43,692 bases of DNA from Actinomycetes bacterium (GCA_021795215.1 JAJYPS010000009.1:1-43692), one strand, 5' to 3'. Counted from the first letter of the stretch, positions 1-43,692 are shown. The notes: generated by a model from the letters alone, not told the origin. Numbers and translations: made by a program.

Positions 1-21
1 TTTGCGGTGTCCGGGCTGGAG

Positions 22-834
22 CTACGCTTCGCTTCGCCTCCGTTGGTCGGCATCACTGTAAGGTACCCGGCTCGGGCCAGGTGGGCGGACCGCAACTCCA
101 GCCGCCTCCAAGGCCGCCTTCGCCTCGCCCACCGAGTGCGACCGGAAGTGGAAGATGGATGCGGCCAGCAGCGCATCCGCCTGTCCCTGCACGGCGCCGT
201 CCACCATGTCCGCCAGCGATCCGACTCCACCCGAAGCGACCACCGGCACGCCGGTCGCCGACGTGACCGCCCGCAGAAGCGCCAGGTCGTACCCTTCCCG
301 CGTCCCGTCACGGTCCATCGACGTCACCAGCAGCTCCCCCGCGCCGAGCCGCTCCGCCAGCACCGCCCAGGTCACCACGTCAAGACCTGTCCGCCTCCGG
401 CCTCCGTGCGTCACCACCTCCCAACCGCCTTCCCGCCGCAGTGCGTCGATCGCCACCACCACACACTGCGCTCCGAACGTCCCGGACAGCTCGGCCAGCA
501 TCGCCGGCCTCGCCAACGCCGCGCTGTTCACGCTGACCTTGTCCGCACCCGCCCTCAGCAGGCGCCGGCAGTCCTCCAGCGTCCGCACGCCCCCACCGAC
601 CGTCAGGGGAACGAACAGGCGGTCGGCCGTCCGCTCCACCAGGTCCACCATCGTGTCCCGGTCGTCCGACGAGGCGGTGATGTCCAAGAACACCACCTCG
701 TCCGCTCCCTCTTCGTCGTACCGCTGCGCCAGCTCCACCGGGTCCCCGGCGTCCACCAGGTCCACAAAGGCGGTGCCCTTCACCACACGGCCGCCGTCCA
801 CGTCCAGGCACGGGATCACACGGACGTTCCGCAC
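22..834 (-). CDS. hisF: Imidazole glycerol phosphate synthase cyclase subunit HisF
   Basis: [20 protein letters not shown]...[15 protein letters not shown]...[16 protein letters not shown] start at 834, overlaps hisA by 19 bp. Confidence 0.95.
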
Positions 835-1562
835 CGCCTCACCGCCTCCGCAACGTCCACCCGCCCGTCGTGCGCCGCACGCCCCACGATGGCACCCGCC
901 AGCGCACGCCCTCCGGCCCGGACCGAAGCCAGCTGCTCCAGGTGGTCGATGCAGCCGACACCCCCCGATGCGATCACCGAAACGCGGGTCGTCGCTTCCA
1001 GCACCATCGCCAACCCTTCCAAGTCCGGTCCCTCCAGCGTGCCGTCGGTAGGTATGGACGTCACCACCAGCGCCGCCACGCCCGCATCCTCGAACCGCAC
1101 CGCCGCATCGCACACGTCCCAGCCCGTGTCGGACTCCCAGCCCCGGCTCGCCAACCGACGGCCCGGCGGCCCACGGTGGTCCAGGCCCACCGCCACCGCA
1201 CCCGGATGGCGGTCGCACAGCGACCTCACCATGTCCGGCTCTTCCAGAGCCGCCGTCCCGAGCACCACCCTCGCCACACCTGCCGACAGCAGTTGGTCCA
1301 CGTCGGCCCTGGTTCGCACTCCCCCGCCGGCCTGCACCGGCACGTCCACCGCTTCGCAGATCCGACGCACCATCCCACGCTGGTGCGGCTTGCCGGTCCG
1401 CGCCGCCTCCAAGTCCACCACGTGCAGCCAAGGCGCTCCTGTCGACGCCAGTGCCACCGCCGCCTCCACCGGGTCCCCGTAATCGGTCACCGCGGAGAAG
1501 TCGCCCCGTAACAGCCTCACGCTTCTTCCGTCCAGCAGGTCCACCGCCGGGTAGATGTCCAC
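816..1562 (-). CDS. hisA: Phosphoribosylformimino-5-aminoimidazole carboxamide ribotide isomerase HisA
   Basis: [22 protein letters not shown]...[11 protein letters not shown]...[11 protein letters not shown] start at 1562. Confidence 0.93.
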
Positions 1563-1564
1563 CG

Positions 1565-2455
1565 CTAAGCCCCCCCGCCCACGGCCTGCGCAGACCGGCG
1601 GCCCGTTCCGCCCGTCGACATCTCCGCCGACCCGGCTGACGCCCCTTTCCCGCAACGCCCGACGAACGCCGCCAGCAGCGCCAGGCCGTCTTCGCCCGAC
1701 TTCTCCGGGTGGAACTGGGTGGCCCACACGTTCTCCCGCTCGCACGCCGCCACCACCGGACCTCCGTAGTCGCACGTCGCCACCGTCTCCGCACCGATCT
1801 CCGGGGCGAACGAGTGGACGAAGTAGAACCACGCCGCCGTCCCGACCGAACCGACCAGGGCGCTATTCCGCCCGGCCTCCGTCGGGACGACCTGGTTCCA
1901 CTGCATCTGCGGGCGCTTCACGCCCGGCGGCAGACCGACGACCCTTCGGGGGAACACTCCCAGGCCCACTGCGCCGGGGTCCTCCTCCGAACCCGCGTAC
2001 AGCAGCTGCATCCCGACGCATATGCCGAAGAACGGAGTACCGCTCTCTATGGCGTCCAGAGCGACCCGGTCCAGCCCGCTGCCTCTGAGCGCCTCGGCAC
2101 ACTTGCCGAACGCTCCGACCCCCGGCAGCACCACTCCGGCGGCACCTGCCGCTCCTTCCGCACACGTGACCAACCGCGCCGCCGCTCCCACCTTTCGCAG
2201 CGCCCGCTCGGCGGAGCGAAGGTTGCCGATCCCGTAGTCCAGCACCGCCACGAACGGAGCCGCCCTACCCGTCGCTCCCCGCTTGTCCGCTCCCTCACCC
2301 GCTCTGTCCGCCCCGTCACCCTCACCCGCTCTGTCCGCCCCGTCACCCTCGCCCGACCTGTCCGCCGGCTCCGCACCGTGAGCCGGGGCGGCGGCAGGTC
2401 CCGGATCGTCAACCGGTTCGAGGTCGTCACCGGGTTGTGGATCGACGATCCTCAA
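1565..2455 (-). CDS. hisH: Imidazole glycerol phosphate synthase glutaminase subunit HisH with N-terminal repeat linker
   Basis: [42 protein letters not shown] start overlaps hisB stop by 4 bp; about 65-aa repeat-bearing N-terminal extension. Confidence 0.93.
2293..2369. repeat. 27-bp tandem repeat, about 2.8 copies, coding for 9-aa GEGDGADRA units in HisH N-terminus
   Basis: cctcacccgctctgtccgccccgtcac at 2293, 2320, diverged at 2347. Confidence 0.9.
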
Positions 2456-3045
2456 AGAGCTCCCTTGGTGGAGGGAACTCCTTCGCCCACGACGGCGACC
2501 GCCTGGCGCAGCGCCCTTGCCACGGCCTTGAACGTCGCCTCCACCACATGGTGGGTGTTCACGCCGCGTCGCCGCTGCACGTGCAGGGTGATCCCCGCGG
2601 CCGACACGACCGCCCTCCAGAACTCCTCCGCCAGCTGGGGATCGAACCCGGGAGTGCCCAGGGGGGGCGTACCGCAGGGCAGCTCCACCTCCCAGTAGAG
2701 GAACGGCCTTCCCGACAGGTCGACAGCCACGTCGACCAGCGCCTCGTCCAGCGGCAGGCTGACCGACGCGAACCTTGCGATGCCCGCCCGGTCACCGAGA
2801 GCCTGGTCCAGCGCCCGTCCCAGGGCCAGACCCGCGTCTTCCACGCTGTGGTGCGCGTCCACGTCCAGGTCCCCCTTCACCGACACGTCCAGCGCCATGC
2901 CGCCGTGGCGGCATATCTGGGCCAGCATGTGGTCGAAGAACGGCAGACCGGTCGACTGGGTGCCCGACGGAGGACCGTCCAAGTCGAGCGACACCGACAC
3001 CACAGTTTCCGCAGTCTCGCGGGAGACCTCGGCCGCCCTACTCAT
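2452..3045 (-). CDS. hisB: Imidazoleglycerol-phosphate dehydratase HisB
   Basis: TGLPFFDHMLAQICRHGG, DAHHSVEDAGLALGRAL, NTHHVVEATFKAVARALR. Confidence 0.95.
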   Translation of the reverse strand: MSRAAEVSRETAETVVSVSLDLDGPPSGTQSTGLPFFDHMLAQICRHGGMALDVSVKGDLDVDAHHSVEDAGLALGRALDQALGDRAGIARFASVSLPLDEALVDVAVDLSGRPFLYWEVELPCGTPPLGTPGFDPQLAEEFWRAVVSAAGITLHVQRRRGVNTHHVVEATFKAVARALRQAVAVVGEGVPSTKGAL

Positions 3046-4148
3046 CGCAGCACCTCCTCGAGGGCGGAGACGAACCTGTCGTTCTCCTCCGGACTGCCCA
3101 CCGTCACCCGGAGGCAACCTTCCAAGCCCGGCCAGCCGGATGTATCCCGGACCAGCACCGACCGTTCCACGAGCTGCTGCCACACTTCGTGCCCGTCCTT
3201 GTGCAACGGCCGGAAGAGGACGAAGTTCGCCTGCGACGGCCACTGGTCGACCGGCAGTCGAGCCAGTCGCTGCTGCATACGCTCACGGTCCTGCACGATG
3301 CTCTGCACCCGCTCCTGCACCTCTCCCGCAAATCCGAGCGCCACCCGCCCCGCCTCCTGCGTGAAAGCGTCCACGTGGTACGGCAGGGCGACGCTCTCGA
3401 GCGCCTCCACCACGGCAGGCGTGGCGATGGCGTAGCCCAGCCGCAGCCCGGCGAGCGACCAGGTCTTGGAGAAGCTGGTCACCACCACCAGCCTGTCGCC
3501 GTAGGGACCGTCCCGCAGTGCCACGGCGCTTCGTCCAGAGAACGGACCGTAAGCCTCGTCCACCACTACCAATCCGCCCGACAGCGCCAGGGCAGCCTCG
3601 ACGTTCGCATACGGCTCCAGCGTGCCGGTCGGGTTGTTGGGAGAGCAGAAGAACGTCACGGTTGCCTCTGCTTCGCCGAGCACTCGCCGCAGCTCCCGGG
3701 GGTCGACGGTGAAGTCGGCTGCCCTGTTGCCCTGCACCACGCCCGTACCGGTCAACCGGGCGATGTGCGAGTGCAGGGCGTACGTCGGCTCGAACGCGAC
3801 CGACGTCCGGCCAGGGCCACCGTAGGCGAGCAGCAGGCACTGCAGCACCTCGTTCGAGCCGTTCGCACAGAACACCTCGTCCACGGTCACCCCGTGGTGG
3901 TCGGCCAGAGCCGCTCGCAGCCGGTTCGCCTGCCGGTCCGGATAGCGGTTGAACGGGATCTCCGCCACCGCCTTCTGGAGAGCCTCCGTCCATCCCGGCG
4001 GCGGCGGAAGCGGCGACTCGTTGGTGTTCAGCCTCACCTGCACGTCGACCTGGGGAGAGTGGTAGCCGGACAGCCGGCCCAGATCCTCTCTCACGGGCAC
4101 CGGAGCCGACACCGCCGTGGCGCCCGCGGCGGTTACCGGCCGGGTCAC
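3042..4148 (-). CDS. hisC: Histidinol-phosphate aminotransferase HisC
   Basis: RLNTNESPLPPP, FCSPNNPTGTLEP, VVVTSFSKTWSLAGLRLGYA; GTG start at 4148, 4-bp overlaps both sides. Confidence 0.93.
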   Translation of the reverse strand: MTRPVTAAGATAVSAPVPVREDLGRLSGYHSPQVDVQVRLNTNESPLPPPPGWTEALQKAVAEIPFNRYPDRQANRLRAALADHHGVTVDEVFCANGSNEVLQCLLLAYGGPGRTSVAFEPTYALHSHIARLTGTGVVQGNRAADFTVDPRELRRVLGEAEATVTFFCSPNNPTGTLEPYANVEAALALSGGLVVVDEAYGPFSGRSAVALRDGPYGDRLVVVTSFSKTWSLAGLRLGYAIATPAVVEALESVALPYHVDAFTQEAGRVALGFAGEVQERVQSIVQDRERMQQRLARLPVDQWPSQANFVLFRPLHKDGHEVWQQLVERSVLVRDTSGWPGLEGCLRVTVGSPEENDRFVSALEEVLR

Positions 4149-5431
4149 GGTTCTATCCTGTCCGCTACCGAACGGGCGTGCGTCACCAGTCCCTCCGCCT
4201 GCGCCATCTCCTGCACGTATGGTCCGATCCGGCCCAGCGCCTCCCGGGAAACGGAGATCGTGTGGATCCTGGTCATGAAGTCGTCCACGCCGAGAACGCT
4301 CGCGAAGCGGGCCGACCCGTAGGTGGGCAGCACGTGGGACGGACCCGCCATGTAGTCGCCCACGCTGGCCGGCGACCAGGGCCCGAGGAACACCGCTCCG
4401 GCAGACTTGACCAACGGCACCAACGCCTCCGGCCGGTCGCACATCAGTTGCAGGTGCTCCGGCGCCACTGCGTCGCTCACCGCCAGGGCTGCCACCGGAT
4501 CGTCCACCACCACTGCGTAGCCTCCCTTTTCCAAGGTGGAGCCGATCTCGGCCGCCCTGGGAGAGTCGGCCACGATGGCTGCCACCTCCTTCGATACCGA
4601 CTCGGCGAACGCCCTGTTCCAGGTGACCAGCCACGCCAGTCCGTCCGGCCCGTGCTCCGCCTGCACCACCACGTCCAGCGCCGCCTGGTGCGGGTCCGTC
4701 GTGTCGTCCCCCACCACCACCACTTCCGACGGCCCCGCGAACGACCTCGGTACGCCCACCGTGCCCGACACCAGTCGCTGCGCCACCGACACGTACACGT
4801 TGCCCGGGCCGGCTACTACGTCCACCGGCCGGATCGTCTCGGTGCCATACGCCATTGCCGCCACCGCCTGGGCTCCCCCCACCGCATACACCTCGTCCAC
4901 GCCCGCCACGTGCGCCGCCGCAAGGGTCACGTCGTCCACAGAGCCAGTCGGGTCCGGCGGAGTGCACACCACCACCCGCTCCACTCCCGCCACCTTGGCC
5001 GGGACCGCCGTCATCAGCACGCTGGAGGGATAGCGGGCGCGACCACCCGGCACGTAGCAGCCCGCCGCCGCCACCGCGCGCCGGATCTCCTCCACCTCCA
5101 CACCGTCGCTGCGATAGCAGGGCACCGACACCATCGTGTGACGGTGGTAGTCCCGGATGGACCGGTGAGCCTCTTCGAGAGCCGCCAGTAGGGTCGGGGG
5201 TATGCGACTTCCCGCGGTGGCGATCAGTCGGGGGTCCACCTTCAGCGACGACACGTGGACCTTGTCGAACCTTTCCGCCAGCTCCACCAGCGCCCGGTCG
5301 CCATCCCTGCGCACCTGCTCCAGAAGTGCGCCGACCGCCTCGAGCGGCAGGTCGCCCATACCCGGCGGCCTGGGCAGGCGCGAGGCGAGCTGTTCGACGG
5401 GCGTCGAGCGGAGATCGAGAAGCGTGAGCAT
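4145..5431 (-). CDS. hisD: Histidinol dehydrogenase HisD
   Basis: YVPGGRARYPSSVLMTAVPAKVAGV, VAGPGNVYVSVAQR, AGPSHVLPTYGSARFAS. Confidence 0.95.
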   Translation of the reverse strand: MLTLLDLRSTPVEQLASRLPRPPGMGDLPLEAVGALLEQVRRDGDRALVELAERFDKVHVSSLKVDPRLIATAGSRIPPTLLAALEEAHRSIRDYHRHTMVSVPCYRSDGVEVEEIRRAVAAAGCYVPGGRARYPSSVLMTAVPAKVAGVERVVVCTPPDPTGSVDDVTLAAAHVAGVDEVYAVGGAQAVAAMAYGTETIRPVDVVAGPGNVYVSVAQRLVSGTVGVPRSFAGPSEVVVVGDDTTDPHQAALDVVVQAEHGPDGLAWLVTWNRAFAESVSKEVAAIVADSPRAAEIGSTLEKGGYAVVVDDPVAALAVSDAVAPEHLQLMCDRPEALVPLVKSAGAVFLGPWSPASVGDYMAGPSHVLPTYGSARFASVLGVDDFMTRIHTISVSREALGRIGPYVQEMAQAEGLVTHARSVADRIEP

Positions 5432-5560
5432 CCGTCCTGCATCGTACTTGGCACCCCGGTTGGGCCCGGTGACCGCCCAGGCGCAGTGGCGAAGGCGCCG
5501 GTCTCCGTCCAGTCCTGCCGCCCTTCTGGTACCCCCCCGTGCGGTATGGGCCTGCTCTGC

Positions 5561-5640
5561 GCCGGCCTTGGCGGGGCGGCCCCGGTTCGTGCCGGCCTTG
5601 GCGGGGCGGCCCCGGTTCGTGCCGGCCTGGGCGGCCGAGG
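5561..5640. repeat. 30-bp tandem repeat, about 2.6 copies, upstream of his operon
   Basis: gccggccttggcggggcggccccggttcgt at 5561, 5591, partial 5621. Confidence 0.95.
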
Positions 5641-5695
5641 CTGGGGAGACTGCAGCACGGACGACGGCAACTTGCTGAGCTCCTCGCGTTCGGAT

Positions 5696-5866
5696 GTGTC
5701 CTCGGTCGCAACGGCGATCGAGGAGATCGCGAGTCGGCTGGACCGGATGGGCCGTGAGCACCTTTCCGCAGACGATCAGGCCGCGGCGAGCGAGCTGTTC
5801 GGCGCGGAAGCCGCGCTGGCAGGAGTGGTCCGGAGGTTGCGGAGAATGGTCGACAGCGGCGCGTGA
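5696..5866 (+). CDS. Small hypothetical protein (56 aa)
   Basis: VSSVATAIEEIASRLDRMGREHLSADDQAAASELFGAEAALAGVVRRLRRMVDSGA; plausible helical composition; start uncertain (TTG 5672 or GTG 5696). Confidence 0.5.
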   Translation: MSSVATAIEEIASRLDRMGREHLSADDQAAASELFGAEAALAGVVRRLRRMVDSGA

Positions 5867-5893
5867 ATGCGGAGATGAGTTATCTTTGAAGTG

Positions 5894-7201
5894 GTGACCA
5901 GCTTGTTGGGCGTGTCCGAACTGGTGGGCAGCCCAGTGTCGGATGCTTCGGGTCGTCAGATCGGGACGGCGGAGGACCTGGTGGCCCGCTTCGCCGAGGA
6001 GGGCTACCCTCCCGTGACGGGTGTCGTCGTGACGAACGGGGGTGCGTCGTCGTTCGTGCCGACGCAGCGCCTGGCATCCCTCGGGCCGGGCAGCATCGTC
6101 ACGACAGTGGACCGGCAGCAACTGGGGCCGTTCGAACGTCGCCCGGGAGAGGTGCTGCTGCGCCGGGATGTGCTCGGAAGGCAGTTGATACACATCGACT
6201 CGAATCACAGGGCGCGTCTGGTGCATGCGGGCGAGATCGACCTGGCCGAGATGGACGGTTGGTGGAGAGTGGCCGGCGTGGACGCGGTAAGGCGCGGGTG
6301 GCTGCCGTGGCGGCGCCGCGCCGATGTCGACCATTCGGCGTTCGTGGACTGGACGTCGCTGGACGCGTTCATGCGCCATGTGCCCACGTCACGGCTCAGG
6401 CTCCGGTCGAGACGCCTCGCCCAGCTGCACCCGGGAGAGATCGCGGACCTGGTCGAGTCGGCTTCCCCTTCGGAAGGCCAGGAGATCATCGAGGCGCTGG
6501 GAGAGGACAAGGCACTCGAGGCGGACGTGTTCGAGGAGCTGGACCAGGAGCATCGGCTGGAGATGCTCGCCAACCGCTCGGACGTGGAAGTGGCCAATCT
6601 GCTGTCCCGGATGGAGCCGGACGACGCGGTGGACCTCCTGAGCGACATCGACCAGAGCCGGCGGCAGTCGGTGCTGGCGGCCATGACGCCGGAACAGGAG
6701 AAGCGTCTCCGCAAGCTGCTCGACTACAACCCCAACACCGCCGGCGGCTTGATGAGCCCCCGATTCGTATGCCTGCCGCCCACGACCACCGCAGCGGCGG
6801 CACTGGAGATCCTGCGCCGTGACGAGCTGACGGCGGACCTGCTGGACACCATCTTCACCTGCCCGGCGTTGGACCGACCGCCCGATACGGACGGCCGGGT
6901 GGAAGGCTCCCGTGGGGTGGACACTTCCGGCGTCGGCCTCGCTGGATCGGTGAGGATCAGGGACCTGCTGCGGGCCGATCCGGGTGCGCTGCTGTCGGAG
7001 CTGGCGGACCCGGACCCGCCGAGCGTCACGACGAGCGCGGATGTGCCGGAGATCGCGTTGACGATGGCCGACTACAACCTCGTCTCGCTGGCGGTGGTCG
7101 ACCAGCACGGCCACCTGAGCGGCGTCGTGACGGTGGACGACCTCCTGGACCATCTGATCCCGCAGGGCTGGCGACGGCGGGCGGAGGCTCTGGGTGACTG
7201 A
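5894..7201 (+). CDS. PRC-barrel-like / MgtE N-terminal domain / CBS-pair protein without transmembrane domain
   Basis: LAQLHPGEIADLVESASPSEGQEIIEALGEDKALEADVFEELDQEHRLEMLANRSDVEVANLLSRMEPDDAVDLL... then NTAGGLMSP and CBS motifs; second GTG favoured by TATCTT-N7-GTG. Confidence 0.88.
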   Translation: MTSLLGVSELVGSPVSDASGRQIGTAEDLVARFAEEGYPPVTGVVVTNGGASSFVPTQRLASLGPGSIVTTVDRQQLGPFERRPGEVLLRRDVLGRQLIHIDSNHRARLVHAGEIDLAEMDGWWRVAGVDAVRRGWLPWRRRADVDHSAFVDWTSLDAFMRHVPTSRLRLRSRRLAQLHPGEIADLVESASPSEGQEIIEALGEDKALEADVFEELDQEHRLEMLANRSDVEVANLLSRMEPDDAVDLLSDIDQSRRQSVLAAMTPEQEKRLRKLLDYNPNTAGGLMSPRFVCLPPTTTAAAALEILRRDELTADLLDTIFTCPALDRPPDTDGRVEGSRGVDTSGVGLAGSVRIRDLLRADPGALLSELADPDPPSVTTSADVPEIALTMADYNLVSLAVVDQHGHLSGVVTVDDLLDHLIPQGWRRRAEALGD

Positions 7202-7206
7202 CCCGG

Positions 7207-7304
7207 CCCCGAGACTGGCCCCGCCCCGAGACTGACCGGTCCGAAGACTGACCCACCCCGAGACTGGCCCCGCCCCGAGACTGGGCGGTCCGAAGACGAG
7301 CCCC
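7207..7304. repeat. 49-bp imperfect tandem duplication with nested ccccgagactgg sub-repeats
   Basis: ccccgagactggccccgccccgagactg at 7207 and 7256. Confidence 0.85.
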
Positions 7305-7558
7305 GCCCCCGAGTCTGACCTGTCCGAGTCTGACCCGACCGGAGCGGGGGCCACGTTGCCCCGCTCGGGCACGCTATCCTGTGCCCGCCGGTCGGAACGC
7401 TCCAGCCGGCCAGAGCGGAAGGGGGTGATGCGTTGGTGATCGGTAGACCTCCAAGTGCTACTCCACACGGCGCCCCCGGACTCTCGAACACTCCCTGAGC
7501 CCGCTGCCGGGCGCCGTCCCCACGGCCCGGAAAGACGTACGTTCAGAGGAGACCCACC

Positions 7559-9193
7559 ATGCCCGGAAAGGCATCGCCTGCGCCCGACGAAGCGCCCGAG
7601 ACCACCGCCGTGCTGGACGAGGCCCATGTCGGAGACATAAGGGGGGCGCTGGGCACGATCAGCCGCCACGAGCTTCCTCCGCGGAGGCCCTGGCGGAAGC
7701 GTCTGCTGGCGCTGGCAGCCATCATGGGCCCCGGCCTGATCGTGATGGTCGGGGACAACGACGCCGGTGGTGTCGCGACCTACGCCCAGGCAGGGCAGAA
7801 CTACGGACCGAGCCTGCTCTGGGTGCTGCTGCTGCTGATGCTGGTGCTGATGGTGTCCCAGGAGATGGTGGTCCGCCTGGGCGCGGTCACCGGTGTGGGC
7901 CACGGTCGCCTGATCAAGGAGCGGTTCGGACGGATGTGGGCCGCGTTCTCGGTAGGCGACCTGGTGATCCTGAACTTCGCCACGCTGGTGACGGAGTTCA
8001 TCGGGGTCAGCCTGGCGCTGTCCTACTTCGGCGTCAGCCCGTTCGCTTCGGTTCCGTTGGCTGCGGTGGCGTTGGTGGTGATGACCGCCACGGGCAGCTT
8101 CCGCCGCTGGGAGCGGTTCATGTACCTGCTGGTGGCGAGCAATCTGCTCGTGTACCCCCTGGCATTCTTCTCCGGCCCCAAGCCGGGGTCGATCGCCAGG
8201 GGCCTGTTGGTGCCCGGGGTGGCGGGAGGGTTCAACTCGACGTCCGTCCTGCTGCTGATCGCGATAGTGGGGACGACGGTGGCACCCTGGCAGCTGTTCT
8301 TCCAGCAGTCCAACATCGTGGACAAGCGGATCACGCCCAGGTGGATCAATTACGAGCGGGCGGACACGTTCCTCGGGGCGGTCATCACGAACCTGGGTGC
8401 CGGCGCGATCATGGTCACGACCGCCTTCGCCTTCGCCGGCACCCGGTTCCACGGACGGTTCACGAACGCGCTCGCAGTGGCGCACGACCTCTCGGGCACG
8501 CTGGGACACGCCGCAGGGGCCATGTTCGCGATCGTGCTGCTGGACGCGTCGCTGCTGGGTGCGGCCGCGGTGACGCTGTCGATCTCCTACGCGGTCGGCG
8601 ACGTGTTCGGAGCGAAGCATTCGCTGCACCGGGGCTGGCGGGATGCGAAGGCGTTCTACGGCTCTTTCGCTGCGCTGATCCTGGCGGCCGCAGGGATCGT
8701 GCTGATCCCGGGCGCCCCCCTGGGACTGATCACGGAAGGGGTGCAGGCGCTCGCCGGTGTGCTGCTGCCGAGCGCGATCGTGTTCCTGCTGATGCTGTGC
8801 AACGACGCCCAGGTGCTGGGACCGTGGGTGAACCCCCGCTGGCTGAACGCTGTGGCGACGACCATTGTGGCGGTGCTGGTGGCACTGTCGGTCATCCTCA
8901 TGGCGACGACGCTCTTTCCCCGTCTGGACGTGCCGCTGCTGACTGAGGTCGTCGGGTCGGTCGTAGTCGTCGCGCTTCTGGTGGGAGCGGCGACGAGCGG
9001 CAGACGGCGCAACGCCGTCCCGCCAGTGCCGGCCGAGGAGAAGGCGCGCTGGACCATGCCCCAACTGGCGCTGCTGGAAAGGCCCCGTTGGTCGCCCGGA
9101 CGCCGCGCCGGACTGTACCTGCTGCGGGCCTATCTGGTGATAGCGGTGGTGCTGCTGGTGGTGAAGACGGTAGAGGTCGGCCTGGGGCACTGA
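7559..9193 (+). CDS. NRAMP-family divalent metal transporter (variant binding site)
   Basis: MGPGLIVMVGDNDAGGVATYAQAGQNYG (TM1) and IVGTTVAPWQLFFQQSNIVDK (TM6) aligned to the NRAMP DPGN and MPH motifs; SD gaggag upstream. Confidence 0.88.
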   Translation: MPGKASPAPDEAPETTAVLDEAHVGDIRGALGTISRHELPPRRPWRKRLLALAAIMGPGLIVMVGDNDAGGVATYAQAGQNYGPSLLWVLLLLMLVLMVSQEMVVRLGAVTGVGHGRLIKERFGRMWAAFSVGDLVILNFATLVTEFIGVSLALSYFGVSPFASVPLAAVALVVMTATGSFRRWERFMYLLVASNLLVYPLAFFSGPKPGSIARGLLVPGVAGGFNSTSVLLLIAIVGTTVAPWQLFFQQSNIVDKRITPRWINYERADTFLGAVITNLGAGAIMVTTAFAFAGTRFHGRFTNALAVAHDLSGTLGHAAGAMFAIVLLDASLLGAAAVTLSISYAVGDVFGAKHSLHRGWRDAKAFYGSFAALILAAAGIVLIPGAPLGLITEGVQALAGVLLPSAIVFLLMLCNDAQVLGPWVNPRWLNAVATTIVAVLVALSVILMATTLFPRLDVPLLTEVVGSVVVVALLVGAATSGRRRNAVPPVPAEEKARWTMPQLALLERPRWSPGRRAGLYLLRAYLVIAVVLLVVKTVEVGLGH

Positions 9194-9238
9194 GGGCACT
9201 GAGGGCACTGAGGGCACTGAGGGCACTGAGGGCACTGG
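9185..9238. repeat. 9-bp repeat gggcactga x6 starting at the NRAMP stop codon
   Basis: Direct reading 9185-9238; last copy gggcactgg. Confidence 0.97.
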
Positions 9239-9271
9239 GGCACGTCTCGCCTCAATTCTGCGTCGCCTGAC

Positions 9272-9307
9272 TTTCGCAAAATAGTTGCGCAACTGACTTG
9301 CGCAAGT
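9272..9307. promoter_or_regulatory. Three 13-bp-spaced TTGCGCAA iterons, candidate Fur-family operator
   Basis: TTTCGCAA 9272-9279, TTGCGCAA 9285-9292, TTGCGCAA 9298-9305; latter two inside perfect 12-bp palindromes agttgcgcaact and acttgcgcaagt. Confidence 0.75.
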
Positions 9308-9332
9308 ATGTCACCCGTGCTTTCATGTAGGC

Positions 9333-9767
9333 ATGCCGAGACCATCCCCCGTAAGAGACGCGGTCCACAGGGTGCTGAGGCAGGAAGGGGCGCACGGGAC
9401 CACGTTGGACCGGCTGCGGGAGCTGGTGGCGGCGGCGGGAGTGCGGGCGGACTTCTCGTCGGTCTACCGGGCAGTGCTGCGCCTGGAGCAGGAGGGGGAC
9501 GTGGTGCGGGTGGACCTGGGGGACGGTGTGTCCCGCTTCGAGGGCGCCGGCAGCCACCACGAGCACGTGAAGTGCGACCGCTGTGGCGCCGTGGCGGCTG
9601 TTCCGGGGTGTCTGCTCGGGTCGGTGGCCGACTTGGTCATGGCCAGCACCGGCTTCGAGCTGTCGCAGCATTCCCTGGTGCTCTCGGGCACTTGCAGCGG
9701 ATGCCGCGGCGGGGGCGGGTCGCCGGTGCGCGTGGCTCCCGGTGCCGGTCGGAGGGCAGCGCTTTGA
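9333..9767 (+). CDS. Fur-family metal-responsive transcriptional regulator
   Basis: Winged-helix TSVYRAVLRLEQEGDVVRVDLGDGVSRFE-like region (FSSVYRAVLRL), GSHHEHVKCDRCGAV, CSGC C-terminal cysteines. Confidence 0.9.
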   Translation: MPRPSPVRDAVHRVLRQEGAHGTTLDRLRELVAAAGVRADFSSVYRAVLRLEQEGDVVRVDLGDGVSRFEGAGSHHEHVKCDRCGAVAAVPGCLLGSVADLVMASTGFELSQHSLVLSGTCSGCRGGGGSPVRVAPGAGRRAAL

Positions 9768-10657
9768 TCAACCTGTGGAACCCGTCCCACGTGTCGTTGG
9801 TCGCCGCACTGGTGGTGTCGGTGGCGCTCGGGATGCTGCACGGCATCACGCCGGACGAGCACACATGGCCCATAACGTTCAGCTACTCGGTCGGCAGCTA
9901 CTCCTCCCGAGGGGGGCGCAAGGCGGGATTTCTGTTCTCGGCCGCCTTCACGCTGCAGCGGGCGATCGCTGCGGAGCTGGCCTATCTGGCGTTGGGCCGG
10001 TTCGAGCTGGCCACACGGTGGCAGTACGAGGTGTACGTGGTGGTGGGCCTGGTGATGGCGGCGTCAGGGCTGTACGTGCTCCGCCGCGGAAAGGCGCTGC
10101 GGGTGGGACCGGACCTGCACTTGGACGGGCGCCGGAACCTGCCGCGGTTCATGCCGCTGGTGCATGGGTTCATCGCAGGGTGGGGCGTGGGTGCGTTCGC
10201 GACGATCGTGTACACGGTGCTGGCACCGGCGACGGGTTCGGCGTGGCTGGCGTGGCTGGCAGGAGCACTGTTCGGCATCGGGACGATGGTGACCCAGGTG
10301 CTGTTCGGAATGGGGGTGGGCGCCTGGATGGCGCGGCGGAAGCTGGCGCCGTCAGACCTGGCATCGGCGGCCCGGAAGGCATCCGGGCGGATCCTGTCGG
10401 CGGGCGGGGCGAGCTTCGTGGTGGTCGGCCTGACGGGGGTGGCGCTCCCGGCGCTCGTGGGCAGCGTCCAGCTCGTCACGCCGATCCACGTGCACAACCT
10501 GCACCATCTGGGCGCCGGGTTCCTGCTGGCAGTGGTCATGCTGGGCGGGGTGGCATTCTGGGCGCTCCGCAAGAGCATCCGGGAGGTGACCGAAGGTCGG
10601 GCTGGGGCCGGCAGCGAAAGCGACGGCAGATCGGTCGAGCGGGTCGACGCACGCTGA
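9764..10657 (+). CDS. Polytopic membrane protein, NiCoT/RcnA-like transition-metal transporter candidate
   Basis: VALGMLHGITPDEHTWPITFSYSVGSYSS (HxxxPDEH, reminiscent of HAxDADH of NiCoT) and HVHNLHHLGAG; TTG start overlaps Fur stop (TTGA). Confidence 0.75.
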   Translation: MINLWNPSHVSLVAALVVSVALGMLHGITPDEHTWPITFSYSVGSYSSRGGRKAGFLFSAAFTLQRAIAAELAYLALGRFELATRWQYEVYVVVGLVMAASGLYVLRRGKALRVGPDLHLDGRRNLPRFMPLVHGFIAGWGVGAFATIVYTVLAPATGSAWLAWLAGALFGIGTMVTQVLFGMGVGAWMARRKLAPSDLASAARKASGRILSAGGASFVVVGLTGVALPALVGSVQLVTPIHVHNLHHLGAGFLLAVVMLGGVAFWALRKSIREVTEGRAGAGSESDGRSVERVDAR

Positions 10658-10763
10658 GATGCCGAGACACTTCGGTCGTCTTCCGACATCCCGGGGCTCA
10701 CGGGTCGGGGTTCTGCCCACGTGCACGTGCGGCCCACGCGCGGATGGCTTCAGGCCGTAAGGC

Positions 10764-11627
10764 TCAGACGAATATGGGCTCCAACCGCCTCGTGGCCACG
10801 AGATCGGCCAGCCGGCCCTCGTCAGGTAGCTGCTGTCCGAAACGGCTGGCTGCGTCCAGCACGTGCGGCAATAGCGCCAGGTCGCCGGCGCTGGCGACGA
10901 ACACGTCGGGCCGGGCCAGCGCCCACCATACGGCCAGGTCGATGTCGCTCGGCTCCTCCAGCGGCTCGTACCATGTCGCCCGGGTGTGCTCCCTTCCCGC
11001 CCACGGCCGGGCGGCGAGCGACTTGATCGTCTGGACCGCCGTGCCCCGGGCGGAGCAGTCGGACGCCAGAGCTTCGAAGTTCTCCTTGTAGTAGCCGTTC
11101 TGCATCGTCGGGTAGTTGTAAGGCAGCAGCACCGAGTCGAAGTCGAACCGCTCCATGCTGCGCCGGTGCATGGCCGCGATCTGGAGTCCGTGGCCCGTGA
11201 CGCCGATCCAGTCGACCAGCCCCTCTTCCCGCGCCTGGACCGCTGCCTCCAACGCCCCTCCGGGACTGAGCGCCGTGTCCCACTCGATCGGGTCCGCCAA
11301 CGAGTGCAGCTGCCAGAGATCGACTTTGTCGACGCCCAATCGCTCCAGAGAGCGGTGCAGCTCCTCCCGTGCCCCGACTGCGGACCTCTGGTCACACTTG
11401 GTGGCGACGAAGAACTGGCCAGGGCATCTCTCCAGCCACGGCCGGACCCGCGCCTCCGCGTCGCCGTAGCTCGACGCCACGTCGATGTGGTTGACCCCGT
11501 GACGCAGCAGCACCTCCAGTGCCCTGTCCGCCTCGGCTTGGGTCGCGTGAGCGAGCGCCGCTCCCCCGAAGACGATCCTGGTGCTGTGGTGCCCTGTCCT
11601 ACCGAAGGGAAGCGTCGCAATGGCCAT
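10764..11627 (-). CDS. Aldo/keto reductase family protein
   Basis: LPFGRTGHHSTRIVFGGAAL, HIDVASSYGDAEARV, LGVDKVDLWQLHSLADP. Confidence 0.9.
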   Translation of the reverse strand: MAIATLPFGRTGHHSTRIVFGGAALAHATQAEADRALEVLLRHGVNHIDVASSYGDAEARVRPWLERCPGQFFVATKCDQRSAVGAREELHRSLERLGVDKVDLWQLHSLADPIEWDTALSPGGALEAAVQAREEGLVDWIGVTGHGLQIAAMHRRSMERFDFDSVLLPYNYPTMQNGYYKENFEALASDCSARGTAVQTIKSLAARPWAGREHTRATWYEPLEEPSDIDLAVWWALARPDVFVASAGDLALLPHVLDAASRFGQQLPDEGRLADLVATRRLEPIFV

Positions 11628-11733
11628 AGGACGTTGCTACCCGCATCCGGCCCGCAGGACTACCGCCAGGACTACCGCCGGGCGAGAACGCCGGATGCTC
11701 GCCTCGCAAGGCCACAGCGGTACTACGGGACGT

Positions 11734-12594
11734 TCAGCCGGCCAACGCTGCTGCCGCGGCTCTCTCGGCCTGCATCCCGTAAGAGGAGCCGAACAGCGCG
11801 GCGTGCACCAGGAGCGGGTGGAGCTGGTGGAGCGGCACTCGCCTCTGCCACCCCGCCGCCAGGGGCGCCACCTCGTCGTAGGCGGCCACGATGCGGTCCA
11901 GGTAGGGGGTGCCGAACAGGGCCAGCATCGCCAGGTCCGTCTCCCTGTGCCCTCCGTGAGCTGCCGGATCGACCAACCAGGCGCTGCCCGGTGCGCCCCA
12001 CATGACGTTGCCCGACCAGAGGTCGCCGTGGAGCCGGCTGGGAGGCTCGGGCGGGCCGCCAAGCTGCTCGAGGCGGGACATGACCTGTTCCACCAGAGCC
12101 GCTCCTCGGCCGGAGATCGCACCACGGCTCCTGGCCAGCTCCAGGTAAGGCGCCAGACGAGCTTCGGCGTAGAAGGCGGGCCAGAGGTCCCGAAGCCGGT
12201 TGTCCAGCGGAAGGGTGCCGACGAAGCCCGGCCACTCGGCACCGAATGCGGCAGCGCCGCAGGAGTGCATCCGGGCCAGCCCTCGTCCCAGCGCCTCGGC
12301 CGCCGCCGGGGAAGGCCCCACCTCGGCTATCCACGCCATGAGGATGCCGCCGCGGCTGTACGACAGCACGTCCGGCACGTCCACTGCGCCAGTTCCGGCC
12401 AACCATGCCAGACCTCTGGCCTCCGCCTGGAAGAAGTCCTGCGGAGCATGTGCCCAGACCTTGGCGAACGCTTCGCGCCCGTCCCCCAGGCGGACCCTCC
12501 TCGACCGCCCGGCACCGACCACGGACAGGACCGACGTTCCTGCGGCGGCCGCCAGCCCGTCGAGCTCCAACCGTTCCGCTTCGAGAGCTCCCAA
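11734..12594 (-). CDS. Fructosamine/ketosamine-3-kinase family protein
   Basis: SRLHGDLWSGNVMWGAPGSAWLVDPAAHGGHRETDLAMLALFG, typical FN3K signature; TTG start. Confidence 0.9.
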   Translation of the reverse strand: MGALEAERLELDGLAAAAGTSVLSVVGAGRSRRVRLGDGREAFAKVWAHAPQDFFQAEARGLAWLAGTGAVDVPDVLSYSRGGILMAWIAEVGPSPAAAEALGRGLARMHSCGAAAFGAEWPGFVGTLPLDNRLRDLWPAFYAEARLAPYLELARSRGAISGRGAALVEQVMSRLEQLGGPPEPPSRLHGDLWSGNVMWGAPGSAWLVDPAAHGGHRETDLAMLALFGTPYLDRIVAAYDEVAPLAAGWQRRVPLHQLHPLLVHAALFGSSYGMQAERAAAAALAG

Positions 12595-12675
12595 CTCAGC
12601 CCGCTCCGACCCCGCCTCCTGCCGGTCGCCCCGCTCGTCCAGGCGACGCCCCTGGGCAGCCGGCCCACGGTTGCT

Positions 12676-13200
12676 TCACCTCGCCGGCCCCCGGCGTCGC
12701 TTCACCATCGAGTCGAGGTGCTTCACCAAGCTCCTGCAGGATCGCTCCACCACTGCCACCACGTCGTCGAATCCCGATTCGTCGCCGTAGTAAGGGTCGT
12801 CCACGTCCAAATTGCCCTCCGGCTCCTCGGAGAAGCTGCGCAGCAGCACCAGCTTCCCCGACGACGCGATGCCAGGGGCCATCCGGGAGAGCGTGGCCAC
12901 GTGCGACCGGTCGAGCGCTACCACCAGGTCCCGTCCCGCCAGCAGCTCCCGGTCGACCTGCCTTGCCATGTGGCGGCCGGCGTCGTACCCGGCAGCCCGG
13001 AGCGATGCCGCCGCCCGGGCATCCATCGGCTGTCCGACGTGCCAGCCGCCCGTCCCCACGCTGTCCACCGCCACCTCGTCGCTCAGCCCGGCCTCGTCCA
13101 GCATCCGCACCAGAACCCTCTCGGCGATCGGGGAACGGCAGATGTTGCCGGTGCACACGAAGCAGACCCTGATCGGTCCCGACTCGACGGCGGAGCTCAT
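12676..13200 (-). CDS. Low-molecular-weight protein tyrosine phosphatase
   Basis: VCFVCTGNICRSPIAERVL (CX5R) and DDPYYGDESGFDDV. Confidence 0.93.
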   Translation of the reverse strand: MSSAVESGPIRVCFVCTGNICRSPIAERVLVRMLDEAGLSDEVAVDSVGTGGWHVGQPMDARAAASLRAAGYDAGRHMARQVDRELLAGRDLVVALDRSHVATLSRMAPGIASSGKLVLLRSFSEEPEGNLDVDDPYYGDESGFDDVVAVVERSCRSLVKHLDSMVKRRRGPAR

Positions 13201-13880
13201 CCCGCCACCGTGGCCGACGGACAGAACCACGCCAGCACGCAGGAGCGGCAGGCAGGCTTGCGCGCCGTGCACACCGCGCGGCCGTGCAGTATCAGCCGCA
13301 GGGACAGCGGCCCCCACTCCTTTCGCGGGAGGTACCGGCACAGCTCCGCCTCGATCTTCTCCGGATCGGTGGCCGACGACAGCTCCAGCCTTGCCGACAG
13401 GCGGGTGACGTGGGTGTCGACCGGCAGGCCCGGTAGGCCGAACGCCACACTGCGCACCACGTTGGCCGTCTTGCGCCCCACTCCCGGAAGCTCCGTCAGC
13501 TTCTCCATCTCCGGGGGAACCTGGCCGCCGTGGTGCTCGTCCACAGCCGCCGCCATCGCGATCAGGCTCTTCGTCTTCGATCGGAAGAACCCAGTGGGCC
13601 GGATCATCTCCTCCAGCTCCGCCGGCTCCGCGCGAGCCAGGTCCTCGGGAGCGGGGTAGCGGGAGAACAGTGACGGGGTCACCAGGTTGACTCGCTCGTC
13701 GGTGCACTGCGCAGACAGAATGGTCGCCACCAGGAGCTGAAACGGATCGGTGTGCACAAGTGCGCAGAGCGACCGGCCGTCACCCGGATACTCCTGCGCC
13801 AACAGCTCTGCCGTCGTCCTTGTCCTTCCCTGGGCAGTACGCGGCTTCCGGGCAGCAGCGGGTCGAGCGAGTGCCGTCAT
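13197..13880 (-). CDS. nth: Endonuclease III
   Basis: LLVATILSAQCTDERVN, LPGVGRKTANVVRSVAFG, VDTHVTRLSARL, C-terminal CTARKPACRSCVLAWFC FeS ligands. Confidence 0.95.
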   Translation of the reverse strand: MTALARPAAARKPRTAQGRTRTTAELLAQEYPGDGRSLCALVHTDPFQLLVATILSAQCTDERVNLVTPSLFSRYPAPEDLARAEPAELEEMIRPTGFFRSKTKSLIAMAAAVDEHHGGQVPPEMEKLTELPGVGRKTANVVRSVAFGLPGLPVDTHVTRLSARLELSSATDPEKIEAELCRYLPRKEWGPLSLRLILHGRAVCTARKPACRSCVLAWFCPSATVAG

Positions 13881-13909
13881 CAGCGCCCACGACCTTACAG
13901 GGCGGCCCT

Positions 13910-13915
13910 TAACCT
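13910..13915 (+). promoter_or_regulatory. -10 hexamer of putative leaderless mshD transcript (TAACCT-N7-GTG)
   Basis: TAACCT tgcgcgg GTG. Confidence 0.5.
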
Positions 13916-13922
13916 TGCGCGG

Positions 13923-14849
13923 GTGCACACGATCGAGGTCAGGGAGCGCATGGACCAGGCGGAGGTGTCGGCCATCTCCCGGCTGCTGCTCGCCGTCTCT
14001 CTGGCGGACGGCCACGCTCCTCTGGGGGAGCACAACTGGCTGGACCTGGTGCAAGGTGGGCGCGCAGGCCACGTGGCCGTGCTGGCCAAGTCCCGAGCGA
14101 CCGGCCAGCTGATCGGCTATGCACAGGTCAGCAGGGGTCACGGCAGCTGGGCGCTCGAGTACTCGGTCCACCCTCGCTACCGCTCCTCCGGCCGGGAGAT
14201 CGGAGAGGACCTGGTTCGAGCGGCGCTGAGCCAGGTGTCCCGAGGTGGCGGGGGGCACGTACATCTCTGGGTGCCCAAGCCGGACGCGGCGGCCGACCAG
14301 GTGGCATCTTCCAACGGCTTGACACGGGGGCGAGACCTGCTCCAGCTGCGCCGGCCGTTGCCGGCGGCCGCACCGCCTCCCGGACCCCGTCTCAGGGCGT
14401 TCCGTCCCGGCAGGGACGAGGAAGCCTGGCTGGAGCTGAACAATCGGGCCTTCGCCTGGCACCCCGAGCAGGGAGGTTGGGATCGGGACATCCTGGCGAG
14501 GCGACAGGCCGAGAACTGGTTCGATCCGGAGGGGTTCCTTCTGGCCGAAGACGACGGGCACCTGGTCGGGTTCTGCTGGACGAAGGTGCACGACGAGGCC
14601 GAGCCTCCGCTGGGAGAGATCTACGTGGTCGCGGTGGCGCCCGAGGCGCGAGGGCGCGGTCTCGGGCGGTTCCTCGTCCTGTCCGGCCTCCGGTTCCTCT
14701 CCGACAGGCGTCTCGGCGTGGCGATGCTGTACGTCGACGCCTCCAACGCCACCGCCCGCAAGCTGTACGACGAGCTGGGCTTCACCGTGGACCATCTCGA
14801 CCGGGCATATGTAGCGGACGTCGAACCGATCCCAGCCGAAGGCGACTGA
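13923..14849 (+). CDS. mshD: Mycothiol synthase (tandem GNAT)
   Basis: LNNRAFAWHPEQGGW, ENWFDPEGFLLAEDDG, VAVAPEARGRGLGRFL, LYVDASNATARKLYDELGF. Confidence 0.92.
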   Translation: MHTIEVRERMDQAEVSAISRLLLAVSLADGHAPLGEHNWLDLVQGGRAGHVAVLAKSRATGQLIGYAQVSRGHGSWALEYSVHPRYRSSGREIGEDLVRAALSQVSRGGGGHVHLWVPKPDAAADQVASSNGLTRGRDLLQLRRPLPAAAPPPGPRLRAFRPGRDEEAWLELNNRAFAWHPEQGGWDRDILARRQAENWFDPEGFLLAEDDGHLVGFCWTKVHDEAEPPLGEIYVVAVAPEARGRGLGRFLVLSGLRFLSDRRLGVAMLYVDASNATARKLYDELGFTVDHLDRAYVADVEPIPAEGD

Positions 14850-14857
14850 CGGTCGGG

Positions 14858-14903
14858 CGGCTGAACGGGACCGCTCTCGCGGACCGGCGCGGCCCGTCAG
14901 CCG
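14858..14903. terminator. Inverted repeat between convergent mshD and VIT genes, possible bidirectional terminator
   Basis: cggctgaacggg ... cccgtcagccg, near-perfect arms around a GC-rich inner hairpin; no U-tract. Confidence 0.45.
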
Positions 14904-14912
14904 AACCGGGCC

Positions 14913-15656
14913 TCAAGCCCCGCTGTGCATCCCGATCAGGCTGCCCACGCCGAAGGTGATCCCTGCCGCCACGGCGGAGACCACCAGCTGGCGAAGCGCC
15001 GAGCGCAGCGGCGAGCGACCCGTGAAGGCGGCCAGTGCCAGTCCGATCGCCAGAGCCGTCCCCGCACCGAGAACGACCGACGCCAGGATGGCCGGGGTTC
15101 CCGAGGTGAAGAACCAGGGCAGCAGGGGCAGCACCGCACCCAGGGCGAACGCCGCGAGGGAAGACATCGCCGCCGACCTCGGCGATCCCAGGGAGTCGGG
15201 ATCCAGGCCGAGCTCCTCCCTGGCGTGGGTCTCGAGCGCGGTCTCGGGATCGCGCATCATCGTCTCGGCCAGCTCCTCCGCCACCTTGGTGTCGAGGCCC
15301 CGCTTCTCGTACAGGTGGACGAGCTCCCGTCGTTCGGCGGCGGGGTGGCGCTTCAGCTCCCGACGCTCCACGTCCAGCTCCCGCTCGAACAGCTCTCTCT
15401 GGGCGGACATCGACACGTACTCCCCCGCAGCCATGGAGAACGCCCCGCTGAGCAGTCCGGCCAGACCTGCGAGGCGCACGAAGCCCGGTGCCGGATGCGC
15501 TCCCGCTACCCCGAGGATCAACGACACGTTCGTCACCAAACCGTCACTTATCCCGAACACGGCCGCTCTCGCAGAACCCCCCTGCACGTCACGATGGTGC
15601 TTCTCCGAGGCGTCCGGATGAGAGGCGCTGGGGCCGGCACCCTGCTGGTCAACCAT
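14913..15656 (-). CDS. VIT1/CCC1-family iron/manganese transporter-like protein
   Basis: AAVFGISDGLVTNVSLILGVAGA, AGEYVSMSAQRELFERELDVERREL. Confidence 0.9.
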   Translation of the reverse strand: MVDQQGAGPSASHPDASEKHHRDVQGGSARAAVFGISDGLVTNVSLILGVAGAHPAPGFVRLAGLAGLLSGAFSMAAGEYVSMSAQRELFERELDVERRELKRHPAAERRELVHLYEKRGLDTKVAEELAETMMRDPETALETHAREELGLDPDSLGSPRSAAMSSLAAFALGAVLPLLPWFFTSGTPAILASVVLGAGTALAIGLALAAFTGRSPLRSALRQLVVSAVAAGITFGVGSLIGMHSGA

Positions 15657-15663
15657 GCGCCGA

Positions 15664-15669
15664 AGGCTA
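15664..15669 (-). promoter_or_regulatory. -10 hexamer of putative leaderless VIT-family transcript (TAGCCT-N7-ATG)
   Basis: TAGCCT tcggcgc ATG on minus strand. Confidence 0.5.
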
Positions 15670-15723
15670 ACCCAGCCGGGCACGGCGCGCGTCGCTCCGA
15701 GGCGGGAGCGGAGGCACGGACGC

Positions 15724-15729
15724 TAACGT
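15724..15729 (+). promoter_or_regulatory. -10 hexamer of putative leaderless rlmN transcript (TAACGT-N7-GTG)
   Basis: TAACGT ccacctg GTG. Confidence 0.5.
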
Positions 15730-15736
15730 CCACCTG

Positions 15737-16972
15737 GTGACCGGCCGGCCCGCGGAGAGCTTCGAGACGATACCGGTCGCCCCCGCGGAGCAGGTCGAAG
15801 GGGGCGCCCGCGAAACCTCCGTGCCAGCCCCTGGCGGTCAGAGGCGCTACGACCTCGACAGGGCGCAACTGTCGGACATCCTGGCCGGTGAGCCGTCCTT
15901 CAGGGTGGCGCAGGTGTGGGACGCCCTTTACCGCCGGGGCGCGGACTCCGGCGAGTGCACCGACCTGCCGCTCGGCCTGCGGGACCGCCTGGCGGCCCAT
16001 CCGTCTCTGGCTCCCTCCCTCGTGAAGCTGGCCGAACTGGAAGCGGACGGCGAGGAGCCCGGCGGGGACCGCCGGGGAGCACCGGACGGACAGCGAACCG
16101 GTGCGGAGGGGACTGTCAAGTGGGTGTTCGGTCTGGAGGACGGCCCCTCGGTCGAGACCGTCCTGATGGGATATCACGACCGGTCCACCGTGTGCGTGTC
16201 GAGCCAGGCGGGATGCGCCATGGGCTGTACGTTCTGCGCCACGGGCCAGGCGGGTTTCTCGAGACAGCTCACCCGGGGCGAGATCGTGGAACAGGTCGTG
16301 GTAGCCGCCCGGGCAGCGCGTGAACGGGGTATGCGCCGACTTGGCAACGTCGTGTTCATGGGGATGGGCGAACCGCTCGCCAACTACCGGTCGGTCTCCG
16401 CCGCGATCACCTCCCTCACGGCCGACGTCGGGCTGTCGGCGCGGAGGATCACCGTCTCCACGGTGGGCGTGGTGCCCGGTATCGAGCGTATGGCAGCGGA
16501 GGGGCGTCCGGTGGGACTGGCCCTTTCCCTCCATGCCGCCAACGACGCCCTGAGATCGGAGCTGGTGCCCCAGAACAGGCGTTACGGGTTGGCAAAGCTG
16601 TCGGAAGCTTGCTCCGCCTGGACCCGCCGCACGGGCAGGCGGCTGTCTCTCGAATGGGCATGCATGAAGGGCGTGAACGACTCTTCGCGGGACATGGCGG
16701 AGCTGGCGGGGTTCGCCCGGCCCCTCGGCGCGCACGTCAACCTGATCCCCCTCAACTCGACCCCCGGATGGCGTTGCGAGGCGACACCGGCCGGCACAGT
16801 GGAAGAGCTGGCTGACCAGCTGCGCCGCAGCGGCGTCAACGCCACCGTGAGGCGCAACCGGGGCCGCTCCATCGCTGCGGCGTGCGGCCAGCTGGCCGCC
16901 ACTTCGCAACCGCGACGCAGGCCGGTTCCGACGATGATGGAGACTGCCCTGACGGGCGGTCGCGGATCCTGA
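15737..16972 (+). CDS. rlmN: Dual-specificity 23S rRNA/tRNA adenine-C2 methyltransferase RlmN
   Basis: SSQAGCAMGCTFCATGQAGFSRQLTRGEIVEQV, VFMGMGEPLANY, LSLHAAND. Confidence 0.95.
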   Translation: MTGRPAESFETIPVAPAEQVEGGARETSVPAPGGQRRYDLDRAQLSDILAGEPSFRVAQVWDALYRRGADSGECTDLPLGLRDRLAAHPSLAPSLVKLAELEADGEEPGGDRRGAPDGQRTGAEGTVKWVFGLEDGPSVETVLMGYHDRSTVCVSSQAGCAMGCTFCATGQAGFSRQLTRGEIVEQVVVAARAARERGMRRLGNVVFMGMGEPLANYRSVSAAITSLTADVGLSARRITVSTVGVVPGIERMAAEGRPVGLALSLHAANDALRSELVPQNRRYGLAKLSEACSAWTRRTGRRLSLEWACMKGVNDSSRDMAELAGFARPLGAHVNLIPLNSTPGWRCEATPAGTVEELADQLRRSGVNATVRRNRGRSIAAACGQLAATSQPRRRPVPTMMETALTGGRGS

Positions 16973-16985
16973 GACAATCGCGAAC

Positions 16986-17345
16986 ATGGAATCTCGCCAG
17001 TGGTTGAACCGCAGCCAGCCCCAGACGCTTCAGATAGCGGTGATGCTCCTCTACCTGAACGCCTTCTTCCTGCTTCTGCGGGGACTCGGAGGCGGCCTCG
17101 CACTGCTTCCGCTCGCTCTCGTCGCGGGACAGGCGGCAGGGGCGTTCGGCATAGCGAACGAGCGAAAATGGGGATACGTCCTGGCGCTGGTGGCGTCAGG
17201 GGTAGTCGCGGCTTTTGCCGTCTACATAGCGATCCTGGTGGGACTCGCCTTCTCGTCGCTGCTGAACATGATGTTCGACGTCGCCGTGGTGGCGCTGCTG
17301 CTGCATCCCATGAGCCGTTCCTACCGGAGAATATGGTTCAAGTAG
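16986..17345 (+). CDS. Small membrane protein, unknown function
   Basis: 119 aa, four hydrophobic segments; GACAAT-N7-ATG. Confidence 0.65.
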   Translation: MESRQWLNRSQPQTLQIAVMLLYLNAFFLLLRGLGGGLALLPLALVAGQAAGAFGIANERKWGYVLALVASGVVAAFAVYIAILVGLAFSSLLNMMFDVAVVALLLHPMSRSYRRIWFK

Positions 17346-17352
17346 GCACCAG

Positions 17353-18141
17353 ATGGCTCGCCTAGACACCGGGCGGCGGGACGCCGGAGGGCCGGGCGCC
17401 GACGGGCCATCTGGCGTCGGGCGGCGGGGCGCCGGATGGAAGAGCGCCGTGAGCGGCGAGCTCCCCGAAGGGCACCGGAAGTCGCAGGCGGTGCAGTCCA
17501 TGTTCGACGCCATCGCCGGGCGCTACGAGTTGTGCAACACCCTGTTCACGCTGACGCTGGACAGGCGTTGGCGGGCCGCCGCCGTGGATGCCCTCGGGCT
17601 GGAGCCACGGTCGGAGGTTCTGGACGTGGCCTCCGGCACGGGGGACCTTTGCCGGGAGCTGGCCGGCCGGGGCTTCAGCCCCGTAGGGGTCGACCTGTCG
17701 TGGGGCATGCTCGCCAACGCTCGCGGAGGTGCTCCGACGATCCAGGCCGACGCGGCGAGCCTGCCGCTCCCCGGCGCATCGTTCGACGGCGTCACCAGCG
17801 GTTTCGGCCTACGCAACTTCGCGGACCTGCCGGCCACCCTGGCCGAGATGGCCCGGGTGCTGCGCCCCGGGGGGCGAGTCGCCCTCCTGGAGGTCGCCAC
17901 ACCGGCCAACCCGCTGCTAAGGATGGGGCACGGCCTGTGGTTCAACCACGTGGTGCCAGCGGTGGGCGGCGTGCTGTCGGACTCGACCGCCTACCGCTAC
18001 CTTCCCCGGAGCGTCACCTACCTGCCGAGCCCGGAGCGGATGTCGCAGATGATGCAGGAGGCGGGCTTCTCCCACGTGGCGAACCGACTGCTGTGGGGCG
18101 GCCTCGCGCAGCTGTTCACTGCCACCCGCTCCCCGGCATGA
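17353..18141 (+). CDS. menG: Demethylmenaquinone methyltransferase (UbiE/MenG family)
   Basis: SQAVQSMFDAIAGRYELCNTLFTLTLDRRWR, LDVASGTGDLC, GFGLRNFAD; start may be GTG 17449. Confidence 0.9.
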   Translation: MARLDTGRRDAGGPGADGPSGVGRRGAGWKSAVSGELPEGHRKSQAVQSMFDAIAGRYELCNTLFTLTLDRRWRAAAVDALGLEPRSEVLDVASGTGDLCRELAGRGFSPVGVDLSWGMLANARGGAPTIQADAASLPLPGASFDGVTSGFGLRNFADLPATLAEMARVLRPGGRVALLEVATPANPLLRMGHGLWFNHVVPAVGGVLSDSTAYRYLPRSVTYLPSPERMSQMMQEAGFSHVANRLLWGGLAQLFTATRSPA

Positions 18142-19607
18142 GGGAGCTCGCAACGCAGCGCGCCGACCGGGACAGCGCTGCCCCCGACCGGGCTGCCCCC
18201 GACCGGGCTGGGACTGGCCGGGCTGGGACTGGCATGGCTGGCCCCGACAGCGCTGGCCCCGACAGCAGAGTTTCAGGGAGACCTTCGGTGCAGGTGCAGA
18301 TGCAGGTGACGACGGATCTCTCCGGTCTCTACGGTCGCACCTACGCCGTCGATCCGGGTCAGTGGCATCCCCTCGCTGCCGCTTCGGCGGGCGCGACCGT
18401 TCTGCTCGGCCCCCACGTGGAGCTGGTTGCCTGGGGAGAGGCGGCTCGCATCCGGTTGCCGGCCGGTCTCCGGTCCATCGCAGGGACCGATGCCGTCAGC
18501 GACATGCTCCGGCGAGTCGGCCAAGAGGACGCCGTCGGCGTCCCCGGCGGTGGCCCGCTGGCCCTCGCAGCGCTTCCGTTCGACCCGGCCGCCCCCTGCG
18601 ACCTGATCGTGCCGCGCTGGATCGACGGCCGCAACTCCGACGGCCTGCGGTGGCGAACAGAGGTGGGGCCATCCGGCGGCGAAGGGGATGGCGTGCTCGA
18701 GCAGCATGTGCCGCCCTGGGCAGACCGAGGTGGCACCGACCGGCCAGATGCATCGCCCGAACCGCCGGGGGACGGCGACGAGTGGTCACCCGACCGGTTC
18801 GACCTGCAGGCCGGCGTGCCCCACGCCGAGTTCTGCAAGCTGGTCGAGCTGGCGACCGAGCGGATCGGGTCGGACAGCCTTCAGAAGGTCGTCCTGGCCC
18901 GAGACGTCCGTGTCAGCTGCAACCGTCCACTGGTCCTCGGCGAGGTGCTGAGCCGGCTCCGAGCACTGTTCCCCTCCTGCACCCTGTTCTCCGTGGAAGG
19001 CTTCGTCGGAGCCACACCCGAACTGCTGGTCAGGCTGCAGGGCCGAGCAGTCCTGTCGAGGCCGCTGGCCGGCACCGCCGCCCACAGCGGGGACACCATT
19101 GCCGACGCTCTCGCCGAGGAGCGCCTGATGGAGTCGGCCAAGGATCGGCGGGAACACCGACTGGCCGTCCGAACGGTGGCCCACGAGCTGTCCCGGTTCT
19201 GCAGCAGCGTCAGCACGCCCGGCACGCCGGAGGTTCTTCGGCTGAGAAACGTGTCCCACCTCGCTTCCCCGGTGAGGGCAGTGCTCGACCGACCGATCGA
19301 CGCGGCTGGTCTGGCGGCTGCCCTGCACCCGACCGGTGCCGTCTGCGGCTACCCCAGACAGGAAGCGCTCCGGTTCCTCGCGGACCACGAGCCGATCTCC
19401 CGCGGGCGGTATGCCGGCCCCGTGGGATGGGTGGACCGCAACGGCGACGGCGAGTGGTGGGTGGGCATCAGGTCGGCCGAGGTACACGGCTCCGACGCCA
19501 GGCTTTTCGCCGGCGTCGGCGTAGTCGAGGGCTCCCAGCCCCGTTCGGAGCTGGCAGAGACACAGCTGAAGCTGCAGGCGCTCCTGGCAGCCCTGGTGCG
19601 CCCCTGA
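18138..19607 (+). CDS. menF: Isochorismate synthase (MenF-like) with repeat-rich N-terminal extension
   Basis: QKVVLARDVRVSC, LFSVEGFVGATPELLVRLQGRAVLSRPLAGTA, HPTGAVCGYPRQEAL, AGVGVVEGSQPRSELAET; ATGA overlap with menG. Confidence 0.88.
   Translation: MRELATQRADRDSAAPDRAAPDRAGTGRAGTGMAGPDSAGPDSRVSGRPSVQVQMQVTTDLSGLYGRTYAVDPGQWHPLAAASAGATVLLGPHVELVAWGEAARIRLPAGLRSIAGTDAVSDMLRRVGQEDAVGVPGGGPLALAALPFDPAAPCDLIVPRWIDGRNSDGLRWRTEVGPSGGEGDGVLEQHVPPWADRGGTDRPDASPEPPGDGDEWSPDRFDLQAGVPHAEFCKLVELATERIGSDSLQKVVLARDVRVSCNRPLVLGEVLSRLRALFPSCTLFSVEGFVGATPELLVRLQGRAVLSRPLAGTAAHSGDTIADALAEERLMESAKDRREHRLAVRTVAHELSRFCSSVSTPGTPEVLRLRNVSHLASPVRAVLDRPIDAAGLAAALHPTGAVCGYPRQEALRFLADHEPISRGRYAGPVGWVDRNGDGEWWVGIRSAEVHGSDARLFAGVGVVEGSQPRSELAETQLKLQALLAALVRP
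18177..18266. repeat. Six 15-bp units in AABBCC order in menF N-terminus
   Basis: gctgcccccgaccgg x2, gctgggactggccgg/gctgggactggcatg, gctggccccgacagc x2. Confidence 0.93.
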
Positions 19608-19672
19608 GTGGAGGGATCAACAGAGCCTCGGGTAGGTGCCGGTGCCAGGTCGGGCCGCGTTAGAACGAACGC

Positions 19673-20899
19673 ATGACCGACCGGCACATTCCCAAGATGG
19701 CAGAGCTGGCTCCGCTGCTGCGCCCGCGGCGTCCGTCGCTCGGTCCCACCGGCCGGAGGCTGGCGCCTGTGGCCTCCATCTGGGACCTGCGAGAGGCCGC
19801 ACGCAAGCGGGCTCCCAGGGCGGTGTTCGACTACACCGACGGAGCGGCGGGCGAAGAGCGGACGCTGGCCCGGATGCGGGAGGCCTACGCAGGAGTGGAG
19901 CTGGTGCCTTCGGTCCTGCGGGACGTCTCCTCGGTCGACCCGTCCACCACCATCCTCGGGCGACGATCGGAGCTGCCGCTGGTCTTCGGGCCGACCGGGT
20001 TCACCCGAATGATGCACTCCGAAGGCGAGCCGGCGGTGGCTCGTGCAGCGAGGGCAACCGGTATCCCGTACGTGCTGTCGACGATGGGCACCACCTCCGT
20101 CGAGGACCTGGCCGGGCGGGTCCCCGGCGCCAACTTGTGGTTTCAGCTCTACCTGTGGCGGGACCGGGGTGCAGGCAGCGACTTCGTCCGTCGGGCGGCC
20201 GACTGCGGCTACTCCGCACTGATGCTCACCGTCGACACGCCGGTACCGGGACGCCGCCTCCGAGACGTGCGCAACGGCCTGACCATCCCGCCTTCGCTGA
20301 CGCTCCGTACCGTCCTCGACGCCGCGCTGCGCCCGGCGTGGTGGTTCGACCTGCTCACCACCTCGCCGCTGGAGTTCGCGTCGCTCAACCGCTTCGAAGG
20401 CACCGTCGCGGAGCTGATCGACCGCATGTTCGACCCGACCGCCACGATCGCCGACCTGGAGTGGCTCCGCTCCGCCTGGAAGGGGCCACTGGTGGTCAAA
20501 GGCGTGCAGTCTCCCGAAGACGCCAGGAGAGTGGTGGACGCAGGCGCGGACGCCGTGGTGGTCTCCAATCACGGCGGTCGCCAGCTCGACCGGGCTCCCG
20601 TGCCGCTGGAGCAGCTGCGGCCCGTCCTCGACGCCGTGGGAGACCGCGCCGAGGTGTACGTCGACGGAGGCATCATGTCCGGGGCGGATGTCGTGGCTGC
20701 CGTAGCGCTCGGCGCCCGGGCGGCACTGGTCGGACGGGCCTACCTCTACGGGCTGATGGCCGGCGGCGAGCGGGGAGTGCGCAAGGCCGCCGACATCCTC
20801 GGCGGCGACATCCGCACCACCTTGGCCTTGCTGGGCGTTAGCCGCTGCGCCGATCTGCGCGCCGACCATGTCCGGCTCCGGTCCCGCAGCTCCGGCTGA
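19673..20899 (+). CDS. FMN-dependent alpha-hydroxy-acid dehydrogenase (LldD-like)
   Basis: VFDYTDGAAGEERTL, LMLTVDTPVPGRRLRD, VVVSNHGGRQLDRAP, VYVDGGIMSGADVVAAVALGA. Confidence 0.9.
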   Translation: MTDRHIPKMAELAPLLRPRRPSLGPTGRRLAPVASIWDLREAARKRAPRAVFDYTDGAAGEERTLARMREAYAGVELVPSVLRDVSSVDPSTTILGRRSELPLVFGPTGFTRMMHSEGEPAVARAARATGIPYVLSTMGTTSVEDLAGRVPGANLWFQLYLWRDRGAGSDFVRRAADCGYSALMLTVDTPVPGRRLRDVRNGLTIPPSLTLRTVLDAALRPAWWFDLLTTSPLEFASLNRFEGTVAELIDRMFDPTATIADLEWLRSAWKGPLVVKGVQSPEDARRVVDAGADAVVVSNHGGRQLDRAPVPLEQLRPVLDAVGDRAEVYVDGGIMSGADVVAAVALGARAALVGRAYLYGLMAGGERGVRKAADILGGDIRTTLALLGVSRCADLRADHVRLRSRSSG

Positions 20900-21024
20900 G
20901 CCGGCGCGAAGTCAGCCCGAACCAGGCATACGGCAGGTCCAGATAGGAGGTCAACTCGGCTCCCCCGAGCCTCGGCCCGTACGGCCTCGGTCGACTCCGC
21001 CACGCCCTCGCCACCGACGCCCGG

Positions 21025-22716
21025 TCAGTGGTGGTGCTTGTGACCCGCCTTCTTGTGGTGCGCCTTCGCCGGGCTACCCGCTCCTGCGCGGCCGGATGAA
21101 GGCGGCACCACTGGCGCCGGGATCGTGACGGTCGTGGACGTGGGCGGCACCACTGGCGCCGGGATCGTGACGGTCGTGGACGTGGGCGTGACTTGAGCAC
21201 TGCCTGCCGGAGCTGGCGTCGTGAAGGACGTTGGAGTGGGCGCGGCCACCGGCGCCAGTGTCGTGACGGTCGTGGAAGTGTTGGAGGCAGCGACGCCACC
21301 TGCGGAGGGCGTGGGGGCCGTGGGGGCCGTGGGGGCCACTGCGCCATGTCCAGCAGAGGCAGAAGTCGTCGAGGCGGAGCGAGCCGGACTTGACGCCGGG
21401 ACGGTGGTGCTCGACCACCGTGACGCCCCTGCCGAGCGACGGGCCACCGGGGCTCGCCCGGCCGACGACCGTGACGCCCCTGCCGAGCGCGGGGCCACCG
21501 GGGCTCGCCCGGCCGACGACGGCGAGGCAGTGCTGGTGGAGGACTTGGAGCCAGTGTTGGAGGAGGACGTGGAGGCAGTGTCAGTGGTGCCAGACTGACC
21601 GATCTGTGCTGATCCGGTCTGGCTCGGTGGGGCCGCCTTCACGGCGAAGGGGCCGCCTCTGGTTCCCAGCCCGCTCGGGAACGTGTGTGCATCGGCGTGA
21701 TGACGACCACCGGGGATCAGCACCAGCGCGGCGGCGGCGATCGCCGTTGCAGCGGCCGTTCCCCACAACGCTCCCCTGCCCCTCCGCCGAACTGCATGGG
21801 CGGCCCTGCCTGTCACTGCCGGCACCGTCACTGCCGGCACCGTCACCGGTGGGAGCGTCACCGGTGGGAGCGTCACGGCACTGCCGGAAATCTCCGCCGG
21901 TCCCGCCGCAAGGGAGCCCTTGCCCGGAAGTGCCCTGGCCATCGCAGCCGCCGACGGGTAGCGGGAGGCCGGATCGGGCGACAGCGCGCGATCCAGAACG
22001 GTCGACAACTCGTCCGATACCTGAGGAGCGACCTGCCGGAGGGGCACGGGAGGTCGCGAGCGGGCCAGTGCGGTGGCGGTGACCGACTTCTCGGTGGTGT
22101 ACGGTGGTGCGCCCGCCGCGGCCTCGTACATCACTGCCGCCAGGGACCAGATGTCCGAAAGGGGGCTGGCCGGCGCACCCACGAAGCGTTCCGGAGGAAG
22201 GTAGGCAGGCGTCCCGACGACGAAGTCGGCGGTTGCGACGCGGCCGTCGGGACCGGTCGCCGCCTTCGCTATGCCGAAATCCGCCACCTTCGCCGTCCCC
22301 TCTTCGCCGAGCAGGATGTTGGCAGGCTTCACGTCCCGATGAAGCACCCCGGCCGCGTGGGCAGCCTGCAGTGCCGACAGAACCTCCAAACCGATCGACA
22401 CCACCTGCCGCTCGACGAGAGGACCTGTCCGGATCAGGTCCGCCAGCGTGTCCCCGGGAAGCCGCTCCATGACGATCCACGGGACGCCGTCCGTCTCCCC
22501 GGTGTCGTACACGGCGACGACGTTGGGGTGCGACAGGCGGGCGGCGGCCCGAGCCTCCGCTTCGAACCCGGCTCGGGTCTGCCGGGCGGCGGCGAGAGCA
22601 GGGTGCATGATCTTGACGGCGACGGATCTGCCCAGCCGGTCGTCGTAGGCGTCCCACACCTCCGCCATGCCTCCCCGACCCAGAACGGATCGAAGCGTGT
22701 AGCGGCCACCCACCAT
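21025..22716 (-). CDS. Transmembrane Ser/Thr protein kinase with Ser/Thr/Pro-rich extracytoplasmic repeats and His-rich C-terminus
   Basis: GRGGMAEVWDAYDDRLGRSVAVKIMH, LHRDVKPANILL, VADFGIAKA; TM ALWGTAAATAIAAAALVLIPGG; tail AKAHHKKAGHKHHH. GTG 22743 is an alternative start. Confidence 0.92.
   Translation of the reverse strand: MVGGRYTLRSVLGRGGMAEVWDAYDDRLGRSVAVKIMHPALAAARQTRAGFEAEARAAARLSHPNVVAVYDTGETDGVPWIVMERLPGDTLADLIRTGPLVERQVVSIGLEVLSALQAAHAAGVLHRDVKPANILLGEEGTAKVADFGIAKAATGPDGRVATADFVVGTPAYLPPERFVGAPASPLSDIWSLAAVMYEAAAGAPPYTTEKSVTATALARSRPPVPLRQVAPQVSDELSTVLDRALSPDPASRYPSAAAMARALPGKGSLAAGPAEISGSAVTLPPVTLPPVTVPAVTVPAVTGRAAHAVRRRGRGALWGTAAATAIAAAALVLIPGGRHHADAHTFPSGLGTRGGPFAVKAAPPSQTGSAQIGQSGTTDTASTSSSNTGSKSSTSTASPSSAGRAPVAPRSAGASRSSAGRAPVARRSAGASRWSSTTVPASSPARSASTTSASAGHGAVAPTAPTAPTPSAGGVAASNTSTTVTTLAPVAAPTPTSFTTPAPAGSAQVTPTSTTVTIPAPVVPPTSTTVTIPAPVVPPSSGRAGAGSPAKAHHKKAGHKHHH
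21101..21184. repeat. 42-bp tandem duplication in kinase extracellular region
   Basis: ggcggcaccactggcgccgggatcgtgacggtcgtggacgtg x2. Confidence 0.95.
21421..21522. repeat. 51-bp tandem duplication in kinase extracellular region
   Basis: tgacgcccctgccgagcg...gccgacgac at 21421 and 21472. Confidence 0.92.
21812..21871. repeat. Four 15-bp units in AABB order in kinase juxtamembrane region
   Basis: gtcactgccggcacc x2 then gtcaccggtgggagc x2. Confidence 0.93.
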
Positions 22717-22734
22717 CCTGTTGGAGTATGAGGC

Positions 22735-23412
22735 ATGGGTCACCACCGCACTCCCATACCCGCTGCCGGTAGAAGTGACCGGCCCCCGCCCGACTTCGCA
22801 GGGATACTGCTCACCGGGGGCAGGAGCAGCAGGTTGGGCAGGGACAAGGCGATCCTTTCCCACAAGGGGACGACTCTCGCCGGGAGCGTAGCGGACCTGC
22901 TCGACAACGTCACCTCTCCCTCAGTCGAGGTCGGCCCCGGTGTGACCGGCCTGCCGCACGTGACCGAGGATCCGCCGGGCGCAGGACCCCTGGCTGGGAT
23001 ATCTGCGGGCTGGAGAGCTCTGACCGAAGCCTCCGGCACCGGCAGTTCCCCCTTCGCCGGGGCACTCGTGCTGGCGTGCGACCTGCCCCTGTTGAACCGG
23101 CAGATCCTGGACCTGCTCATGTCTTGGCCCGGAGACTGCAGCGCTGTTCCGGTCGTCGGCGGACGGCTTCAGTTCCTCTGTGCCCGCTACTCGTCCACAG
23201 CGCTGGAAAGCGCTGGCCGCCTGGTCACATCCGGCTACTCGGCGGTCGGGCAGCTGGCCCTGGAGGGCTGTGCGGACTTGATCGGACCCCACACATGGGC
23301 CGCCGCTGCCGGCGAACAGGTCTTCGCCGACCTGGACGTTCCGGACGACCTGCAACTGCTCGACACGGACACCGACACGGACACCGGCACCGGCACCGGT
23401 GGCGCCGGCTGA
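22735..23412 (+). CDS. mobA: Molybdenum cofactor guanylyltransferase-like protein
   Basis: FAGILLTGGRSSRLGRDKAIL, PGAGPLAGISAGW, LVLACDLPLL. Confidence 0.82.
   Translation: MGHHRTPIPAAGRSDRPPPDFAGILLTGGRSSRLGRDKAILSHKGTTLAGSVADLLDNVTSPSVEVGPGVTGLPHVTEDPPGAGPLAGISAGWRALTEASGTGSSPFAGALVLACDLPLLNRQILDLLMSWPGDCSAVPVVGGRLQFLCARYSSTALESAGRLVTSGYSAVGQLALEGCADLIGPHTWAAAAGEQVFADLDVPDDLQLLDTDTDTDTGTGTGGAG
23362..23397. repeat. 12-bp tandem repeat at mobA C-terminus
   Basis: gacacggacacc x2, ggcaccggcacc. Confidence 0.92.
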
Positions 23413-23416
23413 CGGC

Positions 23417-24223
23417 TCATGGGCTCTGCTCCCAGCGGGTCACTGCGTCGGCTATCCGTCCGGACAGCGCATCCGGCATCGTCCAGGGCAGAAGGTGGCC
23501 TCCCGGCAGCCAGTCGAGGGAAGCGGACCGCAGTTGGGGAGCGAGAGCCCGTATCGACGCCGGGGGAACGACCCGGTCGCGCAGGCCCGCCACGAGGGCC
23601 AGCGGCGCAGTGATGGAGGCCATCGCCCGCTCTACGGCGGGGATCTCCGCCAGCAGGGCACGCTGCTCGATCGCAAAGCTGGCCCACGGCTTAGGCCCAC
23701 TGGAGAGCGCCGAGACGATGCCGGCTTGTGCCGGTGGGCCGAGACGACCGCTGAACGGACGCCCCAGGCGTCCGCCGTGCCGCTCCAACGCGATCAGTGC
23801 CCTGCTGCCCACCAGGAAGCCCCCCAGGCTCAGGCTCTCGCCTAGGACCGGGACGGCCAGCATCCAGTCCATCATCGTGAGGGACTTCGGCGACAGGGCC
23901 GGGCAGACGAGCACCAGGCCTGCCACGATGTCGGGATACCGTTCGGCGAACGAGACCGCCACCGCCGCTCCGAAGCTGTAGCCGGCCACGGCGACTCTGG
24001 GATGACCCCGGGAGCGGATCATCCGTGCGAGCGCATCGGCGTTGGCTGCGATCCCCAGCGCGGGTCCGGCGCTCTCGCCCCATCCCGGCCGGTCGTACCG
24101 GATCACGGTGCAGGACCCCGAAAGGGGCACAGCAACCCGGGCCCAGTCCGCGGAGCTGCCGGGTTGCCCGTGAACCAGCACGATCGGCGGTCCCGAGCCG
24201 GACTCCGTCACGTGCAGCGCCAC
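23417..24223 (-). CDS. Alpha/beta hydrolase
   Basis: PIVLVHGQPGSSADW, GYSFGAAVAVSFAERYP nucleophile elbow, PGGHLLPWTMPD; start uncertain (GTG 24223). Confidence 0.88.
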   Translation of the reverse strand: MALHVTESGSGPPIVLVHGQPGSSADWARVAVPLSGSCTVIRYDRPGWGESAGPALGIAANADALARMIRSRGHPRVAVAGYSFGAAVAVSFAERYPDIVAGLVLVCPALSPKSLTMMDWMLAVPVLGESLSLGGFLVGSRALIALERHGGRLGRPFSGRLGPPAQAGIVSALSSGPKPWASFAIEQRALLAEIPAVERAMASITAPLALVAGLRDRVVPPASIRALAPQLRSASLDWLPGGHLLPWTMPDALSGRIADAVTRWEQSP

Positions 24224-24237
24224 TCCGGGTGCCGCGG

Positions 24238-25104
24238 TCAGTTCCCGTCCTCCCCGACCGGCACCGTCTCGGTCACGACGGGCGAGCGCCCGCACAGCAG
24301 CACGCCGAAGATCATCAACGTCAGGCCTACTCCTTCGAGCACGGGCGCTGCACCGGACCCGCTGATGCGTTCGCCGAACCCGAGGGCCCCCAGGAGCAGG
24401 CTCACCAGCGGATCCGCCACGGTCAGGGTCGGCAGGGATGCCGACAGCGGCCCGGAAGCGAACGCGCCTTGTGCGGCCAGCATGCCGAACGCGCCGACCA
24501 CGATCAAGGCGGCGGGCTGCCAGTGCTCGAACAACGCAACAGGGCCGGCGGCCAGGATGTGGGCAGTTGCCTTGCTGAGAGCGGCGGTCAGCCCGTAGGC
24601 GATCCCCGCCGATCCGGCCAGCATCGCCGCCTTCGGCACCTCCGCCGCCGCCTTGGAAGCGATCGCCAGCACCAGGGCAGGGCCCATGGTCAGGCCCACC
24701 ATCGCCGCCCACCGCGACGCGGGCGCCGTCGCAGAGCCGGTCGCCGGATCGGCCACGGCAAGGAACAGTGCCAGACCGACCGTGACCGGCAGCGCACCCA
24801 GCCACTCCACGGCGCTCGGCCGGCGCCTGCCCACTGCGGCTCCCAGTGGGAGGGCGAACACCAGGCCGGTGACGAGCAGCGGCTGGACGATCACCAAGGG
24901 GCCACGCGCCAGCGCCACGAACTGCAGCACGTATGCCATCACGTCGGCCGCTATCCCGGTCAGCCAGACCGGGTTGGCCACGAGTCGGGCAAGGTGGCGC
25001 GCGCGGGCGTCTCCGGTCGCCTGCTCCCGTGCGCTGGCCTGCTGGAGCACGGACGCAACGGCGTAGAGCAGCGACGCTGCCAGTGCTATCGCGACTTCTA
25101 CGAT
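24238..25104 (-). CDS. DMT (EamA/NIPA-like) superfamily transporter 1
   Basis: AIALAASLLYAVASVLQQASAREQ... ten hydrophobic segments; no ATG/GTG/TTG at homology-expected N-terminus, start approximate. Confidence 0.8.
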   Translation of the reverse strand: MVEVAIALAASLLYAVASVLQQASAREQATGDARARHLARLVANPVWLTGIAADVMAYVLQFVALARGPLVIVQPLLVTGLVFALPLGAAVGRRRPSAVEWLGALPVTVGLALFLAVADPATGSATAPASRWAAMVGLTMGPALVLAIASKAAAEVPKAAMLAGSAGIAYGLTAALSKATAHILAAGPVALFEHWQPAALIVVGAFGMLAAQGAFASGPLSASLPTLTVADPLVSLLLGALGFGERISGSGAAPVLEGVGLTLMIFGVLLCGRSPVVTETVPVGEDGN

Positions 25105-25128
25105 CCTCTGACGATAGGTTGTACGGTC

Positions 25129-26874
25129 GTGGCCGGAAAAGTTATGGTTGTCACAGCGCGGATGGGTGCAGGGCACGACGGCGCCGCGGCCGAGCTGTGC
25201 AGGCGCCTGGAGGCCAGGGGCATCCGGACCCAGACGGTGGACTTCCTCGACGCGGCACCGTGGGCGGGCCGACTGTTCCAGGTGGTGTACGAGCTGTGGC
25301 TGCGCTGGCTGCCGTGGGCGTACGAGGCCACGTACAGGATCTGGTTCTTCGTTCCGCTGCTGTGCAGCCCGATGGTCTCCCTGCTCAGTCGGATCTTCGG
25401 ACCCCGGCTGAGGCGGTGGGCGGCGGACTCCGGCGCGACGGTGGTGGTGTCGACCTATCCCCTGGCGTCGGTGGTGCTCGGCAACATGCGCCGCAAGAGG
25501 CGAAGACCGTTCCGGCTGCCGGTCATAACGTTCCTGACGGACTTCGCCACGCATCCCCTCTGGGCACACCGCGGGGTCGACCTCCACCTGTGCGTCCACC
25601 GCACGACGGCCGAGGCGGTGACGGAGTCCACCGGGAGCCCGGCGATCGCGACCGGACCCCTCGTCTCGGAGGCGTTCCGCACGTCGCTGCCCTCCAAAGC
25701 CGAGGCACGCCGCCGATTGGGCATACCGCTCGACGCCCGGGTCGTGTTGGTCGTCGCCGGCTCCTGGGGCGTGGGCAAGCTCGAGAGCACGGTCCGGACG
25801 CTGTCTGGGACCGGCAGGTACTTCACGGTGGCGGCATGCGGCAAGAATGAGCGTCTCCGGCAACGGCTCGAGCGGAGCGGCAGCTGCATGGCGATGGGCT
25901 GGACCCACGAGATGCCGGCGCTGATGGCGGCGTCCGACGTGCTGGTCCAGAATGCGGGCGGCCTGACGTCGATGGAAGCGTTCGCCGCGGGACTGCCCGT
26001 GGTCACCTTCGAGCCGATACCGGGGCACGGTCGGCAGAACGCCGTCCAGATGGAACGGGCGGGCGTGGCGCCCTTCGTCCACACTCCGTCCCAGTTGGAG
26101 GCGGTGCTGGATCAAGCGATGCAGACCACGGAGCTGGCGGCTGCACGGGGGAGGTCGATCTTCGTCGGCGACGCGGCGGACAACGTGGAGGAGGTCGCCG
26201 CTATGGGGGACCCGATCCAAGCGCCGCGACGGAACGGCTTCACACGGAGGCTGGTGGGGGCCGGAGCGGCGGCAACCGTGGTCTGGGTGGGCCTGAACGT
26301 GACTGCCGGAGCGGCGACCGCCTTCGGGCTCGGGACCGCCCAGCCGTCCGGGAGGCCGAGCGCAGTCTACGTGGGAGTACGGATCGGAGCGGCGAGCCTG
26401 GGAAGCGCGGCGCTGGCGAAGTTCCTCGCCCGCCACCAGGTTGCCGCGGTCGTGGAGGGCCACGTGGCCGCCTCGGACCCGTCCAAGGTGCGGCACCTCT
26501 CCGAACGCGGCGCGGACGTGGTGAACGGCGGTTGGGGCAAGGCAGGGCGCCTTCACCTGCTAGGGCAGAGCAGCGTCGCCCAGTCCACCGTCGCCCTGCA
26601 GCGAGCCCTGGGCCGGCGGGTGTCCCTGATGGCGCCCGACCAGTCGCTCAGCGGGGTCGACCTTGCCATTGCCGGCTTGGAGCACGTGAAGGTGCTCGAC
26701 CCGGTGGTGGAACTGGGGGCCTCGGGAACGCTGCCGGTCGTCGAGCCGGGCAGTGTCTACATCGTCGATGCAGAAGGGCTGGGGCCGTCGGCGACGCAGT
26801 CCAGGGTACGGAGCGTCCTCGGCCGGATCCGTTCGGAAGGCCTGCGAACCGGCTCCATGCAGAGCCTCGCCTGA
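25129..26874 (+). CDS. MGDG-synthase-type GT28 glycosyltransferase fused to TM segment and degenerate polysaccharide-deacetylase-like domain
   Basis: VMVVTARMGAGHDGAAAELCRRLEARGI, LMAASDVLVQNAGGLTSMEAFAAGLPVVTFEPIPGHGRQNA; then TM at about aa 375 and C-terminal domain ending VVEPGSVYIVDAEGLGPSATQSRVRSVLGRIRSEGLRTGSMQSLA. Confidence 0.82.
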   Translation: MAGKVMVVTARMGAGHDGAAAELCRRLEARGIRTQTVDFLDAAPWAGRLFQVVYELWLRWLPWAYEATYRIWFFVPLLCSPMVSLLSRIFGPRLRRWAADSGATVVVSTYPLASVVLGNMRRKRRRPFRLPVITFLTDFATHPLWAHRGVDLHLCVHRTTAEAVTESTGSPAIATGPLVSEAFRTSLPSKAEARRRLGIPLDARVVLVVAGSWGVGKLESTVRTLSGTGRYFTVAACGKNERLRQRLERSGSCMAMGWTHEMPALMAASDVLVQNAGGLTSMEAFAAGLPVVTFEPIPGHGRQNAVQMERAGVAPFVHTPSQLEAVLDQAMQTTELAAARGRSIFVGDAADNVEEVAAMGDPIQAPRRNGFTRRLVGAGAAATVVWVGLNVTAGAATAFGLGTAQPSGRPSAVYVGVRIGAASLGSAALAKFLARHQVAAVVEGHVAASDPSKVRHLSERGADVVNGGWGKAGRLHLLGQSSVAQSTVALQRALGRRVSLMAPDQSLSGVDLAIAGLEHVKVLDPVVELGASGTLPVVEPGSVYIVDAEGLGPSATQSRVRSVLGRIRSEGLRTGSMQSLA

Positions 26875-26884
26875 ACCGGCTGCA

Positions 26885-26912
26885 GTGAGGCTCCTGGAGT
26901 GAGGCTCCTGGG
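26885..26912 (+). repeat. 14-bp duplication of the deacetylase start region
   Basis: gtgaggctcctgga / gtgaggctcctggg. Confidence 0.93.
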
Positions 26913-27624
26913 CACGGTGCTGGCGGCCGCCGCCGGAGGCGGCGTGCTGGCTTCCGCCATGCACACCGTTCCCGCCGTGTCTGCTCTTGGTCCTCTCCGC
27001 CGCACGACCATGCCGCAGCTTTCGGGCATGGGCGACACCGCACACGTCGCCCTGACCTTCGACGACGGCCCCGATCCGGCCTCCACGCCCGCATTCCTCG
27101 AAGCGCTCGACAGGCTGGGATGGAAAGCCACGTTCTTCATGCTGGGCTCGATGGCCGCCGCTGCGCCGGGACTGGCTCGGGAAGTGGCTGCGGCGGGCCA
27201 CGAGATCGCCCTGCACGGTGGCACCCACCACTACCACATAGCGCGCAGTCCCAAATGGGTGGCGAACGACCTTGCCCGCGGGTACGACCAGCTGGGAGCC
27301 ATAACTGGACAGCGCTGCTCGTGGCACCGGCCTCCTTACGGCGTCCTCAGCGGTGCCACGCTGGCCACTTGCCGCCGCCTGGGGCTACGTGCGGTCCTGT
27401 GGGACGCCTGGGGACGGGACTGGCGGCACGAGGCCACACCGTCCTCGGTCCTGTCGGACCTGTCTTCCGAGCTACGGGGCGGCTCCACCCTGCTGCTTCA
27501 CGATTCCGACTGCACCTCCGCTCCGGGGTCCTGGCGATCGGCGCTCGGCGCGCTCGAACCGCTGGCCGCCCATCTGGAGCTTCTCGGCCTCCGGACCGGG
27601 CCCCTCCGGGACCACGCCGGCTGA
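26899..27624 (+). CDS. Polysaccharide deacetylase (NodB homology)
   Basis: HVALTFDDGPDPASTPAFLEALDRLGWKATFFMLG, HEIALHGGTHHYH, RPPYGVL. Confidence 0.92.
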   Translation: MRLLGTVLAAAAGGGVLASAMHTVPAVSALGPLRRTTMPQLSGMGDTAHVALTFDDGPDPASTPAFLEALDRLGWKATFFMLGSMAAAAPGLAREVAAAGHEIALHGGTHHYHIARSPKWVANDLARGYDQLGAITGQRCSWHRPPYGVLSGATLATCRRLGLRAVLWDAWGRDWRHEATPSSVLSDLSSELRGGSTLLLHDSDCTSAPGSWRSALGALEPLAAHLELLGLRTGPLRDHAG

Positions 27625-28364
27625 CGACCTTGTCGCAGCGCAGGCCTGCTTCGGGTGGGCAGCCTCTCCCTGGCGCCCCACAAGGTGACCAACGTCAGCG
27701 CTTCCACGATCGTCCTGCCGGACATCTTCGAGCTTCCCTTGGTACGGTCTACGAAACGGATGGGCACCTCGCGAACGATCCCACCCTCGGCCACCGCCCG
27801 GTAGACCATCTCGATCTGGAACCCGTACCCGTCCGCACGCACGCTCGCCAGGTCCACACGGCCCAGCAGGCTCGACCGATACGCCCTGTAGCCCGACGTC
27901 AGGTCGGACACTCCGAGACCGAGCATCCATGCCGAGTAGGCGTTGCCCGCCCGGGACAGCAGCCTTCGCGACAGCGACCACTCCGGGATGGACCCACCCG
28001 GCACGTAACGAGAGCCCACCACCAGATCGGCTCCGGCTTCGAGGCCCTCGACCAGCGACGGCAGCGCAGCCGGATCGTGCGACAGGTCTGCGTCCATCTC
28101 GACCAGCACGTCGAAACCGTTCCGCATCCCCCATGCGAAGCCCTCGCGGTAGGCGCTGCCCAACCCGCTCTTGCAGGGCCGCCGCAGGACCGACACGTTC
28201 CCGCGCTCCGCTCCGAATGCCTCCGCCAGCTCCGCCGTGCCGTCCGGGCTCGAATCGTCCACCACCAGCACCGACGCTTCCGGCAGCGCGGTCCTGATGC
28301 CCGCCAGCACCTCCCGGATGTTCTGGGACTCTTCGTACGTGGGTAGCACCACCAAGACCTGCAC
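27498..28364 (-). CDS. Polyprenol monophosphomannose synthase / DPM1-like glycosyltransferase
   Basis: VQVLVVLPTYEESQNIREVLAGI, VLVVDDSSPDGTAELAE, DADLSHDP, GSRYVPGGSIPEWSLSRRLLSRAGN, DLTSGYRAYR. Confidence 0.92.
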   Translation of the reverse strand: MQVLVVLPTYEESQNIREVLAGIRTALPEASVLVVDDSSPDGTAELAEAFGAERGNVSVLRRPCKSGLGSAYREGFAWGMRNGFDVLVEMDADLSHDPAALPSLVEGLEAGADLVVGSRYVPGGSIPEWSLSRRLLSRAGNAYSAWMLGLGVSDLTSGYRAYRSSLLGRVDLASVRADGYGFQIEMVYRAVAEGGIVREVPIRFVDRTKGSSKMSGRTIVEALTLVTLWGARERLPTRSRPALRQGRQPAWSRRGPVRRPRSSRWAASGSSAPSADRQDPGAEVQSES

Positions 28365-28568
28365 GGCGCGGGAGTGTAGGCGACTACATGCTCGAACGGG
28401 GCAGCGGGGAATGCGTTCCGGGTTGCGGGGTGCCGGCCGGGGGCAGGGTGCCGTGCGGGGACGGGCGGATGCGGGGGGCCAGGGCGCGGGCGGGGGACGG
28501 GCAGGGTGCCCGCGGGCAGCTCTACATGAGACGATGCTTAACCTGGAACCTGTGGGACGATGGGTCGG

Positions 28569-29762
28569 ATGAACGGCGAGTTGCAGGCCGCTCCGGCGAA
28601 GCCGCGCCACCAAAGGCGCAAATGGCTGAAGCCTCGCAGCCCGTTGGGCCGTACGATCCGGATCCTTCTCGTTCTCGGGCTGGTCTACTTCCTGGGCCTG
28701 CCCCAGATCGCCGGTCCCGTCAAGGCGCTCCAAGTGGTGGGTCGAGCCGACGTGCCGTACCTCGGACTTGGCGCTCTCCTGGAAGTCGCGTCCCTGGCGT
28801 GCTATGCGTTCTTCACTCGTTCGCTGATCCGGGGTCCCAGGCCGCCACTGGGGACGCTGGCGCGCATTGACCTCTCCACGTTCGCGGTCAGCCACATACT
28901 TCCGGCGGGATCCATCGGAGGGACCGGGCTCGGCTACAAGCTGCTGACGTCGGCGGGACTGGAGGGCCAGGAAGCTGGCTTCGTCATCGCGGCCCAGAGC
29001 ACCGGGTCGGCCGTGATCCTGAACCTGCTCCTGTGGGTGGCGCTGATCCTCTCGATTCCCGAGGAGGGGTTCAACCCCCTGTTCCGGACGGCTGCAATAG
29101 GCGGCGCCCTGCTCTTCGCGAGCCTTGCGTTGCTGATAGTCCTCCTCATCCGGGGGGAGGGGACAGCGGAGCGGTTCCTGCGATCGGTGGCCAGGCGCGT
29201 CCCGAAGGTGAACGAGGACGCCGTGGCCGGTTTCGTGGTGCACCTGGTGGGACGCCTACGTGAGGTCGGATCGGATCCCTCGCTGCTGCTGCCGAGTGCA
29301 GGGTGGGCCACGGCCAACTGGCTGTTCGACGCGGCTTCGCTGTGGGTGTTCCTCTATGCGTTCGGGCACACCCTGGTGTCTCCGATAGTGCTGCTCGTCG
29401 CCTACGGCGTCGCCAACGTGCTGGCCGCCATACCGATCACACCGAGCGGTCTGGGAGTGATCGAGACCGTCCTGCCCTCCCTGCTCGTCGGGTTCGGCAC
29501 TACGAGGGCAATAGCGGTGATAGCCGTGGTCGGCTGGCGGCTGGTCAACTTCTGGCTCCCGATCCCGGTGGGGGCACTCTCCTACCTGTCGCTCAGCGTC
29601 GGACCCGAAGCGACCCGGGCGACCAAGATGGCCCACCTGAACCAGCTCGCGACCCGGACCGAGGGCAGGAGAAGGCTCGGCTTCGGCTTCGACAGTCCGG
29701 GGCAGGCGGAAGCGGGGCTGTCTGAGTATGCGGCTCCCGGAACTCACGCCTGGTGGAAGTAG
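28569..29762 (+). CDS. Lysylphosphatidylglycerol synthase TM-region / UPF0104 flippase-like membrane protein
   Basis: HILPAGSIGGTGLGYKLL, VANVLAAIPITPSGLGVIETVLPSLLVGFG; ATG 28560 is an alternative start. Confidence 0.85.
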   Translation: MNGELQAAPAKPRHQRRKWLKPRSPLGRTIRILLVLGLVYFLGLPQIAGPVKALQVVGRADVPYLGLGALLEVASLACYAFFTRSLIRGPRPPLGTLARIDLSTFAVSHILPAGSIGGTGLGYKLLTSAGLEGQEAGFVIAAQSTGSAVILNLLLWVALILSIPEEGFNPLFRTAAIGGALLFASLALLIVLLIRGEGTAERFLRSVARRVPKVNEDAVAGFVVHLVGRLREVGSDPSLLLPSAGWATANWLFDAASLWVFLYAFGHTLVSPIVLLVAYGVANVLAAIPITPSGLGVIETVLPSLLVGFGTTRAIAVIAVVGWRLVNFWLPIPVGALSYLSLSVGPEATRATKMAHLNQLATRTEGRRRLGFGFDSPGQAEAGLSEYAAPGTHAWWK

Positions 29763-29808
29763 GGCGGCCAGCGGCGTACGGCGGCCAGCGGCGTACGGCG
29801 GCCAGCGG
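29763..29808. repeat. 17-bp tandem repeat, about 2.7 copies
   Basis: ggcggccagcggcgtac at 29763, 29780, partial 29797. Confidence 0.95.
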
Positions 29809-29926
29809 AATCGGGCGGCGGCTGACGCCGGTGGCCGGCCGCACGGAAGGCTGGCCACGGTGCGGTTGGCGAACCGTCAAAGGCTCGACAGCCCCGGTGA
29901 ATCGTAGACGCCCGGAGGTTGCTCCC

Positions 29927-31474
29927 TCAGGAGTCGGTCGGGCTCTGCGTCAATGACAGGTCGACACCGAACACGTCTTCGAACAGGGTCCGCTTGCGGC
30001 GCAGTGCCCAGAGCTCCAACTCCGCCGTTTCCACAGAGACCACGCTCAACAGCAGGCCCTTCGCCGATTCCCGGACAGCGACCTCCTTCACGACCGACGC
30101 GTGCGACCGGTCGAGAGCGTCGGCGACCCTCAGCAGGGCCGTCAGCCGCAGGACTGTGTCCTTGACGCCAGCGGAGAGACCCTCCCAGGGGGCGAAGGAC
30201 GACTTGGCCGGCGCGCCCCGGCGATGGAACCGGACGATGGTCGCGATCGCGGATATCTCTTCCGGCGAGAAGCCGCGTAGACGCCCGTTCAGGACCAGGT
30301 AAGCGCCGTGTTGGTCGTGATCCTGCATTGCGACGTGCTCTCCGACGTCGTGCAGCAGGGCGGCGTGGGACAGCAGCTCCCGGGCTTGCTCGTCGAGGTG
30401 ATGGAGCCCGGCGGTCTGGTCGAACAGCGAGAGCGCCAGCGAGCGGACGTGGGACGCGTGCGCCTCCTGGTAGCGGAAGCGCGACGCCAGGTCCGCGACC
30501 GAGGACCGCCGCAGGCTCGCGGCGTCGGACGTCCACTCGCTGTCCTGGCACGACATGAAGTCGAGCACTATGCCCTCACGCAGCGCCCACTCGCTCGCGG
30601 TCATCGTGTCCAGTCCGAAGCGGTCCATCACCTCCAGCGCCAGCAGAGTTCCGGCGGGGAGTATGTCGGCCCTCTTGGCGTCGAGCCCGGCCAGCCGGCT
30701 GCGTTCGGCAGAAGGCAGCTCCCAGACTTCGCCGTGGATCGCCTCCAGCTCCTTCCGGCTGACCGACATCTGGTTGAGAGATACCGGCAGGGCTCCGTCC
30801 CGTCTCATGGCCGCCATCCTGACCAGGGTCAGCAGGGTGCCGCTGGAACCAACCAGCGACATCGGCCGCATGTCTCTCAAGCGGTCCATGTGGGGCTCCA
30901 GGGTGGAGTCGATTCGCTCCAGCAGCCTCTTGCGGTCCGATCGACCCGGAGGGTCGCCCCGGACCAGTTCCGCCGTGAGCCGACCCACTCCCAACCGCAC
31001 GCTGGTCGCCCAGTGCAGCGAGCCGTGGTCGCCGACCATCAGCTCCAGACTGCCGCCCCCGAGGTCTATGCAGAGCGCAGGCGCAGGTTCGAGGGCGACC
31101 GAGGCGCTGACCGCTCGGAAGACGAGCCGGGCCTCCTCCATGCCGGAGATGACGTCCACCTTCACGCCCGTCTCGGACTCGATCCGGTCGACCAGGTCCG
31201 ACCCGTTCTCCGCTTCCCTCAGCGCGGCAGTCGCCTTGGCGACGATCTCGGTCGCTCCTGCCGCCCGGGCCAGCGCGCTCAACCTGGCGACGGAAGCTAC
31301 CGCCGCTTCGGCACGCTCCTCACCTATGCGGCCCCAACGTCCCACGTCGTCACCGAGCCGCAGCATCTCCTTCTCCCGGGCGAGCGTCTCGAAGCTCGTC
31401 CGTCCCGTCATGCCCACGACCAGGAGGTGGAACGAGTTGCTGCCCATGTCCAACGCCGCCAGCCGGATCGTCAC
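29927..31474 (-). CDS. ppx: Exopolyphosphatase / Ppx-GppA phosphatase with HD-like C-terminus
   Basis: LAALDMGSNSFHLLVV, IDLGGGSLELMVGDHG, LVGSSGTL, LLSHAALLHDVGEHV. Confidence 0.93.
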   Translation of the reverse strand: MTIRLAALDMGSNSFHLLVVGMTGRTSFETLAREKEMLRLGDDVGRWGRIGEERAEAAVASVARLSALARAAGATEIVAKATAALREAENGSDLVDRIESETGVKVDVISGMEEARLVFRAVSASVALEPAPALCIDLGGGSLELMVGDHGSLHWATSVRLGVGRLTAELVRGDPPGRSDRKRLLERIDSTLEPHMDRLRDMRPMSLVGSSGTLLTLVRMAAMRRDGALPVSLNQMSVSRKELEAIHGEVWELPSAERSRLAGLDAKRADILPAGTLLALEVMDRFGLDTMTASEWALREGIVLDFMSCQDSEWTSDAASLRRSSVADLASRFRYQEAHASHVRSLALSLFDQTAGLHHLDEQARELLSHAALLHDVGEHVAMQDHDQHGAYLVLNGRLRGFSPEEISAIATIVRFHRRGAPAKSSFAPWEGLSAGVKDTVLRLTALLRVADALDRSHASVVKEVAVRESAKGLLLSVVSVETAELELWALRRKRTLFEDVFGVDLSLTQSPTDS

Positions 31475-33597
31475 AGGCTGCCGATCCCTTCAGCCGAGTG
31501 AAAGGACCTGTTGCGCTCCGTAGCCAGCTCGGCCAGCCGATCCTGGGCCGATACCTTGCGGCCGTCCAGGCGCTTCCAGTCTCCTGCTGGCGACAGCTCC
31601 CACGAGCTCGTGTCGTCGGCCAGGCACAGCTCCAGTATCTCCCTGACCCGCTCTCGGGAGCCCGGGTCGACCAGAGGCACCATCAGCTCCACGCGGCGGT
31701 CCAGGTTCCTGCCGCGAAGGTCGGCGGAGCCGATGTAGATCTTCTGGTTCTCGTGCTCCGGTCGGCCGAAGCTCAATATCCGGGAGTGCTCGAGGAACCT
31801 GCCCAGCAACGAGCGCACCCGGATCGTGTCGGACAGGCCCGGCACTCCCGGACGCAGACAGCAGATTCCCCGGATGATCAGGTCGATGGGCACCCCGGTC
31901 CGCGCCGTCGCGTAGAGGGCGTCGACCATTTGCGGATCGTCCAGCCCGTTGGCCTTTATCACGACCCTTCCCTCGGGGCCGAGCCGGGCCTGCTCCTCCA
32001 GCAGTTCGACGATCGTACGGCGCAGCTGCACCGGAGCCAGGACCGCCTTGCGGTAGCTGGAACGCCGGGAGTAGCCGGTGAGCAGGTTGAACACCTCCGT
32101 CAGGTCGGCCCCCACGTCCGCGTCGGCGGTCAGGATCCCCACGTCCTCGTAGTTGCGAGCCGTCTCGGAGTTGTAGTTGCCGGTGCCGACGTGGCAGTAG
32201 CGGCGGATGCCCTCGTCCTCGGAGCGGACCACCAGCGCTGCCTTGGCGTGTGTCTTGAGACCCACCAGCCCGTACACCACGTGCACGCCGGCCTCCTCCA
32301 GCGCCCGAGCCCAGCCGATGTTGGCCTGCTCGTCGAACCGGGCCTTCAGCTCGACCAGCACGGCCACCTGTTTGCCGCTCTCGGCGGCTTCGATCAGGGA
32401 TGCGACGATCGGACTGTCCCCGCTCGTCCTGTAGAGGGTCTGCTTGATGGCGAGAGTTGCAGGGTCGTGCGCAGCCTGGGCGATCAGCTCCTCGACCGAA
32501 GCGGAGAACGAGTCGTAGGGGTGCTGTACGAAGATCTCCTTCTCGGCAAGCACCGCGAAGATGCTGGCATGGCCCTCCCTGGCCGGAGCGAGCCTCGGTG
32601 GCACCACCGGCGTCCAAGGCTCGTCGTGGAGGTCGCTGCGCTCCAGCGAGTACAGAGCCCACAGTCCCCCCAGCGCCAGCGGTGCGTCGCTCTCGTAGAC
32701 GTCCTCCGGTCCGATGGCAAGCTCCTGGAGGAGCATCTCGACGGTGTCGGCCGGTATCCCCGACTCGACCTCCAACCGCACCGCCTCCCCGAAACGGCGG
32801 CGGCGCAGCTCCATCTCGACCGCTGCCAGCAGGTCCTCCGCCCCGCCGTTGGTCAGCTCCGCGTCCGCGTTCCTCGTCACTCGGAACGTCACGTGCCTTT
32901 CGAGGACCATCTCGGGGAAAAGCATGTCCAGATGTGCCGCGATCACCTGTTCCAGCGGCACGAACCGCTCTCCGTCCGGCATGACGACGAAGCGCGGCAG
33001 GAGGGGCGGCACCTTCACCCTCGCGAACCGTTCCTCTTGACGGACCGGGTCGGTCACCACGACGCCCAGGTTCAGCGAAAGGCTCGATATGTACGGGAAG
33101 GGGTGTGCCGGGTCCACCGCCAGCGGTGTGAGCACCGGGAAGATCCGGTCGTGGAACACCCCCACGAGAAACGATCTGTCATCGTCGTCCAGCGACTGCC
33201 AGTCCGAGAACCGCACTCCCGCCTTGGCCAGGTCCGGCACGAGACCGTCGTGGAAGATCGTGGTCGACCGCCCCACCAGTCCCAGAGACCGCTCCCTTAT
33301 GGCGTCCAGCTGCTCTGCCGGGCTGCGCCCGTCCGGCGAACGTGTCCGAAGGCCCGCTGCCACCTGGTCCTTCAGACCCGCCACCCTGGTCTGGAAGAAG
33401 TCGTCCAGGTTCGACGAGAAGATCGCCAGGAACTTGGCCCGCTCCAGAAGACCCTGGCGCCGGTCCTCCGCCAGGTCCAGCAGCCTGTCCAGGAAGTCCA
33501 GCTGGGAAAGCTCCCTGTTGATTATCCGGTCCGGTTCTCCCGCGCCGATCGTCGGGATCGTCGGCCGAGCAGCCTTCTTGGGGACTGTGGGGCTCAC
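31471..33597 (-). CDS. ppk1: Polyphosphate kinase
   Basis: INRELSQLDFLDRLLDLAEDRR, FSSNLDDFFQTRVAGLK, HPYDSFSASVEELIAQAA, TLYRTSGDSPIV, KTHAKAALVVR, NYNSETARNYEDVG; GTG start at 33597. Confidence 0.96.
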   Translation of the reverse strand: MSPTVPKKAARPTIPTIGAGEPDRIINRELSQLDFLDRLLDLAEDRRQGLLERAKFLAIFSSNLDDFFQTRVAGLKDQVAAGLRTRSPDGRSPAEQLDAIRERSLGLVGRSTTIFHDGLVPDLAKAGVRFSDWQSLDDDDRSFLVGVFHDRIFPVLTPLAVDPAHPFPYISSLSLNLGVVVTDPVRQEERFARVKVPPLLPRFVVMPDGERFVPLEQVIAAHLDMLFPEMVLERHVTFRVTRNADAELTNGGAEDLLAAVEMELRRRRFGEAVRLEVESGIPADTVEMLLQELAIGPEDVYESDAPLALGGLWALYSLERSDLHDEPWTPVVPPRLAPAREGHASIFAVLAEKEIFVQHPYDSFSASVEELIAQAAHDPATLAIKQTLYRTSGDSPIVASLIEAAESGKQVAVLVELKARFDEQANIGWARALEEAGVHVVYGLVGLKTHAKAALVVRSEDEGIRRYCHVGTGNYNSETARNYEDVGILTADADVGADLTEVFNLLTGYSRRSSYRKAVLAPVQLRRTIVELLEEQARLGPEGRVVIKANGLDDPQMVDALYATARTGVPIDLIIRGICCLRPGVPGLSDTIRVRSLLGRFLEHSRILSFGRPEHENQKIYIGSADLRGRNLDRRVELMVPLVDPGSRERVREILELCLADDTSSWELSPAGDWKRLDGRKVSAQDRLAELATERNRSFHSAEGIGSL

Positions 33598-33604
33598 CGG
33601 TCCG

Positions 33605-33610
33605 AGCCTA
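33605..33610 (-). promoter_or_regulatory. -10 hexamer of putative leaderless ppk1 transcript (TAGGCT-N7-GTG)
   Basis: TAGGCT cggaccg GTG on minus strand. Confidence 0.5.
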
Positions 33611-33630
33611 GGACGCCCAGGTAGGCCGCA

Positions 33631-33697
33631 ACGGCGGTGCGGGTTGAACGGCGGTGCGGCTGAACGGCGGTGCGGGCTGAACGGCGGTGCGGGCTGA
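33631..33697. repeat. 17-bp tandem repeat, 4 copies, between divergent ppk1 and SEDS genes
   Basis: acggcggtgcgggytga at 33631, 33648 (16 bp), 33664, 33681. Confidence 0.93.
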
Positions 33698-33757
33698 GCC
33701 CGGGTTGAACACGACGGACCGCCGGGCTGCCGACCCTGCTGTCGCTGCCCGTCCAGG

Positions 33758-33763
33758 TATGTT
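33758..33763 (+). promoter_or_regulatory. -10 hexamer of putative leaderless SEDS transcript (TATGTT-N7-ATG)
   Basis: TATGTT cgggcag ATG(33771). Confidence 0.5.
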
Positions 33764-33770
33764 CGGGCAG

Positions 33771-35078
33771 ATGGCAGCGACACTGGCCTCCACCCGACCC
33801 CGCCGGGCGCCTGCCGTCCAGCGAAGGACCGAGCTCGGCCTGGTGTTGCTCGCGGCGCTGGTGACGGTGGCCGCGTACACCCTCACTTGGTTCGGGTTGA
33901 AGGGTCGGCTGTCCTCGACGCTGGACATCTGGTTGGCGGTCGTCGTGGGACTGGGTCTCGTCGCACACCTGTTCACCAGGTGGCTCGCCCCGAGAGCGGA
34001 CCCGGTCCTCGTGCCGACCGTCGTGTTGCTGAACGGCCTCGGTTGGGTGATGATCGCCCGCCTGGACGTGCACGAGGCGCTGATGCAGGCCGTATGGAGC
34101 ACCGTCGGAGTGGGGGTCTACGTCGTGACCTTGGCCCTGGTACGCCGTTCCAGGGATCTCGAGCGTTACCGATATCTCATGGCACTGGCAGGGGTGGTGC
34201 TGCTCCTGCTGCCGCTGGTCCCCCATCTTGGCCTGAACATCAACGGCGCAAGGTTGTGGATCAAACTGGGTCCCCTGACGTTCCAACCGGTCCAGGTCGC
34301 TCAGATAGCGCTGGTCGTGTTCTTCGCATCGTCGTTCGGAGAGAAGCGGGAACTGCTGTCGAACCCGACGATGCGCATCGGCAACCACCTCCTTCCGGAT
34401 CCCAGGATCGCCGGCCCCATAGTTGCGGCTTGGGCGCTCTCGATGCTGGTCATGACCGCGGAACGGAACGTCGGTTTTGCCCTCCTGATCTTCGTGCTGT
34501 TCCTGGCGATGCTGTGGGTCGCTACGGGCAGGATCGCCTTCCTCGCCGTGGGAATGGTGCTGTTCGGCGTGGGCGCTTGGGTCGGATCTCTGCTGTTCTC
34601 CCAGGTCAACGAACGCATCACCGTCTGGCTCAATCCTTGGGCCTACGCCAACGGCATCGGCTATCAACTGGTCCAGGCCCAGTACGCGCTGGGAACCGGC
34701 GGGGTGACCGGCACCGGGCTCGGGCTCGGGCACCCTTACTACATCCCCGTGGTCACCAGCGACTTCATCTTCGCCGCGTTCGGCGAAGAGCTGGGACTGT
34801 TGGGGACCTCCGCACTGCTCGTTGCATTCCTCGTGCTCGTCGCAGTGGGTTTCCGTACCGCACTGCGGGCCCGTGCCGACTTCTCCAAGCTGATGGCGGC
34901 CGGCCTGACCGCCGTGCTCGGCTTCCAGTCGTTCTTCATAATGGCCGGGATCGCCCGGCTGCTGCCGTTGACCGGAGTCACTCTGCCCTTCGTCGCGTAT
35001 GGCGGGTCGTCCCTGGTGTCGAGCTATCTGCTGGTCGCCCTCCTGGTACGAGTCTCGCACGAGTCCGCCTCCGCCTGA
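33771..35078 (+). CDS. SEDS-family protein (FtsW/RodA-like)
   Basis: NGARLWIKLGPLTFQPVQVAQIALVVFFAS, VTSDFIFAAFGEELGLLG, LPFVAYGGSSLVSSYLLVALL; ATG 33759 is an alternative start. Confidence 0.9.
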   Translation: MAATLASTRPRRAPAVQRRTELGLVLLAALVTVAAYTLTWFGLKGRLSSTLDIWLAVVVGLGLVAHLFTRWLAPRADPVLVPTVVLLNGLGWVMIARLDVHEALMQAVWSTVGVGVYVVTLALVRRSRDLERYRYLMALAGVVLLLLPLVPHLGLNINGARLWIKLGPLTFQPVQVAQIALVVFFASSFGEKRELLSNPTMRIGNHLLPDPRIAGPIVAAWALSMLVMTAERNVGFALLIFVLFLAMLWVATGRIAFLAVGMVLFGVGAWVGSLLFSQVNERITVWLNPWAYANGIGYQLVQAQYALGTGGVTGTGLGLGHPYYIPVVTSDFIFAAFGEELGLLGTSALLVAFLVLVAVGFRTALRARADFSKLMAAGLTAVLGFQSFFIMAGIARLLPLTGVTLPFVAYGGSSLVSSYLLVALLVRVSHESASA

Positions 35079-35193
35079 CGCGCCGGGGCCGCATCGCCGC
35101 TCTGCACGACGGCACCCGCAGGGGCACCCCGACAGGGCCGGCGCCGCTCAGTGGACACTGGAGGCAACCCGGCCGTGGCGCCGACCAGCGGGG

Positions 35194-35775
35194 TCAACGA
35201 AGCTCGCCCACCCGGGCGAGCACCTCCTCGGCGACCACGATCGGTACCGTGAGCGGCTGGCGGGCAGCCAGGGCGAGCGCGTCCGAAGGACGGCAATCCA
35301 CCTCGCGGTTTCGCCCCCCGCCGGACAGGACGATCACCGCCATGAGCGTTCCTTCCGAGACGGCCGTTATCCGAACCAGCTCCAGCGCGATGCCGAAGGA
35401 TGCGAGCGAGTCGCACATCAGCTCGTGAGTCAACGGGCGCGGCGTGGCTACCCGGCGCAGCCCATAGGCAATGCCGACGCCCTCGGACAGTCCCACCGGG
35501 AAGCGCAGCAGCCGGCGGGGCGGGTCCACCTCCCGTAGGACGACGATCGGATGGGCGCTCGGCAGGTCCATCACCACGTCCATCAGCTCCGCCGGCCGCA
35601 TGGCTGCGGGCTGCTGCGGGTCGGCCCGTGTCCGGTCGGCACCCGTTCCGTCCGCACCCTCCGATTCCCCGGCGGCAGCGCCGACTCCAGGATGGACGGA
35701 GGAACCAGAGGCCGAGGGCGGGCTGGGCGGCGCCGCGACGGAAGGACTTGGCGGGTCGCCCGGCAGCTGCTCCAC
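35194..35775 (-). CDS. Bifunctional nuclease family protein (DUF151)
   Basis: VGLSEGVGIAYGLRRVATPRPLTHELMCDSLASFGIALELVRITAVSEGTLMAVIVL, EVDCRPSDALALAAR; Pro/Ser-rich N-terminal leader. Confidence 0.88.
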   Translation of the reverse strand: MEQLPGDPPSPSVAAPPSPPSASGSSVHPGVGAAAGESEGADGTGADRTRADPQQPAAMRPAELMDVVMDLPSAHPIVVLREVDPPRRLLRFPVGLSEGVGIAYGLRRVATPRPLTHELMCDSLASFGIALELVRITAVSEGTLMAVIVLSGGGRNREVDCRPSDALALAARQPLTVPIVVAEEVLARVGELR

Positions 35776-35788
35776 TGTCGGACCCTCC

Positions 35789-36934
35789 CTAATGGGACGG
35801 TTCCAAGCCGATGCTCGCGACCAGCCCGACCGCCATGAAAGTGTTCACGACCGCCGAGCCACCGTAGCTGACGAGGGGCAGCGGTATGCCGGCCACGGGC
35901 ATTATCCCCATCGTCATGCCGACGTTCTCGAACACGGAGAAGCCCAGCAGCGCAAGCACTCCGGCGGCGCAGAGCCTTCCCAGCCGGTCTCCGCTCCGGG
36001 CCGCCGCTCTCCAGATGCGCCAGGAAAGGATGCTGTAGAGCACCAGCAGGACGCTGCTGCCGAGGAAACCTAGCTGCTCACCCACCGCGGAGAAGATGAA
36101 GTCGGTGGAGAACGCCGGTACGTAACCTCCGGTGATCTCCGATCCCCGGAACAAGCCCTTTCCGGCCAACCCGCCCGAACTGATGGCGTACTTGGACTGC
36201 TGGATGTTGTAGGTGCTGGTGCGAAACGTCGCGTTCGAGTTCTGGTGCAGGAAGCTGGTCAGTCGACTCAACTGGTAGGAGTGGAGCAGGTGCAGCTGCA
36301 GTGCTGCGACCACCGTGGCCAGCCCCAGCAGCACCAGGATCACCAGATGACGGCCCTTCACTCCTCCCACCACCATCACCGCTGCAGAAGTGACCAGCAT
36401 CAGGATCGCCGAGCCGAGGTCGGGTTGCTTGAACACCAGCAGGATCGGCACGACAGCCATGACCACGAGCGCCACCAGCCTCCGTGCCGTGATCCGCTCC
36501 TGCCAACGGTCGATGGCGGCCGTGAGCGCAAGGACCAGCCCCACGCTGGCGAACGCCGACGGTTGCAGCTGGAACGGGCCGATCGAGAACCAGCGCTGCG
36601 ACCCCAACGTCGAGCTGCCCACCGCCATGACGGCCACCAGCGCGACCAGCAGGAACCCGTAGACGATCAGTCCCAGGCGCACCAGCCGTCTGTAACCGAC
36701 GCTCATCGTGAGCAGCATGGCGACCAGGCCCACCACGTCGTACGCGGCCTGATGCACGAAATAGTAGGTGGGACCGATGCCCGCCTGCTGGTTCGGCACC
36801 TTCGTAGCGGAGTAGACGATCAGGCTGCCGTAAGCCGCCAGCGCCAGAGTGACCGCCACGAGCACCAGGTCCAACCGCCGCGCCAAGGCCAGCCACGTCG
36901 GTGTCGGTCTGTCCTGCACCAGAGCCTGCATCAA
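35789..36934 (-). CDS. rodA: Rod shape-determining SEDS protein RodA-like
   Basis: GSQRWFSIGPFQLQPSAFASVGLVLAL, FKQPDLGSAILML, STDFIFSAVGEQLGFLG, GIPLPLVSYGGSAVVNTFMAVGLV. Confidence 0.92.
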   Translation of the reverse strand: MMQALVQDRPTPTWLALARRLDLVLVAVTLALAAYGSLIVYSATKVPNQQAGIGPTYYFVHQAAYDVVGLVAMLLTMSVGYRRLVRLGLIVYGFLLVALVAVMAVGSSTLGSQRWFSIGPFQLQPSAFASVGLVLALTAAIDRWQERITARRLVALVVMAVVPILLVFKQPDLGSAILMLVTSAAVMVVGGVKGRHLVILVLLGLATVVAALQLHLLHSYQLSRLTSFLHQNSNATFRTSTYNIQQSKYAISSGGLAGKGLFRGSEITGGYVPAFSTDFIFSAVGEQLGFLGSSVLLVLYSILSWRIWRAAARSGDRLGRLCAAGVLALLGFSVFENVGMTMGIMPVAGIPLPLVSYGGSAVVNTFMAVGLVASIGLEPSH

Positions 36935-37167
36935 ATCGATTCACCTCGCCTCGGCGTCCACGGGGCGGCACCCGGGACGAACCTCCCCTGGCAGCCGTCC
37001 GAGCTCGGCGGACTGCCACAGTGTGTGCGCAAAACGCACGGACTTCAAGGCGCCTGCCGATCCCGGCCGTTGCCGCGGCTCCAGTCTTACCCATGCGGGA
37101 GAGCGGCGGATGGACCTATCATCGGAAGGAGTTCTCAGCACACTGGCGCAAAGACGAGAGGTTCCCG

Positions 37168-38391
37168 ATGAGCGTGTTCCGGCGGTTCTCCCTCGTGTTC
37201 CAACAGAAGGCCAACGCCGCCCTGGATCGGGTCGAAGACCCGAACGAGGCGCTCGACCTCTCCTACCAGAAGCTGCTCGAGCAGTACCAGCAGGTCCGCC
37301 GGGCAGTGGCGGACGTGCTGACGTCGCAGAAGCGCCTGGAGGGTCAGCAGTCCGCGCTCAAGTCGCAGTACGACAAGTTGCAGGGCCAGGCGCGCCAGGC
37401 GCTGAGCCAAGGGCAGGAGGACCTGGCCCGCACGGCGCTTCAGCGGGCCGACGTGGTGAAGCGCCAGGGCGAGGCGCTGGGTCCTCAGATCACCCAGCTA
37501 CAGACCCAGGAAGGACAGCTGGAGCTGACGGCGCAGAAGCTCCAGGCCCAGGTGGAGGCGTTCCGCACGCAGCGGGAGACGATGAAGGCGCAGTACACCG
37601 CAGCCAAGGCGTCGACCAAGGCGGTGGAGGGCATCAGCGGTATCAGCGAGCAGATGGCGGACGTGTCGCTGATGCTCGACCGGGCGAAGGACAAAGTCTC
37701 CGACATGCAGGCCCGCTCGGCAGCGGTCGGAGAGCTGGCCGACACGGGGTTCCTGGACAATCTTTCGCTCGGAGCCGGGGGCGACGACATCGACGCGCAG
37801 CTCCGCAAGGGCGGCGGGGACGACACGGATCTGCAGCTCGCCGCGATGAAGGCGGAGCTGGGGATCGGGACCGGAGGGTCCACTGCCACGGCACAGGTGA
37901 TGCCGCAGACCAGCATCGGGCCGGCGCAGTCTGCAGCGGAGCGGCCTGCAACGGGGACGCCGGATCAGGGCGGCGCTTGGAACCGGGGCCGGGAGGCGGC
38001 CGTTGCGGCGTCTTCCCGCGGCGGTCCCCCGTCCGAAAGTCCTACAGCGGCCGCCGGGGGAGCAGGTAGCAGCGCAACAGGCGACCGGCCGGGATTGGTG
38101 GTACGTATCGTGGGATTGGGACAGTACGAGGTGCCGGCCTCCATCGGGCCCGCTCTGGACGGGCTGGACGGCGCTCTCAGCAGGGCGGTGGACACCTCGG
38201 ATGACGCCAGCTTCGAGAGCTGCACAGAGGAGCTGACCAAGCTGATCAAAGCGAACGGCAACCAGCTTTCCAAGGGCGACGTCCGCAGCTCCGACCTGAT
38301 AGTTCCCTCGCCGGACATGACGCTCGAGGAAGCCCGGGCACTCCTGTCCACCAAGGGTGACAGGAACGGGGACAACGGCGTGGAGGACTGA
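37168..38391 (+). CDS. pspA: PspA/IM30 protein fused to C-terminal PspAA-like domain
   Basis: MSVFRRFSLVFQQKANAALDRVEDPNEALDLSYQKLLEQYQQVRRAVADV; coiled coil; linker; LVVRIVGLGQYEVPASIGPALDGLDGALSRAVDTSDDASFESCTEELTKLIKANGNQLSKGDVRSSDLIVPSPDMTLEEARALLS. Confidence 0.9.
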   Translation: MSVFRRFSLVFQQKANAALDRVEDPNEALDLSYQKLLEQYQQVRRAVADVLTSQKRLEGQQSALKSQYDKLQGQARQALSQGQEDLARTALQRADVVKRQGEALGPQITQLQTQEGQLELTAQKLQAQVEAFRTQRETMKAQYTAAKASTKAVEGISGISEQMADVSLMLDRAKDKVSDMQARSAAVGELADTGFLDNLSLGAGGDDIDAQLRKGGGDDTDLQLAAMKAELGIGTGGSTATAQVMPQTSIGPAQSAAERPATGTPDQGGAWNRGREAAVAASSRGGPPSESPTAAAGGAGSSATGDRPGLVVRIVGLGQYEVPASIGPALDGLDGALSRAVDTSDDASFESCTEELTKLIKANGNQLSKGDVRSSDLIVPSPDMTLEEARALLSTKGDRNGDNGVED

Positions 38392-38439
38392 TCGGGCCCC
38401 TGGTCCGTCCGCTCGCCCGATGTGCCGGCGTCGCGCCGC

Positions 38440-39333
38440 TCAGCCCGCTGTGCCGGCCTCGCGCTTCGACTTCTCCGTCCTCTCGTATATCGCCAGTACC
38501 GCCGGTGAGCGGCCCAACAGGAACACGCCGGCCAGAGCGGCCACGGCCCCCACCGATTCTCCGGCCGCCCGCAGCGGCGCCAACGCGAAGTGCTCCCCGA
38601 AAGCGAGCGTGCCGATCAGGACGGCCACGCTCGGCTCCAGCGAGTCGATGATCGGCAGCGAGATGGCGAGTGGGCCAGCCTGAAAGGCGCTCTGAGCCAA
38701 CAGGAACCCGAGCGGAGCGACGACCGCCAGGGCGTAGGGCTGCCAGTGGAGGAGCATGTTGAGGATCCCACGACCCAACAGGTACATGGTGGTCTTGGTC
38801 AGTACCGACATCAGGGCGAAGCTGATACCGGCCCCTGCTGCCAGCAGCGCCGCCCGACGCGGCGATTCCGGTCCCCGGGCCACCGCTATCACCGCCGCTA
38901 TCGCTGCTCCCCCGGCCCCCAGCACTACCAGCCATACGTCCGTCGAAGGCATCGGCCGGCCGCCGGTCGGCGACGCGGACAGAAGAAACAGCGCCACGCC
39001 TGCGGCGGTCGACGCAGCGCCGCCCAACTCCCGCAGCCCCAGGCGGGCGCCTTTCGACCGGATCGCAAAAGGGAGCGCGAACACCAGCTCGGTCACGATG
39101 ATCGGCTGCACGACACCGACACTCCCGTAGGCGAGCGCCGCCGCCTGGAGGCCGTACGAACCCATGCCGACGGCAAACCCCGCGATCCATACCGGTCGCC
39201 TCACCAAGTCGAGGATGAGCCTGGGGCTCATGCTCTCCCCCTCCGGAGCGGCCCTGGCAGAGCGCTGCTGAAGTATCGCTGCGGCCGCGAAGGACAGCGC
39301 TGCCATCAGTGCCAGCGGTATGGCGACCAGCAC
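38440..39333 (-). CDS. DMT (EamA/NIPA-like) superfamily transporter 2
   Basis: MLVAIPLALMAALSFAAAAILQQRSARAAPEGE...; GTG start overlaps GT stop by 1 bp. Confidence 0.87.
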   Translation of the reverse strand: MLVAIPLALMAALSFAAAAILQQRSARAAPEGESMSPRLILDLVRRPVWIAGFAVGMGSYGLQAAALAYGSVGVVQPIIVTELVFALPFAIRSKGARLGLRELGGAASTAAGVALFLLSASPTGGRPMPSTDVWLVVLGAGGAAIAAVIAVARGPESPRRAALLAAGAGISFALMSVLTKTTMYLLGRGILNMLLHWQPYALAVVAPLGFLLAQSAFQAGPLAISLPIIDSLEPSVAVLIGTLAFGEHFALAPLRAAGESVGAVAALAGVFLLGRSPAVLAIYERTEKSKREAGTAG

Positions 39334-40667
39334 TAGTCGAGACGCTGGGGGCGGTACCAGCCGCGGTCGGCGGAGGGCGAGCCGCGGCCCACCACCGCCG
39401 GGGTCATCGCCGGTGCAGCAACTGCTCCATTTGGGACGGATTCCGGGCCACTTTGGACGGATTCCGGGCCACTTTGGACGGATTCCGGGCCGAGCGAGTC
39501 GAGTGCCGGAGAGCGGTCTGTCCCGGGGACGGCCGGCACCGCGGAGGCGACCACGGAGGCGGCATCCTGACGGAACAGCGCTGTGCCGGCGGCAACCAGA
39601 CGATCCCGCAACGGGTCGCCTGGTCGGCAGAGCTGGTCCAAGCGCCCGAGCAGGTCCGCGTGATCCCGCGCCAGGACCGACACACCAGCCCGGTGCATCC
39701 GCTCCGCGTTGTCACGGCCGTGGCCGGGGATCGGCCTGTAGGTGACCACCGGCACGCCGGCCGACATCGCCTCTGCCGCCGTCAGGCCGCCTGCGTTCTC
39801 TACCAGGACGTCCGAAGCGGCCATGAGCCCCGCCATGTCCTCGACCCAACCGAGAGCGACACCTCCGGTTGCCGACAGCCTGGCCCGCAGCGCCCGGTCG
39901 TGACCGCAGACCGCCACAGGGACGAACCTGCCACTGCTCGCGAGCAGCCGCGTGGTCCCCGCCACGTCGCCGACCGTCCACGAGCCTGCGACGACCAGGG
40001 CGACCCGTGCATCGGCAGGGATGCCCAGCTCCGCTCGTTTCGCCTGCCGCCCGGCCTGTGCACGACGTCCGAAGTCGGAGCGCACGACCGGACCGGTCAC
40101 CACTGCCCGCGCACCGGTCCGTTCCGTCGCCCGCTTGGCCGAGCCCTGGTCGACACACAGGAAGAGGCTGCTGCCGGGGTGCAGCCAGAGGTCGTGAGCC
40201 GCGAAGTCGGTCACGAAGGTGATCGCCGGGACATCGACCTGGCCGGACAGGACCAGCTCTCCGGCGGCCCGTGCGGCCAGGTGGTAAGTGGACACGACCA
40301 CGTCCGGCCGAACCCGTTCGACGACTCGCCGCAGAGAGGGCAGAGCTGCACGCACGACCGGGCTCACCTTCTCGTGGCGCTCCCCGCTGCTGAAGAAGAA
40401 CGTCCTGTAGATCAGTTCGTAGCCGGCGGGCAGGTGGTCCAACAGGCCTTCGTAGAAGCGGCGCAGCGCCGGGCCGAGCCGCCAGGGCAGCAGCGCCAGG
40501 AAGTCCACCCGCACCGTCTCGAAGCCCAGGGCACCGAGCCTGCGAGCCATCTCCTCGGCAACTCCGTCGTGTCCACCCCCCATGCTGGCCGACAGGATCA
40601 ACGCTCGACGCGGCGCCCCGGAGCCGGCAACGCAGCCAGCCGGCAGGATCGCTGATTTCCTGGGCAT
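39333..40667 (-). CDS. MGDG-synthase-type GT28 glycosyltransferase 2
   Basis: RALILSASMGGGHDGVAEEMARRLGALGFETVRVDFLALLPWRLGPALRRFYEGLL, LMAASDVLVENAGGLTAAEAMSAGVPVVTYRPIPGHGRDNAERM. Confidence 0.9.
   Translation of the reverse strand: MPRKSAILPAGCVAGSGAPRRALILSASMGGGHDGVAEEMARRLGALGFETVRVDFLALLPWRLGPALRRFYEGLLDHLPAGYELIYRTFFFSSGERHEKVSPVVRAALPSLRRVVERVRPDVVVSTYHLAARAAGELVLSGQVDVPAITFVTDFAAHDLWLHPGSSLFLCVDQGSAKRATERTGARAVVTGPVVRSDFGRRAQAGRQAKRAELGIPADARVALVVAGSWTVGDVAGTTRLLASSGRFVPVAVCGHDRALRARLSATGGVALGWVEDMAGLMAASDVLVENAGGLTAAEAMSAGVPVVTYRPIPGHGRDNAERMHRAGVSVLARDHADLLGRLDQLCRPGDPLRDRLVAAGTALFRQDAASVVASAVPAVPGTDRSPALDSLGPESVQSGPESVQSGPESVPNGAVAAPAMTPAVVGRGSPSADRGWYRPQRLD
39434..39491. repeat. 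21-bp tandem repeat, about 2.8 copies, in GT28-2 C-terminus
   Basis: ggacggattccgggccacttt at 39434, 39455, partial 39476 (ESVQSGP units). Confidence 0.95.
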
Positions 40668-40686
40668 GCCCCAGCTACGTTCCCAT

Positions 40687-40766
40687 GCCTCCTGCCGCTC
40701 AACCGCGCCTGTTGCGGCACGATCGTGCCTCCTGCCGCTCAACCGCGCCTGTTGCGGCACGATCGT
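40687..40766. repeat. Exact 40-bp tandem duplication just upstream of GT28-2
   Basis: gcctcctgccgctcaaccgcgcctgttgcggcacgatcgt at 40687 and 40727. Confidence 0.97.
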
Positions 40767-40877
40767 GGCCAAGTCGGGAGCCGCCAACGGCCTACGGCGC
40801 AGGGACACGGCGCAGGGACGCGATGAGGGCGCATTTGCTGACAGTTTCCGGGTGTCGGAAGGGGGAATCTTGGTTGC

Positions 40878-41807
40878 ATGGCGCTGACGCTCGCGTTGTG
40901 CTCCGCGTTCCTGTACGCCCTCGGCTGGGTGCTGCAGTACACCGAGGCGGCGGCAGACCGTGCGCCGCCATCGCTGTCGCCCATGCTGCTGGGGCGTCTG
41001 GTCCGCCGCCCCAGATGGCTGGCGGGGATAGGCGCCATGGTCGGCGGCAACGTGTGCCAAGCTGTGGCTCTGAGCACGGGGAGCCTCGCGGTGGTGGAGC
41101 CGGCGCTCATGGCGTCGCTTCCTTTCGGCCTGGGACTGGGCGCGCTGTGGACCCGCCAGCGGCTGCGGATGCCCGAATGGATCGCCGCCATCTCGGTCAG
41201 CTCGGGACTTGCACTGTTCCTCGTGGTGGGGGCGCCGACGGGAGGAGCGGTGAATGCACCGCTGCAGGAGTGGGGCGAGGTGATGGGGTCCGTGGCGGCT
41301 CTGAGCATCGGGATGCTGCTGCTCGGAAGGCGCGTGGACAGGAGGGCCAGGGCAGCGCTGTTCGCCTCCAGTGCCGGGGTGGTGTTCGGCCTGCAGGACG
41401 CGTTGACCAAGTCCGCCCTGGGATCCTCGAGCCTGCACCCCCTGTCGCTGGTGACCACGTGGCAGCCGTACGTGGTGGTGCTCTGCGCCCTCTACGGGCT
41501 ACTCCTCGCCCAGGACGCCTACAAGTCCGCGCCGCTCCCGGTGACCCTGCCTCCGCTCACCATCCTGGAGCCCGTGGCGGGTGTGGTCATCGGGGCGGCC
41601 GCATTCGAGGAGCACCTACGGACCTCCGGCCTGGCTCCACTATGGGAGGCGGTCGGCATCGTGGCTATGGTGGTCGGCGGGGTGGCTCTGGCACGGTGCC
41701 CCGTGGTCGTCGGTCAAGCTCGGCAGTGCAGGGTGTCCGGGCTCGGCCTGGATGGCTCGGGCCGCCCGCGGTCGCACGATGCGCAGCACCGACCGGACCT
41801 CCGTTAG
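40878..41807 (+). CDS. DMT (EamA/NIPA-like) superfamily transporter 3
   Basis: MALTLALCSAFLYALGWVLQYTEAAADRAPPSLSPMLLGRLVRRPRWLAGIG...; aligns with DMT 1 and 2. Confidence 0.87.
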   Translation: MALTLALCSAFLYALGWVLQYTEAAADRAPPSLSPMLLGRLVRRPRWLAGIGAMVGGNVCQAVALSTGSLAVVEPALMASLPFGLGLGALWTRQRLRMPEWIAAISVSSGLALFLVVGAPTGGAVNAPLQEWGEVMGSVAALSIGMLLLGRRVDRRARAALFASSAGVVFGLQDALTKSALGSSSLHPLSLVTTWQPYVVVLCALYGLLLAQDAYKSAPLPVTLPPLTILEPVAGVVIGAAAFEEHLRTSGLAPLWEAVGIVAMVVGGVALARCPVVVGQARQCRVSGLGLDGSGRPRSHDAQHRPDLR

Positions 41808-41840
41808 CACTGTGGCGGACTCTCGAAGGAAGCGGCGCCT

Positions 41841-43295
41841 ATGCACGAGTACGACCGGCTGTTCATAGGCGGCGACTGGGTCAGGCCTTGCGGCACGGGG
41901 AAGCTGAACGTGGTGTCGCCGCACTCGCTCCAAGTCGTCGGGTCGGTCCCGCGGGCGGAGATGGCCGACTTGGAGCAGGCGGTCTCCGCTGCGAGGGAGG
42001 CGTTCGACGACGGGCCGTGGCCCAGGACTCCGCCCGAGGAGCGTGCGGCCGCGGTGGCACGGTTCAGCGACGTCTACTCCAAACGCACGGCGGAACTGGC
42101 GGGCCTGATCACCTCGGAGGTGGGCTCCCCGATCTCGTTCTCTCGACTGGCGCAGGGGTTGGCGCCGTGGATGATGCTGGAGTCGTTCCTGAAGGCAGCG
42201 AAGGAGCACCCATGGGAGCAGGACCGGCGCGGCACGCTCGGCAACAGGATCGTCGTGCTGCGGGAACCGGTGGGAGTGGTGGGAGCGATAGTGCCGTGGA
42301 ACATGCCGCAGTTCCTGGCGATGTCCAAGCTGGCGCCGGCGCTGCTGGCAGGGTGCACCGTCGTGCTGAAGCCGCCGCCGGAGGCAGCTCTGGACTCTAT
42401 GGTGATGGCGGAGGCGCTGTCGGAGGCTGCTCTGCCTCCAGGGGTGGTCAGCATCGTACCCGGCGGCGCCTCGCTCGGAGAGGCGCTGGTCCACCACCCT
42501 CGTGTCGACAAGATAGCTTTCACCGGTTCGACCGCCGTGGGAAGGACCATCGCGGGTGCCTGCGGGGCGCAACTGAAGCGCTGCACTCTCGAGCTGGGTG
42601 GCAAATCGGCCGCGATAGTCCTCGACGACGCCGACTTGGACCGGACCGCCGACGGCCTGAGGTTCGCTTCGCTCATGAACAACGGTCAGGCGTGCGTCGC
42701 CCACAGCCGCATCCTGGCGCCTCGCAGCCGGTACGGCGAAGTGGTGGACGCTGTGGCTTCGATGGTCGGATCCCTGGTGGTGGGCGATCCGGCCGACCCG
42801 GCCACCGCCGTGGGACCTCTGGCGACGGCAGCGCAGAGGCAGCGTGTCGAGCGGTACGTCCAACTGGGTGGAGACGAGGGCGCCCGGCTGGTTCTCGGGG
42901 GCACAGGGATGCCGGAAGGCCTGGAACGAGGCTGGTACGTGAAGCCGACGCTGTTCGCCGACGCCGACAACCACATGACCGTCGCCCGGGAGGAGATCTT
43001 CGGGCCGGTGCTGGTGGTCATCCCCTACATCGACGACGCCGACGCGGTCCGGATCGCCAACGACAGCCCTTACGGCCTGGCCGGGTCGGTGTGGACGGAG
43101 GACACCGCCAGGGCGATCGACGTTGCCAAGAAGGTGCGATCCGGCACATTTGGGATCAACAACTACATGATGGACTTCACAGCCCCCTTCGGAGGTTACA
43201 GATCCTCGGGAATCGGCCGGGAGCTCGGGCCGGAGGGGTTGGACCAGTACGTGGAGCTCAAGTCGGTCGTCACCCTCGAGTCGGTCGTCAGCTAG
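41841..43295 (+). CDS. Aldehyde dehydrogenase family protein
   Basis: VGAIVPWNMPQFLAMSKLAPALLAGCTVVLKPPPEA, ELGGKSAAIVLDDADL, NNGQACVAHSRI, EEIFGPVLVVIPY. Confidence 0.96.
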   Translation: MHEYDRLFIGGDWVRPCGTGKLNVVSPHSLQVVGSVPRAEMADLEQAVSAAREAFDDGPWPRTPPEERAAAVARFSDVYSKRTAELAGLITSEVGSPISFSRLAQGLAPWMMLESFLKAAKEHPWEQDRRGTLGNRIVVLREPVGVVGAIVPWNMPQFLAMSKLAPALLAGCTVVLKPPPEAALDSMVMAEALSEAALPPGVVSIVPGGASLGEALVHHPRVDKIAFTGSTAVGRTIAGACGAQLKRCTLELGGKSAAIVLDDADLDRTADGLRFASLMNNGQACVAHSRILAPRSRYGEVVDAVASMVGSLVVGDPADPATAVGPLATAAQRQRVERYVQLGGDEGARLVLGGTGMPEGLERGWYVKPTLFADADNHMTVAREEIFGPVLVVIPYIDDADAVRIANDSPYGLAGSVWTEDTARAIDVAKKVRSGTFGINNYMMDFTAPFGGYRSSGIGRELGPEGLDQYVELKSVVTLESVVS

Positions 43296-43692
43296 GCCTG
43301 GCAGCCTCGCCGGGTGCCGGAGGAGTGGCCCGGGCGTCCCCGCTCCCGGCGTTCCCTCTCCCCGCGACGAGCCGGCCATTCGGAGGGAGCTGGTGGCCGT
43401 CGCCGTCAGGGCCGGGGATGAGCAGTCGGAACTCGCTTCCCCTCCCGGGCTGGCTGTCCACTTCCACATGGCCGCCCAGTGCCAGCGCCGCCCTGCGGAC
43501 GAGCGCCAAGCCGATGCCGAACCCGCCGGTGGCACGCGACCGCGCCTCGTCCACTCTGTACAGCCGGTCGAAGATCCGCTCCAGGTGCTCCGGGTCTATG
43601 CCGATCCCATTGTCCCGCACCTTGATCTCCACCTGGTCACCCCGGGGTCCGGCCACGACCTCCACCCGGCCACCCTCGGGCGTGTAACGGAT
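43288..43692 (-). CDS. Sensor histidine kinase C-terminal HATPase domain (5' end outside window)
   Basis: IRYTPEGGRVEVVAGPRGDQVEIKVRDNGIGIDPEHLERIFDRLYRVDEARSRATGGFGIGLALVRR; ORF open at window edge. Confidence 0.92.
   Translation of the reverse strand: MRYTPEGGRVEVVAGPRGDQVEIKVRDNGIGIDPEHLERIFDRLYRVDEARSRATGGFGIGLALVRRAALALGGHVEVDSQPGRGSEFRLLIPGPDGDGHQLPPNGRLVAGRGNAGSGDARATPPAPGEAARPS

Follow-up and report, generated by a model that had tools for sequence, protein, structure and literature searches.

The name NrmT was introduced by Shin et al. (2014; PMC4072509). In that paper, M-boxes lie upstream of nrmT mainly in Clostridia and Deltaproteobacteria, members without an M-box are also included, and most nrmT genes adjoin a homologue of the MgtE cytoplasmic domain, pairs of this kind being given for C. 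acetobutylicum (Ca_c0685, Ca_c3329) and A. capsulatum (Acp2976/2977). The same text speculates that the MgtE-like fragment exerts cytoplasmic feedback and describes the fragment as unnecessary for Mg2+ complementation; the A. capsulatum NrmT fully rescued Mn2+ uptake and gave Mg2+ rescue only at low millimolar Mg2+, which co-expression of the fragment did not improve. In a literature search, no later publications testing the MgtE-like fragment were found. The pairing of an NRMT with an MgtE-like fragment has been known since 2014, and since both the pair and the feedback idea are present in that paper, the proposal of the earlier note on this DNA, in which a soluble MgtE-N/CBS protein gates an NRAMP-like transporter in trans, is an independent rediscovery.

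For EleNRMT (7qia; Ramanadane et al. 2022, PMC8806188), which was studied without a partner, transport of Mg2+ and Mn2+, not Ca2+, has been described, with no movement of H+, and the signature assigned to NRMTs in that work is DxxG-TxxA/T. On the sensor side, the closest described protein is MgtE, for which the roles of the Mg2+ sites (PMC5882242) and the ATP site (PMC5529423) have been reported; T. thermophilus MgtE with these sites was used as the reference for our residue mapping. In addition, a mycobacterial 'Mn2+-type' M-box class has been described, in which the M-box lies upstream of an annotated manganese (or manganese/iron) transporter (PMC12810186), and the same arrangement was reported for M. 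avium MAV_5197 (PMC3774663).

In the window, the whole 43,692-nt stretch of DNA analysed here, a transporter of NRMT type (P0002) stands beside a homologue of the MgtE cytoplasmic domain (P0001), as it does in the pairs of Shin et al. (PMC4072509). Those pairs are frequently under an M-box while the window pair is not, although M-box control is present in a subset only and does not define the arrangement. The window transporter also differs from the NrmT of those pairs in being a long form that has two additional predicted helices, and its partner has a PRC-like N-terminal region that goes unmentioned in the available part of that paper and is also present in short-clade partners. The features of the locus are listed in Table 1.

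Table 1. Features of the transporter–sensor locus, with positions counted from the first nucleotide of the window
Feature	Position	Strand	Product or residues	Remarks
P0001, soluble PRC-like/MgtE_N/CBS-pair protein	5891-7201	+	436 aa, GTG start	Candidate cytosolic Mg2+ sensor
Mostly-beta, PRC-barrel-like region	5891-6283	+	residues 1-131 of P0001	PRC matches of homologues; beta strands in model
MgtE_N domain	6425-6736	+	residues 179-282 of P0001	Pfam; carries D212, D244, D248
CBS pair	6752-7156	+	residues 288-422 of P0001	Pfam, residue mapping
Intergenic gap	7202-7558	+	357 nt	No M-box; the tandem repeats at 7196-7335 lie mostly here
P0002, long-form NRMT	7559-9193	+	544 aa, ATG start	AGAGGAG just upstream
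TM1 ion-site motif (DxxG)	7760-7771	+	D68-A-G-G71 of P0002	Alignments; model helix broken at 65-68
TM6 ion-site motif (TxxA), followed by P-W	8273-8284	+	T239-T-V-A242 of P0002	Alignments; model helix broken at 241-242
Long-clade extension	8930-9181	+	helices 458-482 and 513-541 of P0002 around Arg-rich loop 483-512	AF2 model

The transporter and its clade

Both open reading frames are real, and the ion-site substitutions that the earlier note had seen in the NRAMP-like transporter were read correctly, ScaDMT having DPGN in TM1 and ATIMPH in TM6, EleNRMT NDAGG and GTTIAPW, and P0002 DAGG and TTVAPW. They are not the oddity that was supposed, however, since the DAGG and TTVA of P0002 are exactly the published DxxG-TxxA/T signature (PMC8806188), and the site is therefore a textbook NRMT site. 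P0002 matched the Pfam Nramp family at 1.8e-76, and its best match among solved structures by sequence was EleNRMT (E 1.7e-60), with other NRAMPs at 3e-22 or worse. EleNRMT was also the top fold for its AF2 model (pLDDT 92.5; TMt 0.89, 33% identity in the fold alignment). In the TM3 and TM6 alignments, the TM6 histidines are replaced in P0002 (by W244 and Gln), the TM3 Glu is kept (E146) and the TM3 Asp of ScaDMT is Leu, a pattern of TM6b His replacement, TM3 Glu retention and loss of other proton-path residues that is characteristic of NRMTs. EleNRMT resembles P0002 in its DAGG/TTxAPW site, fold, lost TM6 His and kept TM3 Glu, and differs from it in having 11 TM segments and belonging to another clade. 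A canonical MntH identity for P0002 was rejected on the basis of DAGG/VAPW in place of DPGN/MPH, an NCBIfam MntH score of 122 against a cut-off of 430, and the tree.

The clade containing P0002, here called the long clade, was monophyletic with a support of 100 both in FastTree and under the IQ-TREE mixture model, and canonical NRAMPs formed a clade of their own (support 99), so that the phylogeny called for in the earlier note places P0002 outside the canonical Mn/Fe NRAMPs. In the large tree the long clade joins the EleNRMT, or short, clade through a weak node (support 30), grouping P0002 with EleNRMT-type proteins. The NRMT identity and Mg2+ context that had been put forward are thus borne out by the signature, the best match, the trees and the clade members that lie behind Mg2+ riboswitches (see below). 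The substrate of P0002 would be Mg2+.

Beyond the 11 TM segments of EleNRMT, long-clade proteins have two further predicted helices, and the Arg-rich loop between them would be cytosolic if the N-terminus is inside. This loop carries a motif conserved in the long clade, W-x-M-P-x-L-x-L-L, and Leu occurs at position 505 of 70 among 73 partner-bearing members as against 2 of 25 partnerless ones, the clearest difference of any column by raw counts. On the tree, this association comes down to only four independent contrasts, with 1.94 in agreement and 0 in disagreement, and three other columns match or beat the score of L505 for the link with the partner. For both reasons the link between L505 and partner presence is suggestive, and L505 was rejected as a proven docking residue.

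The soluble MgtE-like protein

The reading of the upstream, same-strand gene as a soluble PRC/MgtE-N/CBS protein was confirmed by Pfam for MgtE_N (3.8e-22) and CBS (1.1e-15), and by hydropathy, which indicated no TM segments in P0001; for the PRC part the confirmation is indirect. The Pfam PRC match in P0001 itself was 0.01, below the cut-off, whereas PRC was matched in 48 of 63 homologues, and in the AF2 model (pLDDT 89) the initial ~131 residues (5-131) are largely beta. The homologue matches and the beta-rich model indirectly support a PRC-like N-terminal region, which may be a docking module.

Beyond this region, the model superposes as one unit on the cytosolic domains of MgtE, the best PDB folds being 8gpv (TMt 0.83) and the Mg2+-bound 2yvy (0.81), with TM-scores normalised to the target. 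Residue mapping placed D212 at MgtE E59 (Mg7), D244 and D417 at D91 and D247 (Mg4), D248 at D95 (Mg6), and D420 and N396 at D250 and D226 (Mg5, half lost). P0001 therefore resembles the MgtE cytosolic domain (2yvy, 2oux, 8gpv; TMt ~0.8) in combining the N and CBS domains in one unit and in its Mg4, Mg6 and Mg7 ligands. Unlike MgtE, it has no membrane domain, an extra N-terminal barrel, and, by residue mapping, no plug helix, the element that couples sensing to the pore in MgtE. Its ATP site is not intact, Y170 and F227 of MgtE being replaced and R187 and D188 kept.

Across the long-clade partners, the Mg7 (E59), Mg4 (D91, D247) and Mg6 (D95) positions are Asp in essentially all sequences, Asn occupies the D226 position of Mg5 in 68 of 72, and the D250 position is Glu or Asp in most. 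At the ATP site, most of these partners have lost R187/D188, and other residues stand in for Y170 and F227. Averaged over the six Mg sites, acid retention is 0.82, compared with 0.46 for the acidic positions of MgtE as a whole (permutation p 0.006). Orphan homologues of the sensor, however, retain the same ligands, and the retention was rejected as an NRMT-specific trait; it suggests a functional Mg2+ site in the sensor and does not point to NRMT contact. In the soluble-protein tree, the partners of long-clade transporters group together (69 rows, support 99), and the orphan homologues, themselves a separate clade (support 100), are their sister group. The orphans adjoin not an NRMT but DUF1003 (PF06210) and Mrp genes, at 13-15 of 15 actinobacterial loci, which hints that the sensor module has a second membrane partner.

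Conservation of the pair and M-box control

The gene survey covered plasmids, 80 named contigs, relatives of the window genome, and the phyla to which the window, an Alicyclobacillus and a genome labelled as Alphaproteobacteria belong. Once duplicates had been removed it comprised 220 transporters, of which 208 had enough flanking sequence. Among these, a soluble MgtE_N neighbour was present at 119 of 152 NRMT-clade loci (46/54 in the short, EleNRMT clade and 73/98 in the long clade), at 0/17 canonical DxxN-AxxM loci and at 2/39 other Nramp-family loci, fractions that are biased because the 80 contigs were picked by similarity to P0002. Both of the 'other' loci with a neighbour carry the NRMT site. 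The difference between the NRMT clades and the remaining Nramp family (119/152 vs 2/56) gave a Fisher p of 3e-24, which is nominal, the sequences being related.

The neighbour lay upstream on the same strand in 104 cases, downstream on the same strand in 14 and on the opposite strand in 3. Order or orientation changed at least seven times on the tree, where shuffling gave a mean of 16, and adjacency was kept throughout. When the genes lying within 6 kb of the transporter were compared at 76 long-clade loci, no family besides the pair occurred in more than 13 of them. Plasmids of Rhodococcus, Mycolicibacterium, Cellulomonas and Leifsonia also carry the two genes together. For three transporters of the long clade (L066, L020 and L107) the partner is a sensor of short-clade type, and this other-lineage origin suggests partner exchange, in which the pair was reassembled. 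Taken together, these results show the gene link to be genuine, NRMT-specific and resistant to rearrangement, and the co-conservation on which the earlier note had staked its proposal was found. Of its 'two-part uptake system', the pairing stands and the need for the second part is weakened, since the fragment was dispensable in PMC4072509 and an adjacent partner is absent at 25 of 98 long-clade loci. About 10 of those partnerless genomes lack an NRMT-type partner anywhere, so the sensor is not obligatory.

In the window genome (93% complete), CorA is present, P0001 is the sole match to the sensor, and no match to the MgtE membrane domain (PF01769) was found. P0001, having no TM segment, is itself not an MgtE channel with PF01769 fused to the N/CBS domains. 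An MgtE of the same genome was accordingly rejected as the target of the sensor, with the caveat of 93% completeness. A second Nramp-related gene in this genome (L002) has a different site. A Fur-family gene lies directly downstream of the pair (9333-9767), and a metal operon including this gene and P0004 was rejected, as neither is conserved beside the pair.

Using Rfam (RF00380), we found an M-box directly before three transporters 66-68% identical to P0002 (L005, L008 and L012), between the sensor gene and the transporter. A second model, built from five M-boxes of relatives, detected 30 further M-boxes at loci of the long clade, of which 26 immediately precede a scored transporter or its operon, and all seven of the model-found M-boxes rechecked with Rfam were confirmed. 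An M-box precedes 29 of the 84 long-clade transporters with enough leader sequence, mainly in Actinomycetota (mycobacteria, Nocardia, Leifsonia) and also in Alicyclobacillus, while 95 further loci (mixed; mostly short-clade, canonical and other) gave five matches (L131, L165, L171, L188, L197). Neither model found an M-box in the window or its genome, and a degenerate M-box in the intergenic gap was rejected, nothing rising above noise with either model with filters off. The mycobacterial long-clade members carry NRMT sites and, like the genes of PMC12810186 and MAV_5197, M-boxes; those papers (PMC12810186, PMC3774663) do not call their genes NRMT, and we infer that both the 'Mn2+-type' M-box genes and MAV_5197 are probably members of the long clade.

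M-boxes preceded 17 of 23 partnerless long-clade transporters as compared with 12 of 61 partner-bearing ones (Fisher 6e-6), a difference suggestive of a tendency of partnerless transporters towards an M-box. The tree contrasts run in the same direction but are few, and independent pairs were non-significant; with so few contrasts, substitution between an RNA and a protein sensor can be offered only as a hypothesis. It is conceivable, if speculative, that Mg2+ feedback in the long clade comes from interchangeable devices, either an M-box RNA acting on expression or a soluble MgtE-type protein acting on the carrier and docking on the W-x-M-P-x-L-x-L-L loop (L505), with the loop decaying where the sensor is lost. 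For the long clade, its riboswitches in Actinomycetota, the exchange of partners and the missing ATP-site residues, we found no earlier description in the literature consulted.

Proposed function of the pair

We consider it rather likely that P0002 is an importer of Mg2+, and also of Mn2+, with P0001 as an accessory Mg2+-sensing feedback protein. P0002 would be a LeuT-fold carrier whose widened Asp/Gly/Thr/Ala ion site takes hydrated Mg2+, and probably Mn2+, and Mg2+ would enter through it down its gradient, without protons. P0001 would be a detached copy of the cytosolic Mg2+ sensor of MgtE, mounted on a PRC-like barrel. In a cytosol rich in Mg2+, the ion would bridge the N and CBS domains, and the compacted P0001 would dock on the cytosolic face of the NRMT and reduce transport; when Mg2+ is scarce, P0001 would open and the brake on the NRMT would be relieved. 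The two proteins would thus be in physical contact, with control running from P0001 to P0002, and P0001 would exert feedback as an accessory protein without being an obligatory subunit.

This reading is based on the NRMT signature, fold and tree, on a pairing maintained through at least seven rearrangements with no third recurrent gene, on the retained Mg4, Mg6 and Mg7 acids, on the M-boxes of relatives, on partner exchange and plasmid co-location, on a genome with CorA and no detectable MgtE membrane domain, and on the movement of Mg2+ without H+ by EleNRMT (PMC8806188). Against it stand the lack of an M-box in the window, the Mg2+ rescue by the A. capsulatum NrmT at low millimolar Mg2+ only, with no help from the fragment (PMC4072509), the partnerless long-clade loci, the missing plug helix, the Asn at one Mg5 ligand and the ligands kept in orphans, together with the 357-nt gap, which leaves co-transcription of the window pair unproven.

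An alternative that we regard as unlikely is that P0002 serves chiefly for Mn2+ supply, the MgtE-like protein being a sensor of Mn2+ or of some other divalent ion. The full rescue of a Mn2+ importer mutant by the A. capsulatum NrmT, encoded beside an MgtE-like fragment (PMC4072509), would fit, as would the Mn2+ transport of EleNRMT, the Fur-family gene directly downstream, and the window genome, in which no canonical DPGN/MPH MntH was found. The close relatives, however, have M-boxes in front, the Fur-family gene is no conserved neighbour of the pair, and MgtC/SapB genes occur near the pair on two plasmids. It is quite improbable that P0001 serves another target, such as CorA or some further protein, and that its adjacency to the NRMT reflects a shared metal regulon instead of contact: the sister orphan clade beside DUF1003 and Mrp genes and the ineffective co-expression with the A. 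capsulatum NrmT (PMC4072509) agree with it, while adjacency has survived rearrangement, movement on plasmids and the exchange of partners although no third gene is kept alongside, and the orphans are a clade of their own. Accidental adjacency of functionally unrelated genes, to which the width of the gap and the neighbour missing in some relatives might point, was rejected as extremely improbable in view of the contrast between NRMT-clade and other loci and the independent rearrangements.

Besides CorA, MgtE and MgtA/B, bacteria have in the NRMTs another type of Mg2+ importer, and our results suggest that the mycobacterial 'manganese transporters' under M-box control have been mis-annotated and import Mg2+. 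The survey pinpoints residues to mutate and a candidate docking loop in the pair, and yields natural cases in which the sensor is present or absent and which can be compared. Should the sensor indeed gate the carrier, one cytosolic Mg2+ sensor would control two unrelated folds, the MgtE channel and the LeuT fold.

Surroundings of the pair and a second Nramp-related gene

Neither the Fur-family gene nor the membrane protein gene that follow the sensor-transporter pair in the window was kept beside it at other loci. The membrane protein contains the motif HGITPDEH, which by eye recalls NiCoT transporters. The second Nramp-related gene of the window's genome presented a third site type, DAPS/ATVT, and had no MgtE_N neighbour within 1.5 kb; judged by eye, ribokinase-like and SMC-like genes flank it.

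Features around the pair and the second Nramp-related gene
Feature	Position	Remark
Tandem repeat, 30-bp unit × 2.5	window 5561-5634	upstream
Tandem repeat, 49-bp unit	window 7196-7335	occupies part of the sensor-transporter intergenic gap
Tandem repeat, 9-bp unit GGGCACTGA × 6.7	window 9185-9243	spans the transporter's stop codon
Fur-family regulator	window 9333-9767	directly downstream of the transporter
Membrane protein, without Pfam match	window 9767-10657	after the Fur-family gene
Second Nramp-related gene	L002 1402-2706	

Orphan sensor proteins

Orphan soluble PRC/MgtE_N/CBS proteins, whose genes do not adjoin an NRMT gene, were found in Actinobacteria (loci L211-L221, L224 and L226-L228), forming a sister clade to the NRMT partners. 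In 13-15 of 15 loci their neighbours are genes for an Mrp ATPase and for a membrane protein of the DUF1003 family; the same sensor may thus have a second partner in the membrane.

Mycobacterial M-boxes and genomes with several NRMTs

An M-box lies 530-715 nt upstream of mycobacterial long-clade NRMTs (L088, L098, L103, L106, L109, L115 and L116). The published 'Mn2+-type' M-box class (PMC12810186) and MAV_5197, labelled a 'manganese/iron transporter' (PMC3774663), probably correspond to genes of this kind, and would therefore be mis-annotated Mg2+ importers.

One contig of Actinacidiphila oryziradicis (L085 11933-16793) carries two long-clade NRMTs and three M-boxes, two of which are not in front of any scored transporter. 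The Alicyclobacillus mengziensis genome (L064, L229) encodes one short-clade NRMT that has a sensor gene next to it and two long-clade NRMTs that have none, providing a natural comparison of transporters with and without the sensor in a culturable host.
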